Below are positions 1 to 64,000 of a stretch of 64,000 nucleotides of DNA, one piece after another. How positions within the stretch are numbered: position 1 is the stretch's first letter; every line of letters starts with the position of its first letter. The translations under genes were made by a program, and so were the position numbers. Source of the DNA: Moorella sp. E308F (GTDB lineage: Bacteria; Bacillota; DSM-521; Neomoorellales; Neomoorellaceae); assembly GCF_006538365.1 (NCBI RefSeq), contig NZ_BJKN01000002.1:269276-333275 (forward strand), given 5' to 3'. The notes beneath the pieces were generated by a model. That model was not told the origin of the DNA, did not search any database, and saw only the letters and a list, made by a program, of their open reading frames with translations.

Positions 1-1025
1 GGGAACTGGCCCGGCGCCAGCAGAAAAAGCGGGCCATTATCTTTATCGACGAGCTGGAAGTCCTGGGCGGCAAACGCGGCAGCCACACTTCCCACTTAGA
101 ATATGACCAGACCTTAAACCAGCTCCTGGTAGAGATGGATGGTTTAAAAGGCAGTCATGATGTCCAGATTCTAGTTATCGGCGCTACCAATCGCCCCGAC
201 TTGCTGGACCCGGCCCTTTTACGCCCGGGGCGTTTCGACCGGCAGGTCAAGGTTGACCTGCCTGACCGAGAGGGGCGGCTGGCCATTTTAAAACTGCATA
301 CGGCCAATAAGCCCCTGGCGCCGGAGGTGGACCTGGAAGCCGTTGCCCGGGAAACCTTCGGGTTTTCCGGGGCGCATCTGGAAAGCGTGGCCAATGAGGC
401 CGCCATCCTGGCCCTGCGAGAAAAATCTCCCCTTATCACCCAGAAACATTTAATGGAAGCGGTGGATAAGGTAATGCTGGGGGAAAAGCTGGGCCGCAAG
501 CCGGCGGCGGACGAGCTGTACCGGCTGGCCATCCATGAGGCCGGCCACGCCATTGTCGGTGAGCTGTTAAGGCCCCGGTCTATTTCCCACGTGACCATCA
601 CCTCCCGGGGCCAGGCCCTGGGCTATACCCGGCAAAAGCCGGATAACGATATGTACCTGTACACCAGGGAATACCTTGAAACCCAGATGGATATCTGCCT
701 GGCCGGCGCCGTGGCTGAGAACTTGATCCTTGGCAGCCGCAGTACCGGGTCCCTCAATGACTTTAAAGAAGCCATCCGCCTGGCGCGGGTGATTATTACT
801 TCCGGGCTGTCGGACCTTGGGGTAGTGGCCGAAGAAAATTTGACAAAGGAACAGATGCACAACACTTCTTCTAGTATCATCAGCCGGGAAGAAGCAAAGG
901 TGGCTTCCCTACTGCGGCCTTACCAGGAGGCTTTAAAGGCTTTAGCCGGACAACTGGTAGAAAAGGAAACGGTAACCGGCCGGGAATTGCGGGCTCTGTT
1001 ACAGGAACAGGCCATGGCCTCTTGA
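1..1025 (+). CDS. FtsH-like AAA ATPase / M41 zinc metalloprotease, 3' part
   Basis: The gene enters from the left edge and reads in frame from base 3. The visible part starts at the AAA Walker B segment (IIFIDELE), followed by the second region of homology (ATNRPD, RPGRFDR), the AAA lid, and the peptidase M41 domain with the zinc motif HEAGH and the downstream Asp ligand in SLNDF. FtsH-family proteins form membrane-anchored hexamers that degrade misfolded or regulatory proteins; the N-terminal membrane part lies outside the window. Walker B reads DELE rather than the usual DEID, and the C-terminal part is short, so this may be a divergent second FtsH paralogue rather than the housekeeping one. 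Sure of family, less of orthology. Confidence 0.9.
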   Translation, partial: ELARRQQKKRAIIFIDELEVLGGKRGSHTSHLEYDQTLNQLLVEMDGLKGSHDVQILVIGATNRPDLLDPALLRPGRFDRQVKVDLPDREGRLAILKLHTANKPLAPEVDLEAVARETFGFSGAHLESVANEAAILALREKSPLITQKHLMEAVDKVMLGEKLGRKPAADELYRLAIHEAGHAIVGELLRPRSISHVTITSRGQALGYTRQKPDNDMYLYTREYLETQMDICLAGAVAENLILGSRSTGSLNDFKEAIRLARVIITSGLSDLGVVAEENLTKEQMHNTSSSIISREEAKVASLLRPYQEALKALAGQLVEKETVTGRELRALLQEQAMAS

Positions 1026-1095
1026 AAATTTTGTCACGTGGCAGCAGGATTATCAGGATTGGGAAGCGAATAGATCCTAAAAACAGGTGATCGGC

Positions 1096-1692
1096 ATGCG
1101 GCTGTTTGTGGCCATAAATTTCTCTCCCGACCTGAAAGATGTCCTGGCAGGATTACTGGAAGAATTACGCCAGTTACCGGTAACGGTTAAATGGGTGCCC
1201 CCGGAGAATATCCATTTAACCCTCAAGTTTTTAGGTGAAGTGGCCCCGGCTAGAGTCGAGGAAATAGGAGCAGCCTTGCGGCGTGCCGCTGTGGGGGTTA
1301 ACCCCTGGCACCTGGAGGTAAAAGGCACCGGGGTTTTTCCTAATTGGCGCAACCCCCGGGTTGTCTGGGTGGGGGTGGACTCCGAAGAGCCATTGTATGC
1401 CCTGCAACAACAGGTAACCAGGGAATACCTGGCTCTTGGTTTCCCGGCCGCTTCCTTTACCCCCCATTTAACCCTGGGCCGTCTGCGGCCGGGGACGGCC
1501 TCCGGACCGCTGCAGGACAGGCTCAAGAGTCTGGCCGGTGTGTCCTGGGGGCGGGAAAGGGTGGCGGCGGTAAGCCTCATGGAGAGCAGTCTGACCCCCC
1601 GCGGGGCTGTTTATAGGCCGGTGCTAACAGTTCCTTTGCCGGCCCCTGACGGCGGCCCGCTGCCGGGTTCGGAGGGGCCCCTCGGGGACTGA
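1096..1692 (+). CDS. thpR: RNA 2',3'-cyclic phosphodiesterase (2H family)
   Basis: A 198-residue protein of the 2H phosphoesterase / LigT family, which opens 2',3'-cyclic phosphate ends of RNA and was historically called 2'-5' RNA ligase. Both signature tetrapeptides are visible: HLTL at residues 40-43 and HLTL at 124-127; the two His-x-Thr motifs form the active site. The ATG at 1096 follows an AGGTGA-type ribosome binding site; a GTG nine bases upstream is a poorer choice. It lies 70 bases after the FtsH-like gene and before recA. Together with rny and ymdB it makes this stretch rich in RNA end-processing and turnover enzymes. Confidence 0.9.
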   Translation: MRLFVAINFSPDLKDVLAGLLEELRQLPVTVKWVPPENIHLTLKFLGEVAPARVEEIGAALRRAAVGVNPWHLEVKGTGVFPNWRNPRVVWVGVDSEEPLYALQQQVTREYLALGFPAASFTPHLTLGRLRPGTASGPLQDRLKSLAGVSWGRERVAAVSLMESSLTPRGAVYRPVLTVPLPAPDGGPLPGSEGPLGD

Positions 1693-1733
1693 CGCCCCCT
1701 CCGACGAACAATGAAAATGCACTTTTGGCAAAG

Positions 1734-1974
1734 GGGGTGGAGGGTACAGGTGGAAGGCGACTTGGTTCGAGGCGTAAGCAAACTCAGCGAAGACGCAGCG
1801 AGGCGGCGGTTAACGGGATGGGGATCGTAACGCAGCTTTAGGAACGAGAAGTACCACGCCCCGTTATGATTGATCAAAGAGATAAAGCCACGCCACCCCC
1901 GCCGCCGAGCAAGGCTGAGCGCTAAGTTTGCTAGCCGAGAACCACCGGAGCCTGAAGCCTGTACCCTCCACCCC
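1734..1974 (+). ncRNA. Structured noncoding element A upstream of recA (same family as 12082-12336)
   Basis: The 359 bases between thpR and recA lack a credible gene but fold strongly. P1: 1734-1750 pairs perfectly with 1958-1974 (17 bp). P2: AGGC 1755-1758 with GCCT 1950-1953. P3: GGTTC-GA-GGC at 1764-1773 with GCC-GA-GAACC at 1934-1943, leaving tandem G-A pairs. A GTA bulge (1774-1776) follows. P4: 1777-1789 with 1920-1932 (12 of 13 pairs). P5: GGCGGCGG 1802-1809 with CCGCCGCC 1899-1906. Inner hairpin: TAACGGG 1811-1817 with CCCGTTA 1860-1866. The P1/P2 loop (TGGA opposite GAAG), the CCGGA before the P2 3' strand, and CGAGCAA at 1906-1912 recur in the second element. Transcribed strand and identity are inferred; HEARO-like RNA is one possibility. 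Confidence 0.72.
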
Positions 1975-2051
1975 AAAGAACATGAAGTACAGATCAACCA
2001 GCAAAAGCATTTGTGGTAGAACTTTACTTTCGTAGGAGGCGAACTTAAATA

Positions 2052-3089
2052 GTGGTTTTATCGGACAAACAGCGGGCCCTGGAAAATGCCCTGCTCCAGA
2101 TCGAGAGGCATTTTGGCAAAGGTTCCATAATGAAGCTGGGGGAATCCGGCGCCAGGCTCAACGTAGAAGCCATTTCCACCGGCGCCCTGCCCCTGGATCT
2201 GGCCCTGGGGGTAGGCGGGTTGCCCCGGGGCCGGGTGGTGGAGATTTTTGGCCCGGAATCCTCCGGTAAGACGACGGTGGCCCTGCACGTCATAGCCGAG
2301 GCCCAGCGGGGCGGCGGCACGGCAGCCTTTATCGACGCCGAGCACGCCCTCGACCCGGTGTATGCCAGGAACCTCGGCGTCGACATTGATAACCTTTTAG
2401 TATCCCAGCCCGACACCGGGGAGCAGGCCCTGGAAATCGCTGAGGCCCTGGTTCGCAGCGGCGCCATCGATGTTATTGTCATCGATTCCGTAGCTGCCCT
2501 GGTACCCAAAGCTGAACTGGACGGTGAAATGGGCGACGCCCATGTGGGCCTGCAGGCCAGGCTCATGTCCCAGGCTTTACGCAAGCTGGCCGGTGTTATT
2601 GCCAAATCGCGCACGGTTGCCATTTTTATTAACCAGCTGCGGGAAAAGGTAGGGGTCCTCTTTGGCAGTCCAGAGACGACACCCGGGGGACGGGCGCTAA
2701 AATTTTATGCTTCAGTGCGCCTGGATGTGCGCAAAGTAGAGCAGGTCAAGCAGGGAACCGAGATTATTGGCAGCCGTACCCGGGTAAAGGTTGTTAAAAA
2801 TAAAGTAGCGCCGCCTTTCCGCCAGGCCGAATTTGATATTATTTACGGCCGGGGTATTGACCGCGAGGGCTGCCTTCTTGACATGGGTACGGAATTAGAT
2901 ATAGTAAAGAAGAGTGGGGCCTGGTATTCCCTGGGGGAGGACCGCCTTGGCCAGGGCCGGGAAGCAGCCAAAGAGTTCCTGCGTGATCACCCCGAATTGG
3001 CGGCCAGCATTGAAAACCAGATTCGCGTTAAAGTCGGGTTAATCAAGACGGCCACGCCTTTAGAAGACGAAGGTGCGCAAAACGGATAA
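2052..3089 (+). CDS. recA: RecA recombinase
   Basis: RecA binds single-stranded DNA, drives strand exchange and, as a filament, promotes LexA self-cleavage. The 345-residue length is normal. Residues 67-75 (GPESSGKTT) are the Walker A loop; further family signatures include [10 protein letters not shown] and the DNA-binding loop region around INQLREKVG. The GTG start follows AGGAGG at 2034-2039 with good spacing. The recX start lies inside the recA end, so the two are translationally coupled. A structured RNA element sits just upstream. I found no clear LexA box (GAAC-N4-GTTC) in front of the gene, although one is visible before lexA. Confidence 0.98.
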
Positions 3090-3579
3090 TACCCCGACGG
3101 GAGCTGCCTGGGGGTGTGCCCTGAAAATATTAGCCCGGCGCCAGCAGAGTGAACAGGAGATACGCTGGAAATTGCAGGCCAGGGGTTTTTCCGGGGAAGT
3201 AGTGGCGGCAACCATAAACCGGTTAAAGGATGCCGGATTGCTTGATGACGCCCGTTTTGCCCGCGATTGGGCTGCTTATCGGCTGGCTACCCATCCGGTA
3301 GGCCGGAGGCGCCTCCGGCGCGAGCTGCAGGAGCACGGCGTGGCCCCTTCCCTAGCAGAAGAGATAATCAGCGACCTGCTTTCTCCGGAAGCAGAGTTGG
3401 CCGCCGCCCGGGAACTGGCGGGGAAATATCACCGGCGCCCGGAAGAGAGCGCTGATCATTATTTTCAGCGCCTAGCCCGTTTCCTCTGGCAGCGAGGTTT
3501 TAACGGGTACATAGTTCGCCAGGTACTGAAAGAACTGGCAGGACATATTTATATTGACAGTGATGATATAAACCTATAA
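3073..3579 (+). CDS. recX: RecX regulatory protein
   Basis: RecX family proteins cap or destabilise RecA filaments. The 168-residue protein shows the three-helix repeat pattern of the family, for example a segment around residues 15-40 ([15 protein letters not shown]) and the later [12 protein letters not shown] motif. It starts at a GTG inside the last 17 bases of recA, which fits the usual recA-recX arrangement and implies translational coupling. No promoter of its own is visible. After its stop comes a 250-base noncoding stretch. Confidence 0.93.
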
Positions 3580-3831
3580 AATAAAGTGGGAGAAACTAGG
3601 TGTAGGATCACCACCATTACCCTTTTATTCATTGACTTCACTACCAGGTTTAGCCTGGATGGAATATAACTTCTCTGACCTGAAATATGGATAGATGTGC
3701 TGTATTTTTGGGTCCCCAACAGGCGTAAGAAGTCCTGGTTTTGAACCTAAAAAGGGGATATGTGGTTGGTGTGCCTATTTTCAAGCCGAGTTTCTACTCG
3801 GCTTTATTTTATGAAGGGGGGGTGAAGAAAA
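3580..3831 (+). other. Noncoding stretch between recX and rny, possible leader or small RNA
   Basis: No credible gene. The stretch is more AT-rich than its surroundings. A TTGACT hexamer is at 3632-3637, but I see no well-spaced -10 partner. A segment at 3711-3775 has GTCCCC facing GGGGAT, and the region ends with a strong hairpin at 3783-3804. It could be a short RNA that terminates before rny, or simply recX 3' sequence plus the rny leader. Confidence 0.35.
3783..3810 (+). terminator. Rho-independent terminator between recX and rny
   Basis: AAGCCGAG (3783-3790) pairs perfectly with CTCGGCTT (3797-3804) across a six-base loop, followed by TATTTTAT. It ends the recA-recX transcript, or acts as an attenuator just before rny. 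Confidence 0.75.
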
Positions 3832-5364
3832 ATCCAGTATATCTTTTATGCCCTGATAGCTTTCCTGGTGGGTGCAGCCGGCGGTTATGCTATCCGCAAG
3901 TACCTGACCGAGGCCAGAATTGCTTCGGCCGAGAAGGCTGCAGCTACCATTATCGAAGAAGCCAAAAAAGAAGCTGAGGCTAAAAAGAGAGAAGCGGTCC
4001 TGGAAGCCAAGGAAGAAGCCCACCGTATCCGTAATGAAATAGAGCGGGAAAGCCGGGAACGGCGCAATGAGCTCCAGCGTTTCGAACGGCGGCTGATGCA
4101 GAAGGAAGAGGCACTGGACCGCAAGACTGAAGCCCTCGAGCGCAAAGAAGCCAGCCTCCATCGCCAGGAAGAAGCTGCCCAGAAGCTGAAGGAAGAGCTG
4201 GAAGAACTGCGCCGCCGGCAGATCAGCGAGCTGGAACGCATTTCCGGCTTAACGACTGAAGAAGCCAGGGCCATCCTACTGCAGAATGTGGAAAAAGAAG
4301 TAAGGCATGAAGCAGCCATGCTGATTAAACAAATTGAAACGGAGGCCAAAGAAGAAGCAGAAAAAAGGGCGCGGGAGATTATTACTCACGCTATCCAGCA
4401 CTGTGCTGCTGATTATGTGGCCGAGGCGACGGTTTCGGTGGTGAACCTGCCCAATGATGAAATGAAGGGGCGCATTATCGGTCGCGAGGGCCGCAACATT
4501 CGCGCCCTGGAAACCCTGACGGGTGTCGATCTCATCATTGATGACACACCGGAAGCCGTTATTCTCTCCAGTTTCGATCCTATTCGCCGGGAAGTGGCCC
4601 GGATTGCCCTGGAAAAGTTAATTATCGATGGGCGTATCCACCCGGCCCGGATCGAAGAAATGGTTGAAAAGGCCCGGCGGGAGCTCGAGCAAAAGATCCG
4701 GGAAGAAGGCGAGCGGGCTACCTTCGAAGCTGGTATTCATAACCTGCATCCAGAGCTGGTGCGCCTCCTGGGTAAACTTAAATACCGCACCAGCTACGGC
4801 CAGAACGTCCTAAAACACTCCCTGGAAGTAGCTTTCCTGGCCGGGGCTATGGCTGCCGAGCTGGGGGTTGATGTCCAGCTGGCTAAGCGGGCCGGTTTGC
4901 TCCATGATATTGGTAAAGCCGTTGATTTTGAAGTCGAGGGCCCCCATGTCGCCCTGGGGGTTGAGCTGGCTAAAAAATACCGGGAATCCCCGGAGGTAAT
5001 CCATGCCATTGAAGCCCATCATGGTGACGTGGAACCGCGTAGCATCGAAGCCGGCCTGGTCCAGGCGGCCGATGCCATTTCGGCAGCCCGGCCGGGAGCC
5101 CGGCGGGAAACCCTGGAGGCCTATATTAAACGCCTGGAAAAACTGGAGGAGATCGCTGATTCCTTTGCCGGCGTGGAAAAATCTTATGCTATCCAGGCCG
5201 GACGGGAGGTAAGGATTTTAGTTAAACCTGACAAGATTGATGATGCCATGGCCATGCACCTTGCTAGGGAAATCGTGAAAAAGATCGAAAAGGAAATGGA
5301 ATACCCGGGCCAGATTAAAGTGGTAGTTATTCGCGAAACCCGCGCTGTCGATTATGCTAAATAA
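3832..5364 (+). CDS. rny: Ribonuclease Y (start uncertain)
   Basis: RNase Y is the membrane-anchored endonuclease that starts mRNA decay in many Firmicutes. The order seen is an N-terminal hydrophobic segment ([13 protein letters not shown]), a long charged coiled coil of about 150 residues, a KH RNA-binding domain ([15 protein letters not shown]) and an HD hydrolase domain with the HD pair in LLHDIGK, close to 510 residues in total. The start is odd. In frame after the stop at 3823-3825 there is no ATG, GTG or TTG until GTG 3868, which would remove most of the membrane anchor. The coordinate given assumes initiation at ATC 3832, 8 bases after a G-rich Shine-Dalgarno. One extra A in the run at 3828-3832 would also explain this (GTG 3822). 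Confidence 0.88.
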
Positions 5365-5414
5365 TTTAAATGGCAGGGAAGGAAATAGTTTTTCCATCCC
5401 TGCCATTAAATTTT
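5364..5414 (+). terminator. Terminator after rny
   Basis: Left arm 5364-5379 and right arm 5397-5411 pair around the core TGGCAGGGA / TCCCTGCCA, with one extra A in the left arm, followed by TTTT. Confidence 0.8.
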
Positions 5415-5527
5415 CATCGTTTCCGGAGGACAAGGCAGGCAGGAATTTGCTTTTGGTTGCAGAAGTAGTGTCTTATTGGTGGTAACATCTTATACATATA
5501 CATAAAAGTACGGGGCAGGTGTTAACC

Positions 5528-6046
5528 TTGGGCCTGAAGTACAAACACGGCGGCGAAGTATCTGATACTATCGGTCTCCTTATTTCTATCCTGGTACGTT
5601 ACCCGGAAGTAGGTACCATTAACTATGAACCCCAAGACCAGGTTTTACGCTTTACTTTTATGCTGTCCCAACCCCTGGCCGGGGAGGCTATCCAGCAGTT
5701 TGAAAAGAAATTCCGTAAATCCCTGGAAGTATATAACTACCTGGAAGACCGGGAAGCAAGGGTCATTAACCTGAAATATACACCTTATGACCAGCTGACA
5801 GCCCTGGAGGTACAACGGGATGTAACCACCCTTTCCCGGGATGAAATTGACCTCATTATTGCCCTGGTGCGGGAGGAATTTGGGTCCAGCCTGGTTGCGG
5901 AGAACAATGATAATATCATGGAAGAAGAGCTTTTGCTCCAGGAAGAGTTAATTGACCGTATGCTGGAAAGTGTTAGGGGTACCGTCCCGGAGCGCCAGCT
6001 AATTGCCTTCCGGGAAGAAGGTCGGGTCATGGTGTTTAATAAATAG
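5528..6046 (+). CDS. Uncharacterised 172-residue protein between rny and ymdB
   Basis: I do not recognise a named family. The protein is acidic and predicted soluble, with an N-terminal alpha/beta-like segment (SDTIGLLISILVRYPEVGTI), a middle part rich in charged residues and a C-terminal helical region. It has no signal peptide, transmembrane helix or cysteine motif. TTG 5528 is preferred because AGGTG lies 8-9 bases before it; GTG 5519 overlaps that site. Its place between rny and ymdB, two genes linked to RNA turnover and biofilm/sporulation control in Bacillus, suggests a related accessory role, but that is only inference from context. Confidence 0.75.
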   Translation: MGLKYKHGGEVSDTIGLLISILVRYPEVGTINYEPQDQVLRFTFMLSQPLAGEAIQQFEKKFRKSLEVYNYLEDREARVINLKYTPYDQLTALEVQRDVTTLSRDEIDLIIALVREEFGSSLVAENNDNIMEEELLLQEELIDRMLESVRGTVPERQLIAFREEGRVMVFNK

Positions 6047-6088
6047 AACCGGCGCGAATAATAATTTTAAGGTAATTCGAGGGGAGCC

Positions 6089-6880
6089 TTGTTTTTGCGG
6101 GTTCTAATGATTGGCGATGTAGTGGGACGGCCGGGCCGTAAAGCGATCCGGGAACTCCTGCCACCTCTGCTCCAGGAATACCGGCCGGCCCTCGTAGTAG
6201 CAAACGGCGAAAATGCTGCCGGTGGTAATGGTATTACGCCGGCTATTGCCGGTGAACTTTTTGCCGCCGGCATTGATATTTTAACCATGGGCAACCATGT
6301 CTGGGATAAGCGAGAAGCGCTGGCCCTCCTGGAGGAGGATGAGCGCATTGTCCGGCCGGCCAATTATCCTCCTGGTACTCCTGGCAGGGGCTATACCCTG
6401 GTAAAGGTCAAGGAAGACCTGCAGGTAGGAATTATTAATTTATCGGGGCGGGTGTTTCTATCATCCCTGGAGTGTCCTTTTCGCCTAGGACGCCGCCTGG
6501 CAGAAGAGATCGGGGAGATAACTAAGATCATTTTAGTAGACTTCCATGCTGAAGCAACTTCAGAAAAGGTTGCCCTGGGCTGGTACCTTGACGGACTGGT
6601 AAGTGCGGTCATCGGGACCCATACCCATATCCAGACGGCCGATGCCCGCGTCCTGCCCCAGGGGACGGCCTATATCACCGATGTAGGCATGACCGGCCCC
6701 AGGGATTCGGTCCTGGGGGTAAAAACAGAACTTGTCGTTAAAAAATTTCTTACCCAGCTGCCGGTGCGGTTTGAAGTCGCCGGTGGCGTTATTCAGCTGG
6801 AAGCCGTGCTGGTAGATATTGATCCCGCTACCGGCCGGGCAATGGCTATCCAGAGGTTGCAGCACTACGGCACGGCGTAA
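6089..6880 (+). CDS. ymdB: YmdB-type metallophosphoesterase
   Basis: Members of this calcineurin-like family (TIGR00282) hydrolyse 2',3'-cyclic nucleotides and, in Bacillus subtilis, affect RNA levels and biofilm/motility decisions. The metal-binding motifs are in order: GDVVG near the N-terminus, NGENAAGG, GNHVWD, then VDFHAEATSEK and GTHTHIQTAD. The 263-residue length is normal. TTG 6089 follows GGGGAGCC. The gene is downstream of rny, an arrangement conserved in Firmicutes, and is followed 8 bases later by a PHP phosphoesterase. Confidence 0.92.
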   Translation: MFLRVLMIGDVVGRPGRKAIRELLPPLLQEYRPALVVANGENAAGGNGITPAIAGELFAAGIDILTMGNHVWDKREALALLEEDERIVRPANYPPGTPGRGYTLVKVKEDLQVGIINLSGRVFLSSLECPFRLGRRLAEEIGEITKIILVDFHAEATSEKVALGWYLDGLVSAVIGTHTHIQTADARVLPQGTAYITDVGMTGPRDSVLGVKTELVVKKFLTQLPVRFEVAGGVIQLEAVLVDIDPATGRAMAIQRLQHYGTA

Positions 6881-6888
6881 ATTAACCA

Positions 6889-7749
6889 TTGGACAAGATA
6901 TCTATGCAGCTAGCTGATTTACATACCCATACTACGAGTTCCGACGGTCTGCTTTCACCCCCAGAACTAATCAGGCTGGCAAAGGCCAAAGGTTTAACGA
7001 CCCTTGGTGTCACCGATCATGATACGGTAGCCGGCCTGGCAGAAGCCCTGGCTGCCGGCAGCAGTTACGGCGTGACGGTCATTCCTGGGGTCGAGCTGAG
7101 CACCGAGTGGGAAGATAAAGAAATTCATATTCTGGGTTATTACCTTGATTGGCAAAAGGAAAATTTGCTGGCCTTCCTGGAAACTATGCGCCAGGCGCGT
7201 TACCGGCGCACGGCCCGGATGGTCGCCAGATTACAAGAGCTGGGTTATGATATCAGCATGGGCGAGGTCGAGCAGGAACTCAGGGGCGAGGCCGTGGGCC
7301 GTCCCCATATCGCAGCCGTTCTGGTCCGTAAGGGATATGCCCCCTCTGTGGAGGCGGCCTTCAAAACCCTGCTGGCACGGGGCCGGCCTGCTTATGTCCC
7401 GCGGGAAAAAGTTGAACCTGGCCGGGCGGTGGAGGTAATATTAAAGGCTGGCGGAGTGCCGGTCCTGGCCCACCCGGGCTTAAGCCCGGCTGATGCCCTT
7501 CTTCCGGCCCTTGTTGATGGCGGCTTACAGGGTATCGAAGCCTATTATCCTCTCCACGATGCCGCTGCCACCAGGCGTTACCTGGAATTTGCCTCCCGGT
7601 ATGACCTGGTGGTAACCGGCGGGTCAGATTTCCACGGCATGGTTGACAACAGCCATGCCGACCTGGGGACCTGCCGGGTGGGCACAGCGGAACTGGAGCA
7701 ATTACAGAGGCGAGCGGAAAAGATTAAAGCTCAAGCGACTAAGGTTTGA
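6889..7749 (+). CDS. PHP-domain phosphoesterase (TrpH / RNase AM-like)
   Basis: A 286-residue PHP protein with the expected metal ligands: DLHTHT near residues 10-15, the TDHD motif, HILGYY, HPG after residue 195 and GSDFHG near the C-terminus. E. coli members of this group hydrolyse nucleoside 3',5'-bisphosphates or trim RNA 5' ends. That fits the neighbouring ymdB, rny and thpR, but the substrate here is inferred. TTG 6889 gives MDKISMQ; the ATG at 6904 is an alternative start. A paralogue lies at 62101-62958. Confidence 0.85.
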   Translation: MDKISMQLADLHTHTTSSDGLLSPPELIRLAKAKGLTTLGVTDHDTVAGLAEALAAGSSYGVTVIPGVELSTEWEDKEIHILGYYLDWQKENLLAFLETMRQARYRRTARMVARLQELGYDISMGEVEQELRGEAVGRPHIAAVLVRKGYAPSVEAAFKTLLARGRPAYVPREKVEPGRAVEVILKAGGVPVLAHPGLSPADALLPALVDGGLQGIEAYYPLHDAAATRRYLEFASRYDLVVTGGSDFHGMVDNSHADLGTCRVGTAELEQLQRRAEKIKAQATKV

Positions 7750-7796
7750 TTTCCAGGCATATACTTTAGCAAACTAATAATGAGGGGGTGGGGCCG

Positions 7797-8063
7797 TTGG
7801 CTGGCAATGAGGCAGCTGGCCTTTACCGGCGTATCCAGGAGCTGGAAAGTAAGGTAGAACAATTACGGGTCAGCCGGCGTGTCTTGCTACGCCTGATAGA
7901 AAAAAGTGAAGCCGAAAAGTGGGAGATGGTAAATCGCCTGCGCCAGGAAAAGGAAAAGCTCCAGCTCCGCAACCGGCGCTATGCCCGGGCTATCTGGGAA
8001 AAGAATAAAGAGCTGGCTATGATCACAAATAAGTTGCAGGGCATATCGTTACCCAGGGCTTGA
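7797..8063 (+). CDS. Small coiled-coil protein of unknown function
   Basis: An 88-residue, highly charged protein that is almost entirely predicted helix with heptad-like leucines (RRIQELESKVEQLRV and RLRQEKEKLQLR). No signal peptide or membrane segment is present. TTG 7797 lies 9 bases after AGGGGG; the in-frame GTG at 7788 overlaps that site. Its stop overlaps the -35 hexamer of the cobalamin operon promoter. I do not recognise a family. Confidence 0.7.
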   Translation: MAGNEAAGLYRRIQELESKVEQLRVSRRVLLRLIEKSEAEKWEMVNRLRQEKEKLQLRNRRYARAIWEKNKELAMITNKLQGISLPRA

Positions 8064-8088
8064 CTGATAGGAGGGAGCGATTTATACT
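8060..8088 (+). promoter_or_regulatory. Sigma-A promoter of the cobalamin operon
   Basis: TTGACT (8060-8065), 17-base spacer, TATACT (8083-8088). Transcription would start near 8095, directly before the riboswitch. An overlapping TATAAT at 8088-8093 is too far from the -35. Confidence 0.75.
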
Positions 8089-8099
8089 ATAATTAACTT

Positions 8100-8265
8100 A
8101 ATAGGGAACAGGTGCCTGAAAGGTTAAAAGGGAATCAGGTGTAAATCCTGAGCGGTCGCGCCACTGTAACCGGGGAGCCTGCTTCAAGGCCACTGGTATT
8201 ATACCGGGAAGGCGAAGCCAGGCAAGGAGCCGGAGCCAGGAAACCTGCCTGTTCATTTCACCCTC
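8100..8265 (+). promoter_or_regulatory. Cobalamin riboswitch
   Basis: This adenosylcobalamin-binding leader shows the hallmark elements in order: the GGTGCCTG region near 8111, an AATCAGGTG / AATCCTGAG helix, the GCGCCACTGTAA core near 8158, a GAAGGCGAAGCCAGG arm, and the B12 box GAGCCAGGAAACCTGCC near 8234-8250. It precedes the whole cobalamin gene set, so it is expected to switch the operon off when B12 is plentiful. Confidence 0.95.
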
Positions 8266-8295
8266 GCGTTAAGGGGCCTAAAGTTAGGTGATGTG

Positions 8296-8330
8296 ACTCC
8301 AGCTGCTTCGTGGGGGCTGGAGTTTTTATT
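8296..8330 (+). terminator. Riboswitch-controlled terminator
   Basis: ACTCCAGC (8296-8303) pairs with GCTGGAGT (8316-8323), followed by a T-rich tail. It lies between the B12 box and the AGGAGG of cobU, so ligand binding probably favours this hairpin and ends transcription. Confidence 0.85.
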
Positions 8331-8345
8331 TTAGGAGGCCATTCT

Positions 8346-8960
8346 ATGGGGTACGGGTCGTTAATCATGGTAACCGGGGGGGCCAGGAGTGGCAAAAGCC
8401 GCCTGGCTGAAGAACTGGCTGCTGCCGGAGGCGAAAAAGTAGTCTACCTGGCCACGGCGACCGTGGACGATGCCGAAATGGCGGCCCGGGTGGACATGCA
8501 CCGGCGCCGACGACCGGCTGCATGGCTGACGGTGGAAGCTCCCCTGGCCGTCACGGAAGCCGTGGCCCGGGAAGGGCGGCGTGCCGGTACCATCCTCCTG
8601 GACAGCCTGGGCATGTGGCTCAGCAACCTTTTGAGCCAGGAGGCGGCTGGAGCAGGAGACAGCTGGGAAAAAAGTACGGCGGCTGTAGAAGCCATCATGG
8701 TCAAAGTGAGGGAACTGGCGGCCGTAGCCCGGCAGGTACCGGCGCGGGTAATTATTGTTACTGAAGAAGCGGGAATGGGGCTCATTCCTCCCTATCCCCT
8801 GGGCCGGGTTTTCCGGGACCTGCTGGGCCTGGCCAACCAGGAGATTGCTCGCCGGGCCGACCAGGTCTACCTGGTGGTGGCCGGCCTGCCCCTGGTTTTA
8901 AAGGATAATAAGGCTAATGAAGAAAGGTTGTTGGGAGGAACTTCTCCGAAAATACAATAA
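8346..8960 (+). CDS. cobU: Adenosylcobinamide kinase / adenosylcobinamide-phosphate guanylyltransferase
   Basis: CobU phosphorylates adenosylcobinamide and transfers GMP to it, giving the AdoCbi-GDP used by CobS. The P-loop GGARSGKS is at residues 11-18 and the CobU signature YLATATVDDAEM follows. The 204-residue length is a little above that of the Salmonella enzyme. ATG 8346 lies 7 bases after AGGAGG; an earlier in-frame start would fall inside the terminator hairpin. It is the first gene of the riboswitch-controlled operon and is followed 18 bases later by cbiD. Confidence 0.95.
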   Translation: MGYGSLIMVTGGARSGKSRLAEELAAAGGEKVVYLATATVDDAEMAARVDMHRRRRPAAWLTVEAPLAVTEAVAREGRRAGTILLDSLGMWLSNLLSQEAAGAGDSWEKSTAAVEAIMVKVRELAAVARQVPARVIIVTEEAGMGLIPPYPLGRVFRDLLGLANQEIARRADQVYLVVAGLPLVLKDNKANEERLLGGTSPKIQ

Positions 8961-8978
8961 AAACTGGAGGAGAAATCG

Positions 8979-10076
8979 TTGCAGAGGGAGTTACGGCGGG
9001 GTTATACCACAGGTACCTGTGCGGCTGCTGCGGCGAGGGCGGCGGCCATAGCTTTATGGCAGAAACAACTGGTGCGGGAGGTTACCCTTACCCTGCCGCG
9101 GGGGGAAAAGGTAACCCTGCCGGTTACCGTGCACCAGGGTCCGGGCTGGGCCGAGGCCGTGGTGGTCAAAGACGCCGGCGATGACCCTGACGTTACCCAC
9201 GGGGCTGCCATCCACGTCCGCGCCCGGCAATCCGGCCGGGGGTTGACTTTGCGCGGCGGACCCGGCGTCGGGACAGTAACCCGTCCCGGCCTGGCTATAC
9301 CGCCGGGGGAACCGGCCATTAATCCCGTTCCCCGGCAAATGATCGCCGCGGCAGTTGCCGATGTAACCCCGCCCGGCCAGGGCCTGGAGCTGGAAATCAG
9401 CATCCCCGGGGGGGAAGAGCTGGCCCGGCGGACCCTCAACCCCCGCCTGGGGATTGAGGGCGGCCTTTCGATCCTGGGCACTACCGGTTTTGTCGAACCC
9501 ATGTCCGAAGAGGCCTACCGTACTTCCCTGATACCGCAAATAGACGTCGCCCTGGCTGCCGGCTGGGAGACCCTCATCCTGACCCCCGGCCGCCTGGGGC
9601 AGCGCCAGGCCGAAGAACGCTATCACCTGCCGGCTGCGGCCATTGTTCTGACCAGCAACTTTATCGGCTACATGTTGGAGGCCTGCGCCGGGCGGGGGGT
9701 GAAGCGGGTGCTCCTGTGGGGGCACGGCGGCAAGCTCATCAAGGTGGTGGGAGGCATCTTTTATACCCACAGCCGCCTGGCCGACGCCCGCCAGGAAATC
9801 CTGGCCGCCTGGGCCGCGGCGCGGGGGGCATCCCCGGAAGCCGTGCGGCAGCTTTTAGAGGTAACTACAGTGGAAGCTGCCCAGGAAATTATCCATAGCC
9901 ACGGTCTGGGGCGAGAGTTCTGGGACACCCTGGCGGCCCGGGCCAGCCGGCGGGCCGAGGACTTTGTCCGTGGTGAGCTCACCGTAGGTACGGTTTTGCT
10001 CAACCTGCAGGGAGAAATTATGGGCCGGGATGCGGTGGCCCGGCAGATACTGGAGGCGTGGGGCCATGGGAGCTGA
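8979..10076 (+). CDS. cbiD: Cobalt-precorrin-5B (C1)-methyltransferase CbiD
   Basis: CbiD carries out the C-1 methylation of cobalt-precorrin-5B in the anaerobic (early cobalt insertion) cobalamin route. The signature GYTTGTCAAAA is at the N-terminus, with DPDVTHG, the GTVTRPGL segment and GGIEGG-type glycine motifs following; 365 residues is normal. TTG 8979 follows GGAGGAG. Its end overlaps cbiE by 11 bases. The presence of cbiD marks the pathway as anaerobic. Confidence 0.96.
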   Translation: MQRELRRGYTTGTCAAAAARAAAIALWQKQLVREVTLTLPRGEKVTLPVTVHQGPGWAEAVVVKDAGDDPDVTHGAAIHVRARQSGRGLTLRGGPGVGTVTRPGLAIPPGEPAINPVPRQMIAAAVADVTPPGQGLELEISIPGGEELARRTLNPRLGIEGGLSILGTTGFVEPMSEEAYRTSLIPQIDVALAAGWETLILTPGRLGQRQAEERYHLPAAAIVLTSNFIGYMLEACAGRGVKRVLLWGHGGKLIKVVGGIFYTHSRLADARQEILAAWAAARGASPEAVRQLLEVTTVEAAQEIIHSHGLGREFWDTLAARASRRAEDFVRGELTVGTVLLNLQGEIMGRDAVARQILEAWGHGS

Positions 10077-10728
10077 TGGCCGGTGGCTGACCGTCATCGG
10101 GGTTGGACCAGGCAGCCCGGAATACATAACGCCGGCGGCCCGGCGGGCAGCGGCGGCGGCCGAAGTCCTTATCGGCGGCCCCCGGGCTTTGAACCTTTTT
10201 CAAGATTTAGAACGCGAGAAAAGGGTTATCACGGGCGACCTGGAGGGGTTACGCTCCTGCCTGTTGCAGATACGCGGCCGCCCTACGGCTATCCTGGTAT
10301 CCGGGGATCCCGGCTTTTACAGCCTCCTCGCGTGGCTCAAGCGCCAGTTTCCCGGCGAAAAAATCAACGTTATCCCCGGCATCAGTTCCGTTCAGCTGGC
10401 TTTTGCCCGCCTGGGGCAGGGCTGGGAAGATGCCGTTTTCTTAAGCTGCCACGGACGCTCCCTGGAGGTTCTGGAACCGTACCTGCCCCGGCTGGCGGCC
10501 GGGCAAGCGAGGCTGGCTATACTCACCGGCGGGGCCAACACCCCGGCAGTTATAGGTAAATACCTGTCCGACCACGGCCTGGCCGGTATCAAGCTGTGGG
10601 TGGGGATCGACCTGGGCAGCAACCAGGAGCAGACGGCCTGGCTGACGGCAGCCGAACTGGCCCGGCAGCATTTGACCAGGCCCGGGGTGGTGATAGCCGG
10701 TTATGAACCGGATTCACTGGCCCTATAG
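10066..10728 (+). CDS. cbiE: Cobalt-precorrin-7 (C5)-methyltransferase CbiE
   Basis: A 220-residue tetrapyrrole methylase with the SAM-binding GVGPGSPEYIT motif near the N-terminus, the SGDPGFYS loop and PGISSVQ. CbiE methylates C-5 of the corrin ring. ATG 10066 lies inside the end of cbiD and is followed closely by MGADGRW; the in-frame ATG at 10030 would create a longer overlap. In many species CbiE is fused to CbiT as CobL; here the two are separate but overlap by 26 bases. Confidence 0.93.
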   Translation: MGADGRWLTVIGVGPGSPEYITPAARRAAAAAEVLIGGPRALNLFQDLEREKRVITGDLEGLRSCLLQIRGRPTAILVSGDPGFYSLLAWLKRQFPGEKINVIPGISSVQLAFARLGQGWEDAVFLSCHGRSLEVLEPYLPRLAAGQARLAILTGGANTPAVIGKYLSDHGLAGIKLWVGIDLGSNQEQTAWLTAAELARQHLTRPGVVIAGYEPDSLAL

Positions 10729-11311
10729 TACGCCCGGGATACCTGACCATTACTTTAACCGCAGCCAGGTCCCCCTGACGAAAGAGGAAGTCCGGGTCCT
10801 AACCCTGGCCAAAGCCCGTTTGGGACCGGGTATGACCGTTTACGATATTGGCTCCGGAACCGGGAGCCTGGCCGTTGAAGCGGCCAGGCTGGTGGCTCCG
10901 GGACAGGTCCTGGCCGTAGAGGTAAACCCGGAGGCCTGCACCTTGATCCGGGAGAATGTAAAACGTTTTGGCCTGGATAATGTCCAGGTGGTGGCCGGCA
11001 GGGCCCCGGCGGCCCTGGAGGGTCTGCCGCCGCCGGACCGGGTTTTCATCGGAGGCAGCGGCGGGCACCTGGAAGAGATTTTACGGGTCTGCCATGAAGC
11101 TTTGCGGCCGGGAGGAATTATCGTCCTCAATGCCATCACCGTCGAGACCTTGAGTACGGCCCTGGCCTTCGGCTATCAGCGGGGCTACCAGGTAGAGGCC
11201 CTGGCTGCCAACTTGGCCCGCCTGGAACCGGCCGGCCGCTACCACATCTGGCGGGCCCTGAATCCCGTATATATAGTGCAGCTGGTGAAGCAATTGCGCC
11301 GTGACGAATAG
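10703..11311 (+). CDS. cbiT: Cobalt-precorrin-6B (C15)-methyltransferase, decarboxylating, CbiT
   Basis: A 202-residue class I SAM methyltransferase with the glycine-rich motif DIGSGTGSLAVE and the acidic VEVNPEA strand. CbiT methylates C-15 and removes the C-12 acetate carboxyl. The N-terminal GIPDHYF and the post-motif INA at ITVET are typical of CbiT. The start overlaps the end of cbiE, implying translational coupling. Confidence 0.94.
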   Translation: MNRIHWPYSTPGIPDHYFNRSQVPLTKEEVRVLTLAKARLGPGMTVYDIGSGTGSLAVEAARLVAPGQVLAVEVNPEACTLIRENVKRFGLDNVQVVAGRAPAALEGLPPPDRVFIGGSGGHLEEILRVCHEALRPGGIIVLNAITVETLSTALAFGYQRGYQVEALAANLARLEPAGRYHIWRALNPVYIVQLVKQLRRDE

Positions 11312-11320
11312 GAGGCAGGA

Positions 11321-12031
11321 GTGGTGAGTGGAACCCTCTATGGCCTGGGGGTTGGACCGGGAGACCCGGACCTGTTAACCCTGAAGGCTAAAGCCATTTT
11401 AGAACAGGTACCGGTCCTGGCGGTACCGGTTTCCCAGCGTGGCGAGGAAAGCCTGGCCCTGCAGGTGGTCCGGCCTTTTCTCCGGCCTGAGCAGAAGATA
11501 CTAAATCTTTTCATGCCTATGACCCATGACCTGGCTTACCTGGAACGTTCCTGGGATGCAGCGGCGGCAGAACTTTTGAAAAACCTTTCAGCAGGCCAGG
11601 ATATCGCCTTCCTGACTCTGGGGGATGCTTCCCTTTACAGCACCTATAGCTACTTAATGCAACGCTTGCAAAAACTCAACCCGGATTTAAAGATTGTTAC
11701 CGTTCCCGGGATCACTTCCTTTGCTGCGGCTGCTGCCAGTTTGAATGTTCCCCTGGCGGTAGGGGACGAACCTCTGGCCATCATCCCGGCCCTCAAGGAC
11801 CCGGCTAACTTAAAGGAATACCTCTCCCTTTTTCCCAATCTCGTCTTAATGAAAGTCGCCCGCCATTATGACGCCATCGTTACCGTGCTGGAAGAGGCGG
11901 GCGTGGCCGGGCAGTCGTTCCTGGCCAGCCGCTGCGGCCAGGCCGGGGAGAGCTTCAGCCGGGACCTGGTAGCCGAAAAGGGTAAGAAACAGGATTATTT
12001 GTCATTAATTATAGTCAAAGGCACCCCATGA
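11321..12031 (+). CDS. cbiL: Cobalt-precorrin-2 C20-methyltransferase CbiL
   Basis: A 236-residue tetrapyrrole methylase. GVGPGDPDLLTLKA is the SAM loop; LTLGDASLYSTYSY and VPGITSFAAAAA are diagnostic of the C-20 methyltransferases. It acts directly after cobalt insertion. GTG 11321 follows AGGAGG. Its TGA stop at 12029-12031 is immediately followed by the noncoding region holding structured element B, the only large gap in the operon. Confidence 0.95.
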   Translation: MVSGTLYGLGVGPGDPDLLTLKAKAILEQVPVLAVPVSQRGEESLALQVVRPFLRPEQKILNLFMPMTHDLAYLERSWDAAAAELLKNLSAGQDIAFLTLGDASLYSTYSYLMQRLQKLNPDLKIVTVPGITSFAAAAASLNVPLAVGDEPLAIIPALKDPANLKEYLSLFPNLVLMKVARHYDAIVTVLEEAGVAGQSFLASRCGQAGESFSRDLVAEKGKKQDYLSLIIVKGTP

Positions 12032-12081
12032 AGGGTGATTGTTAGCAGACAGGAGATAGAAAAGCTTCGGCGGCGATTATA

Positions 12082-12336
12082 GGTGGGGATATGTCCCGGA
12101 GCCGCGAATAGTGGAGCGCCGGTAACAGGACAGGCGAGGTGAGGTAACCGTTGCCGCCGCCGAGGACGCCTGAGCGTGCCCTGGCGAGGAATACAGAGTG
12201 ACCTCATAGAAGGATTCAGGCCAGCGGAGCAGGAAGCCTTTTCATTGGCAATCCGCAGGCGGCGAGCAACGGTCCGAACCGAGCCGTAGTCCTGTCGGCG
12301 CGTAACTCCTGAGCGGCGAAGGGACATATCCCCACT
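12082..12336 (+). ncRNA. Structured noncoding element B between cbiL and cbiF (same family as 1734-1974)
   Basis: A 355-base break in an otherwise tightly packed operon holds a highly folded element. P1: GTGGGGATATGTCCC (12083-12097) pairs perfectly with 12321-12335. P2: GCCGC 12101-12105 with GCGGC 12313-12317, the P1/P2 loop being GGA opposite GAA. P3: GCGCCG 12116-12121 with CGGCGC 12296-12301. A GTA bulge (12122-12124) follows, then P4: ACAGGAC 12125-12131 with GTCCTGT 12289-12295. P5: 12147-12161 with 12258-12273, 15 bp with one bulged A, containing CGAGCAA. CCTGA precedes the P2 3' strand, as CCGGA does in element A. The shared architecture points to one RNA family. Function unknown. 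Confidence 0.75.
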
Positions 12337-12386
12337 AGAAGGCACCATTTTTAGCAGAACGTTATTTTTGGAGGAGCAGAGCAGGC

Positions 12387-13151
12387 ATGAAGGTTTATTT
12401 TGTCGGGGCCGGGCCGGGAGACCCGGAGCTGATTACCGTCAAGGGGCGCCGCCTTTTAGAGGAAGCCGGGGTCATTATCTATGCCGGCTCCCTGGTGAAC
12501 CCGGAAATTTTAAAGTATGCGCCGCCGGGAGCCAAGCTGTATAACAGCGCTTCCCTCACCCTGGAAGAAGTCCTGGCCATCATGCAGGAGGCGGTAGCCA
12601 GGGGCGAAAAGGTGGTCCGCCTGCATACGGGCGATCCTTCCCTGTACGGGGCCATCCAGGAGCAGATGGACGCCCTGGAGGGTCTGGGTATACCTTATGA
12701 GATCGTGCCCGGCGTCAGCTCCTTTGCAGCGGCGGCAGCAGCCGTCAGGAGGGAATTTACCCTGCCGGGAATAAGCCAGACGGTGATCCTCACCCGGCGG
12801 GCCGGCCGCACCCCGGTGCCCGCCGGGGAAAGTCTGCCCGATTTAAGCCGCCACCGCGCCAGCCTGTGCCTTTTCCTCAGCAGCCAGGACCTGGCGGCGG
12901 CAGCGGCCGAGCTGGCCCGTGGATATGGGGAAAATACCCCGGCGGCAGTAGTCTACAAGGCCTCCTGGCCGGAAGAAAAGATTATCCATGGTACGCTGGG
13001 GGATATTGCCGCTAGAAGCAGGGAGGCGGGCATTGACCGGACGGCCCTGCTCCTGGTCGGCGATTTCCTGGCCGGCAGCTACCAGCGCTCCTTACTGTAC
13101 AACCCGGCCTTCAGCCACGGCTACCGCGAGGCTAAGACACCCCATGACTGA
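12387..13151 (+). CDS. cbiF: Cobalt-precorrin-4 C11-methyltransferase CbiF
   Basis: A 254-residue tetrapyrrole methylase with GAGPGDPELITVKG at the N-terminus, YAGSLVNPE, the HTGDPSLYGA loop and the VPGVSSF motif, the signature set of C-11 methyltransferases (CbiF/CobM). ATG 12387 follows GGAGGAG. Its end overlaps cbiG by 8 bases. It is the first gene after the structured RNA element, so it may depend on read-through of, or a start point within, that element. Confidence 0.95.
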   Translation: MKVYFVGAGPGDPELITVKGRRLLEEAGVIIYAGSLVNPEILKYAPPGAKLYNSASLTLEEVLAIMQEAVARGEKVVRLHTGDPSLYGAIQEQMDALEGLGIPYEIVPGVSSFAAAAAAVRREFTLPGISQTVILTRRAGRTPVPAGESLPDLSRHRASLCLFLSSQDLAAAAAELARGYGENTPAAVVYKASWPEEKIIHGTLGDIAARSREAGIDRTALLLVGDFLAGSYQRSLLYNPAFSHGYREAKTPHD

Positions 13152-14235
13152 AGGACAGGGAATAGCCATTGTCACCCTGACCCGGCCCGGTTTCCAGACG
13201 GCCCTGCAGCTGGCCCGTTCTTTACCGGCGGGGACTACGATCTTCATCCCGGCCGGCCTGGTTCCAAGGGCAGGGGCCGGTGAAGGGGACCCGTTCAAAG
13301 TAGTGCCGTATGCGGGGCCTTTATCCCCGTTCCTGGGGCGGATTTTTCACCAGTACCGCGGGTTAATCCTTATTATGGCTGCCGGCATTGCCGTGCGGGC
13401 TTTGAGCCCCCACCTTGTTTCCAAAAAAGCAGATCCGGCCGTGGTGGTGGTGGACGTGGGGGGTAAATACGCCATCAGCCTCCTTTCCGGCCACCTGGGC
13501 GGGGCCAATGAACTGGCCCGCAGGGTGGCGGCGCTGCTGGGCGGCCAGGCGGTTATTACCACCGCCAGCGAAGTGCAGGGGCTGCCCCCCCTGGACCTGG
13601 TGGCCCGGGAGTTGAACATGAGTGTCTGGCCGGCAGCCGCCTTTACCAGGGTGATGGCGGCCCTGGTCAACGGTGAGCCAGTCGATTTGCTGGTAGAAAA
13701 GCCTTTACTTAAGTCCCTGGAGGAGGCCCTGCCCGCCTTAAGGCCCCGTCTCCTTGGGGCCTGTCCAGCAGGAGGGGAAGACAGGGCCGGAATTATGGTT
13801 ACCTGGCGGCGCCTGCCCCTGCCGGGCCCGCGTTGGGTTTACTGGCGACCCATGGTGATCAGCGCCGGTATCGGCTGCCGCCGCGGCGTATCTGCCGGTA
13901 CCATCCTCTACGCCCTGGGCCTGGCCCTGCGGGAAGCGGGCCTCAGCCGCCGGAGTCTAGCAGCCCTGGCCAGCGTTGATTTCAAGGGCGGGGAACCGGG
14001 CTTGCAGATGGCAGCCGCCCGCCTTGGTGTAAAGCTTCTTACCTTTACGCCCCGCCAGCTGACGGACTGCCTGGAACGTCAACCCCATTTGCATCGTTCG
14101 GAAAGGGTTAGGCGGTACGTTGGCATCCCCGGCGTTTGCGAGCCGGCGGCAATCCTGGCTGCAGGAGAGGGGGAATTGATATGTCCCAAAAGGAGTTACC
14201 GGGGAGTGACAGTAGCCCTGGCCCGGGGGAGATAA
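13144..14235 (+). CDS. cbiG: Cobalt-precorrin-5A hydrolase CbiG
   Basis: CbiG opens the delta-lactone of cobalt-precorrin-5A and releases C-20 as acetaldehyde. In the 363-residue protein the N-terminal domain carries LSGHLGGANELAR and the C-terminal domain the GIGCRRG signature near residue 240, followed by an AALASVDFK strand. ATG 13144 overlaps the cbiF stop region and its own end overlaps cbiH by 55 bases, both typical of translational coupling. An upstream extension in the same frame is only shadow of cbiF. Confidence 0.93.
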   Translation: MTEGQGIAIVTLTRPGFQTALQLARSLPAGTTIFIPAGLVPRAGAGEGDPFKVVPYAGPLSPFLGRIFHQYRGLILIMAAGIAVRALSPHLVSKKADPAVVVVDVGGKYAISLLSGHLGGANELARRVAALLGGQAVITTASEVQGLPPLDLVARELNMSVWPAAAFTRVMAALVNGEPVDLLVEKPLLKSLEEALPALRPRLLGACPAGGEDRAGIMVTWRRLPLPGPRWVYWRPMVISAGIGCRRGVSAGTILYALGLALREAGLSRRSLAALASVDFKGGEPGLQMAAARLGVKLLTFTPRQLTDCLERQPHLHRSERVRRYVGIPGVCEPAAILAAGEGELICPKRSYRGVTVALARGR

Positions 14236-14960
14236 TGGTCGTCGGCCTGGGCCCGGGCCGGGAGGAAGAAATGACGCCCCGCGCCCGGCAGGCCCTGGCC
14301 CGGGCGGAAGTAATCGTCGGTTACCGCACGTATATTGATTTAATAGCCTCCCTGACGGCCGGGCGGGAGGTAGTGGTTACCGGCATGACGGGGGAAGTAG
14401 CCCGGTGCCGGGAAGCCGTCGCCCGGGCTGCTGCCGGGGCCCGCGTGGCCGTTATTTCCAGCGGCGATCCCGGTGTCTACGGTATGGCCGGATTGATTCT
14501 GGAAGTCCTGGCCGAACACCCCCGGGGGAAAGAAATAATGGTGAGGGTTATTCCCGGGGTGACGGCAGCCACCGCCGCGGCAGCCGTCCTGGGAGCGCCC
14601 CTGATGCATGACTTTGCCGTCATCAGCTTAAGCGACCGTTTGACCCCCTGGGAGGTTATCGCCCGGCGCCTAGAGCTCGCAGCAGCGGCTGATTTCGTCC
14701 TGGTCCTGTACAATCCCCGCAGCCACGGCCGTCCCGATCACCTCCGCCGCGCCCGGGATATTATCCTCCAGTACCGCCGGCCGTCCACACCGGTAGGGGT
14801 GGTACGTAACGCCGGCCGGGAGGGAGAAGAAGCCTGGATCCGCGACCTGGCCACTTTCCTGGAACTACCGGTAGATATGGTCAGCACGGTCATCATCGGC
14901 AACAGCCAGACCAGGGTGCTGGATGGCCGCCTGGTAACACCCCGGGGGTACCGGCTGTGA
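14181..14960 (+). CDS. cbiH: Cobalt-precorrin-3 C17-methyltransferase CbiH
   Basis: A 259-residue tetrapyrrole methylase that methylates C-17 with ring contraction. After a short Ser/Pro-rich N-terminus come GLGPGREEEMTPRA, GYRTYIDLI, SSGDPGVYGMAG and LYNPRS, all characteristic of CbiH/CobJ. ATG 14181 follows GGAGAGGGGG and starts inside cbiG. Its stop overlaps the GTG of cbiJ (GTGA, 4 bases). Confidence 0.94.
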   Translation: MSQKELPGSDSSPGPGEIMVVGLGPGREEEMTPRARQALARAEVIVGYRTYIDLIASLTAGREVVVTGMTGEVARCREAVARAAAGARVAVISSGDPGVYGMAGLILEVLAEHPRGKEIMVRVIPGVTAATAAAAVLGAPLMHDFAVISLSDRLTPWEVIARRLELAAAADFVLVLYNPRSHGRPDHLRRARDIILQYRRPSTPVGVVRNAGREGEEAWIRDLATFLELPVDMVSTVIIGNSQTRVLDGRLVTPRGYRL

Positions 14961-15715
14961 TTCTGGTACTGGCCGGGACGGCCGACGCCAGGGGAGTTAT
15001 CGGCACTTTAAAGGCCGAAGGCTACCGGGTGGCAGCCAGCGCTGTTTCAGGGTACGGGGCCAGGCTGGCCAGGGAGGCTGGAGCCGATTTGGTCCACGAA
15101 GGCCCCCTGGGGGAAGAAGACCTGCTGGCCTTTTTAAAGGACCACGGCGTCAGGGCGGTGATTGACGCCACCCATCCCTTCGCCACCGCCATTACCGGTG
15201 CAGCCCGGCAGGCCTGCCGCACTCTGGGGCTGCCCTATTTCCGTTACCGCCGGCCGGAGGTTAAATTGCCTTCCCACCCGGCTCTGTTGCCGGCCGCTAG
15301 TTTTGAGGAAGCGGCGGCACTGGCCTCCCGGGGACAGGTAATATTTCTAACCACCGGCACGCGTCACCTGGAGTGCTTTACCACGGCACCGGCTCTGGCC
15401 GGCAAGAGGCTCGTTGTCCGGGTGCTGCCGGAGGAGACTTCCCTGGCCCGGTGCCGCCAGCTGGGCATCTGGCCGGGGGATATCGTGGCCATCCAGGGTC
15501 CCTGCAGTTATGAGTTAAACCAGGCCCTTTACCGGCAGTTCAAAGCCGATGTAGTTGTAACCAAGGACAGCGGCACCACCGGCGGGGTGGTGGAAAAAAT
15601 CCAGGCTGCCCTGGACCTGGGGCTAACGGTCGTCGTCATCCGCCGCCCGCCGGAGCCTGACAGCTTGCCGCTGGCAGAGATCATCCCTATGCTGGGAGAA
15701 GCGCTGGAGAGATAA
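14957..15715 (+). CDS. cbiJ: Cobalt-precorrin-6A reductase CbiJ
   Basis: A 252-residue Rossmann-like reductase that uses NADH/NADPH to reduce cobalt-precorrin-6A. Visible motifs are LAGTADAR at the N-terminus, IDATHPFA in the middle, TGTRHLE, GPCSYELN and the VTKDSGTTGG signature near the C-terminus. GTG 14957 overlaps the cbiH stop by 4 bases. The next gene follows after 13 bases with AAGGAGAGGG as binding site. Confidence 0.93.
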   Translation: MILVLAGTADARGVIGTLKAEGYRVAASAVSGYGARLAREAGADLVHEGPLGEEDLLAFLKDHGVRAVIDATHPFATAITGAARQACRTLGLPYFRYRRPEVKLPSHPALLPAASFEEAAALASRGQVIFLTTGTRHLECFTTAPALAGKRLVVRVLPEETSLARCRQLGIWPGDIVAIQGPCSYELNQALYRQFKADVVVTKDSGTTGGVVEKIQAALDLGLTVVVIRRPPEPDSLPLAEIIPMLGEALER

Positions 15716-15728
15716 GGAGAGGGTAACA

Positions 15729-16112
15729 ATGGGCACGGGTATTATTTTACTGGGCCACGGCAGCCGCATACCGGAGGCCAACGAGCACCTAAAACTCCTG
15801 GCGGCCCAGGTAAAGGAAATGCTGGGGGGGATGCGGGTACAGCCCTGCTATATGATGCGCACCCACCCGGATCTCATGGAAGGGATTACCATGCTGGTGG
15901 AAGAAGGCCTGCAGAAAATTATTGTGATACCAATGTTCTTCTGCAACGGCCTCCATGTCCAGCGGGACATTCCCGAGCTGCTGGAGGCGGCCCGGAAGCG
16001 TTTCCCGGACACTACCTTGATCTATGGCACCAACCTGGGCGCCGACCGCAGAATCGCCGAGGTTATTGTCGAGCGCATCCAGGAGGTGGCCCCCGGTGTC
16101 GTATCTGCATGA
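15729..16112 (+). CDS. cbiX: Sirohydrochlorin cobaltochelatase, short CbiX form
   Basis: CbiX inserts cobalt into sirohydrochlorin, the committed step of the anaerobic route. At 127 residues it is the short, single-domain form known from archaea and some Firmicutes, which acts as a homodimer. The family histidines are present in LLGHGSR at the N-terminus and NGLHVQRDIPE near residue 76. ATG 15729 follows AAGGAGAGGG. Its last 17 bases overlap the cbiC start. Confidence 0.92.
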   Translation: MGTGIILLGHGSRIPEANEHLKLLAAQVKEMLGGMRVQPCYMMRTHPDLMEGITMLVEEGLQKIIVIPMFFCNGLHVQRDIPELLEAARKRFPDTTLIYGTNLGADRRIAEVIVERIQEVAPGVVSA

Positions 16113-16734
16113 TCCCCGGGCCATTGAGGCCCACAGCCGGGAGATCATAGCGGCCCGGGTGGGGGACCTCGGCCTGGGGTGCGGGGAAAGGGCTATTGTA
16201 ACCAGGATCATCCATGCCACCGGTGACCTGGATTATGCCCGGCTGGTAGTCATTCACCCTCGGCTGGTTGAGACAGCGACGGCGGCCCTGCGCGGGGGGG
16301 CGGATATCATCACCGATATCGAAATGGTGCGCCAGGGGATCAGCAGCCCTTTACTTGCCCGGGGCGGAGGCCGGGTAATCTGTGCCATCCGGGAAAAGGA
16401 GGTCATCGAGGCAGCAGCAGCCAGGGGGGTGACCAGGGCCATGGCGGCCATGGAATACCTGGCACCCCGGATGGCGGGAGCCGTTGTGGCCATCGGCAAT
16501 GCCCCCACGGCCCTTTTCCGCCTGCTGGAATTGATGGCCGCCGGCCGGGCGGCGCCGGCGGCCGTAATCGGCACGCCGGTGGGTTTCGTGGGAGCGGCGG
16601 AAGCTAAAGCGGCCCTGGAAACGGCCGGCATACCCTTTGTCACCGTCCGGGGTACCAGGGGCGGCAGCACGGTGGCGGTTGCCGCCGTCAATGCCCTGCT
16701 GCACCTGACCTGGGACGGGGAAGGTGACCATTAA
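16096..16734 (+). CDS. cbiC: Cobalt-precorrin-8 methylmutase CbiC
   Basis: CbiC moves the C-11 methyl group to C-12 to give cobyrinate. The 212-residue protein shows the YLHDPRAIEAHS N-terminus with the early HDP motif, RIIHATGD near residue 35 (the catalytic His region), IGNAPTALFRL and the IGTPVGFVGA loop. GTG 16096 lies 9 bases after AGGAGG (16081-16086), inside the end of cbiX; frame-extended starts further upstream are shadow. Confidence 0.94.
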   Translation: MSYLHDPRAIEAHSREIIAARVGDLGLGCGERAIVTRIIHATGDLDYARLVVIHPRLVETATAALRGGADIITDIEMVRQGISSPLLARGGGRVICAIREKEVIEAAAARGVTRAMAAMEYLAPRMAGAVVAIGNAPTALFRLLELMAAGRAAPAAVIGTPVGFVGAAEAKAALETAGIPFVTVRGTRGGSTVAVAAVNALLHLTWDGEGDH

Positions 16735-18284
16735 TGGCCCGGGCAGTTATGCTCCAGGGGACGAGTTCCAATGTCGGCAAGAGTGTCCTGGCGGCGGCCC
16801 TGTGCCGGATTTTTTACCGCGCCGGCTACCGGGTTGCTCCCTTTAAGTCCCAGAACATGGCCCTCAACTCCGGCGCTACCCCGGACGGCGGCGAAATGGG
16901 GCGCGCCCAGCTGGTGCAGGCATATGCGGCCGGGGTGCAGCCGCGGGTGGAAATGAACCCGGTCCTGCTTAAACCCACGGCCCACGCCCGCTCCCAGGTA
17001 ATCCTCCTGGGAAGGCCGGTGGGCAACCTGGGGGCCCGGGAGTACCACGGGAACTTTAACCAGGAACTGTGGCGCCACGTCGAGGCGGCTTATGCCACCC
17101 TGGCCAGGGAATTTGAGGTTATCGTCATTGAAGGCGCCGGCAGCCCGGCGGAGGTTAATCTGAAAGCCCATGAAATCGCCAATATGCGGGTGGCCAAAAT
17201 GGCCGGGGCGCCGGTGCTCCTGGTGGCCGATATCGACCGCGGCGGCGCCCTGGCGGCCATTGTCGGGACCCTGGAACTCCTGGACCCCGACGAGAGGGAG
17301 CTGGTGGCCGGGTTGATTATTAACAAATTCCGGGGCGATATGGATTTGCTGCAGCCGGCCCTGGATTTTCTGGAAAGGAAGACCGGCAAGCCCGTCCTGG
17401 GAGTTATACCCTTCCTGGCCCACGGCCTGCCGGAAGAAGATTCCGTGGTCCTGGAAGGAGCCTCCGGCCGTCCCACCGCTCCCGGCGAGGTGGAAATAGC
17501 CGTAATCAAGCTCCCGTGTATTGCCAACTTTACCGACTTTGACGCCCTGGAACGGGAAGACGGCGTTAACCTGCGCTATGTAGAGGATAAAAGTGCCCTC
17601 GGGAAGCCGGATCTCATCATCCTGCCGGGCAGCAAAAACACCATCGGCGACCTTTTATGGCTGCGGCAGCGGGGCCTGGAGGAGGCCATCAAAGAACTGG
17701 CGGCGCAGGGGACCCCGGTGGTGGGCATCTGCGGCGGCTACCAGATGCTGGGCCGGGAGATCGCCGACCCTGGCCATGTGGAGACTGACCACGACGGTAT
17801 CGCCGGGCTTGGCCTCTTACCGGTGCGGACGGTATTTCAACCTACCAAGGCCACCAACCTGGTACAGGGACGGGTAACAGGTACGGGACCTTTCCTGGGG
17901 CCGCTGCACGGCCTGGAAGTAAAAGGATACGAGATTCATATGGGGGCCAGTTACCTGGTAGGAGGCCGGCCGGCTTTTAAAATTACCCGGCGCGGGAACA
18001 ACCCGGTCGACATTGACGACGGGGCGCAAAGTCCTGACGGGCTGGTCTGGGGTACCTATATCCACGGTATCTGGGACAACGATCCCTTCCGCCACCGGGT
18101 ACTGGCCGCTTTAAGGGCCAGGCGCGGCCTGCCGGCCAGGGAAAGCGGTCTGGACTTTACCGCCGACCAGGAGCGCCGTTTTGACGCCCTGGCTGCCGTG
18201 GTGGCCAGGCACTTAGATCTGAAACGATTGGCGGCGATCATGGGTCTGGACCGGCCCCTGGCAGGTGACGGCCTTGGAGCCTAG
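16734..18284 (+). CDS. cobQ: Cobyric acid synthase (CbiP/CobQ)
   Basis: This glutamine-dependent amidotransferase adds amide groups to the b, d, e and g side chains of the corrin. The 516-residue protein starts with the P-loop-like dethiobiotin-synthetase-type domain (QGTSSNVGKSVLA, FKSQNMALNS). The glutaminase domain has GICGGYQMLG with the nucleophilic Cys and a C-terminal HGIWD. The start overlaps the cbiC stop by one base, and the end overlaps cbiB by 20 bases. Confidence 0.97.
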   Translation: MARAVMLQGTSSNVGKSVLAAALCRIFYRAGYRVAPFKSQNMALNSGATPDGGEMGRAQLVQAYAAGVQPRVEMNPVLLKPTAHARSQVILLGRPVGNLGAREYHGNFNQELWRHVEAAYATLAREFEVIVIEGAGSPAEVNLKAHEIANMRVAKMAGAPVLLVADIDRGGALAAIVGTLELLDPDERELVAGLIINKFRGDMDLLQPALDFLERKTGKPVLGVIPFLAHGLPEEDSVVLEGASGRPTAPGEVEIAVIKLPCIANFTDFDALEREDGVNLRYVEDKSALGKPDLIILPGSKNTIGDLLWLRQRGLEEAIKELAAQGTPVVGICGGYQMLGREIADPGHVETDHDGIAGLGLLPVRTVFQPTKATNLVQGRVTGTGPFLGPLHGLEVKGYEIHMGASYLVGGRPAFKITRRGNNPVDIDDGAQSPDGLVWGTYIHGIWDNDPFRHRVLAALRARRGLPARESGLDFTADQERRFDALAAVVARHLDLKRLAAIMGLDRPLAGDGLGA

Positions 18285-19236
18285 CGTCCTTTTGCTGGTC
18301 CTGGCCCTCCTCCTGGACCTGGCGGTGGGGGATCCGCCCTGGCTCCTGCACCCGACCCAGGTCATGGGTGCGGGTATCAGCGCCCTGGAAAAACTTTTGT
18401 GGCGGCCAAATGCTTCCCAGGGTTACCTGTTAGTTACGGGCGGGGTGGTAGTCGTCGGCATCGTCGGCGCCAGCTGGGCCATCACCTGGGGCTTGCTGGC
18501 AGCAGCCGGACGGATTAATTACTGGGTGGAGGTATTGCTGGCCGCGTGGCTGCTGGCTACAACCATAGCTCCCCGTGGCCTGGCGACAGCGGCCGCGGGA
18601 GTTGCCCGCTCCCTGGCGGCAGGCGACCTGCTGCAGGCCCGCCGGCAGGTGGGCTACATTGTCGGCCGGGATACGGCCGGCCTCTCGGCAGGCGAAGTGG
18701 TCCGGGCGACGGTGGAAACCGTAGCCGAGAATACCAGCGACGGCGTTATCGCTCCCCTGTTCTATTTTTTCCTGGGCGGTGTGCCCCTGGCCATGGCCTA
18801 CCGCGCCGTCAACACCCTGGATTCCATGCTGGGTTATAAAAACGACCGCTACCTTTTTTTCGGCCGGGCGGCGGCCCGGCTGGACGATGTGGCCAATTAT
18901 CTTCCCGCCAGGCTAACGGGGATAGCCTTATGTGTGGCGGCCGCCCTGCTGGGTTATGGCCGGCGGGCCTGGACGATTATGCGGCGCGATGCCCGCCGGC
19001 ACCCCAGCCCCAACAGCGGTTTTCCGGAGGCAGCGGTAGCCGGTGCCCTGGGGGTGCAGTTGGGCGGCCTCAACTACTACCAGGGGCGACCATCCCGGCG
19101 CCCCCTGATCGGCGAGGCCCGACAGGCGTTAAGGAAGGAGCATATCTCGCAGGCTGTCTGCCTCATGGCGGCGACCACGCTATTAGTATCCCTGGTCGGC
19201 GGGTTAATCCTGGGCCTTAAGGGGAACTGGTACTAA
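18265..19236 (+). CDS. cbiB: Adenosylcobinamide-phosphate synthase CbiB
   Basis: CbiB joins the aminopropanol arm (or its phosphate) to adenosylcobyric acid. The 323-residue polytopic membrane protein shows the family signatures LDLAVGDPP, HPTQVMG, YIVGRDT, AENTSDGVIAPL and AYRAVNTLDSMLGYKN, with about five hydrophobic segments. The GTG start lies inside cobQ; a TTG nine bases on is an alternative. The neighbouring CobD supplies aminopropanol phosphate. Confidence 0.95.
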   Translation: MTALEPSVLLLVLALLLDLAVGDPPWLLHPTQVMGAGISALEKLLWRPNASQGYLLVTGGVVVVGIVGASWAITWGLLAAAGRINYWVEVLLAAWLLATTIAPRGLATAAAGVARSLAAGDLLQARRQVGYIVGRDTAGLSAGEVVRATVETVAENTSDGVIAPLFYFFLGGVPLAMAYRAVNTLDSMLGYKNDRYLFFGRAAARLDDVANYLPARLTGIALCVAAALLGYGRRAWTIMRRDARRHPSPNSGFPEAAVAGALGVQLGGLNYYQGRPSRRPLIGEARQALRKEHISQAVCLMAATTLLVSLVGGLILGLKGNWY

Positions 19237-19250
19237 AAAGGAGCACCTGT

Positions 19251-20663
19251 ATGAGCCACAAGCGGATTGTTATTGCCGGCACCCGCAGCGGGGTGGGCAA
19301 AACGAGCATCGCCACCGGTTTAATGGCCGCCCTGGCGGCCAGGGGCTTGAAAGTCCAGGGCTTTAAAGTCGGGCCTGACTACATCGATCCCGGCTACCAT
19401 ACCCTGGCCACCGGCAGGCCCTCCCGCAACCTGGACACCTTTTTAATGTCTCCGGCAAACGTCCTGGAGGCTTTTTCCCGGGCTGCCGCCGGGGCTGAGA
19501 TAGCCATTATCGAAGGTGTCATGGGCCTCTATGACGGCCACAGGAGCAACGGCAGCGGCAGTACGGCGGCCGTCGCCCGCCTGCTGGCCGCCCCGGTCCT
19601 CCTGGTCGTGGACGCTACCTCCCTGGGCCAGAGTGCAGCCGCCGAAATCCTGGGTTACCGGGACTTTGATCCCGGGGTGCACCTGGTCGGGGTGATCCTC
19701 AACCGGGTCAGCAGCGAAAGCCACCTGCAGCTGCTCTGCCGGGCCATTGAAGAATATACCGGTATAAGGGTGGTGGGCTGGCTCAAAAGGGGAGCTTTAC
19801 CGGCCCTGCCTTCCCGGCACCTGGGGCTGATCCCGGCTGGAGAGCAAAAGGGATTAAAAGGGGTTCTGCAGGAGCTGGCTGCTGCCGTGGCGGCCGGCAT
19901 CAACCTGGAAGAGGTTGTTTCCCTGGCCGCAAAGGCCGGGCCCGCACCGGTCGGGGCGAGCCGGAGCTTTGCCGCGGCAGCCCTGCAGGCCGGCGGGCCG
20001 GTGCCGGTGGCCGTCGCCAGGGATGAGGCCTTCACCTTTTACTACCAGGATGCTCTGGATTATTTAACAGCCCTGGGAGCCGAGCTGATACCCTTCAGTC
20101 CCTTACACGATACCGCGCTGCCGGGGGAAGCCGCCGGGGTGATTATCGGCGGCGGTTTCCCGGAAATCTTCCTGGACCACCTGGCAGGCAACCAGCCTAT
20201 GCTTACCGACCTGCGCCGGCGGGTAGCTGAAGGTATGCCGGTTTATGCTGAGTGCGGCGGCCTCATGTACTTGACCCGGGGGATAACCGACCTGGAGGGC
20301 CGCACCTGGAAGCTGGCCGGGATAGTGCCGGCGGACTGCCGGATGCAGGCCAAACTGGCCGGCCTGGGCTACCGGGAAGCCGTTTTATACCAGGATAACC
20401 TCCTGGGCAAGAAAGGCGATCCGGTCCGGGGACACGAGTTCCACTATTCGCTGCTGACCGGTATGGCCGCAGACTTCCCGCCTGCTTATACCTGGTACGC
20501 CCGGGGGAACCTGTACTACGAAGGTTACGCCACTCGTGGGCTGCTGGCTTCTTACCTGCATTTACATTTCCTGGGCAACCAGCAGGCCGCAGCCAATTTC
20601 CTGGCGGCATGCAGGAGATTTTTTAAAACCTACCGGAGGAGGAATGCTTCGTGCAATTATTAA
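19251..20663 (+). CDS. cbiA: Cobyrinate a,c-diamide synthase (CbiA/CobB)
   Basis: CbiA amidates the a and c carboxylates of cobyrinate with glutamine and ATP. The 470-residue protein has GTRSGVGKTSIATGL (P-loop type), KVGPDYIDPG and EGVMGLYDG in the synthetase domain, and AECGGLMYL with the catalytic Cys in the glutaminase domain. ATG 19251 follows AAGGAGCACC. In this operon it stands late, after cobQ, so gene order does not follow reaction order. Its 3' end overlaps cobT by 13 bases. Confidence 0.96.
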   Translation: MSHKRIVIAGTRSGVGKTSIATGLMAALAARGLKVQGFKVGPDYIDPGYHTLATGRPSRNLDTFLMSPANVLEAFSRAAAGAEIAIIEGVMGLYDGHRSNGSGSTAAVARLLAAPVLLVVDATSLGQSAAAEILGYRDFDPGVHLVGVILNRVSSESHLQLLCRAIEEYTGIRVVGWLKRGALPALPSRHLGLIPAGEQKGLKGVLQELAAAVAAGINLEEVVSLAAKAGPAPVGASRSFAAAALQAGGPVPVAVARDEAFTFYYQDALDYLTALGAELIPFSPLHDTALPGEAAGVIIGGGFPEIFLDHLAGNQPMLTDLRRRVAEGMPVYAECGGLMYLTRGITDLEGRTWKLAGIVPADCRMQAKLAGLGYREAVLYQDNLLGKKGDPVRGHEFHYSLLTGMAADFPPAYTWYARGNLYYEGYATRGLLASYLHLHFLGNQQAAANFLAACRRFFKTYRRRNASCNY

Positions 20664-21712
20664 ACCAGACTCTGGCCGCCATCAAACCCCTGGATGAGGA
20701 GGCCATGGCCAGGGCCCAGGCCCACCTCGACGACCTCACCAAGCCGCCGGGAAGCCTGGGGACCCTGGAGGCAATTGCCCGGCAGCTGGCCGGGATTAAA
20801 GGAGAAGTGCCGCGGCGGTTATCCCGCAAGACCCATATCCTCATGGCCGGGGACCATGGGGTGGTAGCTGAGGGAGTCAGTGCTTTTCCCCAGGAAGTTA
20901 CACCCCAGATGGTAATGAACTTTGTTAATGGCGGAGCGGCAATCAACGTTCTGGCCCGCCATGCCGGGGCGGAACTGGTTCTGGTGGATGTCGGGGTGGC
21001 TGCCGAACTGCCGGACCTCCCGGGTTTACTGAAAAGAAAAGTAGCCCCCGGTACGGCCAACCTGGCCCGGGGCCCGGCCATGACCAGGGAGCAGGCCATT
21101 GCCGCCCTGGAAGTCGGTATCGAGGTTGCCAATGAGAAAATTGCCGCCGGCAGCGATCTGCTGGGCATTGGTGAGATGGGCATCGGCAACACCACCCCCA
21201 GCACGGCCATCCTGGCCGCCTTCAGCGGCCTGCCGCTAGACAAAATTACCGGCCGGGGGACGGGGGTTGATGATCAACGCCTGCAGCTAAAAATTAATGC
21301 CATTCGCCGGGGGCTGGAAGTAAATCGCCCCAATCCCGAAGATCCCCTGGATGTCCTGGCCAAGGTAGGGGGATTGGAGATTGCCGGCATGGCCGGGGTT
21401 ATCCTGGCCGGGGCAGCCGGCCGGGTACCGGTGCTTATCGACGGCTTTATTTCCGGAGCGGCAGCCTTGGTGGCCGCCCGCCTGGCACCGGGGGCCAAAG
21501 CATACATCCTGGCCTCCCATCTTTCCGAAGAACCCGGGCATGCAGCCGCCCTGGAACTGCTGGGCCTTAAGCCCATGCTCACCATGCAGATGCGCCTGGG
21601 CGAGGGTACCGGGGCCGCCCTGGGAATGACCCTGGTCGAGGCAGCCATTAAGATCTACCACGAGATGGCTACCTTCAGCCAGGCCGGCGTTTCAGGGGCG
21701 CTTGACAGTTGA
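20651..21712 (+). CDS. cobT: Nicotinate-nucleotide:dimethylbenzimidazole phosphoribosyltransferase
   Basis: CobT makes alpha-ribazole phosphate, the lower ligand nucleotide. In the 353-residue protein LTKPPGSLGTLE, MAGDHGV, FVNGGAAIN, EMGIGNTT and the GRGTGVDD loop are all family signatures; the catalytic Glu is in the HLSEEPGH region or its C-terminal neighbour. GTG 20651 follows GGAGGAGG inside the cbiA end. No benzimidazole-synthesis gene (bza) is in the window, so the base used cannot be told from here. Confidence 0.96.
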   Translation: MQLLNQTLAAIKPLDEEAMARAQAHLDDLTKPPGSLGTLEAIARQLAGIKGEVPRRLSRKTHILMAGDHGVVAEGVSAFPQEVTPQMVMNFVNGGAAINVLARHAGAELVLVDVGVAAELPDLPGLLKRKVAPGTANLARGPAMTREQAIAALEVGIEVANEKIAAGSDLLGIGEMGIGNTTPSTAILAAFSGLPLDKITGRGTGVDDQRLQLKINAIRRGLEVNRPNPEDPLDVLAKVGGLEIAGMAGVILAGAAGRVPVLIDGFISGAAALVAARLAPGAKAYILASHLSEEPGHAAALELLGLKPMLTMQMRLGEGTGAALGMTLVEAAIKIYHEMATFSQAGVSGALDS

Positions 21713-22476
21713 AAGGCCAGCTCAATGCCTTCCTTGCCGCCCTCCAGTTTTTGACACGTATCCGTTTAAGCAGCGGGGATAATCCTCCGGAAGCCTGGCA
21801 AAGGAGCGTCGCCTATTTTCCCCTGGTAGGGCTGCTTTTAGGGTTAATCCTTGCCGGTGCCTGGCAGGCATTGAGCTACCTGGTCCCTGCTTCCGCCCGG
21901 GCCGGCCTGGTTCTGGCCCTGGCGGTTTTCTTAAGCGGCGGCCTGCACCTGGACGGCTTTATCGACAGCATGGACGGCCTTTTTTCCGGCCGGGAGCGGG
22001 AACGCATCCTGGCCATCATGAAAGACAGCCATGTGGGTGCCCACGGCGTAACGGCAGTAGTCACCCTGCTGGTATTAAAATACAGCCTTTTGGCGGCCCT
22101 GCCGCCCGGGCACCTCTGGCTGGCCGGGCTGCCGCTACCGCCGTCGCTGGTGTTGATGCCTGTCTTGAGCCGCTGGGCCATGGTACCGGCCCTGACCTGT
22201 TTCCCTTATGCCCGCAAGGAAGGGCTGGGCACCCTTTTCCAGGCCGGCCGGGGCCGCCGCAGCCTGGTTACAGCCACCCTGATAACTGCCCTGCTGGGCT
22301 GGTTGATAATGGGACCTGCGGGCCTGGTTTACCTGCTGCTGGTGGGCCTGGTGTCCCTGGGCTGGTGCAACTGGATCCGGCGGCTCCTGGGGGGGCTGAC
22401 CGGCGATACCTACGGTGCCCTGGCCGAAATAACCGAGGTCTTTATCCTGGCGGCGTATTTTTTCAGGCCGTGGTAA
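21709..22476 (+). CDS. cobS: Adenosylcobinamide-GDP ribazoletransferase CobS
   Basis: CobS joins AdoCbi-GDP to alpha-ribazole (phosphate) at the membrane. The 255-residue hydrophobic protein has about six membrane segments and the conserved acidic motif LDGFIDSMDGLFSG near residue 82, followed by KDSHVGAHG. A late GDTYGALAEITE motif is also typical. The start overlaps the cobT stop (TTGA, 4 bases). Confidence 0.96.
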   Translation: MKGQLNAFLAALQFLTRIRLSSGDNPPEAWQRSVAYFPLVGLLLGLILAGAWQALSYLVPASARAGLVLALAVFLSGGLHLDGFIDSMDGLFSGRERERILAIMKDSHVGAHGVTAVVTLLVLKYSLLAALPPGHLWLAGLPLPPSLVLMPVLSRWAMVPALTCFPYARKEGLGTLFQAGRGRRSLVTATLITALLGWLIMGPAGLVYLLLVGLVSLGWCNWIRRLLGGLTGDTYGALAEITEVFILAAYFFRPW

Positions 22477-22489
22477 GGGGGTGGAAGCC

Positions 22490-23440
22490 ATGCAGGGCGT
22501 AGCCCTGGCCCGTGGTGCCTGCGGCGAATTAGTGCAGGGGATGGTCGACGGTAAATACTTCCTCATTACCTGCCCGATTAATATTAGTGCCGAAGCGACT
22601 GTAACTCTGGTCCCCGGGGGCCGCTTTCAGGGTCCTCCCGGCAAGAGTAAGGCTCTGGCGGCGGCACGCCTGACCATGGCCCGGCTGGGAGAAAAGCAGT
22701 GGGGCGCCCGGTTGACCATAAACAACCCCCTGCCGCCGGGCAAGGGGTTGGCCAGCAGTACAGCCGATGTGGCGGCGGCAGCCGCGGCTACAGCCAGGGC
22801 CCTGGGAGCCGAACTATCCCTGGAAGAGATTAAAAGGATCGCCTTGGCCATTGAACCGAGTGACGGTACCTTCCTACCGGGTATTGTCCTTTTTGATCAC
22901 CTCCGGGGTGAATTCTGGGAGAGTTTAGGGGAACCGCCGCCCCTGGCCATTTTAATCGTCGATCTGGGCGGCACGGTTGATACCATCCTCTTTAACCAGC
23001 GCCGCGATCTTATGGCTTTAAACCGGGCCAAGGAAGGGGCTGTCCGCCGGGCGGTGGCCCTGGTGCGGGAAGGGCTGGCCTCCGGCCGGGTGGAATTAAT
23101 CGCCCGGGGTGCTACTTTAAGCGCCCTGGCCAACCAGGAAATTCTCCATAAACCGGAACTGGAAACCCTGGTGGAGCTGGCTACCGGCCTGGGAGCCCTG
23201 GGGGTAAATGTAGCCCACAGCGGTACGGTGGCAGGTATCCTCTATCGACCTGGAGAAGTAGATAGCGATGAACTGGAAAGAAAAATCCGGGCAGTATTTC
23301 CCTATGTACATTTTATCCGGGCTACCATGACCGGTGGTGGAGTGGAGGCCAGGGATGAATTATGGCTTACGGGCAAAGAGGTAATGGCGGCAGGAAGCTG
23401 GGCAGGCCGGTTCACGGCGGCGACTGGCAGGGGGCGGTAG
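22490..23440 (+). CDS. pduX: GHMP kinase, PduX-like L-threonine kinase
   Basis: PduX makes L-threonine O-3-phosphate, the substrate that CobD decarboxylates to aminopropanol phosphate. The 316-residue protein has the GHMP ATP-binding motif PLPPGKGLASSTAD near residue 80, an N-terminal GACGELVQG segment and a C-terminal SGTVAG plus TGGGVEA. The direct position before cobD supports threonine as substrate, though GHMP kinases vary. ATG 22490 is preferred; GTG 22481 abuts the GGGGG binding site. Confidence 0.88.
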   Translation: MQGVALARGACGELVQGMVDGKYFLITCPINISAEATVTLVPGGRFQGPPGKSKALAAARLTMARLGEKQWGARLTINNPLPPGKGLASSTADVAAAAAATARALGAELSLEEIKRIALAIEPSDGTFLPGIVLFDHLRGEFWESLGEPPPLAILIVDLGGTVDTILFNQRRDLMALNRAKEGAVRRAVALVREGLASGRVELIARGATLSALANQEILHKPELETLVELATGLGALGVNVAHSGTVAGILYRPGEVDSDELERKIRAVFPYVHFIRATMTGGGVEARDELWLTGKEVMAAGSWAGRFTAATGRGR

Positions 23441-24486
23441 AAAAATACGGCTGGCAGCCGGAAGAAATACTGGACTTCAGTGCTAATATCAACCCCCTGG
23501 GGCCGCCCGCAAGGGTCCTCGAAACCTTGCAGCAGAACCTGCCGGCCATCCGGCGCTACCCTGATCCCCGCTGCCGGCAGTTAAAAAAGGCCCTGGCTGA
23601 TTATCTGCAGGTAGAACCGGCCGCCGTTATTGCCGCCAATGGAGCTACGGAATTGATCTATCTCATCTGCCAGACTTTAAAGCCGCGCCGCGTCCTTATC
23701 CCCGAGCCGACCTTCAGCGAATATCGCCGCGCCGCTGTAACTGCCGGCGCCGAAGTGGTGACGCTGGAGCTCAACCCTGCCTCTTCCTTTGCCCTGGATA
23801 TAGACCGCTGGCGGGAAAAGCTGGAAAGAATAGATCTCGCCTTTTTATGCAATCCCAACAACCCCACTGGCCAGCTCCTGGAGAAAGCGGTTTTGAAAGA
23901 AATTGTGGAACTCTGCCGGCGGCGCGGCGTTTTTCTTGTTGTCGATGAATCCTTCCTCGATTTCCTCCCCAACTGGCCGGAACTTTCCCTGGGCAGCCGG
24001 GCGGCTGCCAGGGAAGGTTTATTTACCCTGCGCTCCCTGACAAAAATTTTTGCCCTGCCGGGGCTGCGCCTGGGCTGCGGGGTGACCCATCCGGAGCTGG
24101 CGGCCAGGCTGGAAGCGCGGCGGGACCCCTGGAGCGTTAATATCCTGGCCCAGATGGCCGGGGTTGCGGCCCTAGCCGACGGCGAGTATTTGAAGGCGAC
24201 CCGGGAATTAATAAGGCGGGAAAAAGAATATCTTTATCATGGGCTGGCGGGGCTGGCAGGATTCCGGCCCTATCATCCCGAAGTTAATTTTATCCTGACG
24301 GATATTTCCGCCAGCGGCCTGACGGTTCCAGAGCTGGCAGCGCAGCTGGTGCGAGAACGCATCTTAATTCGCGACTGTTCTTCTTTTCCCGGCCTGGGGC
24401 CCGCCTATTTTCGTGTGGCCGTACTTGACCGGGGAGCCAACCAGAAGCTCTTGCGCGCTTTAAAGAGAGCAGTGGAGGAGAGTTAA
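23362..24486 (+). CDS. cobD: Threonine-phosphate decarboxylase CobD
   Basis: A 374-residue fold-type I PLP enzyme that decarboxylates L-threonine-O-3-phosphate. FSANINPLGPP near the N-terminus, NPNNPTGQ, VVDESFLDF and the PLP lysine in LRSLTKIFALPGLRLG identify it against HisC. The start codon choice gives an unusually long 79-base overlap with the kinase gene upstream; no other ATG, GTG or TTG lies between this ATG and the conserved HGGDW segment, so the overlap looks real. Confidence 0.93.
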   Translation: MAYGQRGNGGRKLGRPVHGGDWQGAVEKYGWQPEEILDFSANINPLGPPARVLETLQQNLPAIRRYPDPRCRQLKKALADYLQVEPAAVIAANGATELIYLICQTLKPRRVLIPEPTFSEYRRAAVTAGAEVVTLELNPASSFALDIDRWREKLERIDLAFLCNPNNPTGQLLEKAVLKEIVELCRRRGVFLVVDESFLDFLPNWPELSLGSRAAAREGLFTLRSLTKIFALPGLRLGCGVTHPELAARLEARRDPWSVNILAQMAGVAALADGEYLKATRELIRREKEYLYHGLAGLAGFRPYHPEVNFILTDISASGLTVPELAAQLVRERILIRDCSSFPGLGPAYFRVAVLDRGANQKLLRALKRAVEES

Positions 24487-25131
24487 TTGGAAGGTACAAG
24501 GGTTTACCTGGTCCGCCATGGTGAAACGGAGTGGAACAACGCGGGGCGCTACCAGGGGCATTCGGATGTAGCTTTGAGCCCGAGAGGCCGGCAGCAGGCG
24601 GAATTGCTGCGCGAACGTTTTCGCCATGTTTCCCTGGACGGTGTTTACAGCAGCGATCTCAGCCGGGCCCGGGAAACGGCGGCCACCATCGCCGCCCCCC
24701 ACGGCCTGGAAGTTAATACAGTTACGGGCTTAAGGGAAATAAACTTTGGCGCCTGGGAAGGCCTGACCTACCAGGAGATAGTGGCGGGCTTCCCCTGCGA
24801 GTGGGAAGCATGGCGGCGGGATCCTGCTAATAAGATTGTCCCCGGCGGTGAAAGTTTCCGGCAGGTCATGGAGCGCGCATGGCGAGCCTTTAACGGGATC
24901 GTCCGGCAGGAAAAGGGGCGCAATATCCTGCTCGTCGCCCACGGCGGCAGTCTCAGGGCCCTTATCTGCGCCATCCTGGGGCTGGATTTAACTGCTGTCT
25001 GGCGCTTTCGCCTGGACAACACCGGGGTGAGTATTGTCGATTGTTATGACGATAAGCATATCCTGGTGCTATTAAATGATACTCACCACCTGGAAACCAT
25101 GGGCGGGCCCGACGGCAGCGGTATTTTATAA
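24487..25131 (+). CDS. cobC: Alpha-ribazole phosphatase (histidine phosphatase family)
   Basis: A 214-residue phosphoglycerate-mutase-like phosphatase with the catalytic VRHGETEWNN at the N-terminus, SDLSRARETA and the second catalytic His in VAHGGSLRA. In cobalamin synthesis CobC removes the phosphate from alpha-ribazole phosphate or cobalamin phosphate. Function is inferred mainly from its place directly after cobD; general sugar-phosphate phosphatases look similar. TTG start follows GGAGGAGAG. Confidence 0.88.
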   Translation: MEGTRVYLVRHGETEWNNAGRYQGHSDVALSPRGRQQAELLRERFRHVSLDGVYSSDLSRARETAATIAAPHGLEVNTVTGLREINFGAWEGLTYQEIVAGFPCEWEAWRRDPANKIVPGGESFRQVMERAWRAFNGIVRQEKGRNILLVAHGGSLRALICAILGLDLTAVWRFRLDNTGVSIVDCYDDKHILVLLNDTHHLETMGGPDGSGIL

Positions 25132-25188
25132 TCAATCCAGGGTAAAAGGATACCCTTTAAGGCAAACTACCTCCAGGAGGTGTTTGCC

Positions 25189-25416
25189 GTGGATCCTACC
25201 TTCAAGCCCGCGCGAGTGCCCTGGAGCACCCGGCCCGGCTTAAAAGAAATGGCAGCTGAGGTCGGGGTGGATTTTGACCGCTTCCTGGCCGGACTGGCTG
25301 CCAACCGCTCCGATACCGAACTGGCAGCCGAATTTGGGGTGGATTGTCAGGTTATTTTTCGCCTGCGGGACCATTTTGAACGTTACGGGCTTCATTCCAT
25401 CATGGGGCAGGATTAG
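25189..25416 (+). CDS. Small helix-turn-helix protein ending the cobalamin operon
   Basis: A 75-residue protein whose C-terminal half (SDTELAAEFGVDCQVIFRL) looks like a helix-turn-helix, with an N-terminal segment rich in Pro and Trp. GTG 25189 lies 7-8 bases after AGGAGG; the upstream in-frame GTG at 25180 overlaps that site. It is cotranscribed with the cobalamin genes and followed at once by a terminator. I do not recognise a named family. A DNA-binding role is inferred only from the helix pattern. Confidence 0.72.
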   Translation: MDPTFKPARVPWSTRPGLKEMAAEVGVDFDRFLAGLAANRSDTELAAEFGVDCQVIFRLRDHFERYGLHSIMGQD

Positions 25417-25441
25417 CCGGGTTTCCCGGCTATTTTTTTAT
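25415..25441 (+). terminator. Terminator of the cobalamin operon
   Basis: AGCCGGG (25415-25421) pairs with CCCGGCT (25425-25431) across a three-base loop and is followed by ATTTTTTTAT. The hairpin begins within the stop codon of the small HTH gene. Confidence 0.9.
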
Positions 25442-25529
25442 TTCCTCTGGGAGCTGATATCAGGTATAATTAGGAACAACCCTGATCAGCTTGGACAGGA
25501 CAGGCGGCTGGTACTGGCTACCTTGTTTA

Positions 25530-25538
25530 TGGTATAAT
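25530..25538 (+). promoter_or_regulatory. guaB promoter, extended -10
   Basis: TGG directly before TATAAT (25533-25538) makes an extended -10; the -35 region is weak. A second TATAAT is at 25465-25470. Both lie between the cobalamin operon terminator and guaB. Confidence 0.6.
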
Positions 25539-25561
25539 TAAACAATAATTTGGTCCTGTAA

Positions 25562-27028
<1,467 letters not shown>

Positions 27029-27062
27029 GGCCTGGGCATAACTTGGAGAGGAGTGGAAGCAA

Positions 27063-28160
27063 ATGGCGGCAGAAGTATTCTGGGCCGATATGCGGACAGA
27101 AAAAGGGAAGAATCTGGTGGATAAAGTGGCAACTTTATGGCGTAAAGCCGGCTTTCAAAAGGCCATCGCCCCGGAAGATCTGGTTGCCATCAAGATCCAC
27201 TTTGGCGAAAGGGGGAATCTGGCCTATATTAACCCGGTCTTCGCCCGCCAGGTGGTAGAACTGGTTAAAACCGGCCGGGGTAAGCCCTTCCTTACGGATT
27301 CTAATACTCTCTATGTCGGTTCCCGTTCCAACGCCGTCGACCATTTACAGACGGCCATTGAAAACGGTTTTGCCTATGCTGTGGCCGGTGCTCCCTTGAT
27401 CATTGCCGACGGCTTGAAAGGCAAGGATTATTTTGAGGTGCCGGTTAACGGCAAGCACTTCCAGCAGGTTAAAATCAGCAGTGCCATTTACCATGCCGAC
27501 AGCCTGGTGGTCATGAGCCACTTTAAAGGCCATGAATTGACGAGTTTCGGCGGGACCATTAAAAACCTGGGCATGGGGTGCGGCAGCCCGAGCGGCAAGC
27601 AGATGATGCACAGTGATGTTCTCCCCGAGGTCCGGGAAGAAAAATGTATGGGTTGTGGAAAATGCCGGCGCTGGTGCCCGGCAGGAGCCATTACCGTAAA
27701 TGGGAAGGCCAGCATCAATGCCGAGCTGTGCATCGGCTGCGGCGAGTGTACCGTCACTTGCCCGGTAAGGGCCATTAAAGCCAGCTTCAAGAGCGATCCG
27801 GTGGTGCTGCAGGAAAAGATTGTGGAATTTGCCCGGGGAGCCCTCAAAGATAAAGAGAACAAATGCGTTTTCTTTAACTTCGTGACTCACGTTGCTCCTG
27901 AATGCGATTGTAATTCCTGGAATGATGCCGCCATTATCCCCGATGTCGGCATCCTGGCTTCCTGGGACCCGGTGGCCCTGGACCAGGCCAGTTTTGACCT
28001 GGCCAATGCCCAGCCCGCCCTGCCGGGAACGCGCCTGGACGGCCACGAGGGAGGCAAAGATAAATTCCTGGCCCTCAGTGGGTATGACGGGACCCCCCTC
28101 TTAAAATATGCTGAGGAGATGGGCCTGGGAACACGAGAATATAACCTGGTTAAAATCTGA
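27063..28160 (+). CDS. DUF362 protein with two 4Fe-4S clusters
   Basis: A 365-residue protein with a DUF362 domain (KIHFGERGN, HFKGHELTSFGG, NLGMGC) interrupted at about residues 194-235 by a ferredoxin-type insert with two cluster motifs, CMGCGKCRRWCP and CIGCGECTVTCP. The physiological reaction of these proteins is unknown; a redox or metal/cofactor role is usually suggested. ATG 27063 follows GGAGAGGAG. It lies between guaB and a DUF296 gene without clear functional links. Confidence 0.88.
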   Translation: MAAEVFWADMRTEKGKNLVDKVATLWRKAGFQKAIAPEDLVAIKIHFGERGNLAYINPVFARQVVELVKTGRGKPFLTDSNTLYVGSRSNAVDHLQTAIENGFAYAVAGAPLIIADGLKGKDYFEVPVNGKHFQQVKISSAIYHADSLVVMSHFKGHELTSFGGTIKNLGMGCGSPSGKQMMHSDVLPEVREEKCMGCGKCRRWCPAGAITVNGKASINAELCIGCGECTVTCPVRAIKASFKSDPVVLQEKIVEFARGALKDKENKCVFFNFVTHVAPECDCNSWNDAAIIPDVGILASWDPVALDQASFDLANAQPALPGTRLDGHEGGKDKFLALSGYDGTPLLKYAEEMGLGTREYNLVKI

Positions 28161-28232
28161 AAAGTATAGTTGGCAATGGGGACTTTAACTTAAAAAGACA
28201 TCGACACCTTTTTAGCAGGAGGATTGGAAAAA

Positions 28233-28676
28233 ATGGCGAACTTATATGTTAAGAAGCTGGAAGGCAAGCCCGGCCGGCAGCTGGCCTACCGCCTGGCTTA
28301 CGGCTGCGATCTCCTGGAAGCCCTGCAGGGCATTGTTGAGGAAGAGGATGTGCGTTTCGGGTCCATTAACTTTTTGGGTAGTGTACTAAAGGCCAGAGTA
28401 GGATACTTTTTAGTAGAGGAAAAGCGTTTTATAACCCTGGAATGGGATCAGCTTATGGAAATTTTAAGCGGCTTGGGTAATGTTTCCTTGAAAGATGGCA
28501 AACCCTTTGTCCATGCCCACTTGACTTTCCTCGACCGCGAGGGAAAAGTTTACGGCGGGCATCTACTGCCGGGGACCATTGTCTACGCCGGGGAGGTTTT
28601 CATCGAAGAAATTGAACTCCCGGCACCGCCGGAGCGAGTCTATGACCCGGTAACCGGATTAAATCTGTGGGAATAG
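28233..28676 (+). CDS. PPC/DUF296 domain protein
   Basis: A 147-residue single-domain protein of the PPC (plant and prokaryote conserved, DUF296) family, known as the oligomerising domain of plant AT-hook proteins and as stand-alone trimers in bacteria with unknown role. The family signature FVHAHLTFLDREGKVYGGHL is visible near residues 90-110; its histidines are the likely metal ligands. ATG 28233 lies 10 bases after AGGAGG; the TTG at 28224 is too close. Confidence 0.82.
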   Translation: MANLYVKKLEGKPGRQLAYRLAYGCDLLEALQGIVEEEDVRFGSINFLGSVLKARVGYFLVEEKRFITLEWDQLMEILSGLGNVSLKDGKPFVHAHLTFLDREGKVYGGHLLPGTIVYAGEVFIEEIELPAPPERVYDPVTGLNLWE

Positions 28677-28719
28677 AATGGATGGGGTTTATTAGATTTG
28701 CTTAGTGGGGGTGGGGATA

Positions 28720-29202
28720 ATGCTCATACCGGTGAAGGTAAAACAGATAGTCCTTGATCAGACCTTGAGTCCGGTAGTGTTGCTGAGTGACCAGGAGGAA
28801 ACTCAGGTTCTGCCCATCTGGGTGGGGCCCTTTGAAGCCCAGGCTATTGCCCTGGCCATGCAGGGTATCCTGACACCGCGCCCCCTGACCCACGACCTGT
28901 TACGCTCCCTATGTGAGAACCTGGGAGTGGAGGTCAAAAAGGTCCTGGTCCAGGATATCCGCGACGGTACCTATTATGCTGAACTTTACCTCCGCCAGGG
29001 GGATAAAGAGATAGTAGTTGATGCCCGGCCAAGTGATGCCATTGCCCTGGCCCTCAGGACCAACGCACCCCTCTATATCACGGAAAAAGTAGCCGCCTAT
29101 ACCTTAAATATCGAGGACCTGGTCAGTGCCGACCAGGTTGAGGAATTACAGCAAATGCTCCAGGATAATAAACCCGAGGATGATAAAAAGCACCTGCATT
29201 AA
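28720..29202 (+). CDS. Bifunctional nuclease family (DUF151) protein
   Basis: A 160-residue protein with the BFN/DUF151 pattern: LPIWVGPFEAQAIALAMQG near residues 30-50, RPLTHDLL, and DARPSDAIALALRTNAPL. In plants a homologue has DNase and RNase activity; bacterial members are poorly characterised. ATG 28720 follows GGGGTGGGGA. It ends before a strong terminator, closing the guaB-to-BFN stretch. Confidence 0.88.
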   Translation: MLIPVKVKQIVLDQTLSPVVLLSDQEETQVLPIWVGPFEAQAIALAMQGILTPRPLTHDLLRSLCENLGVEVKKVLVQDIRDGTYYAELYLRQGDKEIVVDARPSDAIALALRTNAPLYITEKVAAYTLNIEDLVSADQVEELQQMLQDNKPEDDKKHLH

Positions 29203-29212
29203 CAGGTTTTCC

Positions 29213-29244
29213 ATCCCGGCCGGGTATAAGGCCGGGATTATTTG
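29213..29244 (+). terminator. Terminator after the DUF151 gene
   Basis: ATCCCGGCC (29213-29221) pairs with GGCCGGGAT (29230-29238), followed by TATTTGT. Confidence 0.8.
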
Positions 29245-29270
29245 TAGCCCGGACTACGAAAATGTATAAT
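29242..29270 (+). promoter_or_regulatory. Sigma-A promoter of the miaB-mutSL-miaA-hfq operon
   Basis: TTGTAG (29242-29247), 17-base spacer, perfect TATAAT (29265-29270), about 32 bases before the miaB start. Confidence 0.82.
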
Positions 29271-29308
29271 AGAAAGAGCTACACTCTATATTTCCGGAGG
29301 GTTCAGGT

Positions 29309-30640
29309 TTGGCGGGTCAAGGGAAAACCTTTAAGATTATCACCTACGGTTGCCAGATGAATCAAAGGGACAGCGAAATGATGGCCGACCTCCTCCAGGC
29401 AGCGGGTTATGAGCCGGTGGCTGATGAGGCAGATGCCGGCGTCATTATCCTTGATACCTGCTGCGTGCGGGAAAAGGCTGAGAATAAAGTTTACGGTAAA
29501 CTGGGCCAGATAGAAAGGCTGAAAAGCGCCAACCCGGACCTGGTAATTGCCGTGGCTGGTTGTATGGTGCAGCAGCCCGGGGTCGCCGAGAAGATTCGCC
29601 AGCAGGCACCTTATGTCGACTTGCTCCTGGGAACCCATAATCTGACTGACTTGCCCCGGTTGATTGAGGAAGTTAAAGAAATGCACCAGCCTCGCATAGC
29701 TGTCCAGGAAGAAGGCCCGGTGGTAGAAGAGCTCCCCCGGCGCCGGGCCCGCGGCGCCCAGGCCTTTGTAACCATTACCTATGGCTGCAATAATTTTTGT
29801 ACCTACTGCATTGTGCCCTATGTCCGCGGTCGGGAGAGGAGCCGCCGGCCGGAAGATATCTTAAAAGAAATCAAAGACCTGGTTGACCAGGGGGTTATTG
29901 AGGTAACCCTGCTGGGCCAGAACGTCAATTCCTACGGGCGTGATTTGGAGGAGGAAATTACTTTTGCCGGCCTGTTAACCATGGTCAACGCCGTTGAAGG
30001 TTTAAAACGCATTCGCTATGTCACTTCCCACCCCCGGGATTTTACTCCCCATCTGGTGGAAACCATCAGCCGCCTGGATAAGGTGTGCGAGCACGTACAC
30101 CTGCCTGTTCAGGCCGGCAGCAACCGCATCCTGGAACTCATGCACCGGGGCTATACGCGGGAGCATTACCTGGAGCTGGTCGCTTCTCTCCGCCGGCATA
30201 TTCCGGGAATCAGCCTGACTACCGACCTTATTGTCGGTTTTCCCGGCGAAACGGAAGATGATTTCAGGGAGACCCTGGACCTGGTGGCCAGGGTGCAGTT
30301 TGACAATGCCTTTACCTTCATGTATTCGCCGCGTAAAGGCACGGTGGCGGCAACCCTGCCCGGGCAGCTGCCCCGGGAAGTAAAGAAAGAGCGCTTGAAG
30401 CGTTTAATGGAGCTCCAGAACCAGATTAGCCTTAAGAAAAACGAAGCCCTGGTGGGGCAGGAAGTAGAGGTGCTGGTGGAAGGGCCGAGTAAAACTGATG
30501 CTTCCCAATTAAGCGGGCGCACCCGGACCAACAAGCTGGTTATCTTCCCCGGCGATCGCAACTTAACCGGCAAGCTGGTCAATGTCCGGCTAACCCGGGC
30601 CCAGACATGGTTATTAAAAGGGGAAATCAGCCGTGCCTAA
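29309..30640 (+). CDS. miaB: tRNA-2-methylthio-N6-dimethylallyladenosine synthase
   Basis: MiaB is a radical-SAM methylthiotransferase that converts i6A37 to ms2i6A37 in tRNA. The 443-residue protein has the N-terminal cluster domain ([27 protein letters not shown]), the radical-SAM motif CNNFCTYC near residue 160, and a C-terminal TRAM domain. TTG start follows GGAGGGTTC. The cotranscribed miaA supplies the i6A substrate. Its end overlaps mutS by 8 bases. Confidence 0.97.
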
Positions 30641-33227
30641 AGGACAGGCCCTGACTCCCATGATGGAACAATACCGCCAGATTAAATCCCAGTATCCTGA
30701 TAGCATTCTCTTTTTCCGCCTGGGTGATTTCTATGAGATGTTTTACGAGGATGCCGAAGTGGTATCCCGGGAACTGGACCTGGTGTTGACCTCCCGGGGC
30801 GGCAAGGAAGCGGCCCCTATGTGCGGGGTTCCCTATCACGCTGCCGATAGCTATTTAGCCCGCCTCATAGCTAAAGGCTATAAAGTAGCCATCTGTGAAC
30901 AAATGGAAGATCCCCGCCAGGCCAAAGGCCTGGTCCGGCGGGAGGTTATCCGCGTAGTTACGCCGGGGACGATAATTGATGAAAAAGCCCTGCCGGCCAA
31001 GGGCAACAATTACCTGGCGGCCGTTGTGGGTGAAGGCGGCAGCTTCGGTCTGGCCTGGGCCGATGCTTCCACCGGGGAATTTCAATTTACCCTCTGCCCG
31101 GGCCTGGAAGAACTCCTTGACGAACTGGTACGCCTGATGCCGGCGGAGTATTTACTGCCCCCTGAACTGGCTGCCGATTCCTCCTTTTGCCGGCGCCTGC
31201 AGCTCTATACCAGAGGTGTAATTACCAGCTGGGCCCCGGCGGCCGGCCCGGCAGATGCCCGGCAGGCCCTCGGCGAGCACTTTGGTAAGGAGAAATTGAG
31301 TCAGATGGAATTACCGCCGGCAGCCGCCCTGGCCGCAGCCATGGTTCTTTCCTTTCTGAAAGCTACCCAGCATAGCTCCCTGGCCCACCTGGACGCCCCG
31401 ACCCCGGCAGCTGCCACCAGCCGGATGGTCCTCGACCAGGCCACCCGGCGCAACCTGGAACTGGTAGCCTGCGGCCGGGAGGAAAAGCGAGAGGGTTCTT
31501 TACTGTGGGTTCTGGATAAAACGGTCACCGCCATGGGCGCCCGCACCCTCAGGCGCTGGCTGGACCAACCCCTGCTGGATGTCAAGGCTATTAAGGCCCG
31601 CCAGGAAGCCGTAGCGGAGCTGGTGGACGGTTTTATTTTGCGTCAGGAGTTAAGGGAAGCCCTGCAGGCGGTGCGGGATCTGGAGCGCCTGGCCGGCCGG
31701 GTAGCTTATGGTACGGCCGGCGGGCGGGACCTCCAGTCCTTGAGGGGATCCCTGGCGGTGGTGCCGGAAGTTATGGAGCTGCTGGCAGGTGTCCGGGCCG
31801 GCCTTCTGCTTGCCATCAGGGAACAGATGGACCCCTTGACGGAACTGGTGGACCTCCTTGGCCGGGCCATTGTTGATGACCCGCCCCTTAGCATCCATGA
31901 GGGAGGGATAATCCGGCCCGGTTACAACGCTGAGGTTGATCGCTTGCGCCAGGCGGCAGAGCACGGTCGCGAATGGATAGCCGCCCTCGAAGCTGAAGAA
32001 AGGGAACGGACGGGGATCAAGTCGCTGAAGGTAGGCTATAACCGGGTTTTTGGTTATTACATAGAGGTTACCCGGCCGAATCTACCCCAGGTACCGCCCG
32101 ATTATGAGCGCAAGCAGACCCTGGCCAACGCTGAGCGCTTTGTTACCCGTCGCCTCCAGGAACTGGAGCGCCAGGTCCTGGGAGCGGAAGAGAGACTGGT
32201 CCAGCTGGAGTATGAGCTTTTTCAGGCCCTCCGGGATGAAGTGCTGCAAGTCCTGCCCCGCATCCAGCGTACGGCCCGCGCCCTGGGGGTACTGGATGCT
32301 CTCCTTTCCCTGGCTACGGTGGCCGTCGATCACAATTATACCTGTCCCCAGGTAGATACCGGCATGGTTATCCAGATCGAGCAGGGGCGGCACCCGGTCG
32401 TGGAGCTGGTAGAAACCCACGGCAGTTTCGTACCCAACGACACCTACCTGGACCAGGAACAAAGGGTGCATATTATTACCGGGCCCAATATGGCGGGCAA
32501 ATCCACCTATATCCGCCAGGTGGCTTTAATCGTCCTCCTGGCCCAGATCGGCAGCTTTGTGCCGGCCCGCAGGGCAAGGATCGGGGTGGTAGACAGGATC
32601 TTTACGAGGGTAGGCGCCGCCGATGACCTCTTTGCCGGCCAGAGCACCTTTATGGTCGAGATGCAGGAAGTGGCCAACATCCTGCGTCATGCTACCCGGA
32701 GGAGCCTGGTCATCCTGGATGAAGTAGGAAGGGGGACAAGCACCGCCGACGGGTTAAGTATTGCCAGGGCGGTGACGGAGTATTTACATGATGTTGTCGG
32801 CGCCCGCACCCTCTTTGCCACCCACTATCACGAACTGGTAACCCTGGCCGGCCAGCTGGCCGGAGTAAAGAATTATTGCGTAGCCGTACGGGAGGAAGGG
32901 GAAGATATAACTTTCCTGCGCACCATTGTTCCCGGCAGTACCGATAAAAGCTATGGTATCCATGTGGCCCGCCTGGCCGGTTTACCGGCTGCGGTGCTCA
33001 AGCGTGCCCAGGAGCTTTTAGAACACCAGCCGGGCGGTGAAAGCCGGGCTGCCGTTATACCAGCAAAGAAAGTATCCCTGACCAGTATTGAAAAACAGGT
33101 TTTACAGGAGCTGGCGAGTTTCGCCCTGATGGCCGCCACGCCCCTGGAAGCCATGGAACAGATTTTCCGCTGGCAGCGGCAGCTTCACCAGCAGGGGACG
33201 GAAATAGTAAAAATTGGCAGGGGATGA
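30633..33227 (+). CDS. mutS: DNA mismatch repair protein MutS
   Basis: An 864-residue MutS, the mismatch-recognition ATPase. The N-terminal Phe-x-Glu mismatch motif is visible as GDFYEMF near residue 31-37, the Walker A as GPNMAGKST near residue 616, and the ABC signature/DE box as [22 protein letters not shown]-type His (FATHYHEL) follows. It overlaps miaB at the 5' end, and mutL starts just after its stop. Confidence 0.98.
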
Positions 33228-33231
33228 TCCT

Positions 33232-35094
33232 TTGACAGGTGAGCTTTGTCCCAGGATAGCCATTCTGGATGCCGAGACGGCCAATCAGATCGCCGCCGGG
33301 GAAGTAGTCGAAAGGCCGGCCTCGGTGGTAAAAGAGCTGGTGGAAAATTCTTTAGATGCCGCTGCCCGGCATATTGCCATCGAAGTTAAAGGGGGCGGCC
33401 TCACCCTGATCCGTGTCCGGGATGACGGATGGGGGATTAACCCTGAAGATGCCCCCTTGGCCTTTGCCCGCCATGCTACCAGCAAGATTCGCCGGGCCAA
33501 TGACCTGTGGGGGATTACCACCCTGGGCTTCCGGGGGGAAGCTTTACCCAGTATTGCGGCTGTAGCCCGGGTAGAAATGGATACCAGACCTCCGGGAGAG
33601 ACTGCCGGCGTCAGGGTAAGGATAGCCGGCGGCGGGGAGCCGGAGATTACCGCCATCGGCTGCCCTCCCGGTACCACGGTTACGGTGACCGATTTATTTT
33701 ATAATACTCCGGCACGGCGGCAGTACTTAAAGAAACCGGCAAGCGAGGCCCGCGCCGTCGTTGCTGCTGTAGAAAGGCTGGCCCTGGCCCACCCGGAAGT
33801 AGCCTTCAATCTCCACCTGGAGGGCAAGCGCCTGCTGTCTACCCCGGGCAACAGCGATTTACAGGCGGTGGTGGCGGCCATTTACGGCCTGGAAACAGGC
33901 CGGGAATTACTACCCCTGGCCGGCGAAGGCGAGGGCTGGACGCTGAAGGGTTTCATATCGCCCCCCTGGCTGCACCGGGCCGGCCGCAGCCAGCAGGTGT
34001 TAACAGTCAACGGCCGCTATATTTTTAACCGCCTCCTCACCCGCGCTGTGGAGGAGTGTTACCAGGCCGTTATTCCCAGCGGCCGCCATCCCCTTTTTAT
34101 CCTGCAGCTGACCATCGATCCCCGCCTGGTGGATGTCAATGTTCACCCGGCCAAACTGGAGGTCCGCTTTCAGCAGGAATACGAGCTGGCCCGGCAGATA
34201 GCCGCCCTGGTAAACAGGGCCCTGCATACTCCCCGGGCCGTCGCGCCGGCAACTACTGCCGCCGCGCAGGTAACCACTGGACGGCTGGAGGGAAGGAAGA
34301 CGGCCGCGCCGGGGGCCCTCCAGCAAGATTTTGCTTTCCAGCGAAAGGAAGTACAGGCCCGTTTTTGGGGAGAATATATATTAAAGGAAAGGCCTGCGGA
34401 TGAGGAAAATAGGGCAGAAAAGGTTGGAGAAGTTCGGGCGGTAAAACCTGATAAGGAAATTGATACCCGGAGCGACTTACAAACAGAACCGGTGGATGCG
34501 AACAGCCAGGTCCTGCCGCCTTTAAGGGCCATAGGCCAGCTACTTAATACCTACATCCTGGCTGAAGGCATGGATGGCCTTTATATCATTGACCAGCATG
34601 CGGCCCATGAGCGCTGTCGCTTTGAAAGCCTGCAACAACGAGTTAACTCTGGCAGTTGGCCGGCGCAGATGCTGGAGCCCCCCCTGACCCTGCACCTCGC
34701 CCCGGCCATGACGGTAAAACTTGTCGAGCAAATTGTCACCTTACGGGAGCTGGGGTTTATAGTTGAAACCTTCGGCGCCAATTCCTTTTTGCTGCGCTCG
34801 GTGCCGTCAGGTGTGCCGCCGGGTAAAGAAAGGGAAGTCCTGGAAGATTTTCTGGCTGACGAAAATTTGCCGGCAGAAGAAAGGCTTTTAAAAATCTTGT
34901 CCTGCCACGGAGCAATTAAAGCAGGAGACACTCTGAGTGGGGTCGAGATGCAGAAGCTTTTAGACGAACTGCAGAAAATTAGCCGGCCTTATACCTGCCC
35001 CCACGGCCGGCCGGCTGTAGTCCGCCTGGACCGGTCCACCCTTGCCCGTTATTTTCACCGGCCTCAGGGCGCAGCGGCCTTGAGGATGCCATAA
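33232..35094 (+). CDS. mutL: DNA mismatch repair endonuclease MutL
   Basis: A 620-residue GHKL ATPase with NQIAAGEVVERPASVVKEL at the N-terminus, GFRGEAL and a C-terminal endonuclease-type domain: the metal-binding motif reads DQHAAHERCRFE, close to the DQHAAxERxxYE consensus, and SCHGAIKAGD plus CPHGRP follow. MutL is therefore expected to nick DNA itself, as in bacteria lacking MutH. TTG 33232 follows AGGGGATGA; an in-frame TTG at 33214 would overlap mutS. Confidence 0.97.
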   Translation: MTGELCPRIAILDAETANQIAAGEVVERPASVVKELVENSLDAAARHIAIEVKGGGLTLIRVRDDGWGINPEDAPLAFARHATSKIRRANDLWGITTLGFRGEALPSIAAVARVEMDTRPPGETAGVRVRIAGGGEPEITAIGCPPGTTVTVTDLFYNTPARRQYLKKPASEARAVVAAVERLALAHPEVAFNLHLEGKRLLSTPGNSDLQAVVAAIYGLETGRELLPLAGEGEGWTLKGFISPPWLHRAGRSQQVLTVNGRYIFNRLLTRAVEECYQAVIPSGRHPLFILQLTIDPRLVDVNVHPAKLEVRFQQEYELARQIAALVNRALHTPRAVAPATTAAAQVTTGRLEGRKTAAPGALQQDFAFQRKEVQARFWGEYILKERPADEENRAEKVGEVRAVKPDKEIDTRSDLQTEPVDANSQVLPPLRAIGQLLNTYILAEGMDGLYIIDQHAAHERCRFESLQQRVNSGSWPAQMLEPPLTLHLAPAMTVKLVEQIVTLRELGFIVETFGANSFLLRSVPSGVPPGKEREVLEDFLADENLPAEERLLKILSCHGAIKAGDTLSGVEMQKLLDELQKISRPYTCPHGRPAVVRLDRSTLARYFHRPQGAAALRMP

Positions 35095-35150
35095 GGAGGG
35101 GGCGGTGATTAGGGATAAAGGTTAGGCTGGCAAGGAGGAGAACGTAGCGA

Positions 35151-36116
35151 TTGACTGCCAAGAAGCCCCTGGCGGCCATCGTCGGGCCCACGGCTACCGG
35201 TAAGTCGGCCATCGCCCTGCACGTAGCTACCAGGCTGCAGGCGGAAATAATCTCCGTCGATTCCGCCCAGGTTTACCGGGGTATGGATATAGGCACCGCC
35301 AAACTGCCGCCGGCAGAACGGGTGGGTCCCGGCGGTGTGCCCATACCCCATCATTTGATCGACATTGTGGATCCGGACGAGCCCTTTAGCGTGGCCGATT
35401 TTCAAAAACTTGCCCGGGAAACCATAGCGTCCATCCTTCAACGGGGACGCGTGCCCCTGCTGGTCGGGGGGACGGGCCTTTATTACCAGGCCGTAGTCGA
35501 CCCCTACCTTTTTACTCCCATGCCCGGGGATAAAAAAATCAGACAATATCTGGAAGAACAGGCGCGAAGCCGCGGTAATGAATACCTTTATGAAGAGTTA
35601 AAAAGAGTTGACCCGGAAGCAGCACGGCGGATTCACCTTCATGACCGGCGCCGGCTGGTCAGGGCTTTGGAGGTTTATATCATGACGGGAAAGCCCATTT
35701 CAGCGGCTTTAGAATGGCGGCGACGGCAAGAAACGCCTTACCGCCTGGCGGCGGTGGCTCTCACCATGCCCCGGCCGCAGCTTTACCGCCGCATAGAAGC
35801 CCGGGTCGATGCCATGATTGCCCAAGGGCTGGTAGAGGAAGTACGGGGTTTACTGGCCAGGTATGATCACCGCCTGCCGGCTCTCCAGGCCGTGGGCTAT
35901 AAGGAAATTGGCGCCTACGTCCGCGGTGAAATGGAACTGGAGGATGCCGTCGCCCTTTTGAAACGCAATACCCGGCGCCTGGCCAAAAGGCAGCTGACAT
36001 GGTTCAAGCGGGATACACGCCTGCGCTGGTGGGAAGTAGAACCCGGAAGACAGGAGGAAATAGCGGCAGAGATTGCTAATTATATTGCAGGATACCTTGA
36101 TATTGATGTAGAATAG
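35151..36116 (+). CDS. miaA: tRNA dimethylallyltransferase
   Basis: MiaA transfers a dimethylallyl group to A37 of tRNAs reading UNN codons. In the 321-residue protein GPTATGKSAIA is the P-loop, DSAQVYRGMDIGTAK the conserved Asp motif, and VGGTGLYYQA and QAVGYKEIG are further family signatures. TTG start follows AAGGAGGAG. It works with MiaB, encoded 5.8 kb upstream in the same operon. Confidence 0.97.
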   Translation: MTAKKPLAAIVGPTATGKSAIALHVATRLQAEIISVDSAQVYRGMDIGTAKLPPAERVGPGGVPIPHHLIDIVDPDEPFSVADFQKLARETIASILQRGRVPLLVGGTGLYYQAVVDPYLFTPMPGDKKIRQYLEEQARSRGNEYLYEELKRVDPEAARRIHLHDRRRLVRALEVYIMTGKPISAALEWRRRQETPYRLAAVALTMPRPQLYRRIEARVDAMIAQGLVEEVRGLLARYDHRLPALQAVGYKEIGAYVRGEMELEDAVALLKRNTRRLAKRQLTWFKRDTRLRWWEVEPGRQEEIAAEIANYIAGYLDIDVE

Positions 36117-36156
36117 GGTTATACTAAACAAAAAATACCAACCTGGAGGGTAAAAG

Positions 36157-36399
36157 ATGAATAAAACAGGGAACCTGCAGGATTTGTTTTTAAATGTGCT
36201 GCGCAGGGACAATACCCCCGTCACTATTTACCTGGTTAACGGCTTTCAACTGAAAGGGATAGTACGGGGCTTTGACAATTTTACCGTGGTCCTGGATTCC
36301 GACGGCAAGCAGCAGATGATCTACAAGCATGCCATTTCCACAATCACGCCTTTCCGGCCGGTTAACCTCATGGCCGAGAGCAAGGCTGAAGCCAAATAG
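36157..36399 (+). CDS. hfq: RNA chaperone Hfq
   Basis: An 80-residue Sm-like protein that forms hexamers and binds U- and A-rich RNA. The Sm1 motif is visible as [18 protein letters not shown] and the Sm2 signature as YKHAIST. ATG 36157 follows CTGGAGGG. Hfq sits after miaA as in many bacteria; the operon ends with a terminator right after it. Confidence 0.97.
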
Positions 36400-36420
36400 G
36401 TATATACTTACCACCCCGGA

Positions 36421-36450
36421 ACTCCCCGGCCCGAACCGGGGAGTTTTTCT
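36421..36450 (+). terminator. Terminator after hfq
   Basis: ACTCCCCGG (36421-36429) pairs with CCGGGGAGT (36436-36444), followed by TTTTCTTT. Confidence 0.92.
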
Positions 36451-36520
36451 TTGGTTTAGCCAGGAGAGGGGTATAATCTGCGGTTCCAGGTTAAAAAATA
36501 GGACCAGGGAGGAATCTCAT

Positions 36521-36907
36521 ATGCCCGGACCCAAGGTAAAGTGCAAAGTAAATACCTGCAACCACTGGATGAACGGCGACTTATGTTCGGCGGGAAATAT
36601 AGATATTATGCATGAAGAAGAGGGTAAGATGGCCCAGAATCCCGAACAGACCCAGTGCAAGACCTTTTACGCCCGCCGGGGGTTGGCCAACCTGCTGGGC
36701 TCCCTGGATAATTTCAACTGGAGTGGCTTCTTGAGCAATACCTTCCTGCCCGGGGGAGAACTTTATCCCTCTGTTACCTGTATCGTCAATACCTGTACTT
36801 ACTGGGCGGAGGGAAACCACTGTAAGGCCGAAAAGATTGATGTGGTCGGCGTTAATGCCGACGAAAGCCAGGATACCAACTGTTTTACCTTTAAGCGCAA
36901 AAGCTGA
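36521..36907 (+). CDS. Protein with two DUF1540 cysteine motifs
   Basis: A 128-residue protein with two copies of the DUF1540 pattern: V(K/N)TC.HW...LC.A near the N-terminus ending in TQCKTF, and V(N)TCTYWAEGNHCKA ending in DTNCFTF near the C-terminus. Each copy has four cysteines, probably binding a metal ion; the function is unknown but the domain is common in spore formers. ATG 36521 lies 8 bases after AGGGAGG; upstream in-frame sequence overlaps the hfq terminator and is not coding. Confidence 0.85.
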   Translation: MPGPKVKCKVNTCNHWMNGDLCSAGNIDIMHEEEGKMAQNPEQTQCKTFYARRGLANLLGSLDNFNWSGFLSNTFLPGGELYPSVTCIVNTCTYWAEGNHCKAEKIDVVGVNADESQDTNCFTFKRKS

Positions 36908-36923
36908 CAGGAAAGAAGTGGCA

Positions 36924-36949
36924 GGGCCGGTTCTCCCGGCCTTTTTTCT
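36924..36949 (+). terminator. Terminator after the DUF1540 gene
   Basis: GGCCGG (36925-36930) pairs with CCGGCC (36936-36941), followed by TTTTTTCTT. Confidence 0.88.
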
Positions 36950-37003
36950 TGCCCGACCCGGTGGTGCGTATAAATAAAATAAAGAGAGAGCAGGGGAGGG
37001 CGG

Positions 37004-38002
37004 GTGAAAAAATTGCAGGTTAAATTTGGCACAGGTAACCCCAAAGGAAGCAGCAGGTCCCTGATTCGCCCCCTCCAGCGCGACCGGGGGAGCGGGGGAA
37101 ATGAATTAAACAGCCGGCGGCGGGTGGATGCTGTTATGGCCGAGCTGGAAAAGATGATCGGCCTGGAGAACGTTAAAGGTTTGATCAAGGAACTTAGAGC
37201 CTTTATTGAGATTCAACGCCGGCGCCAGCGGGAAGGCCTGGTGAGCAGCACCAATACCCTGCACATGATTTTTAAAGGCAACCCGGGTACAGGGAAAAGC
37301 ACCGTCGCCAGGTTCATGGGGAAGTTATTCAAAGAACTCGGCGTATTGACCCAGGGGCACCTGATTGAAGTAGAACGGGCGGATCTGGTGGGGGAGTATA
37401 TCGGCCACACGGCCCACAAAGCCCGGGAACAGCTTAAGAAGGCCATTGGCGGCATACTATTTATTGATGAGGCTTATTCCCTGGCCCGGGGCGGGGAGAA
37501 GGATTTCGGTCGCGAAGCCATTGACGTTCTGGTCAAGGGGATGGAGGATTACCGCGACAATATGGTTCTTATCCTGGCTGGTTATAAAGATGAAATGGAC
37601 TATTTCCTGGAGACAAATCCGGGGCTGCGCTCGCGTTTCCCTATCCAGCTGGAATTTCCCGATTATACCGTGCCGGAATTGATGGCCATTGCCCAGTTAA
37701 TGCTGGCGGAAAAACAATATATGCTTACGCCGGCGGCTGCCGGGGAACTGGAAAGAATTTTACGCCGGGAAGTCCTTTTCGGCCACCCCTATAACGGCAA
37801 TGCCCGCATGGTGCGCAATATTATCGAAAGGGCCATGCGCCGCCAGGCCCTGCGGCTGGTAAACAAGAAAACCCTCACCCGGCAGGAATTAATGAGTATT
37901 GAAAAGGAAGACCTGCTGCGGCCGGCGCCGCCGGTCGGGATAAAGGAAGGTGAAAGCGACTTTGCCGGGGGACCACCGATCTGTTATAATAACTCCCGGT
38001 AG
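37004..38002 (+). CDS. spoVK: AAA ATPase, SpoVK/CbbX type
   Basis: A 332-residue AAA protein of the CbbX/SpoVK group. After a basic N-terminal stretch come the Walker A GNPGTGKST, the Walker B GGILFIDEAYSLARGG, sensor-1 VLILAGYKDEM and an arginine-finger segment NPGLRSRFP. SpoVK in Bacillus is needed for spore maturation; the name here rests on family and its position between hfq and lexA. GTG 37004 follows GGGGAGGGCGG. Confidence 0.85.
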   Translation: MKKLQVKFGTGNPKGSSRSLIRPLQRDRGSGGNELNSRRRVDAVMAELEKMIGLENVKGLIKELRAFIEIQRRRQREGLVSSTNTLHMIFKGNPGTGKSTVARFMGKLFKELGVLTQGHLIEVERADLVGEYIGHTAHKAREQLKKAIGGILFIDEAYSLARGGEKDFGREAIDVLVKGMEDYRDNMVLILAGYKDEMDYFLETNPGLRSRFPIQLEFPDYTVPELMAIAQLMLAEKQYMLTPAAAGELERILRREVLFGHPYNGNARMVRNIIERAMRRQALRLVNKKTLTRQELMSIEKEDLLRPAPPVGIKEGESDFAGGPPICYNNSR

Positions 38003-38030
38003 TTTGAGGTACGGGGGTTAAGAAAAAGAA

Positions 38031-39326
38031 TTGGACTGGTACAAAGATATATCCAGTTTTTTTCCCGTTGCCCCCTGGCTGGTAGAGAAGCTAGAGGAAG
38101 CCGAAAATAATAGCCGGGAAGCAATCGCGGCCGTAAATGCCGTCAGTGACCGGAACCACTTCAAGGTCCTCCGGGCCTTTCAAAAACACGAGGTAAACGA
38201 GTACCATTTCCAGGATTCTACGGGATATGGCTACGGCGACCTGGGGCGTTCCACCCTGGAGCGGCTTTTTGCCAGCATTTTTGGCGGCAATGCCGCGCTG
38301 GTTCGCCCGCAGATTGTTTCCGGCACCCACGCCCTGACCCTGGCTTTAAGCGCCCTCCTGCGACCAGGAGACACCTTGCTCTCCGCCTGTGGGCGCCCCT
38401 ACGATACCCTGGCTACGGTCATCGGCCTTGGCCCACGGGTTGCAGGAAGCTTAAGAGAATGGGGGATAAAATACGCCGAAGTGGCCCTGGACACCAGGGG
38501 CCGGCCTGACTTGGTTAAAATCGGCGAAGCGGTAACCAGCCTCAGGCCCCGCCTGTGCCTTATCCAGCGTTCCCGGGGCTATAGCTTACGTCCTTCCCTG
38601 GGTATTGAGGAGATTGCCCGGATTGTCGGCACCATTAAAGAGGCCAACCGGGAAAGCGTCTGCCTGGTAGATAACTGTTACGGGGAGTTAGTAGAGGATA
38701 AGGAGCCGGGCGAGGTGGGCGCCGATCTGGTGGTAGGTTCTTTAATTAAAAACCCCGGCGGCGGCCTGGCGCCGGGGGGCGGGTACATAGTGGGCCGGGA
38801 AGACCTGGTAGAGGTGGTGGCGGCGCGCCTTACCGCCCCCGGCCTCGGTGGTGAGCTGGGGGCCTTTACTGAGAAACGCCTTTACTACCAGGGCTTATAC
38901 CTGGCGCCCCTGGTGGTCAGGGAAGCCCTAACGGGAGCCATCGTCGCGGCTGCCTTTTTCCGGGACCTGGGCTTTAACGTTGATCCCCTGCCCGGGGAAC
39001 GGCGGCGGGATATCGTCCAGTGTATTATCCTGGAGAAAAAGGAAGCATTACTGGCCTTTTGCCAGGGACTGCAAAGGGGTTCCCCGGTAGAGGCAGGTAC
39101 GCTGCCGGAACCGGCCCTTTTGCCCGGTTATAAGGACGAGGTCATTATGGCCGGGGGCACCTTTATCCAGGGGTCTTCCATTGAACTCAGCGCCGACGGT
39201 CCCTTAAGGCCGCCCTATGCCGTTTTTCTCCAGGGGGGACAGGCCTATCCCTATACCCGCATCGCCCTCCTCATGGCAGCCCAGGAATTGATAAACCGGG
39301 GTTTGCTTCAAGAGAAACGGCGGTAA
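38031..39326 (+). CDS. PLP-dependent enzyme, methionine gamma-lyase-like (aluminium-resistance family)
   Basis: A 431-residue fold-type I PLP protein of the family annotated as aluminium resistance or YnbB. YGYGDLGRSTLER and the PLP lysine in SLIKNPGGGLAPGGGYIVG are typical. The substrate is not established; weak similarity to Cys/Met metabolism enzymes explains the usual name. TTG start follows GGGGGTTAAG. Its 3' end overlaps the convergent lexA 3' end by 19 bases. Confidence 0.85.
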   Translation: MDWYKDISSFFPVAPWLVEKLEEAENNSREAIAAVNAVSDRNHFKVLRAFQKHEVNEYHFQDSTGYGYGDLGRSTLERLFASIFGGNAALVRPQIVSGTHALTLALSALLRPGDTLLSACGRPYDTLATVIGLGPRVAGSLREWGIKYAEVALDTRGRPDLVKIGEAVTSLRPRLCLIQRSRGYSLRPSLGIEEIARIVGTIKEANRESVCLVDNCYGELVEDKEPGEVGADLVVGSLIKNPGGGLAPGGGYIVGREDLVEVVAARLTAPGLGGELGAFTEKRLYYQGLYLAPLVVREALTGAIVAAAFFRDLGFNVDPLPGERRRDIVQCIILEKKEALLAFCQGLQRGSPVEAGTLPEPALLPGYKDEVIMAGGTFIQGSSIELSADGPLRPPYAVFLQGGQAYPYTRIALLMAAQELINRGLLQEKRR

Positions 39327-39928
39327 AGGCCGATGACTTTACCCAGAATGCTTACTTCCCGGGTTTTGATGGGCTGCAGGCGGCTGTTGGCGGGAACCAG
39401 TTCTATATGGTCTTCATAGCGGTAGAAATATTTAACGGTAGCTTCGTCGCCGAGGAGAGCAACGACAATATCCCCGTTTTCGGCTCTGTCCTGGGGCCTG
39501 ACGATGAGGTAATCGCCCTCCAGGATACCCGCTTCGATCATGCTGTCGCCCTGGACCTGGAGCATAAAAGCGTCTTCACTACCAGCAAGTTCGGAGGAGA
39601 GAGGAAAGACTTCTTCGATATTTTCTACGGCCAGAATGGGCTGCCCGGCGGTAATTTTGCCCAGCAAGGGGATGGAAACTATATTTCTGGATGTATGGGG
39701 TAGTCCCGGGTGGGGGGTAAGGATTTCAATGGCCCGGGAACGGGTGGGATCGCGGCGGATGTAACCCTTTTTCTCCAGCCGGTTTAAATGACCGTGAACG
39801 GTAGAACTGGAACGTAGCCCGGTAGCCCGGCAAATGTCCCGCACTGTAGGTGGGTAACCGTGCACTTCGATAAAATGGCGGATATAGTTAAGGACCATTT
39901 CCTGCCGGGGCGTTAAATCGGATGACAC
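39308..39928 (-). CDS. lexA: LexA SOS repressor
   Basis: A 206-residue LexA: N-terminal winged HTH (PPTVRDICRATGLRSSSTVHGHL), the self-cleavage Ala-Gly bond at about residues 94-95, catalytic Ser129 in QGDSM and Lys166 in ATVKYFYR. GTG 39928 is preferred because AGGAGG lies 7 bases upstream; earlier in-frame TTG codons overlap or precede that site. A LexA-box-like sequence upstream suggests autoregulation. Confidence 0.95.
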   Translation of the reverse strand: MSSDLTPRQEMVLNYIRHFIEVHGYPPTVRDICRATGLRSSSTVHGHLNRLEKKGYIRRDPTRSRAIEILTPHPGLPHTSRNIVSIPLLGKITAGQPILAVENIEEVFPLSSELAGSEDAFMLQVQGDSMIEAGILEGDYLIVRPQDRAENGDIVVALLGDEATVKYFYRYEDHIELVPANSRLQPIKTREVSILGKVIGLYRRFS

Positions 39929-39981
39929 CCTCAATCCCTCCTGGATCAAGCTCTAACTTATCCTAACATATTTTTATCCTG

Positions 39982-39995
39982 TAAACAACCGTTCG
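39982..39995 (-). promoter_or_regulatory. LexA (SOS) box upstream of lexA
   Basis: On the minus strand CGAAC-GGTT-GTTTA, close to the Gram-positive box CGAAC-N4-GTTCG. It lies about 55 bases before the lexA start and abuts a TTTACA / GATAAG promoter-like pair with 17-base spacing. Confidence 0.65.
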
Positions 39996-40063
39996 ATATA
40001 TAAAAATAAATATTTGCTGCTATTTGGATGGAGCCCTTTACAAAGCTGAGGGGCAGCCGGTAG

Positions 40064-40218
40064 TTGACAGCTCAAAGATGAGCAGGGTAAATGAGGGAGG
40101 CGGTATGGTTTAAGAAACTATAACTTCCTATAATAATTATTATGTAAACTAATGAGGGGGCTTGCAGGATGAGCAATGAGAATAACAAATAAACCGGTGC
40201 CTGGACCGGTTTATTTGT
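40064..40218 (+). other. Short transcription unit with a 7-codon reading frame and a 14-bp hairpin
   Basis: In the 340-base gap between lexA and the 2Fe-2S gene, TTGACA (40064-40069) precedes GTAAAT by 17 bases. Downstream, a G-rich ribosome-binding-like site GAGGGGG stands before ATG 40169, which opens only seven codons (stop TAA 40190-40192). A perfect 14-bp hairpin (40185-40198 with 40205-40218) starts at this stop. It may be a small RNA, a leader peptide or a relic. The hairpin could also terminate the convergent gene at 40271-40678. Confidence 0.4.
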
Positions 40219-40270
40219 CAGCACGCATAGCTAATCCCCGGGCAATCACCGATTGCACCGCCGGGCCACA

Positions 40271-40678
40271 TCAGGTTCCGGCGGGGTTTTGGGTAAGGCA
40301 GTCATGACCGGCGTTGGCACCCGTATGTTCCCGGATGTCCTTTAAACTGTGGCAGCATTGCCGGGTTACTATGTGAGCCAATATCTCATTATCCGTAACG
40401 TTATTACAGTAGCAGATTATCCGGGGCGATTCTTCTTTAAACCAGACCGGTACGCGGACATTTTCCTTGGTAAAAACGGTGCCGTTGTCGCCGTAGTAGA
40501 CAACGTTACATGATGATGACAGGCATAAATTGTACTGGATAGCCTTTAAAGATGCCGCTGCTGGCGTATTAAGTAAACTAGCTACCGTAATCTCCGGAAC
40601 TTTTTGCCCCTTTGTACCACAGACCGGGCAAGCCGTAGCAGCTTCCCTGCCTTTACCACCGCAAACTTCATGCGTCAT
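40271..40678 (-). CDS. Csac_0668-like 2Fe-2S cluster-binding protein (Cys form)
   Basis: A 135-residue cysteine-rich protein. Residues 17-20 hold a CPVC zinc-ribbon-like pair, residues 52-57 a CLSSSC motif, and the C-terminal half a BFD-type cluster region with CYC (89-91), CC (108-109) and a final Cys at 127. It resembles the family named after Csac_0668, in which some members carry selenocysteine; all codons here are Cys. A metallochaperone or electron-transfer role is suggested by related CopZ-type proteins, not shown. ATG 40678 follows AAAGGAAG. Confidence 0.75.
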   Translation of the reverse strand: MTHEVCGGKGREAATACPVCGTKGQKVPEITVASLLNTPAAASLKAIQYNLCLSSSCNVVYYGDNGTVFTKENVRVPVWFKEESPRIICYCNNVTDNEILAHIVTRQCCHSLKDIREHTGANAGHDCLTQNPAGT

Positions 40679-40781
40679 TATGAGTACTTCCTTTCTTTTA
40701 TGTATTAAAAAGCTGGCCCGTCTATCCCGGGTAAAGTCCAGGACCAGCTTATATTATACTCCTTTTATTATTTATTTCCTA

Positions 40782-40916
40782 TTATTTATTTTCCGGGCCC
40801 CGTTCGGGATCAATTATAACCTGGTTGCCGCGGATGTGATGAAGCTCCCTGGCCCTTACTTTTGAACGGCGGTCCTGATTGGGGCCGTTACGGCTGAGTT
40901 TAAAACGCCTGGGCAT
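40782..40916 (-). CDS. Very small basic protein (44 residues)
   Basis: ATG 40916 follows a good binding site (AGGGGGTGG, 8 bases upstream) and opens 44 codons to TAA. The product begins MPRRFKLSRNG, is strongly basic in its first 30 residues and ends in DPERGPENK. No membrane segment or cysteine is present. It lies upstream of, and in the same direction as, the 2Fe-2S gene. I do not recognise a family. The clean Shine-Dalgarno and codon use resembling the neighbours support a real gene. Confidence 0.6.
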   Translation of the reverse strand: MPRRFKLSRNGPNQDRRSKVRARELHHIRGNQVIIDPERGPENK

Positions 40917-41051
40917 CTCTTTCCACCCCCTTGCTAATTATTGAGTAAAAGACGGGCCTTGGAACTATGAAGCAATTCCTATCGCTAGTTTATATACCTT
41001 ACCTTGCCTCTACCCAGGCAATTCCCGGTATTATGTTAATGAAATAGAGAA

Positions 41052-41079
41052 TAGACACTGCCCTCAGGTATGATAATAA
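41052..41079 (+). promoter_or_regulatory. Promoter of the 50-residue membrane protein gene
   Basis: TAGACA (41052-41057), 16-base spacer, TAATAA (41074-41079). Confidence 0.5.
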
Positions 41080-41099
41080 GCTTAAAGGGGGGATTTCAG

Positions 41100-41252
41100 G
41101 TGTTCCGAGCCCGTTTTACCATGGGGTCGCGCCCTCAGCGGCGCGGCTGGCCCTGGTGGCTCACCTTACTGGCTTACCCCATGGGCTTGCTGGATGGTTA
41201 CTTGTTAAGTATATGGTTGCGACGACGCCAGCAACAAGAACCAGTCGGCTAG
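41100..41252 (+). CDS. Small membrane protein (50 residues)
   Basis: GTG 41100 follows AAGGGGGG. The product has a basic N-terminus (VFRARFTMGSRPQRRG), a single hydrophobic helix starting WPWWLTLLAYPMGLLDGYLL, and a basic tail (RRRQQQ), so it is probably a single-pass inner-membrane protein. No family recognised. It is followed directly by a terminator, so it is a monocistronic unit. Confidence 0.6.
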   Translation: MFRARFTMGSRPQRRGWPWWLTLLAYPMGLLDGYLLSIWLRRRQQQEPVG

Positions 41253-41278
41253 CCGGGGGCTAAGCCCCCTCCTTTTCT
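41253..41278 (+). terminator. Terminator after the small membrane protein gene
   Basis: GGGGGC (41255-41260) pairs with GCCCCC (41264-41269) across TAA, followed by TCCTTTTC. The next 220 bases up to the methylase gene hold no gene that I can see. Confidence 0.75.
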
Positions 41279-41491
41279 TACCGATTTTTTCAACCTACTT
41301 CCAGTTTCTTGCTACTTTTATATACCTGGGCGGGACGGTCGACAATAGCGGCAGAGCCTGCCTGCATGAGGTTTTTTTACCCCCGCAGCTTTTGAAGCTC
41401 TCTACGGCAGCTCTGGGTTTGCCCCGCCTATATTACCGAAGTAAAATAAAATTTTGCAATATACCGATAAAACCACAACCGATGCCACCTG

Positions 41492-41500
41492 TGCTATTAT
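41492..41500 (+). promoter_or_regulatory. Extended -10 promoter of the Dam-type methylase gene
   Basis: TGC followed by TATTAT (41495-41500), 13 bases before AAGGAGG. Confidence 0.45.
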
Positions 41501-41530
41501 ATAAGTAAGCTCAAGGAGGTGTCTTCGTTA

Positions 41531-42343
41531 GTGCGCCCTTTTCTTAAGTGGCCGGGCGGCAAGTACCGGATCGTCAACGCGATCAGGGCCAGGTTGCCTA
41601 AAGGCAAACGCCTGGTGGAGCCCTTCGCCGGGTCCGGCGCGGTCTTCCTTAACACCGACTACCCGGCCTACTGGCTGAGTGACAGCAATGCTGACCTCAT
41701 CAACCTCTACCGCACGCTCCAGTCCCAGGGAGAAGAATTTATCCGGTACTGCCGCTCCTTCTTCGTTCCGAAGAATAACACGCCGGAAAGGTACTACGAA
41801 CTGCGGGAAACCTTCAATAACACGAAAGACGTCGTGCTGAAGTCGGCCCTGCTGGTCTACCTTAACCGTCACGGCTACAACGGGCTGGTCCGCTACAACG
41901 CGCAAGGTAGCTATAACGTGCCCTTCGGCCAGTATAGAAGGCCCTACTTCCCGGAAGCCGAGATGAGGTACTTCTACCAGAAGTCGCGGGATGCTGAGTT
42001 TACTGTGGCTGATTTCACCGAGGTTATGGCCGCGGCCCGACCCGGGGACGTCTTCTACTGCGACCCTCCCTACGTGCCGCTTTCCGAGACCGCCAACTTC
42101 ACTACCTACAGCGCCGGTGGCTTTTCCATGGACCAGCAGGCGGAGCTGGCCCGGCTTGCTATAGAGCTTTCGCAGGCGGGCATACCGGTCCTCATCTCCA
42201 ACCATGAGACTGAGTTTACCAACAAAGCCTATCAATCGGCCAGTATAACCAGGATCCAGGTCCAGCGGTCCATCAGCTGTGATGGGAACAACCGTGGCAA
42301 GGTCGGCGAAGTGCTGGCCCTTTTCGAGGGGGCAAGGCTATGA
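41531..42343 (+). CDS. Dam-type DNA adenine-N6 methyltransferase (solitary)
   Basis: A 270-residue D12-class methyltransferase with FLKWPGGKYR (SAM motif I region) at the N-terminus, EPFAGSGAVFLN, and the catalytic DPPY in FYCDPPYVP near residue 182. D12 enzymes usually methylate adenine in GATC-type sites. GTG 41531 lies 11 bases after AAGGAGG; GTG 41519 would overlap that site. No restriction endonuclease or MutH gene is adjacent. It is bounded by its own promoter and a terminator, which fits a solitary or acquired gene; the recognition site is unknown. Confidence 0.88.
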   Translation: MRPFLKWPGGKYRIVNAIRARLPKGKRLVEPFAGSGAVFLNTDYPAYWLSDSNADLINLYRTLQSQGEEFIRYCRSFFVPKNNTPERYYELRETFNNTKDVVLKSALLVYLNRHGYNGLVRYNAQGSYNVPFGQYRRPYFPEAEMRYFYQKSRDAEFTVADFTEVMAAARPGDVFYCDPPYVPLSETANFTTYSAGGFSMDQQAELARLAIELSQAGIPVLISNHETEFTNKAYQSASITRIQVQRSISCDGNNRGKVGEVLALFEGARL

Positions 42344-42431
42344 CTTAGATTGGATATGCCAATGACTCGCGCCTTTTGCTTGTCCCGCCATGGAAAATTA
42401 GAACTGACCTCGACAATTTTGCCCACGAAAA

Positions 42432-42471
42432 TAGCCCCCTTCTAGCGTTACCGCTCTCTTTTAGGGGGCTA
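42432..42471 (-). terminator. Terminator after tRNA-Glu
   Basis: TAGCCCCCT (42432-42440) pairs with AGGGGGCTA (42463-42471). On the minus strand it is followed by TTTTCG, so it ends the tRNA-Glu transcript; it may also serve the convergent methylase gene. Confidence 0.65.
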
Positions 42472-42499
42472 ATCCGGCTGAAGCCTCGAATTTAAGGAA

Positions 42500-42575
42500 T
42501 GGTAGCCCTACGGGGATTCGAACCCCGGTTACCGCCGTGAGAGGGCGGCGTCCTAGGCCACTAGACGATAGGGCC
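42500..42575 (-). tRNA. tRNA-Glu (CTC)
   Basis: A full cloverleaf on the minus strand with acceptor GGCCCTA, anticodon loop CTCTCAC (CTC), T-loop TTCGAAT between CGGGG and CCCCG, and an encoded CCA. The first acceptor pair is G-U. It lies between the methylase gene and nfo. Confidence 0.93.
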
Positions 42576-42590
42576 TCAACCCGGTATTTA

Positions 42591-43460
42591 TTATAGCACA
42601 GATTCCCATGAGCCGTCAAGACATAGTTTTTGCACCAGGGCAATTTCAGACCCGTATTCTTTATAGTTGCTTACCGGTGTTTCTAAAAGCATGGTTAACT
42701 TACGAAGAAAAGGATCATTGACAATAGCAGCTATCCCCTGCTCCCCCAGTTCTCCCCTGCCGATACCGGCATGGCGATCCCGGTGACTGCCCAGGGGTAC
42801 CAGGGAATCGTTTAAATGCATGACCCTGATTCGCTCCAGGCCGATCTCTGCTTCTAACTCTTTTACCAGTTGCCGGCAGCCTGATGGGGTTCGCAGGTCC
42901 CACCCGGCGGCGAATAGATGGGCCGAGTCCAGGCAAACACCCACCCTATCCGGCCAGTTCAGGCCCGCCAGGATGTAACGCAAATCCTCGAGGGAACCTA
43001 ATTCTTTTCCCTGACCGGCCATAGTTTCCAGTAAAAGCATTGGGACCGGACCGGGGATACTTAAATAGGACTCTTTGATCACCTGGATAATCCTCTCCAA
43101 AGCGGCCTCGCGGTCGCCTTCGTAATGGCCGGGGTGAGTGATCAGGTATTCGCCCCCGATAGCAGCCACCCTCAAGGTGTCATCATGAAGTACCATACGG
43201 GCAAATTCCTGCTGCCTGCCTGGCACAGCTCCCAGGTTGACGGTATAGGGCAGGTGGCCGGCAATGGGATAGAGGCCGGCCCTTTGTCTGGCCTCCTGCC
43301 AGGTGGCTATTTCTGAAGGTGGGATTTCCCTGGCCGCGCCGCCGCGGGGGTTGCGGGTGAAATACTGGAAGGTATTGGCCTTTATCTCTGCGGCCATAGT
43401 TACGGTTTTCGGCAATCCCTTCGCTATGGAAAGGTGGGCTCCCAGGCGTAGCATTTTCAT
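42591..43460 (-). CDS. nfo: Endonuclease IV (deoxyribonuclease IV)
   Basis: Nfo cuts DNA 5' of abasic sites and removes 3' blocking groups in base-excision repair. The 289-residue TIM-barrel protein shows the zinc ligands in GAHLSIAKG, HPGHYEG, LLLETMAG, CLDSAHLFAAG, MHLNDS and DRHAGIG near the C-terminus. ATG 43460 and ATG 43454 are both possible starts; AGGAAGG lies just upstream. Confidence 0.95.
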   Translation of the reverse strand: MKMLRLGAHLSIAKGLPKTVTMAAEIKANTFQYFTRNPRGGAAREIPPSEIATWQEARQRAGLYPIAGHLPYTVNLGAVPGRQQEFARMVLHDDTLRVAAIGGEYLITHPGHYEGDREAALERIIQVIKESYLSIPGPVPMLLLETMAGQGKELGSLEDLRYILAGLNWPDRVGVCLDSAHLFAAGWDLRTPSGCRQLVKELEAEIGLERIRVMHLNDSLVPLGSHRDRHAGIGRGELGEQGIAAIVNDPFLRKLTMLLETPVSNYKEYGSEIALVQKLCLDGSWESVL

Positions 43461-43484
43461 GCCTTCCTCCGGGTCTAATGATTA

Positions 43485-44360
43485 TCACATTTTTCGAAAC
43501 TGGACATTGTTATTATCCTCAATCACCGCTAGGAGCATGCCGGCCAGGATGAACAGGCAACCGGCCCCCTGGCGCCAGGTAAGGGTCTCCTGGCCCCAGC
43601 GATAGGCTGCCAGGGCGGCAAAAACGGGTTCCATGGTGAAGATAATGGCTGTATGGGCGGCGGTGGTAAACTGCTGGACTTTGTTTTGAATGAGGTAGGC
43701 CAGGGAGGTGGCCGGCAGGGCTGTAAGCAGGAACGCCTGCCAGACGGCGGGAGTAAACCTGGCCGGTAACCTTTCACCGGGGAGGGCCAGCAAAAAAGCA
43801 ACTACGGCAACGGTGCCCAGCTGCACGCCGGTAAAGAGCAAGGAGTTATGGCGGCTGGCATAACGGTCTACCAGTAAAATCTGGCCGGCAAAACAAAGGG
43901 CGCCCAGGAGGACCAGAAAATCACCGGGATTAAAGGCTAAACCCGCATTTAAAGTCAGGAGAGCCAGGCCAATGGTTGCGGTAAAGGCACCGGTTATGGT
44001 GAAGGCACCTGGTAAGTTACGGTAGAAAATAGCGCTTAACAGGGGTACGAGGACTACCGATAAACCGGTGATAAAACCGGCGCCGGCTGCTGATGTAAAC
44101 TTTAGGCCCAGGGTTTGAAAGATATAACCCCCACTTAAAAAAAGGCCCACCAGGCTGCCGTTAACCAAGGTAAACCGGTCAATGGCAAACCAGTGCCGCC
44201 AGGCTACAAGGGCTAAAAAAATAAAGGCCAGCAGGAAGCGCAGGGCGACAAAATATAAAGGCCCGATACCGGTTAAAGCCCGCTGCACGGCTACAAAAGT
44301 AGTTCCCCAGATAAAGGTTACCAGTAAAAGGGCGGTATCAGCCAGGAGCTGTTTTGGCAA
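43485..44360 (-). CDS. EamA-family (DMT) transporter
   Basis: A 291-residue membrane protein with ten hydrophobic segments arranged as two EamA repeats of five, for example FIWGTTFVAVQ in the first repeat and FTMEPVFAALAAYRWGQE in the second. DMT exporters move amino acids, nucleosides or drugs; the substrate is not predictable from sequence. The ATG follows a weak binding site and the gene stands upstream of nfo in the same direction, with a 24-base gap. Confidence 0.88.
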   Translation of the reverse strand: MPKQLLADTALLLVTFIWGTTFVAVQRALTGIGPLYFVALRFLLAFIFLALVAWRHWFAIDRFTLVNGSLVGLFLSGGYIFQTLGLKFTSAAGAGFITGLSVVLVPLLSAIFYRNLPGAFTITGAFTATIGLALLTLNAGLAFNPGDFLVLLGALCFAGQILLVDRYASRHNSLLFTGVQLGTVAVVAFLLALPGERLPARFTPAVWQAFLLTALPATSLAYLIQNKVQQFTTAAHTAIIFTMEPVFAALAAYRWGQETLTWRQGAGCLFILAGMLLAVIEDNNNVQFRKM

Positions 44361-44506
44361 TGCAACTCACCGATTTTATTATCCATTTCCAGCGATAACC
44401 TGTCAAGAATTAACCTACCGCGGCAGGATTTTTATTAATTAAAGCGAATAAATATTAGATTGTTGCCCGGTGGCAAGTGATAATTTGTATAAGGAGGAAA
44501 AAGTTC

Positions 44507-45364
44507 ATGAAGGCGTGGCAAAAGATATTTAGCTTACTGGTGCTGGTGTTTTTAGTCGCTGGCCTGGCCGGCTGCGGCAGCGGCGCTTCCCAGGAAAAAG
44601 GTCCTGATACACAAACCAAGCCAGCCGCTTCCGGTACCAGCACCTCCAGCAGGCCCAAATATTCTGTAGCTCTGGAAGCTACCTTTGCGCCCTTTGAATT
44701 CCGGGATATGAAGACGGGTGATTTTACCGGTTTCGATGTCGACCTGATCAAGGCCATCGGCCAGGTAGCCGGCTTTGATGTGGAAATTAAAGAAATGGGC
44801 TTTGATGGTATAATTACGGCCCTGCAGACCAACAACGTCGACCTGGCCATCTCCGGGATCAGCATTGATGATGAACGCAAAAAAGCAGTAGATTTTTCCC
44901 TTCCCTACTACCAGTCGGGACTGGTGGTGGCGGTAAAGGCGGATAACAATACCATCAAGGGCTTTGATGATTTAAAGGGCAAAAAGATTGCCGTCCAGAT
45001 CGGTACCACCGGTGCCAAAGAAGCGAAAAAGATCCCCGGGGCCAAAGTCACTGAACTGGATAAAGTACCGGATGTCTTCCTGGAACTGAAAAATGGCGGT
45101 GTCGACGCTGTGGTAAATGACCTGCCTGTTACCGCCTATTATATCCAGCAGGGCAATAAAGATATCAAGATTGTTGGCGATGTAAGGTCGGCTGAGTACT
45201 ACGGTATTGCCGTTCCCAAAGGTAAACCGGAAGTCTTGCAGAAGATCAATGACGGCTTAAAGGCCCTTAAGGCCAGTGGCCAGTATGCTGAGATTTATAA
45301 GAAGTGGTTCGGCCAAGAGCCGCCTGCTTTCCTGCCCGGCGAACCGCCGCAGCAGATACAATAA
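44507..45364 (+). CDS. Polar amino-acid ABC transporter, substrate-binding lipoprotein
   Basis: A 285-residue extracytoplasmic binding protein. The signal peptide ends in a lipobox LAGC near residue 22-25, so it is probably lipid-anchored. The mature part has the family-3 pattern (EATFAPFEFRD, FTGFDVDLIKAIG, AISGISIDDERKK, IAVQIGTTG), typical of glutamine/polar amino-acid binding. ATG 44507 follows AAGGAGG. The permease and ATPase genes follow; a long hairpin separates this gene from the permease and may raise its relative expression. Confidence 0.93.
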   Translation: MKAWQKIFSLLVLVFLVAGLAGCGSGASQEKGPDTQTKPAASGTSTSSRPKYSVALEATFAPFEFRDMKTGDFTGFDVDLIKAIGQVAGFDVEIKEMGFDGIITALQTNNVDLAISGISIDDERKKAVDFSLPYYQSGLVVAVKADNNTIKGFDDLKGKKIAVQIGTTGAKEAKKIPGAKVTELDKVPDVFLELKNGGVDAVVNDLPVTAYYIQQGNKDIKIVGDVRSAEYYGIAVPKGKPEVLQKINDGLKALKASGQYAEIYKKWFGQEPPAFLPGEPPQQIQ

Positions 45365-45380
45365 GTTCCTGGGAATCAAA

Positions 45381-45416
45381 CAGTATGCGTAACACCGTCC
45401 GGTGTTACGCATACTG
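45381..45416 (+). terminator. 17-bp perfect hairpin between binding-protein and permease genes
   Basis: CAGTATGCGTAACACCG (45381-45397) is exactly complementary to 45400-45416, leaving only TC between. No long T-run follows, so it probably acts as a partial terminator or mRNA-stabilising structure rather than a full stop. Confidence 0.7.
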
Positions 45417-45446
45417 CTGTTCCGGGTCTAGTGAGGTGAAATTTTT

Positions 45447-46160
45447 TTGGGCTTAGTTATCCAATCCCTGCCCTATTTATTGCTGGGGGCCGTGCAAACT
45501 TTAAAGATAACCCTGGTTGCCGTTTCATTAGGGTGCGTTTTCGGGCTTATTGCCGGGTTGGGTCGCCTCTCCCGCCGGCGGCTGACCAGTTTTCTGGCTA
45601 CGTGTTATGTTGATTTTTTCCGGGGTACGCCTTTACTGGTCCAGATCTTTATTGTGTATTATGGCTTTCCCCAGTTACTGAATGAAGGGCAACAGTTTTT
45701 AATGACCCACTTTGGCTTGCCCCAGCTCTTACAAACCACCCACATCCCTGTCTTTGTGGCTGCTACGGTATCTACCAGCCTGAATAGCGGCGCCTATGTG
45801 GCCGAGATTTTCCGGGCCGGTATTCAATCCATTGAAAGAGGCCAGGTGGAGGCGGCCCGTTCCCTGGGCATGACGGAAAGGCAGACCATGCGGTATATCG
45901 TCCTGCCCCAGGCCTTCAAGAGAGTTATTCCACCTTTAGGTAATGAATTTATCGCTATGCTCAAGGATACCTCTCTTCTCTCCGTTATCGGTTACGTGGA
46001 ATTGACCCGCCATGGGCAGCTGATTAGCGCCGCTACCTTCAGACCTCTTGAGGTCTACTTTGCGGTGGCCCTTATTTATTTAGTTATGACCTTTACCATC
46101 TCCCGCCTGGTGGATTATCTGGAAAGGAGGCTGAGGACCGGTGACCATGATCGAGGTTAG
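45447..46160 (+). CDS. Polar amino-acid ABC transporter, permease
   Basis: A 237-residue inner-membrane protein with about five transmembrane helices and the HisMQ-type permease signature: [16 protein letters not shown] near the N-terminus, [19 protein letters not shown], and the cytoplasmic EAA loop [13 protein letters not shown] that contacts the ATPase. TTG 45447 follows GTGAGGTGA. Only one permease gene is present, so a homodimer is likely. Its 3' end overlaps the ATPase gene. Confidence 0.93.
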
Positions 46161-46869
46161 AGACCTCCACAAGAGTTTCGGCTCCCTGGAAGTTTTGCGT
46201 GGGATTAACTGTACAATTGCCCCCAGAGAGGTTGTAGTCGTCATCGGTCCCAGCGGCTCCGGGAAAAGCACCTTTCTCCGCTGTCTCAACTTACTGGAAA
46301 TACCCACCCGGGGGGAGATCATTATTGACGGCATCTCTCTGACGGATCCCCGGACCGATATTAATGCCGTGCGGCAGGAAGTAGGTATGGTCTTCCAGCG
46401 CTTTAATCTTTTTCCCCATAAGACGGTGCTGGAGAATATAACCCTGGCACCTATTAAGGTGCGCCGCCTGCCAGCTGCCCAGGCTGAAAAACTGGCCCGG
46501 GAACTGTTGGCCAGGGTGGGTTTAAGCGATAAAGCCGATTCTTACCCCGAACAGCTCTCGGGAGGCCAGCAGCAGCGGGTAGCCATTGCCCGCGCCCTGG
46601 CCATGCAGCCCAAGGTAATGCTCTTTGATGAACCCACCTCGGCCCTGGACCCGGAAATGGTCGGCGAGGTACTGGCAGTAATGAAAGATCTGGCCCGGGA
46701 GGGCATGACCATGGTGGTTGTAACCCATGAAATGGGTTTTGCCCGAGAAGTAGGCGACCGGGTGTTCTTTATGGATGGGGGTTTGATTGTTGAAGAAGGA
46801 ACACCGGACCAGATCTTTAATAATTGCCAGAACCCGCGCACCAGGGCGTTCCTGAGTAAAATTCTTTGA
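46141..46869 (+). CDS. Polar amino-acid ABC transporter, ATP-binding protein
   Basis: A 242-residue ABC ATPase (GlnQ/HisP type): Walker [11 protein letters not shown]-loop FQRFNLFPH, signature LSGGQQQR, Walker [14 protein letters not shown] and the H-loop THEMGFA. GTG 46141 overlaps the permease gene; ATG 46147 is an alternative. AAGGAGG stands 12 bases upstream. With the two preceding genes it forms a complete importer. Confidence 0.95.
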
Positions 46870-46890
46870 TATTTTAACTTTGAACATGCA

Positions 46891-46928
46891 AAAAAAGCCA
46901 CCGCCGGAAATACCGTGGTGGCTTTAAA
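46891..46928. terminator. Bidirectional terminator between ABC operon and secreted-protein gene
   Basis: AAAGCCACC (46894-46902) pairs with GGTGGCTTT (46917-46925). On the minus strand a run of seven T follows, so it serves the minus-strand gene best and the ABC operon as well. Confidence 0.85.
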
Positions 46929-46963
46929 GTTTATCTATGGCTAGAGGAGGTGTGAGAGGAACG

Positions 46964-47569
46964 CTAACGGGGCTGCTTGTGCTGGAAAAATTTGCTCAGG
47001 TCCATTTGCTCTAGATTGTTTAAAATTTTATCGGCCTTATCGCGTGTCAGCTTGCCGCTGGCTACAGCCTGATCTAATTGGGTTTTAGCTTCATTAATTA
47101 ACTTTTCTTTAAGCTGGGCCAGGGTCAGGCCCTTTTCCGTTGCTATTTGCTCCAGGGTTTTGCCAGCCTGGATTTCCTGGCGCAACTCCTGCGGCGTAAT
47201 TCCCAGGGCGGTGGCGATTTCGTCGCCAAATTTGTATCCCCAACCGTGGGCGGGCCGCTTAAAACCGCCAAACCCGGGCCAGTACCCCTCTTCCAGGGCT
47301 TTTTGCAGCTTCTGGGCTTTGTCGCTGTCGATTAAACCGGACGCCTGGGCGGCTTCCACAGCCTGCTGCCCGGCGTTTTTCATGGCTTCCTGAAGCCGGC
47401 TTACATCTATCCCCAGGTTAGCAGCCAGCTTTTCCAGGTAGAGCTGTTTCAGGCTGGCCCCGGGCTGGGAAGAAGGATTGGCCTGGGCCATGGCCACACC
47501 GGCAGCAACCAGGCTTATGACCAGCACCAGGATTAAAACCAGGCTGAAGCGCTTTTTGATTTTAGTCAA
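46964..47569 (-). CDS. Secreted protein with an internal duplication
   Basis: A 201-residue protein with an N-terminal signal peptide (basic start, hydrophobic core, AMAQA cleavage region near residue 28). The mature part is helical and charged and contains two related blocks: LGI-xx-xxLQEA ... ASGLIDSDKAQKLQ and LGI-xx-xELRQE ... ASGKLTRDKADKIL. Similar repeats occur in secreted clostridial proteins of unknown role. It lies directly downstream of a two-component system in the same direction, which suggests an envelope-related target or partner. No enzymatic motif seen. Confidence 0.72.
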   Translation of the reverse strand: MTKIKKRFSLVLILVLVISLVAAGVAMAQANPSSQPGASLKQLYLEKLAANLGIDVSRLQEAMKNAGQQAVEAAQASGLIDSDKAQKLQKALEEGYWPGFGGFKRPAHGWGYKFGDEIATALGITPQELRQEIQAGKTLEQIATEKGLTLAQLKEKLINEAKTQLDQAVASGKLTRDKADKILNNLEQMDLSKFFQHKQPR

Positions 47570-47650
47570 GATTTCACCTCCTTCCTGGAGTTTATTTTAT
47601 CCACTTCTGTTAAGAAAAAGATGAAATTAACCTGAGAAAATGATAAGAAA

Positions 47651-49063
47651 TTATATGGCCTTTAACAACGGGAGGATAACCATGAAAGTGGTGCCCTCCC
47701 CTACCCTGCTTTCTACCTTGATCTCCCCCTGGTGTTGCTCGACAATCCAGCGGGCTATGGCCAGCCCCAGGCCGGTACCGCCGCTGCTCCGGGTGGCGTC
47801 GGCGCGGTAAAAACGTTCAAAAATGTGCTCCAGATCCTCAGGAGCAATGCCGGGACCGGTATCTTTCACCTGGATTATCAGTTTTTCATGTTCAACTGCT
47901 GCCGCCAGCTCGATCCTGCCTCCGGCAGGAGTATATTTAAAAGCGTTGTCCAGCAAGATAAAGAGCAGCTGCTTTAAATAATCCCGGTTGCCCAGAACCT
48001 GCTGTCCGGTGAGGCTTTCAAGGCCCCTGGCTGTAAAAGTTGCCTCGCCCAGCAGGGGAGCCTGGCGGACTATTTCCTGTAAAAGCCCGGCTATTTCCAG
48101 GGGCTCGCGTTTGATTTCCAGCCCGGCGTCCGCCCGGGCCAGGGTGAGGAGATCATTGACCAGGCGGCTCATGCGTTCAGCTTCGCTGGCAATATCGGCC
48201 AGGGCTTCTTCCTGGGTGGCCATGTCGGCACCCTTCATTTTGCGCAATAAATCGATGTTGCCGCGAATGGTAGTCAGGGGAGTACGCAGTTCATGGGAAG
48301 CATCGGCGACAAAGCGGCGCTGGGCGCTGTAGGCTTCCTCCAGCCGGGTGTAGGCTCTTTGCAGGCGCCCCAGCATGGCATTAAAGGTAGCCGCCAGCCG
48401 GCCGATCTCGTCCATGGGGCCATGGTAGGGGACGCGCTGGGCCAGGTCCCTTCCCTCCCCTATTTGGGCCGCTACCTGGGTCAGGCGCTCAATGGGCCTG
48501 AGGGCTGCCCGGGCCAGGATATATCCCAGGATGGTGGCAATCAAAACAGCAACCAGGCCCAGGAAGATAAGTACCCGCCGCAGGTCACTCAAGGTTTTTT
48601 TTACGGGACTGAGGAGACGGGCTACCTGCAGTATGCCCACCGGCTGGCCCTTGAGCAAAAGAGGAACATTATAAATCCTTAAGGGGTAATTATCAATAGA
48701 CTCCGTGGTAAAGAAATCAATTCCCTGGTGGGCCTGGATTAAGGTTTGGGGTCCTACGGGCAGGGTCTGGCGACCTAGATTGCTGGATCTGGTAACGACA
48801 AAGCCCTCCCTATCGACTACTTGCAAAAAGATATCGGGTGCAGCAAAGACATTAACATCGGGCAGGGTGATGCGCTGCTGGCGCAGGAAATTGCTTTCAA
48901 CTTTTATAGAACTGATAACCTCCTTGGCGCGGAAGGCCAGGGAACGATCAATGGCGCTGGTCAGATAGCGGCCCATGAGAATATAGACCAGGCTTCCCAG
49001 AACGAGAAAGGTGAGGGTCAGGATAACAGTGACTAAAAGGGTTAGACGCCAGCGCAGGGTCAT
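47651..49063 (-). CDS. Two-component sensor histidine kinase
   Basis: A 470-residue membrane kinase with one N-terminal transmembrane helix (residues 8-30), an extracytoplasmic sensing region of about 130 residues, a second helix near 163-187, HAMP, the HisKA box with phospho-acceptor His257 in SHELRTPLT, and the HATPase motifs [19 protein letters not shown] and GGTGLGLAI. It overlaps the response-regulator stop by 4 bases. The signal is unknown. Confidence 0.95.
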
Positions 49064-49749
49064 GGCTGTTGCTCCTTAAGGACGTAGCCCACCCCGCGGA
49101 CCGTCTGGATGAGGCGCGGTTCGCCCCCGGCTTCCAACTTGGAACGTAAATAACCAATGTAAACTTCCAGGACGTTGGATTCGCCGCTGAAATCATAACC
49201 CCAGATGCGAGTCATGAGTTCGTCGCGGGTAAGGACCCGGAGGGGATTTTGCAGGAAATAAGCCAGGAGTTCATATTCCTTGGCCGTGAGGGTGAAGGTG
49301 CGTCCTCCCCTTTTTCCCTCCCGGGTGGCAGTATTTAAGGATAAATCGCTGTACTGGAGGATTTCTGCCTCTTTGCCCCGCGACCGTCGCCGCAGGAGGG
49401 CGCGGATGCGAGCGAGCAGTTCTTCCAGGGCGAAGGGTTTAACCAGGTAGTCGTCGGCTCCGGTATCCAGGCCCAGGACCCGGTCGGCGGTATCATCCCG
49501 AGCCGTCAGCATGAGGATGGGAATATCACTGTGGGCCCGCAACTGCCGGCATACGGCTAGACCGTCAATGCCGGGCAGCATGATATCAAGGATAATGAGA
49601 TCGGGCTGGCTGGCCGCCAGGGCCAGGGCCTGATGCCCGTTGCTGGCGACTTCTACCTCATAACCTTCGTAGGTCAGAGCCCTTTTTAGCATGGAGGTTA
49701 TTTTGGCGTCGTCATCGACAACCAGGATGCGGGTCCGCAAAAGTATCAC
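49060..49749 (-). CDS. OmpR-family response regulator
   Basis: A 229-residue regulator: receiver domain with the acidic pair DDD near residue 11, phospho-acceptor Asp in [10 protein letters not shown] near residue 55 and Lys in [11 protein letters not shown], then a winged-helix DNA-binding domain ([34 protein letters not shown]). The first codon is weakly placed; a later start near VVDDD is possible. It overlaps the cognate kinase gene by 4 bases and probably controls the pair and the secreted protein gene. Confidence 0.95.
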
Positions 49750-49945
49750 CCCTCAAGTTGTTTCAAATATAACGCGGGGTTAAAATACTGTCAAGGGTAG
49801 CGGCCCGTGTTTTATGCCGACCGGGAGGGCGCCCTGCCCTTCGTCGAAGGGGCCAGCAACTTATGCTCGCGCTAAGTTGTCTATAGAGTTAGATTGCTGT
49901 AACTTACAGGTTGGCCTGAAACCCCAAAAATGAATCCGGGTACGC

Positions 49946-49974
49946 TTGACTTTAACATAGTTTTGTGCTAATAT
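49946..49974 (+). promoter_or_regulatory. Sigma-A promoter of tRNA-Gln
   Basis: TTGACT (49946-49951), 17-base spacer, TAATAT (49969-49974), about 22 bases before the tRNA. Confidence 0.78.
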
Positions 49975-49996
49975 ACATGTTGCGCGGAAAAAACGA

Positions 49997-50070
49997 TGCG
50001 GGATGGTGTAGCGGTAGCACCCATGACTCTGGATCATGTTGCCCAGGTTCGAATCCTGGTCCCGCAGCCA
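49997..50070 (+). tRNA. tRNA-Gln (CTG)
   Basis: Acceptor TGCGGGA pairs with TCCCGCA, discriminator G, encoded CCA. The anticodon stem CATGA/TCATG holds loop CTCTGGA, anticodon CTG. It sits convergent to gltX. Confidence 0.93.
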
Positions 50071-50076
50071 GAATTT

Positions 50077-50108
50077 AATCCCCTTTCCAGATGGAAAGGG
50101 GATTTTAC
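50077..50108 (+). terminator. Terminator after tRNA-Gln
   Basis: AATCCCCTTTCC (50077-50088) pairs perfectly with GGAAAGGGGATT (50093-50104), followed by TTAC. Confidence 0.8.
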
Positions 50109-50114
50109 TTATTT

Positions 50115-50150
50115 GGGGGCCAGTATGCTAATACTGGCCCCCTGCCCTTT
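50115..50150. terminator. Second hairpin between tRNA-Gln and gltX
   Basis: GGGGGCCAGTAT (50115-50126) pairs perfectly with ATACTGGCCCCC (50131-50142). A T-rich tail on the plus strand (CCCTTTTTC) makes it a backup terminator for the tRNA; it can also fold in the gltX transcript. Confidence 0.7.
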
Positions 50151-50152
50151 TT

Positions 50153-51625
50153 CTAACCCAGGTTTTCCCGGATCCACCTGGAAGCCCGGGACAGGCGCTC
50201 GAGGACGGTTTCCCTACCCAGGAGTTCCAGAATTTCAAAGAGGCCGGGGCCCATAGTGCGGCCGGTGACTGCCAAACGGGTGGGATGGAAAAGCTGCCCC
50301 GTACTTATTTCCTTCCTTTCTGCCAGGGTGCGGTAGGCCTCTTCTGCTGCCGCGGCGGTAAATTGGGGTAAAGCTGCTAGCTCTTCCCTGGCTTCATCCA
50401 GCAATGCGGCTACCCCTGGTTTGCTGAAGTACTTGCGGACACCCTTTTCCTCATAGGAGGTTACATCGGTAAAGAAGTAACTGGCGGCATCGGCTACTTC
50501 GGCCAAGGTCTTAACCCGGTCGCGGACGGCAGCGATGACAGCCCGGACATGGTCATAGTCCTCCTCCGGTAACGGGTCAGGAAGGAGCCCTTTAGCCTGT
50601 AAAAAGGGGATGGCCAGGCGGGTAATCCGGTCGAGATCACCCTCTCGCAAGTAGTGACCATTAATCCAGGTTAACTTTTTGGTATCATATATTGCCGCAT
50701 TTTTAGAAACCCGCTCTAGAGAAAAACTGGCAACCATCTTTTCCAGGGGAATAATTTCTTCTTCGCCTTCAGGAGACCACCCCAGCAGGGCTAGATAGTT
50801 AATAATAGCTTCCGGCAGGTAACCCTCATCACGGTATTCTTCTACCGAAGTAGCACCGTGGCGTTTACTTAACTTGCTGCGGTCGGGGGCGAGGATCATG
50901 GGTACATGGGCAAAGGCCGGCATCTCATAACCCAATGCTTCATAAACAAGTATCTGTTTGGGAGTATTGGAGAGGTGCTCCTCTGCCCGGATGATATGGC
51001 TGATTTGCATTAAGTGATCATCAACCACGGTGGCAAAATTATAGGTTGGCATGCCATTGGATTTAACAATGATGAAATCATCGATAGTATCATTCTCAAA
51101 GGTAACTTCACCGCGAACAATATCCCTGACCGTCGTTGTCCCTTGGTCGGGGATCGCCAGGCGAATAACCGGCTGCCTACCCTCCTTCTCCAGGCGGGTA
51201 CGATCTTCCGGCGTAAGATAACGGCAGCGGCGGTCGTACATGGGGGGGCGACCTTCGGCCTGGGCAATCTTACGCCGGGCGGCGAGTTCTTCCACGGTAC
51301 AGTAGCAGAGGTAGGCTTTACCTTCATTTAACAGGCGTGCTGCTTCCCGGCGGTAAAACTCCAGCCGCTGGGACTGAAGATATGGTCCATAAGGGCCTCC
51401 CTTTTCAGGGCCTTCGTCCCAGTCCAGGCCCAGCCAGCGCATGGCAGCCAGGATTTCCCGGTAGGAAATATCCGTTGAACGTTCCATATCGGTATCGTCA
51501 ATACGCAAGATAAAGGCACCGCCATGGTGCCGGGCAAAAAGCCAGTTAAACAATGCTGTACGGGCCCCGCCGATATGTAAGCTGCCGGTGGGGCTGGGGG
51601 CAAAACGGACACGAACCTTCGACAA
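50153..51625 (-). CDS. gltX: Glutamyl-tRNA synthetase
   Basis: A 490-residue class I synthetase. The HIGH-type motif is [10 protein letters not shown] at the N-terminus and the KMSKS-type motif is SKLSKRHG near residue 250, with a C-terminal anticodon-binding helical domain. The next gene on the same strand starts upstream at 52794. Whether the enzyme also charges tRNA-Gln (as in bacteria lacking GlnRS) cannot be read from the window, but the neighbouring tRNA-Gln gene makes the question relevant. Confidence 0.97.
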
Positions 51626-51660
51626 ACGACAACACTCCTATCATAATATCTTTACTAAAT

Positions 51661-52794
51661 TTAACGTAATAATAATTGATACTGGGCCTCCAGGCGGCGG
51701 GCCATGGCTGCTGCTGCAAAGGCTACGGCATTTTGACGGGCCTGTTCGCCCATCTGCCGCCGGAGGCTTAAATCCTTAACTAATTGCAACACACAGGCGC
51801 TAAAGGTATTTATATCTAACGAAGTTAAAAAACCATCTTTTTCATTGACAACCATTTCCTCGACACCGTAGGCCTTAACGGCTACTACCGGCAGGCCGGC
51901 AGCCTTGGCTTCCGCGATTACCAGTCCCTGGGTTTCGGTGACTGAAGCAAAAATAAACAAGTCGGCCCCCGCATAGACGGCCGGCATTTGTTCAAAGGGA
52001 AAAGACCCAGCAAAGGTGACGGCCTGGTTGATTCCTAAAGAACGGGCCTGGCTTTGCAGAGTTTCCTTTAAGGGGCCGCTGCCCACCAGAACTAGGCGGG
52101 TATCCGGTACCTGCTGGTGTACAAAAGCAAAGGCCTGCAGGATAAAGGTGATGTTTTTTTCCTTACCCAGGCGCCCGACATGGAGGAGAATGATTTCCTC
52201 CGGTGGCAGCTGTAGGTATTTGCGCAACCAGGTGGAATCGAGGTTTTGAAAGCGGTCCAGTTCAATACCAGTGGGGATACTAACCACCGGTACTTTGACG
52301 CCGTTTTCCCGTAAGTAAGCGGTAATAACCTCTGTCGGTGTAATTACCAGCTGGCAACGGTTACAAAAAGATACGGTATAATGGCGGACTGCTTTGCGCA
52401 TCAGCCTGGGTGCCAGGGGAAAATAGTGCACATATTCTTCATAAAGGGTGTGATAAGTGGCCACCAGCGGTAACCCCAGCTGCCTGGCCATCCGTGCCCC
52501 CAGTTGCCCCATTAAAAAAGGGGAATGTACATGGATAAGGTCAATCCTTAACTCCCGCAAGACCCGGGGTAAAGCCGGCGCCACCGGGATGGCCAGGGCA
52601 AATTCTTTAAAGGTTGGTGCCCTTAGTGAATGGAAACGGTAGATATCTTTTTCGGGCCTGGAGTTACCATAGCTGGGAGCAAAAATGGATACCCGGTGCC
52701 CCAGGCGCCGTAGTTCATTACTGAAGGTGACAATGGATCTGACTACCCCGCTGGTATATGGCAAATAACTATCTGTAAAAATACCTATATGCAA
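51661..52794 (-). CDS. Family 4 glycosyltransferase (lipid-linked sugar type)
   Basis: A 377-residue GT-B fold retaining glycosyltransferase. DSYLPYTSGVVRSI at the N-terminus and the C-terminal E-x7-E region (SVTETQGLVIAEAKAAGLP) match the diacylglycerol- or phosphatidylinositol-glucosyltransferase subgroup. HVHSPFLMGQLGAR is also typical. The likely role is glycolipid synthesis at the membrane, but acceptor and sugar are not certain. ATG 52794 has a weak binding site (AGTTGCAT region). Confidence 0.88.
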   Translation of the reverse strand: MHIGIFTDSYLPYTSGVVRSIVTFSNELRRLGHRVSIFAPSYGNSRPEKDIYRFHSLRAPTFKEFALAIPVAPALPRVLRELRIDLIHVHSPFLMGQLGARMARQLGLPLVATYHTLYEEYVHYFPLAPRLMRKAVRHYTVSFCNRCQLVITPTEVITAYLRENGVKVPVVSIPTGIELDRFQNLDSTWLRKYLQLPPEEIILLHVGRLGKEKNITFILQAFAFVHQQVPDTRLVLVGSGPLKETLQSQARSLGINQAVTFAGSFPFEQMPAVYAGADLFIFASVTETQGLVIAEAKAAGLPVVAVKAYGVEEMVVNEKDGFLTSLDINTFSACVLQLVKDLSLRRQMGEQARQNAVAFAAAAMARRLEAQYQLLLR

Positions 52795-52838
52795 CTTTAA
52801 GCCGCCTTTCTTCAGGTGGCATTATCCTTATTATATCA

Positions 52839-53306
52839 CTACGGTCGCAGGGTAGCTACTACCCGCTGGGGTTTTAAGAGGAAATCAAGGGCGTCCAGGA
52901 TATCGGTGAAAACCATGTCCGCCTGTTGCATGGCCTGGAAGGCGGCTCCTTCGGGTCCTAAAACCAGCAAACCCAAGGCGGCCCGGCCGAGCATCTGAGC
53001 ATCATTGACGCCATTGCCAATGGCAGCTGTATGTTCTGCTCCTAATTCCGTAATTATCCGTTCCTTATCCGGCCCGCCGGCCTGGCTGTCGACTTTTGTT
53101 AATACCACCGGCAAGTTCCGGCAGGCGGCGGCAGCTGTGCCGAAGGTATCAGCCGTCAGGATATAAACCTTAAGCCTTTCCGCCAGGGCCTGCAGGCGCC
53201 CTGCCACCCCCGGCAGGAGCTGGCCGTCGCAGGCAATGGTACCGTTAAAGTCCAGGACAACCTGGTGAATTTCTATCCTGCGCCCGGGTACTTCATAAAT
53301 TAGCAT
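52839..53306 (-). CDS. HAD-family hydrolase, P-type-ATPase-like soluble form
   Basis: A 155-residue single-domain HAD protein: the nucleophile motif is VVLDFNGTIACDG with Asn in place of the common second-motif Lys context, followed by ILTADT and the acidic motif AIGNGVNDAQML. This set resembles soluble proteins related to the P domain of metal ATPases. Such proteins hydrolyse small phosphates in vitro, and the physiological substrate is unknown. It lies 45 bases upstream of the glycosyltransferase gene. Confidence 0.82.
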   Translation of the reverse strand: MLIYEVPGRRIEIHQVVLDFNGTIACDGQLLPGVAGRLQALAERLKVYILTADTFGTAAAACRNLPVVLTKVDSQAGGPDKERIITELGAEHTAAIGNGVNDAQMLGRAALGLLVLGPEGAAFQAMQQADMVFTDILDALDFLLKPQRVVATLRP

Positions 53307-53418
53307 GTGCTTTCCCCTGCCAAAAATATTTATAATGTTCTTCCTGCTTGCCGGCAGGATTTATAAAAGGGTAAACGAAATAAAATTAATTAGACATTAA
53401 CAAAGGAGGTTAGCCGGG

Positions 53419-54063
53419 ATGTTTGTCCGCGACCATATGACTCCCAATCCCATTACAGTTACCAGGGAGACTTCCGTCCTGGATGCCCTCGAGCTAATGA
53501 AGAAGCATAAAATCCGGCGCTTACCTGTGGTCCAGGATGGACGGCTGGTAGGGTTGGTTACTGAACGGGATATCTTGAGGGTTTCTCCTTCCCCGGCTTC
53601 AACTCTCAGCGCCTTTGAAGTCAATTACCTGGTAGCCAAGATGACGGTTAAAGATGCCATGATTAAACGCCCCATTACCGTTCCTCCGGATATGACCATT
53701 GAAGAGGCGGCTCTTTTGATGCGGGAGCATAAAATCGACAACCTCCTGGTCATGGAAAAGGAAAAGCTCGTCGGTATTATTACCCAGACCGACCTCTTTG
53801 AGGCCTTGATTAAACTCTTCGGCCTGCGGCGCCCGGGTGTGAGGGTTACCCTGGAAGTAGAAGACCGCATTGGCGTCCTGGCTAACATTGCCCGGCGGGT
53901 AGCAGACGCCGGCATCAATATTATTAACGTTGCCAACCGCCATAAAGACGATGTCCATACCTATGTCGTCCTGCGGCTGGCAACGGATGATGTCAGCGCT
54001 CTCTTACCCGCTCTGGAAGCCGAAGGCTACCGGGCAATTCACGTGAGTTCTTACAACGGCTAA
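53419..54063 (+). CDS. CBS-CBS-ACT domain protein (AcuB-like)
   Basis: A 214-residue regulator with two CBS domains (DHMTPNPITVTRETSVLDALEL-type start, PVVQDGRLVGLVTERDI, and DAMIKRPITVPPDMTIEEA to VGIITQTDLFEAL) and a C-terminal ACT domain (VEDRIGVLANIARRVADAG). CBS pairs bind adenosyl nucleotides and ACT domains bind amino acids, so it is probably a metabolite sensor; AcuB in Bacillus has been linked to acetoin use. ATG 53419 follows AAGGAGG. Monocistronic, convergent with nrdJ. Confidence 0.88.
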   Translation: MFVRDHMTPNPITVTRETSVLDALELMKKHKIRRLPVVQDGRLVGLVTERDILRVSPSPASTLSAFEVNYLVAKMTVKDAMIKRPITVPPDMTIEEAALLMREHKIDNLLVMEKEKLVGIITQTDLFEALIKLFGLRRPGVRVTLEVEDRIGVLANIARRVADAGINIINVANRHKDDVHTYVVLRLATDDVSALLPALEAEGYRAIHVSSYNG

Positions 54064-54066
54064 AAT

Positions 54067-57000
54067 TTAACCGCATTTACTGAAGCCACAACTGCAGGTG
54101 ACACAGCCTTCCTGGAAATGGAGGTTAGAACCGCACTCCGGGCAGATGCCTTTCTGGATGAGTTCGGCTTCTTCAGCCGGGCTTAAAGGCTGGAAACTGG
54201 GCTGCTGGTTTTCAATGGTAGCGCTAATCTCGGCCAGGGCGCGGGCGCTGAAATCAGATGGTAGTTGGTAAGAACCGTGGTCGTGCCAATTTTTTAGCTC
54301 CTGGGCTAGGACGCGGCCGATGATGTCCGGGCAGGATTTACCGACTATACTTTTATCGGTGGCCCGGCGCCGTAAGAAATTGGGGCAGCTTACCGAGGTG
54401 AGTTGGTCAATAATGGCCTCCGGGGCAATATTGGCCCGCAGGGCCAGGGAAATCAGCCGGCTGACACCTTCGGTAAAACCGCTGCAGCCGCCGGAAGAGC
54501 CGGTGGTGATAAAGGTTTCGATTAAACCCTCCTGGTCATAATTGACGGTGATATACATTTTACCGCAGCCCGTCTTAACCTGCTCGGTAACACCGCAGGT
54601 ACGTTTCGGCCGCGGCCGGGGATGGGTTTTCTGGCTGGAGGGAATTTTGGTAGCAATATTTTTGGTGCCGCTGACAAGCACTTCCTGTTCCCGGCTGCCG
54701 GAACGGTAAACTGTCACCCCTTTACAACCTAGCTGGTAGGCCAGCTCGTAAACCCGGCGCACATCTTCCCTCGTGGCGCTGGGCGGGAAATTAACTGTTT
54801 TGGAGACGGCATTATCGGTACTGGCCTGGAAGGCGGCCTGCATGCGGATGTGCCACTCCGGGGCGATTTCCAGGGCTGTGGTAAAGACCCGGCGCATATC
54901 CGGCGGGATCTGCTTGATATCATGGATACTTGTCCCAGCGGCAATTTGCTGGAAAATTAACCTGGCCTCGTTCGGGGCAAAGTTTTCTTCTATATAAGCC
55001 CGGAAAACAGGGTTAACTTCAATAAGACTTTCGCCATCAAGAACGTTTTTAGTATAGGCCAGGGCGAAAACCGGTTCTATCCCTGAACTGGTACCGGCAA
55101 TCATGCTGATGGTACCGGTAGGGGCAATGGTGGTGCAGGTGGCATTACGGAGCTTCTGCCCCCGGTAAATGCTCCTGTCGATATTGGGAAAGCTGCCCCG
55201 CTCTTCCGCAAGTTTCCGGGAAGCCTGGCGGGCTTCTTTTTGAATAAAGGCCATGACTCTGCGGCCCAGCTCCACTGCTTCTTCTGTATCATAAGGAATC
55301 CGGAGCAAGAAAAGCATATCGGCCCAGCCCATGACTCCCAGGCCGATTTTCCGGTTACCCATGACCATGGCCTTTATCTTTTCGAGGGGGAATTCATTGA
55401 TCTCAATAACGTTGTCCAGGAAGCGTACCGACCAGTAAACTGTTTCCGCAAGCCTCTTCCAGTCTACGCCGCCCTCCCGGACCATATTGGCCAGGTTCAG
55501 GGAGCCAAGGTTACAGGCTTCATAAGGTAAGAGAGGCTGTTCCCCGCAGTTATGGGCGTAGATGCCGTTGGCGTCGAAGGCGTTGATGCCGGGAACCTGG
55601 ACGTCATATACGTCTTCGATCCCGTCATCTTCGATGGCAAGGACCGTGGCTGTAAAGCGCTCACGATTCATTCCTCGCCGGTAAGACGCAAGTAGTGAAT
55701 TTAATTTCCTAGCCTTGTCGACATCGCCAAAGCCGATCCGCTCGGCGAAAAAGGCCAGGTTATCCCCGCTGATGACTAGCTCATGCTGGGCCTTGATCTC
55801 ATACTCCCGGGTACCTCCTTTACCATCGGGCAAGGGCCGGCTACCGGCCGGACGCCGTTCTGCATAAATGGTACTGACAATGCCCAGGCGAAGGAGCATG
55901 CGCTGTACCGTGCGCAGGAGATCAAGGTTGCTCTGGGCCAGGCGGATGCTAACGCCCTTTTGCTGGCTCCCCTGGACCGAGGCATCGCAGTCAAACAGAC
56001 CCCGTAGGAAGCCCCGGTAGCCGTCTGACGAAGCACGTTCGATTGCCGGGGTAACGGTCTTGACACCGGGCCCCATACCCATCCGCCCGGCTAGCATTTT
56101 CAGACTGGATGACTTGAGGCGGAATTCGTCGCGCCCTTTAACGGCCATCCAGCCGGTAAAGTCGGAACGGTGGGGTAATGCTCTGGCGTAGCTTAAAGCC
56201 AGCTTCATGACTGAGGCTGTACCGTCTTCTGCCTGCAGGTCGCCAACTGCCTTCTCCCTGGCCCAGACGGAAAGAATAGCGCTGTCCTTCTTGAGGACGC
56301 CGTCACCGACCAGGAGACCAAGGAGGTAACCTTCACCTTCCGTCAGTTCGCCAGGCCACCCTGCCAGGGGGCGGTGGTTATGCAGGAGAATCTGGTCGCC
56401 GGGCTTCAGCTCTTTGACCGGGACCCATTCGGAAGCAATACGGTAGCGCGTCCGTTCAACCACGCGCAGCACCCGGTGGTCAGCGGTGAGCCGGACACTG
56501 TATCCTTCCCGGGTGTGCAGGCTGACGACCGGCTTTGTCGCCGTCTTGAAGAAGCCTTCTTTATCTGTGGCGTAGGGCCGGCCGTTGACTACTGCTGTAA
56601 AGGGGCGGCCCACCAGTTCCCATACCTGGCGCGGGCCTTCACTTGTAGTCACCCAGGTATCGCCAGTCACGCAAGGGTTGGTGGCTTCTATCTCTCCCAG
56701 TTCAGGAGTGGGATTATCTTCATTCAAACGGTCCAGGAAAATGATGCCCGGTTCGCCGTTGGCCCAGGCATGGTTTACGATTTCCTCGAATACCTGCTGC
56801 GCTTTCAGCTTCTGGTATACTTTACCGTCAAATTTTAGCTCATAGTAATCGTCCCGGGCCAGGGCTTCCATGAATTCCTTTGTCAGGCCCACGGAGATGT
56901 TGAAGTTGGTCAGTTCATTGTTATTTTCCTTGCAGCTGATAAATTCCAGGATATCGGGGTGATCCACCCGTAAAATTCCCATATTGGCCCCCCGCCTGGT

Positions 57001-57483
57001 CCCTCCCTGCTTGATGGCCTCGGTGGCGGCATTGAAAACCTTCATAAAGGATACGGGTCCGGAGGCCACCCCGCCGGTAGAGCGTACGGGGCTGTTTTTC
57101 GGCCGCAGGCGGGAAAAGGAAAAGCCCGTCCCCCCGCCGCTTTTATGAATCAGGGCCGCGTCTTTAACCGCGGTAAAGATGGCCTCCATACTGTCGTCCA
57201 CCGGCAGGACAAAGCAGGCCGACAGCTGGCCCAGCTCCCGGCCGGCGTTCATCAGGGTGGGGCTGTTGGGTAAAAAGTCCCAGCTGGTCATAAGCTGGTA
57301 AAAACGCTCGGTATATTCCTCCACTTTTTCCTCTGTTAATGAGGGGTTAAAAATTTTTTCCGCCCCGGCTACGGCCCTGGCCACCCGGCGGAACATCTCC
57401 TCCGGTGTTTCTACGGGGACACCATTTTCTTTCTTTAGGTAACGTTTTTCGAGAATTATGCGGGCATTGTTCGTTAATTTCAT
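54067..57483 (-). CDS. nrdJ: B12-dependent (class II) ribonucleotide reductase containing an intein
   Basis: NrdJ reduces ribonucleotides using adenosylcobalamin. Numbering from the in-frame GTG at 57546, the precursor has 1159 residues; ATG 57483 (residue 22) is taken as start because GGTGA precedes it. N-extein motifs LPNSPTLMN and GGTRRGANMG are seen. At residue 292, directly before the catalytic NP-CGE motif, an intein of 375 residues begins (CVTGDTWV) and ends at 666 (AHN). Block B (LTADHRVL) and two LAGLIDADG-like motifs (GLLVGDGVL, FLRGLFDCDAS) are visible. The C-extein carries the zinc/redox Cys tail (CPECG ... CSCGFSKCG). After splicing about 760 residues remain. Confidence 0.96.
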   Translation of the reverse strand: MKLTNNARIILEKRYLKKENGVPVETPEEMFRRVARAVAGAEKIFNPSLTEEKVEEYTERFYQLMTSWDFLPNSPTLMNAGRELGQLSACFVLPVDDSMEAIFTAVKDAALIHKSGGGTGFSFSRLRPKNSPVRSTGGVASGPVSFMKVFNAATEAIKQGGTRRGANMGILRVDHPDILEFISCKENNNELTNFNISVGLTKEFMEALARDDYYELKFDGKVYQKLKAQQVFEEIVNHAWANGEPGIIFLDRLNEDNPTPELGEIEATNPCVTGDTWVTTSEGPRQVWELVGRPFTAVVNGRPYATDKEGFFKTATKPVVSLHTREGYSVRLTADHRVLRVVERTRYRIASEWVPVKELKPGDQILLHNHRPLAGWPGELTEGEGYLLGLLVGDGVLKKDSAILSVWAREKAVGDLQAEDGTASVMKLALSYARALPHRSDFTGWMAVKGRDEFRLKSSSLKMLAGRMGMGPGVKTVTPAIERASSDGYRGFLRGLFDCDASVQGSQQKGVSIRLAQSNLDLLRTVQRMLLRLGIVSTIYAERRPAGSRPLPDGKGGTREYEIKAQHELVISGDNLAFFAERIGFGDVDKARKLNSLLASYRRGMNRERFTATVLAIEDDGIEDVYDVQVPGINAFDANGIYAHNCGEQPLLPYEACNLGSLNLANMVREGGVDWKRLAETVYWSVRFLDNVIEINEFPLEKIKAMVMGNRKIGLGVMGWADMLFLLRIPYDTEEAVELGRRVMAFIQKEARQASRKLAEERGSFPNIDRSIYRGQKLRNATCTTIAPTGTISMIAGTSSGIEPVFALAYTKNVLDGESLIEVNPVFRAYIEENFAPNEARLIFQQIAAGTSIHDIKQIPPDMRRVFTTALEIAPEWHIRMQAAFQASTDNAVSKTVNFPPSATREDVRRVYELAYQLGCKGVTVYRSGSREQEVLVSGTKNIATKIPSSQKTHPRPRPKRTCGVTEQVKTGCGKMYITVNYDQEGLIETFITTGSSGGCSGFTEGVSRLISLALRANIAPEAIIDQLTSVSCPNFLRRRATDKSIVGKSCPDIIGRVLAQELKNWHDHGSYQLPSDFSARALAEISATIENQQPSFQPLSPAEEAELIQKGICPECGSNLHFQEGCVTCSCGFSKCG

Positions 57484-57517
57484 TTTGTCACCATCCATAT
57501 ATTGACATAAAAGAAAG

Positions 57518-57547
57518 TTATCTACATAGTTATCCACTTTATCCACT
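57518..57547. promoter_or_regulatory. Three DnaA-box-like repeats before nrdJ
   Basis: TTATCTACA (57518-57526), TTATCCACT (57530-57538) and TTATCCACT (57539-57547) each differ by one base from the DnaA box TTATCCACA and are tandem, in the same orientation. They lie 35-64 bases upstream of the nrdJ start, between it and the kinase gene. Confidence 0.6.
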
Positions 57548-57556
57548 GGTTCCAGT

Positions 57557-58282
57557 TTAAGTTACAGGCAGGTAAATGCTGAAACAACTTCCCTCCCCTA
57601 CTTTGCTTGTAACTTCTATTTTACCACCATGGCTGGCAACGATACGGTTGCTTAGGGTCAGTCCCAGACCGGTGCCGTTTTCCTTGGTGGTATAAAAGGG
57701 TTCAAAGATCAATTTCAGTTGTTCCGGGGGAATTCCCGGGCCATTATCTTGAATGGTAGTGACGACCTGGCCGGCAGGCGCATCCAGGTAAGAAGCTACA
57801 ATTACCTCGCCTCCTGGACCGGCCGCCTGGATGGCATTGGAAGTGAGATTGAGAATGACCTGTTTCATCTGGCCAGGATCCAGGCATAAAAGGGGCAGCT
57901 CTGGTGCCAGGTGCTGGACCAGTTTTACCTCATGCATTATAGCTTCCTGCTCGGCCAGGAGCAGGGCTTCGGCCACCAGCTGGCCAAAAGGAGTTATCTG
58001 CAACTGGGGCTGGGAAGGCTTGGAAAGAGATAGGAACTCCTTAATAATATTATTGATGCGATCGAGTTCGTCAAACATGATGGCAAAATATTCTTGCTCG
58101 AGGGCTTGGGGGTCAAATTTAGTTTGTAAGAGTTGTAAAAAACCGCGAATGGAAGTTAGAGGATTGCGGATTTCATGGGCCATACCGGCAGCCAGTTCAC
58201 CGACAATGGCCAGTTTTTCTGTTAAATATTCCCGGTCCTCTTCAGGAAAAGAATAAGCCACTACCCTCTCACCTCCGGCCAT
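57557..58282 (-). CDS. Soluble orphan histidine kinase
   Basis: A 241-residue kinase without transmembrane or sensing domain. HisKA with the phospho-acceptor His in MAHEIRNPLTSIRGF near residue 37, then HATPase motifs NLTSNAIQA, DNGPGIPPEQ and GTGLGLTLS. The catalytic core resembles sporulation kinases (KinA/KinE type). No response regulator is adjacent. The gene stands 74 bases before nrdJ in the same direction, with the DnaA-box-like repeats in between. Confidence 0.9.
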   Translation of the reverse strand: MAGGERVVAYSFPEEDREYLTEKLAIVGELAAGMAHEIRNPLTSIRGFLQLLQTKFDPQALEQEYFAIMFDELDRINNIIKEFLSLSKPSQPQLQITPFGQLVAEALLLAEQEAIMHEVKLVQHLAPELPLLCLDPGQMKQVILNLTSNAIQAAGPGGEVIVASYLDAPAGQVVTTIQDNGPGIPPEQLKLIFEPFYTTKENGTGLGLTLSNRIVASHGGKIEVTSKVGEGSCFSIYLPVT

Positions 58283-58332
58283 AACTAATACATTTCCACA
58301 AGATGGCCCTTTTTCCTCCTGGCAGCAGATTA

Positions 58333-61062
58333 TCAGCGGTAATTTTGTTGCATCTCCTGGAGAATCTGTCCCAGTTTCTTCATGTTTTCGCCATAACCGG
58401 CCCAGTCGCCCAGTTTCAGTTTTTCCTGAGCCTCACTGTAAAGGCGGTTGGCTTCCTGGATGGAAGTTGCTAAATTGCTAGTTGTAAGCGACCCGGAAGG
58501 AGGTGCCGTTGTTGCCGGTGGCGGGGTAACAGCTGTCCGGTCACCGAAAATGGCCTTCAGGGCACCGGCCAGGGTGTCGGCCATGACTATTTTCTCCCCG
58601 TAAGCAACTACCACCTGGCGGAGTTCCGGCAACTTGCTCTCCTGGGCCTGGAGGAAAATTGGTTCCACATAGAGCAATGCTTCTTTAATGGGTAGAACCA
58701 GGAGATTACCGCGGATAACCCGGGAACCGTGCTGGTCCCAGAGGGTAAGTTGCTGGGAGATGGCGGGTTCCTGGTCAATACGAGCTTCAATTTGCATGGG
58801 ACCATAAATGGAACGATTTTTAGGGAACGTATAAAGTAGGAGCTGGCCGTAGTGGGGGCCGTCATTGCGGGCCGCCAGCCAGGCCACCATATTAACCCTG
58901 CGCGCCGGGGTGAAGGGCAGCATCAATATATATTCCTCTTCCTGTTCGCCGGGCAGGCGCAGCAAGGTATAATAGGGTTCCATAGCTCGGCGCTGGTCGC
59001 CCACCATTTCCTCGGCGATGCTCCAGGCATCTTCCTTGTTATAGAAAAGCATGGTGTTTTCCATGTGGTAGCTGGCCAGCATCCTGGCCTGGATGGCCAG
59101 CAGTTCTGCAGGATAACGCAGGTGTTGGCGCAGTTCGGACGGCATGGCCTCCAGAGGTTTGAAGAGGCCGGGGAAAATTTTGGCCAGGGTCTGGCTTAAA
59201 GGCTCATGGGGATCAATAAGGTAATAGTCGACCGTACCGTTATAAGCATCAACTACCACCTTTACCGCATTGCGGATGTAATTAAAACCCTCGTCGACTG
59301 GTTCGGAATAGGGGTACATATTGGTTAAAGTATAGGCGTCAAGCAGCCAGTACAGCCGCCCGCCGGCGACCACCAGGTAAGGATCGGCGTCATACCGCAA
59401 GTAAGGCATAATCTTGCGGACCCGTTCCTGGATATTGCGGTAGTAGAGGATTTTGCTTTCGGGCGTCAATTCCCTGCTCATCAATAACCGGTAGTCATTA
59501 AAGCGGAAGGCAAAGATGAGACGCCGCCAGTAGTTATTGAGGGCCACTCCCCCCTTCCCCGCATACCGGGTTTCGACGAAGTTATCACCCTCACTGGAGG
59601 GATAATCGAACTCAGCCGCCCTGCCGCCAGTAATAACGTAATCACCGGTTAACTCACCGTAATAGATGCGGGGTTCGTTCAGCTGGATTCCGGCACTGCT
59701 GCGGAAGGGTAAATCGCCGGCAATAAATTCGGGCTGGCCTCCCGGCGTAACGGTGCTGGCCAGATTCATAGCCAGGCCGTATCCGTGAGTATAACGCATT
59801 CTTTCGTTGATCCAGGTCCTGGCACGGTCGGGTAGTTTATTCTGGTCCAGCTCACGGGCTGAAAGCATGACCTGGCGCAGGCTGTTTCCCAAGGTATAAC
59901 GGTCGACGTCGATGTCCTTAAAGCTATAGTAGGAGCGGATTTCCTGGAGCTGGCTGTAGGTTTGCTGCAGGGGCCGGTAATCCCACAGGCGGATATTATC
60001 CAGGGTAATCTTCTCCTGTTCCAGGTCGGCCGGGGTAAGATTATTACGGGCCGGGAATTCCCGGACGGCTATTTTATCTAAACCAAAGGCGCGGCGGGTA
60101 AGGTCGATATTAAAACGCAGGTAGGGTTCTTCCCGGGCAAACTCATTGGGCTCTACCTGGAATTTCTGTACTGCCAGGGGTAGAATAACTACCAGCAAGG
60201 CATAAGCAGCAATGAAAGCCAAGACACTTATGCCTACCAGCTTGAGATTGCGGCGGAAGGCATTGAGGAAGATAATCAAGGCACAGGCTACGGCTACGCC
60301 GGCCAGGATGTTATACCCCGGTAGCAGGGCGTGGATATCTGTATAACTGGCGCCAAAGGCTACACCCCGGGGTGAACGGACCAGATCAAAGGCCCGCAGG
60401 CGGAAACCCCAGGCCTGGACCAGGAAGAAGAGGGCCACCAGAGTGGAAAAATGAACCTGGGGACGGGCAAAGCGACCCTTTCTAAAGCCCAGGAGTTCCC
60501 CGGGATTAAAAAGCAGGTAGAAAAAGCCGGTAACCAGGGCGGCTCCTACCAGGGCCGTGACTATAAGGATATAGAGAAAATTGTAAAACGGTAATTTGAA
60601 GACGTAAAAGCCAATATCTCTGGCGAATAAGGGATCAGTAAACCCAAAGTTAGTTGCCTGCAGGTATTGCCGGACAACCAGCCATTTACCAGCTGCCAGG
60701 GGACTGAAAAGCAAGGCGCCGGCAAGGCTGATCATGAGGAAAAGGATGGTCAACCGCCGCCGGGTAACGAAACGGTCAACCAGGTACTCTTTTAAGCTCC
60801 AGCTTTCCCGGCTGGGGGAAGGAGATAAATTTAGTCCTCTGTAGGTAAATAGCAAGTTGAAGTAAAAGAAAAGGAAGAAAAAGGATAGGACTCCCAGCCG
60901 CAGGCTCCAGTCGGATAAAAGCCTGGTGATGAGGACCTGGCGGTAGCCGACTTCGCCAAACCAGTACCAGTCAGCCAGGAAACGGGAACCCAGGAAGGCA
61001 ATACCCAGCCCGCCAAAGATGAAGATTAATAGGATTACCCGTATGCGGTTCAGGATGCTCAT
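58333..61062 (-). CDS. UPF0182 family large membrane protein
   Basis: A 909-residue protein with about seven transmembrane helices in the first 330 residues (FIFGGLGIAFLGSRFLADWYW at the start), then a long extracytoplasmic domain with family-typical segments (NFVETRYAGKGGVALNNYWRR, DPYLVVAGGRLYWLLDAYT). The C-terminal tail is Pro/Thr-rich followed by a helical end. The function of this family is unknown. ATG follows GGAGG. A terminator and ddl are next on the same strand. Confidence 0.92.
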   Translation of the reverse strand: MSILNRIRVILLIFIFGGLGIAFLGSRFLADWYWFGEVGYRQVLITRLLSDWSLRLGVLSFFFLFFYFNLLFTYRGLNLSPSPSRESWSLKEYLVDRFVTRRRLTILFLMISLAGALLFSPLAAGKWLVVRQYLQATNFGFTDPLFARDIGFYVFKLPFYNFLYILIVTALVGAALVTGFFYLLFNPGELLGFRKGRFARPQVHFSTLVALFFLVQAWGFRLRAFDLVRSPRGVAFGASYTDIHALLPGYNILAGVAVACALIIFLNAFRRNLKLVGISVLAFIAAYALLVVILPLAVQKFQVEPNEFAREEPYLRFNIDLTRRAFGLDKIAVREFPARNNLTPADLEQEKITLDNIRLWDYRPLQQTYSQLQEIRSYYSFKDIDVDRYTLGNSLRQVMLSARELDQNKLPDRARTWINERMRYTHGYGLAMNLASTVTPGGQPEFIAGDLPFRSSAGIQLNEPRIYYGELTGDYVITGGRAAEFDYPSSEGDNFVETRYAGKGGVALNNYWRRLIFAFRFNDYRLLMSRELTPESKILYYRNIQERVRKIMPYLRYDADPYLVVAGGRLYWLLDAYTLTNMYPYSEPVDEGFNYIRNAVKVVVDAYNGTVDYYLIDPHEPLSQTLAKIFPGLFKPLEAMPSELRQHLRYPAELLAIQARMLASYHMENTMLFYNKEDAWSIAEEMVGDQRRAMEPYYTLLRLPGEQEEEYILMLPFTPARRVNMVAWLAARNDGPHYGQLLLYTFPKNRSIYGPMQIEARIDQEPAISQQLTLWDQHGSRVIRGNLLVLPIKEALLYVEPIFLQAQESKLPELRQVVVAYGEKIVMADTLAGALKAIFGDRTAVTPPPATTAPPSGSLTTSNLATSIQEANRLYSEAQEKLKLGDWAGYGENMKKLGQILQEMQQNYR

Positions 61063-61130
61063 AATTAAAAACCTCCTGCAGAGGGGTTACAGTAATACTT
61101 CGCCAGTCGGGGTGGCCTTTCCTTCCGGTT

Positions 61131-61160
61131 AAAAGAAAAAGCCCCGTGGTACCGGGGCTG
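61131..61160 (-). terminator. Terminator after ddl
   Basis: AGCCCCG (61140-61146) pairs with CGGGGCT (61153-61159); on the minus strand a TTTTTCTTTT tail follows. Confidence 0.9.
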
Positions 61161-61174
61161 CCTCCTTACACTTC

Positions 61175-62104
61175 TCAAGCTTCCAGGGCCAGTTCGACTA
61201 TTTTTTGCACCAGGGTCGGGAAGTCCAGCCCGGCAGCCCGGGCAGCGTCGGGAACCAGGCTGGTGGCCGTCATCCCCGGCACGCTGTTGACTTCGATGAC
61301 CTGGGGAGACTGCCCTCCGGCCACAATCATATCCACCCGGGCAAAGCCGCGGCAGCCCAGGAGGATATAAGCCTGGCGGGCCAGGGAGGCGGCTGCGGCC
61401 AGGACGGCCTCCGGCAGCCGGGGTGGGATAATATGATCACTTAAACCCGGAGTATATTTAGCCGTATAATCATAAAAGCCGGTATGGGAAACAATTTCAA
61501 TAAGAGGCAGGACCAGGGGATCGCTATTGCCCAGGACGGCGGCCGTTATTTCCGGGCCGGGAAGAAAAGCCTCGGCCATAAAGCACGGATCATACTTTAA
61601 GGCGCCTTCAATGGCGGTAGCTAGCTCTCCTTCCTCCCTGACGATAAAGGTGCCGATTGTAGAACCCTGGGTCGGGGCTTTAATGACCACCGGTAAACCC
61701 AGGTCCTTTAAAATGCGTTTCTTTACCTCTTCGCAGCCGGATGCATACTGGGCGGCAGTCCAGTTTAAAAAATCCGGTGTGGGCAGGCCGGCCTGGCGTA
61801 AGATGCGTTTGGTCATGATTTTATCCATAGTAATAGCGCTGGCCAGGACGCGACTGCCCGTATAGGGGATGCCCAGAATCTCCAGCAAACCCTGAACGGA
61901 ACCGTCTTCTCCCGGCTTGCCGTGCAGGGCGTTGAACACAACATCGGGAGCAAAAGCCTTTAGTTTAGCAACTACTTCCTCATCCAGGTCGATTTTTTTA
62001 ACCTCGTGCCCCAGTCCTTCCAGGGCTGCGGCAACAGCGGCCCCGCTCTTTAAGGAAATTTCCCTTTCGGAAGAAGGGCCTCCCATTAAGACGGCGATTT
62101 TCAT
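61175..62104 (-). CDS. ddl: D-alanine--D-alanine ligase
   Basis: Ddl makes the D-Ala-D-Ala dipeptide of peptidoglycan. The 309-residue ATP-grasp protein has GGPSSEREISLKSG at the N-terminus, HGKPGEDGSVQGLLE, the PTQGSTIGTF loop, and GFARVDMIV plus EVNSVPGMT at the C-terminus. It overlaps the PHP gene by 4 bases (ATGA). Confidence 0.96.
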   Translation of the reverse strand: MKIAVLMGGPSSEREISLKSGAAVAAALEGLGHEVKKIDLDEEVVAKLKAFAPDVVFNALHGKPGEDGSVQGLLEILGIPYTGSRVLASAITMDKIMTKRILRQAGLPTPDFLNWTAAQYASGCEEVKKRILKDLGLPVVIKAPTQGSTIGTFIVREEGELATAIEGALKYDPCFMAEAFLPGPEITAAVLGNSDPLVLPLIEIVSHTGFYDYTAKYTPGLSDHIIPPRLPEAVLAAAASLARQAYILLGCRGFARVDMIVAGGQSPQVIEVNSVPGMTATSLVPDAARAAGLDFPTLVQKIVELALEA

Positions 62105-62958
62105 ATTTTTACAGGTGCCTCCTTAAAATCCTTTAGCCTTTTAACCATCCTGGCGGAAATACCCATAGAGCCCATTTCTACTGGCGTATAAATACCGTGG
62201 AAATCGGTGCCACCGGTAATGAGAAGCCGCCGTTCCAGGGCCAGCCGGTAGAAATAACGGATAGCGGCTCTTCCTTTATCCCCTAGATAATAATAAAATA
62301 CCTCCAGGCCGTCAATGTCCTCTTCCAGGATGAGATTTAACAGCCCGTCGTCTCTGATCAGGCCTGGATGGGCCAGCACGGCAATCCCTTTGGCGGCGTG
62401 AATCAAGGCGATTGCTCGAGGCAAGGGGTTACCTTCATAGGGGATGTAGGCCAGGCCCCCGGGGGATAAATAACGCCGCAAAAATTCGATTGTCTGGGCA
62501 GGTTCCCGGATATAACCAGCCTGCCGTAAAAGTTGCAGGATGTGGTTTTTTCCCAAGACCCCGCCAGGGGGTATTAGCTTTAAGGCCTGTTCCCAGCTAA
62601 TATTAAAACCAAGGGCTTGCAGGCGCTGGATAATTTTGCGGGCAAGGAAATTTCGTTCCCGGCAGATTGTTTGTAAAGCGGAGATTAGTACGGGAGAATA
62701 GGGATCAAAGTTATAACCAAGGAGATGGATTTCGTGACCTTTAAAACTTGTAACCATTTCAATCCCAGGCAGGAGATCCAGTTCGAGTTCCCGGGCATAA
62801 TTGCGAGTCTGGTAATAACCGGCAAGGCTTTCATGATCGGTAAAGCTAAGGGTCTTGAGACCGATTTTTTTTGCCTGTTCCAGGACTGCAGCCGGCGTTA
62901 GGCTTCCGTCCGAAGCCAGGGTGTGAATGTGGAGATCAGCGTATACCAAGGGCAACAC
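62101..62958 (-). CDS. PHP-domain phosphoesterase, second copy
   Basis: A 285-residue PHP protein paralogous to the one at 6889-7749: DLHIHT at the N-terminus, TDHES in place of TDHD, EIHLLGY, HPG near residue 195 and GTDFHG near the C-terminus. The change of Asp to Glu-Ser in the second motif may affect metal binding. The substrate is unknown; nucleoside bisphosphates or RNA ends are likely by family. It starts 114 bases before tRNA-Trp and is divergent from it. Confidence 0.85.
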   Translation of the reverse strand: MLPLVYADLHIHTLASDGSLTPAAVLEQAKKIGLKTLSFTDHESLAGYYQTRNYARELELDLLPGIEMVTSFKGHEIHLLGYNFDPYSPVLISALQTICRERNFLARKIIQRLQALGFNISWEQALKLIPPGGVLGKNHILQLLRQAGYIREPAQTIEFLRRYLSPGGLAYIPYEGNPLPRAIALIHAAKGIAVLAHPGLIRDDGLLNLILEEDIDGLEVFYYYLGDKGRAAIRYFYRLALERRLLITGGTDFHGIYTPVEMGSMGISARMVKRLKDFKEAPVKI

Positions 62959-63031
62959 CTCGAAAAGTTGACATTATATCTATATTCGGCTTATAAAAAA
63001 AGAAACCTGCCTGGTGGTAAAAATGTTATCC

Positions 63032-63060
63032 TTGACTGGCGGGCGGAAAGGGGGTATAAT
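63032..63060 (+). promoter_or_regulatory. Sigma-A promoter of tRNA-Trp
   Basis: TTGACT (63032-63037), 17-base spacer, perfect TATAAT (63055-63060), 12 bases before the mature tRNA 5' end. Confidence 0.85.
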
Positions 63061-63071
63061 AAAATTGCTGT

Positions 63072-63147
63072 AGGGGTGTAGCTCAATTGGTAGAGTAGCG
63101 GTCTCCAAAACCGTTGGTTGCGGGTTCGAGTCCTGCCACCCCTGCCA
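63072..63147 (+). tRNA. tRNA-Trp (CCA)
   Basis: Acceptor AGGGGTG pairs with CACCCCT, discriminator G, encoded CCA. The anticodon stem CGGTC-type arm holds loop CTCCAAA, anticodon CCA. Standard D and T loops (AGCTCAATTGGTAGAG, GGTTCGAGTCC). Confidence 0.95.
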
Positions 63148-63166
63148 ACCAGATATATCAAAATTT

Positions 63167-63214
63167 ATGGCCTCTAAAGGACCAGTTGGTGACCATGGTT
63201 CTTAGGAGGCCATA
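63167..63214. terminator. Hairpin between tRNA-Trp and the convergent small gene
   Basis: ATGGCCTC (63167-63174) pairs with GAGGCCAT (63206-63213), with a 31-base loop that can fold further. Probably ends tRNA-Trp and, from the other side, the small-gene cluster. Confidence 0.5.
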
Positions 63215-63219
63215 TTATT

Positions 63220-63519
63220 TTAATTCTCTATCCTTCTCCCTGCCTTAAGGTGCCGGATGATAAGACCTGTTAGCGGGGTTTCTCCTGTCAAGCGGGTCGG
63301 AGCTATGCCACGCGCCCACTGCATGATTAATTTTCTTCCCCGGGTATTCGCAGCGCCCGTAAAATGTGCAATCAAATCGTTGATTTGGGTATTGCCTTGC
63401 CTTCCCAGTAAACAGCCGGCAACCCCGGCAGCCAGGCCGAGGAGAAACAGCAGCCGCCGGTGAGTGTTCACCCCGCCGGTGCTTCCAAACATCTTTTGCT
63501 CGAAGTTATAGCCTACCAT
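63220..63519 (-). CDS. Small membrane protein of unknown function
   Basis: A 99-residue protein from ATG 63519, which overlaps the TAG stop of the next upstream small gene (ATGGTAG), implying translational coupling. A hydrophobic helix (LLFLLGLAAGVAGCLLG) is near residues 24-40; the rest is basic and rich in Thr/Arg/Gly. An in-frame TTG at 63612 would give a longer product, but that region is used by the coupled gene in another frame. No family recognised. Confidence 0.6.
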   Translation of the reverse strand: MVGYNFEQKMFGSTGGVNTHRRLLFLLGLAAGVAGCLLGRQGNTQINDLIAHFTGAANTRGRKLIMQWARGIAPTRLTGETPLTGLIIRHLKAGRRIEN

Positions 63520-63620
63520 CCTCGCCCTGGCAAGGACTGTATGCCCAGACCTATAGCTGCCAAGGTGCCGAAGGCCTGGGAAAGGACCGCAAAACTGGCG
63601 AGAAAGGTCCAATAGTTCAT
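63513..63620 (-). CDS. 35-residue membrane peptide
   Basis: ATG 63620 overlaps the TGA of the upstream reading frame (ATGA), and its own TAG overlaps the ATG of the next gene. The product starts MNYWTFLASFAVLSQAFG and is one hydrophobic helix followed by a short PGRGW tail. Size and topology resemble small membrane peptides (holin- or toxin-like), but no family is recognised. The double overlap with its neighbours is the main evidence that it is real. Confidence 0.5.
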   Translation of the reverse strand: MNYWTFLASFAVLSQAFGTLAAIGLGIQSLPGRGW

Positions 63621-63937
63621 ATTGCGGTCGATTCCCGGGCCTTTCTTGGGCTTACAAAACCGGAAGCAGACCGCATGGCAGCTTTAAATAGCATACCGGT
63701 CGTGCACTTTTCCCCGTTCTCGAAGGCTGCCTCGTCCGCGCTTGCGTTAAATGACACGAAAACCTTAGGATCGTAACTCTCGACGAGCTCGAAAACCGCG
63801 TTCTTTTATATCTTTTAGACTGGTCAATACCTTGTTTTCGCCTGGTCTTAAACTCCGTACCGGGGGAGCGGCTTTTCTTCCCACCGGTGTTCGAGCAAAG
63901 GCGCCTTGAAACAGTAAACGGTTACCTGATACCTCAT
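63617..63937 (-). pseudogene. Frameshifted or misassembled unknown gene
   Basis: ATG 63937, 9-10 bases after AGGAAGG, opens a coding-like frame (MRYQVTVYCFKAPL, HRWEEKPLPRY) that stops at TAA after 29 codons. A coding-like segment (SLRPGENKVLTSLKDI) continues in another frame, and the first frame then resumes (NAVFELVESYDPKVF, GEKCTTGMLFKAAM) to a TGA coupled to the next gene. One missing base near 63857 and one extra A in the A-run near 63804 would restore a single frame of about 107 codons. It is either a decayed gene or a sequence error. No family recognised. Confidence 0.5.
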
Positions 63938-64000
63938 CCGGTATGAACCTTCCTAAATAGAATTCTCAACCCAGAAGACTTTACCTTATATTTTACTGAG

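What the first reader, a model, noticed from the sequence alone, without database searches (positions are those of the whole stretch)
1706..1990. A structured RNA element before recA that shares its architecture with a second element 10 kb away
Seen directly: a 17-bp perfect closing helix (1734-1750 with 1958-1974) encloses P2 to P5 in nested order, including a tandem G-A helix (GGTTC-GA-GGC with GCC-GA-GAACC). The element at 12082-12336 has different sequence in every helix but keeps the P1/P2 loop (GGA opposite GAA), P2 followed by GA on the 5' strand, CCNGA just before the P2 3' strand, a GTA bulge before P4, and CGAGCAA beside the inner GC helix. Conserved unpaired positions with compensated helices argue for one RNA family. 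Two copies at unrelated loci (recA leader, cobalamin operon) suggest a dispersed, possibly mobile RNA. HEARO/omega RNA (guide RNA of IscB-type nucleases) is known to occur as stand-alone copies of similar size; that identity is only a hypothesis. A weak direct repeat (GAACAATGAA 1706-1715, GAACATGAA 1978-1986) flanks the element.
Basis: partly seen in the sequence, partly recalled or inferred. Interest (0 to 1): 0.78.

Follow-up and report, generated by a model that had tools for sequence, protein, structure and literature searches.

The report
Structured mobile repeat at ribosome-binding sites
The folded RNA-like element before recA is one of up to about 90 copies per Moorella genome of a small mobile element that appears to be a stripped-down relative of an RNA-guided (IS110-type) jumping element which lands exactly on ribosome-binding sites and rebuilds them, so it can sit in front of vital genes without silencing them.

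Summary
The structure is real: a 17-bp closing helix, folding z = -8.7. Element A (1734-1974) is a dispersed repeat, present in 9 of 10 congeners with up to 93 covariance-model hits in one genome. It has no Rfam match; HEARO is not supported. Element B (12082-12336) is a second multi-copy type of similar design, but the A model does not detect it, so one family for both is unproven.

In most copies examined the core sits inside a 'shell'. The shell's left part matches (85% over 48 nt) the left end of an intact IS110-family element, nine identical copies in a congener. Eight of the nine lie directly before a start codon, joined to a Shine-Dalgarno-like GAGGAG, and the right end always carries GGAGGAG. 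The window's SD at 12370-12376 is the empty counterpart of one such insertion.

Best reading: the units are non-autonomous derivatives of an IS110 (bridge-RNA-type) element that inserts at Shine-Dalgarno sites and re-creates them; cores are separate structured passengers, and a related core in another genus moves alone with 9-bp target duplications. Bridge-RNA guidance and any RNA-level role of the core are inferred. No matching autonomous partner was found in the window's own genome.

The parts
1668..1677 (+). Left Shine-Dalgarno-like word TTCGGAGGGG at the left edge of the unit (target half in the IS110 reading)
   Evidence: Sequence; same position holds GGAGGAG in most other copies
1678..1733 (+). 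Left shell U (IS110-type left end) with hairpin and GAACAATGAAAAT; supplies the stop codon (1690-1692) of the upstream ThpR-like ORF 1087-1692
   Evidence: Match to U consensus 86% over 51 nt, E 3.4e-10; ORF list
1734..1974 (+). Core, type A: structured rod closed by a 17-bp helix (1734-1750 with 1958-1974)
   Evidence: CM hit 280.7 bits (member of the training set); fold z -8.7; covariation
1975..2039 (+). Right shell D ending in the Shine-Dalgarno sequence CGTAGGAGG (2031-2039) of recA
   Evidence: Conserved right flank in other copies; pattern match 2018-2036
2052..3089 (+). recA coding sequence (GTG start), the gene behind the unit
   Evidence: ORF list; orthologs in 14 of 15 genomes by DNA search of its 5' part
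12082..12336 (+). Core, type B: structured rod; no clear left shell in front of it
   Evidence: CM hit 304 bits (member of the training set); fold z -8.1; covariation; copies in the genus
12337..12376 (+). Right shell D of the B unit, ending in GGAGGAG (12370-12376); this SD is the empty counterpart of an IS110 insertion in congener G008
   Evidence: Junctions compared; pattern match 12356-12374
12387..13151 (+). Coding sequence of a cobalamin-operon methyltransferase-like protein, the gene behind the B unit
   Evidence: ORF list; identity from the operon context, not tested by profile search

Best explanation
Each unit is a non-autonomous mobile element made of two things. The outer shell (left part U, right part D) is the pair of ends of an IS110-family element that inserts directly 3' of Shine-Dalgarno sequences (GGAGGAG) and carries its own GGAGGAG at its right tip, so the gene downstream receives a new ribosome-binding site. 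The recombinase acts in trans, and by inference so does its bridge RNA, whose guide words contain GGAGGAG. The inner core (types A, B, C) is a separate, highly structured repeat that rides in the shell; a relative in another genus transposes by itself with 9-bp target duplications. Shown: dispersal, shared left end, Shine-Dalgarno position, SD at the right tip, core structure and covariation, 9-bp duplications of the D type. Inferred: mobilisation in trans, bridge-RNA guidance, and that the core is a passenger.
For: Copies at many unrelated loci in the genus. Same shell around A, B and C cores. Left shell opens nine identical IS110 elements in G008 (E 3.2e-8 to 2.5e-6); recombinase passes the NCBIfam IS110 cut-off, 288.6 against 140 bits (Pfam). 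All nine have the right tip TTTCGGAGGAG, left flanks ending in GAGGAG or CAGGAG, and eight of nine a start codon 3-12 nt after the right tip; one insertion is empty in the window at 12356-12376. The leader holds GGAGGAG twice and CCATGGAGG, placeable as LTG, LDG and RDG by the IS621 rules. A 55% identical IS110 in G003 has look-alike left and right ends. 37 of 58 right ends of units are followed by an ORF of 60 codons or more within 17 nt. recA loci without the unit in G004, G006, G008, G009. Core separable from shell: inverted relative to it at three loci, inverted in place at three orthologous loci, and D-type copies alone with 9-bp duplications.
Against: The right shell shares little with the right end of the G008 element beyond TTTCGGAGGAG. 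No autonomous element with both ends of the shell was found in G000 or G009, the latter having the most copies. Left and right SD octamers of the units share deviations (p = 1e-4), which simple IS110 exchange does not predict. Three core types in the same shell at similar positions is a coincidence if they are mere passengers. No 9-bp duplication seen for A or B.
Confidence: 0.68

Rival explanations
1. The core is a functional RNA (cis-regulatory leader or small RNA) that selection keeps in front of host genes; its spread is incidental.
For: Covariation in inner helices; inner strands conserved and apical part variable; G-U far exceeds A-C in A by cells (159 against 36); nearly always in the 5' leader, mostly one orientation.
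Against: Genes behind it are unrelated; core lost from the shell at recA in G002 and G003; cores inverted in place at orthologous loci; G-U excess weak by distinct states (31 against 19, p 0.12) and absent in B; palindrome correction in DNA can also make covariation.
Confidence: 0.15
2. The whole unit is a classical MITE moved by a DDE transposase with an 8-9 bp target duplication at SD sites; the likeness of U to the IS110 left end is due to that IS110 having captured or inserted beside U.
For: Left and right SD octamers correlate in units (p = 1e-4); the D-type relative of the core has clear 9-bp duplications and CTG...CAG ends.
Against: No terminal inverted repeats at the shell ends; nine autonomous copies carry exactly this left end with recombinase and share the SD position.
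Confidence: 0.12
3. HEARO/omega RNA of an IscB-like system.
For: Similar size, stand-alone copies, mobile distribution.
Against: No HEARO match at E<=10 on A or B or E<=1 on ten related loci; no nuclease ORF beside copies whose ORFs were listed.
Confidence: 0.02

Closest known systems
IS110-family insertion sequences with bridge RNA (IS621 type; PMC11208160)
   Same: Left end of the shell equals the left end of an IS110 element; insertion with target half on the left and donor half on the right; long left non-coding leader with candidate guide words; defined target
   Different: The window units have no recombinase and no leader; the target is the Shine-Dalgarno sequence; they carry structured cores; high copy number of non-autonomous forms
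MITEs and other non-autonomous repeats (BOX, ERIC, REP types; from memory)
   Same: Short, non-coding, palindromic, dispersed between genes; D-type core has inverted ends and 9-bp duplications
   Different: Shell ends are not inverted repeats; fixed SD target; rod-like core with conserved internal loops and covariation
HEARO / omega RNA (RF02033)
   Same: Size class and stand-alone occurrence
   Different: No covariance-model match, no nuclease gene seen

Membership tests
IS110 family (for the shell) | DEDD recombinase of the IS110 family in the element | tested here: not met
   Window units are 240-nt cores plus flanks without such an ORF; the matching full element exists only in G008 (NF033542 288.6 bits). 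So: derivative of IS110 ends, not an IS110 member itself
IS110 family (for the shell) | Ends homologous to IS110 ends | tested here: inconclusive
   Left end 85% over 48 nt to the G008 element; right end shared only in TTTCGGAGGAG with G008, more like the G003 element by eye
IS110 family (for the shell) | Specific target; left junction from target, right junction from donor, no duplication | tested here: inconclusive
   Met for the nine autonomous copies; in the units left and right octamers correlate
IS110 bridge RNA (for the core) | Core related to the leader RNA of the IS110 element | tested here: not met
   A and B models give no hit on three IS110 types
HEARO (RF02033) | Covariance-model match | tested here: not met
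HEARO (RF02033) | Association with an HNH nuclease gene (IscB/IsrB) | tested here: not met
   No such ORF noticed beside the copies whose ORFs were listed; by inspection, no profile search of these ORFs
MITE with DDE-type duplication (for the core) | Inverted ends and fixed-length target duplication | tested here: inconclusive
   Met for D-type in G025: 9 bp; not seen for A or B
Group II intron fragment | Rfam intron match | tested here: not met
   No match at E<=10
Retron ncRNA | Reverse transcriptase gene beside the RNA | not tested
   Considered because of the closing helix; flanks not searched for RT; the single nested rod does not look like msr-msd

The most novel reading that the evidence does not exclude
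A bridge-RNA system programmed to the Shine-Dalgarno sequence has seeded a genus with dozens of non-autonomous copies per genome, and the structured cores are a new RNA family that acts as RNA: either as a cis RNA partner of movement in the position where the bridge RNA lies, or as a buffer of expression for the genes on which it lands.
Probability: 0.18. Interest if true: 0.92.

Novelty: new variant of a known kind. Interest (0 to 1): 0.72.

Why it matters
An RNA-guided recombinase that aims at ribosome-binding sites and rebuilds them would show how a mobile element can enter essential operons (here recA and the cobalamin genes) with little harm, would give IS110-type elements non-autonomous satellites, and would supply a natural guide for a target present before many genes. 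The structured cores (types A, B, C, D) are absent from Rfam and offer a new family for structural work. Searches of an open-access full-text library for IS110, Shine-Dalgarno, MITE and Moorella repeats found no earlier description; subscription journals and preprints are not held, so an earlier report cannot be excluded.

Tried and rejected
HEARO and all other Rfam families. Plasmid and phage collections: no match for A. GAACAATGAA/GAACATGAA as target duplication: rejected on alignment. First reading of the SD repeats as an 8-bp duplication: replaced after the autonomous IS110 showed a constant right tip, though the correlation stays unexplained. Core as the IS110 bridge RNA: A and B models do not match the IS110 leaders. 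Sequence-only profile of A against B, C, D: no significant score, and one shuffled control scored higher; pairwise shuffles and the covariance model gave the A-D link. Autonomous partner of the D type in G025: no transposase noticed by eye in the ORFs beside further end matches. PADLOC: no hit for the recombinase. Other IS110 genes of the genus: no shell ends nearby. An alignment of three C copies used a wrong stretch for one of them and was not used.

Full report
What was claimed and what is there. The 17-bp closing helix at 1734-1750/1958-1974 is exact. The 285-nt stretch folds at -131 kcal/mol, z = -8.7, and the second element at z = -8.1. No Rfam family matches either element convincingly, HEARO included, even with the limit at E = 10.

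It is a dispersed repeat. A DNA search of the window's own genome gives five other near-complete copies of A at 80-91% identity and a fragment, and for B two further full copies plus remnants of the ends. Among relatives A occurs in 9 of 10 congeners, in G012 (same family) and in G018 (another family of the phylum); the covariance model finds 93 copies in G009. B has 27 matches in G008 and 11-13 in G010 and G001. Named records with one exact core word are four Moorella contigs (M. thermoacetica DSM 21394, M. sulfitireducens, M. stamsii), a Clostridia MAG, and one Streptomyces contig that was not examined. A was not found in the phage and plasmid collections.

Structure and selection. Alignments of 25 A and 16 B copies give consensus rods of 42 and 55 pairs. 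Changes on both sides occur in 17 and 12 pairs, against 7.5 and 4.8 in shuffles, and the signal collapses when the partners are slid. Covarying pairs lie in inner helices as well as in P1. The inner strands are well conserved (mean pairwise identity 0.85-0.88) and the apical part varies (0.71-0.73). A strand test is mixed: G-U strongly exceeds A-C in A by cells, weakly by distinct states, and not significantly in B. Covariation shows that the hairpin is maintained, not that it acts as RNA; arm-to-arm correction of a DNA palindrome (established mechanism, from general knowledge) could give the same. At orthologous loci the two arms change together (GGTAGGG/CCCTACC against GGCAGGG/CCCTGCC at the L010/L132 locus).

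Shell. Around most A copies examined lie the same flanks: on the left GGAGGAG|CCCCTCATGGGGGCTGACGCCCCCGCCAGCGAACAATGAAAAT..., on the right ...CCATTTTTGGCAGAAGTCTATTTTCGGAGGAG, then a start codon. B- and C-type cores use the same left motif and the same right tail. Cores are inverted relative to the shell at three loci, and B is inverted in place at three orthologous loci. So shell and core are separable. At recA the shell with core exists in the window's genome, shell remnants without core in G002 and G003, and no shell in G004, G006, G008 and G009. In the window the left shell overlaps the end of the upstream ThpR-like ORF and supplies its stop codon.

The autonomous partner. In G008 the left shell sequence opens a 1707-bp element present in nine identical copies. 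It encodes a 412-aa IS110-family recombinase (NF033542, 288.6 bits; Pfam PF01548 and PF02371). All nine copies have the same right tip GTGATTTCGGAGGAG and different left flanks that end in GAGGAG or CAGGAG; eight of nine are followed by a start codon of an ORF 3-12 nt later. One sits in the SD at the end of a B unit whose ortholog in the window (12356-12376) is empty. This is the pattern of IS110 exchange (target half on the left, donor half on the right), not of a duplication. The leader between left end and gene contains GGAGGAG twice and CCATGGAGG. [quoted passage not shown] This placement is inference. A 55%-identical recombinase in G003 has a look-alike left end and a right end TGTGGTAGAA...AAGGAGGAG, closer to the window's right shell. 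Other IS110 genes of the genus, including one in the window's genome, have no such ends nearby.

Core. The A model finds a further type D in G025 and G013 (E about 1e-14 and 2e-11) and type C (E = 2.7e-10), but not B. Because the antisense of A itself scores E = 4.6e-11, such values need care. The A-D link is supported independently by alignment against shuffles (local z 6.9, 0/400), A-C only globally (z 3.6 for the G006 copy), A-B only locally (z 5.2). Copies of D in G025 have exact ends CTG...CAG and 9-bp duplications (ATGAATAAT, GTGGCAGTA, GTCTAAGGA, GGTACTTAG): a true transposition unit of the kind made by DDE enzymes. No such duplication was found for A or B, whose movement in Moorella is therefore attributed to the shell.

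Mechanism proposed. Step 1 (shown for the autonomous element): insertion 3' of GGAGGAG before genes. Step 2 (shown): the right tip carries GGAGGAG, so the gene keeps an SD. Step 3 (inferred): a bridge RNA supplies the specificity. Step 4 (inferred): the recombinase acts in trans on units that keep only the ends. Step 5 (inferred): the cores are passengers that entered shells and were amplified with them.

Open points. The left and right SD octamers of the units share deviations (p = 1e-4); gene conversion between the two halves, or a different exchange point, could do this. The right shell is not explained by the G008 element. The window's genome has no matching autonomous element, so its copies are probably immobile now (inference). 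Survival bias may contribute to the SD position.

Noticed in passing
L173 1565-1745, L174 reverse strand, L176 1682-1875: A third structured core type C (about 182 nt, closing helix GGGGTGAGGCAGGTTCCC) in the same shell in G006, G007 and G009.
   Followed up: partly
L048, L122, L130 (B behind the 5' half of A); L176 (C behind the 5' half of A): Chimeras in which the 5' half of an A core is followed by a B or C core and then the right shell, as if one core entered another and the rest of A was lost. The left flank of B in the window (GGCGGCGATTATA before 12082) may be such a remnant.
   Followed up: partly
L010/L132 against L133; L157 against L163; L138 against L123: B cores inverted in place between species at orthologous loci.
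   Followed up: partly
units in L062, L068, L084, L089, L190, L197, L228: Left and right Shine-Dalgarno words of a unit share the same deviation from CGGAGGAG (permutation p = 1e-4), although the autonomous IS110 copies have a constant right word. Unexplained.
   Followed up: partly
G025: L279-L281, L286-L288: A 262-bp D-type structured element with CTG...CAG ends and 9-bp target duplications in recent, near-identical copies; its transposase was not found.
   Followed up: partly
window 1678-1692: The left shell overlaps the end of the upstream ThpR-like ORF and supplies its last four codons and stop.
   Followed up: no
window 8093-8266: Cobalamin riboswitch (RF00174, 119 bits) ahead of the cobalamin operon in which element B lies.
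   Followed up: no
G008: L317-L323: A second IS110-type element in several copies with a left end ACAATCATGAAAATAG resembling the shell motif CGAACAATGAAAAT but another target.
   Followed up: no
L273 1091-1414 and L174 1578-1816, reverse strand: T-box leaders just below the gathering score (91.9 and 87.6 against 93 bits).
   Followed up: no

What the first reader, a model, noticed from the sequence alone, without database searches (positions are those of the whole stretch)
12018..12358. Second copy of the RNA family splits the cobalamin operon and is flanked by direct repeats
Seen: the only large gap in a 20-gene operon with overlapping genes holds the element (P1 12083-12097 with 12321-12335, plus P2-P5). 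AAGGCACC occurs at 12018-12025 and again at 12339-12346, and TTAGCAGA at 12042-12049 and again at 12351-12358, in the same order on both sides. This looks like duplicated flanks from an insertion or a recombination event right after the cbiL stop (ATGA at 12028-12031). From memory, HEARO elements are reported to follow ATGA or GTGA; this needs checking. In its place the element could also lower or uncouple expression of cbiF onward, separating cobU-cbiDETL from the rest.
Basis: partly seen in the sequence, partly recalled or inferred. Interest (0 to 1): 0.75.

Follow-up and report, generated by a model that had tools for sequence, protein, structure and literature searches.

The report
Mobile RNA-like insert before cbiF
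A 255-base hairpin-closed element, one of dozens of related copies in this bacterial genus, has inserted at the ribosome-binding site of a vitamin B12 gene; it carries no protein gene, folds like a complex RNA, and brings its own replacement ribosome-binding site.

Summary
The element is real and is an insertion, but not the kind proposed. Four congeners have an empty cbiL-cbiF junction with closely packed or overlapping genes. The flanking "direct repeats" are not target duplications: the upstream AAGGCACC is coding tail of cbiL, the downstream copies lie inside the element's own right-hand module, and the upstream ATGA and TTAGCAGA are missing in the nearest relative, whose element is 99% identical. 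HEARO is excluded (no Rfam match, no ATGA rule). The element ("A") is about 256 nt, closed by a covarying P1 stem, with about 40 full copies in the genus; inner helices covary and favour G-U over A-C, as in a transcribed RNA. A second family ("B", upstream of recA in this window) has about 40 scored copies in one species. A and B often share end modules; empty sites at rseP and purH show that such units insert at Shine-Dalgarno sequences (AGGAG) and leave AGGAG at both ends. A nine-copy IS110-family element in one congener has nearly the same left end and target, so IS110-type mobilisation is likely but unproven. Here the insert uncoupled cbiL from cbiF and supplied cbiF's present Shine-Dalgarno sequence.

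The parts
8093..8266 (+). Cobalamin riboswitch at the head of the operon (context)
   Evidence: Rfam RF00174, 119 bits
11321..12031 (+). cbiL; its last codons (V-K-G-T-P-stop) contain the upstream AAGGCACC
   Evidence: TIGR01467 E 1.7e-71; C-termini of relatives compared
12032..12061 (+). Left spacer GGTGATTGTTAGCAGACAGGAGATAGAAAA, shared in diverged form with G001, G003, G007 and G008; in G007 a different unit starts right after its AAAAGGAG
   Evidence: junctions of relatives
12062..12081 (+). Stub AAGCTTCGGCGGCGATTAT(A), probable 5' remnant of a type B element fused to A; the same fusion occurs at other loci
   Evidence: flanks of L002, L057, L062, L064 and L103
12082..12336 (+). Element A, closed by stem P1 (12083-12097 with 12321-12335), conserved inner domain 12098-12320
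   Evidence: fold z -8.8; 38-copy alignment with covariation; genus-wide copies
12337..12376 (+). Right-end module AGAAGGCACCATTTTTAGCAGAACGTTATTTTTGGAGGAG; holds both downstream 'repeats' and ends in the Shine-Dalgarno sequence GGAGGAG (12370-12376), 10 nt before the cbiF ATG
   Evidence: recurs at other loci; coordinates
12387..13151 (+). cbiF, the gene whose ribosome-binding site was replaced
   Evidence: TIGR01465 E 2.1e-99
1733..1974 (+).

Best explanation
The 12062-12376 segment is a copy of a non-autonomous mobile unit of this genus. The unit has no protein gene. It consists of a left-end module (lost or decayed here), a large P1-closed structured RNA-like domain (type A here), and a right-end module that ends in GGAGGAG. 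Units of this kind insert at the Shine-Dalgarno sequence of a gene; the right end then serves as the new Shine-Dalgarno sequence, so the downstream gene keeps a ribosome-binding site. SHOWN by comparison: it is an insertion at the cbi junction; it is multicopy; P1 and inner helices covary; filled and empty sites of such units at rseP and purH place the break inside AGGAG; one IS110-family element has almost the same left end and the same target. INFERRED: the mover is an IS110-type DEDD recombinase acting in trans; the A domain is transcribed and needed for mobility or survival of the unit, rather than for cobalamin regulation. In this operon the insert separated the formerly abutting cbiL and cbiF and gave cbiF an independent strong Shine-Dalgarno sequence. 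My probabilities: insertion of a multicopy mobile unit 0.95; Shine-Dalgarno targeting of the unit class 0.85; the same rule at the cbi site 0.7; IS110-type mobilisation 0.5.
For: Empty junctions in G005, G006, G009 and G010, filled or partly filled in G000, G001, G003 and G008. About 40 full copies of A in the genus, 3 in this genome, up to about 22 in G001, none in related genera apart from one weak hit. Covariation: 17 pairs with double changes against 9.7 expected, covariation score 0.195 against 0.110, 0 of 500 shuffles as high; slid structures pair in 34-42% of cells against 96.7%. Strand sign in the inner helices: G-U 111 cells against A-C 24. Target: rseP empty GCAAAGGAG/TTGAGG in G003 and G007, filled ACAAGAGGAG[unit..TATTTTTGGAGGAG]TTGAGG in G001; purH empty TTTGAAGGAG/GCGAGC in G008, filled in G007, short form in G000, G001 and G003. 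The IS110 element of G001: 9 copies, each bounded by GAGGAG with most right ends a few bases before a gene start; protein hits PF01548 and PF02371. Its left end matches unit left ends far above background, for 9 of 9 units tested (at most 0.03% of random windows as good).
Against: At the cbi site itself the left-end module is not recognisable, so the exact left boundary is inferred. Several A copies lack clear end modules and some sit antisense to the neighbouring genes. No IS110 with these ends was found in this genome or in G005, G009 and G010, where B is most abundant. P1 shows no strand preference (G-U 11, A-C 11), so P1 may be kept as a DNA palindrome rather than as RNA. No transcript data.
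Confidence: 0.7

Rival explanations
1. Cis-regulatory leader of cbiF onward (riboswitch-like or attenuator) kept for cobalamin control.
For: Element lies in the 5' region of cbiF, is strongly folded, and in G001 is 99.2% identical while the left flank is 94.2% and cbiF 93% identical.
Against: The same RNA sits before unrelated genes (rseP, purH, cheY, glmU, ribH and others), also antisense. Four congeners have no element and two keep only a hairpin at this locus. Across other orthologous pairs the element evolves about as fast as its flanks. No promoter or terminator match.
Confidence: 0.1
2. HEARO / OMEGA (IscB) RNA element inserted after ATGA.
For: Structured RNA of similar size following an ATGA in this genome.
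Against: No Rfam RF02033 match at E up to 10; the family search finds HEARO only once in the genus, in G010, and not here. ATGA is absent beside the 99% identical copy in G001 and copies at other loci do not follow ATGA or GTGA.
Confidence: 0.01
3. A classical DNA palindrome / MITE with long terminal inverted repeats, with no RNA function: the P1 arms are the repeats and their joint changes come from hairpin-mediated template switching.
For: P1 arms covary without strand bias (G-U 11, A-C 11). Short hairpin-only forms look like slippage between TCCC repeats of the two arms (G003 and G008 at the cbi site). Orientation flips at orthologous loci.
Against: Inner helices covary and show strong G-U over A-C bias, and many internal loop positions are invariant in 38 copies, which a plain palindrome does not need.
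Confidence: 0.15
4. The repeats at both flanks are relics of two successive insertions: the upstream AAGGCACC..TTAGCAGA..GGAG is the decayed right end of an older unit, and the present unit inserted at that unit's Shine-Dalgarno sequence.
For: Same order of motifs on both sides. The G001 IS110 inserted in exactly this way behind the right module at this locus and at a second one. The G007 spacer reads GATTTTTAACAG..AAAAGGAG followed by a new unit.
Against: Similarity is only at the 1-4% level of random windows and AAGG is explained by cbiL codons present also in empty species.
Confidence: 0.25

Closest known systems
Small non-autonomous intergenic repeats of bacteria: BOX of Streptococcus pneumoniae, ERIC, RUP, Correia elements (from general knowledge, not tested here)
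   Same: Short, non-coding, dispersed, intergenic, modular with exchangeable middle parts, fold when transcribed, sit between a stop codon and the next gene.
   Different: Middle domain is a larger RNA-like fold (58 predicted pairs, many invariant loop bases); insertion is at the Shine-Dalgarno sequence and restores it.
IS110-family insertion sequences with bridge RNA (PMC11208160)
   Same: IS110 in G001 has nearly the same left end, the same GAGGAG target and reconstitutes a Shine-Dalgarno sequence at its right end.
   Different: Units carry no recombinase gene; their RNA domain is not recognisably a bridge RNA: model A finds no IS110 non-coding end.
HEARO / IscB omega RNA (RF02033)
   Same: Mobile, structured RNA of similar length.
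   Different: No covariance match, no ATGA/GTGA rule, no associated protein.
IStron / group I intron elements and IS200/IS605 derivatives (general knowledge)
   Same: Non-coding RNA inside a mobile element.
   Different: No group I intron or other Rfam hit; elements lie between genes, not inside reading frames.

Membership tests
HEARO (RF02033) | Matches the Rfam covariance model | tested here: not met
   No match at E up to 10; none in this genome
HEARO (RF02033) | Inserted directly after ATGA or GTGA | tested here: not met
   ATGA absent at the orthologous copy in G001 and not found as a rule at other copies
HEARO (RF02033) | Linked IscB/HNH reading frame | tested here: not met
   cbiL and cbiF flank it; the antisense frame over the element (11995-12348) has no Pfam match
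Non-autonomous intergenic insertion unit (MITE-like) | Multicopy, dispersed, no transposase gene | tested here: met
Non-autonomous intergenic insertion unit (MITE-like) | Empty sites in relatives | tested here: met
   cbi junction; rseP, purH
Non-autonomous intergenic insertion unit (MITE-like) | Ends shared with an autonomous element | tested here: inconclusive
   Strong for intact units against the G001 IS110 left end; not for the decayed left end at the cbi site
IS110-type mobilised unit | Same target and end rule as an IS110 element | tested here: met
   GAGGAG at both ends of 9 IS copies and AGGAG at unit ends
IS110-type mobilised unit | Mobilised by an IS110 recombinase | not testable with these tools
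   Needs a transposition assay
Structured RNA | Compensatory changes in helices beyond controls | tested here: met
   inner-helix strand bias
Structured RNA | Transcribed and processed | not testable with these tools
   No RNA-seq
Bridge RNA | Homologous to IS110 non-coding ends, with target and donor loops | tested here: inconclusive
   Model A does not hit IS110 loci; model B gives only one weak antisense hit in L219; only a short GGCTGAGC motif is shared with the G001 left end

The most novel reading that the evidence does not exclude
A, B and a third type seen in G007 are a new class of mobility RNAs: each folds around a P1 stem and works in trans with an IS110-type recombinase, directing units without a protein gene into Shine-Dalgarno sequences, where the unit's own end re-creates the ribosome-binding site and so makes insertion nearly harmless.
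Probability: 0.15. Interest if true: 0.9.

Novelty: new variant of a known kind. Interest (0 to 1): 0.62.

Why it matters
Most insertion in compact operons is harmful. A unit that targets the ribosome-binding site and carries a replacement at its end offers a simple way to spread inside operons, and could explain how one genus holds dozens of large structured non-coding inserts between co-transcribed genes. The conserved RNA-like domain has no Rfam relative, so it is a candidate new RNA class with a testable link to IS110 recombinases. For this operon it shows how the tight cbiL-cbiF junction was lost in one clade.

Tried and rejected
Rfam at gathering and permissive thresholds on both elements: nothing relevant. 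HEARO searched genus-wide: one unrelated locus. Target-duplication reading of the AAGGCACC/TTAGCAGA repeats: rejected from relatives and chance estimates. The 14-nt match CATGAAGGGTGATT/CATGAAGGTTTATT was first read as a relic of the old cbiF start; dropped because relatives lack the ATG there. Left end at the cbi site as a diverged copy of the left module: not supported. Antisense ORF over the element: no family. A as a bridge RNA: the A model does not find IS110 ends. A and B as one family: weak support in one direction only. A first pass of flank identities used free gaps and was unusable; redone. Literature searches found no description of this repeat or of Shine-Dalgarno-targeting IS110 elements; the library holds only open-licence papers.

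Full report
What was checked. Every base string named in the finding is present at the stated coordinates. The 12060-12345 stretch folds at -146.1 kcal/mol, z = -8.8 against dinucleotide shuffles. Neighbours are cbiL (11321-12031) and cbiF (12387-13151), behind a cobU-type kinase, cbiD, cbiE and cbiT and a cobalamin riboswitch. The sequence carries no sigma-70-like promoter or terminator match. Genomes of the held set bear handles only; G000 is the window's own genome and G001-G010 are ten other species of the same genus. I did not verify the genus name.

A dispersed family. BLAST of the element finds 3 long copies in G000, many in G001 (26 matches in all), 11 in G002 and 12 in G007. A covariance model built from 38 copies finds about 40 full-length copies in the genus and nothing convincing in 11 other genomes of the class (one weak hit, 23 bits, in G021). 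Copies are closed by a P1 stem of 15-16 pairs. Hairpin-only remnants also occur.

RNA-like or DNA palindrome. On the 38-copy alignment the consensus structure has 58 pairs; 17 show double compensatory changes against 9.7 in shuffles, and the covariation score is 0.195 against 0.110, with no shuffle of 500 as high; structures slid by 1-3 columns pair in 34-42% of cells against 96.7%. Eleven of the 17 double-change pairs lie in P1, six in inner helices. In the inner helices G-U cells outnumber A-C cells 111 to 24, which fits an RNA made from the + strand; in P1 they are equal, 11 to 11. The cells are not independent events, because copies are related. My reading is that the inner domain is constrained as RNA, while P1 may also be kept at the DNA level.

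The junction in relatives. G005, G006, G009 and G010 have no element; cbiL runs into cbiF with the ATG, or a GTG, within or next to the end of cbiL. G000 and G001 have the full element, 99.2% identical. G003 and G008 have the same flanks but only GGTGGGGATATGTCCCCACC, which is what slippage between the TCCC of the two P1 arms would leave. G007 has a third kind of insert behind the same spacer. G002 has only TTATTTTCGGAGGAG. By cbiF identity, all species at 85% or more carry an insert or remnant and all at 79% or less are empty. One gain in that clade, followed by decay and replacement, explains this. G004 (84% complete) gave no cbiF match.

Why the repeats are not target duplications. The upstream AAGGCACC is the end of cbiL; its AAGG is kept in empty species as codons, and the whole string is present in G007, which has another insert. 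The upstream ATGA exists only in G000: G001, G003 and G007 read through to a later stop. The upstream TTAGCAGA is TTAACAGA in G001 and G003. The downstream copies lie in a module, AGAAGGCACCATTTTTAGCAGAAC..GGAGGAG, that follows the element at many other loci. Upstream/downstream similarity is reached by about 1% of random windows ungapped. The upstream strings could be the worn right end of an older unit; I give that 0.25.

What the units target. Many A and B copies lie between a left module (GAGGAGCCCCTCATGGGGGCTGACGCCCCC..GAACCATGAAAAT) and the right module. Empty sites fix the break: rseP is GCAAAGGAG/TTGAGG when empty (G003, G007) and ACAAGAGGAG[unit]TATTTTTGGAGGAG/TTGAGG when occupied by a short-form unit (G001); purH is TTTGAAGGAG/GCGAGC when empty (G008), with full (G007) and short (G000, G001, G003) units between the same bases. 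So the units go into the Shine-Dalgarno sequence and leave AGGAG on both sides. At the cbi site the right end, GGAGGAG at 12370-12376, fits this rule. The left end is decayed: 12062-12081 is a stub of a B element fused to A, a fusion also seen at other loci, and no left module is detectable.

A possible mover. In G001 an IS110-family element (PF01548, PF02371) is present in nine identical copies, each bounded by GAGGAG and most followed within a few bases by a gene start. Its first 44 bases match the left end of nine of nine tested units better than at least 99.9% of random windows. Two of its copies sit directly behind an A unit, one of them in the cbi operon. IS110 elements are known to choose targets with a bridge RNA (PMC11208160). 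Against a simple link: other IS110 elements of the genus, including the one in G000, do not have such ends, and B is most abundant in genomes without it.

Effect in this operon. Inferred from sequence: the abutting cbiL-cbiF junction is replaced by about 355 nt, the C-terminus of CbiL changed from VKGGGQP-like to VKGTP, and cbiF received GGAGGAG 10 nt before its ATG. Whether expression changed is unknown.

Comparison with what is known. By behaviour it is closest to BOX/ERIC/RUP-type intergenic repeats (general knowledge) and to IS110 elements by ends and target. It is not HEARO. The RNA-like domain is not in Rfam 15. Hence: a new variant of a known kind, with an RNA family not described in the sources I could search.

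Noticed in passing
   Followed up: partly
L082 (G007), cbiL-cbiF junction: A third type of structured unit (C, about 290 nt) with AGGAG at both ends and no clear sequence relation to A or B.
   Followed up: partly
L219-L233 (G001): IS110-family element in nine identical copies, all inserted at GAGGAG; an IS that appears to target Shine-Dalgarno sequences.
   Followed up: partly
L072 vs L103/L058; L003/L066 vs L067; L073 vs L107; L089 vs L105; L104 vs L101/L106: At five orthologous intergenic sites element A is in opposite orientation in different species. For L072/L103 the flanks are 98-99% identical and the element 96%, which suggests inversion in place rather than two insertions.
   Followed up: partly
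L103 and L058, flanks of A: A is nested inside a B element (B 5' part, then A, then B 3' part), so the RNA domains are exchangeable modules.
   Followed up: partly
L285 (G010:C7:63501-63797): The only HEARO (RF02033) found in the genus, 97 bits.
   Followed up: no
A1 and A2 alignments, before CTGAGCG: Both A and B copies alternate between CCGAG- and CTTAA-type versions of the same loop, a swap shared by two otherwise different families.
   Followed up: no
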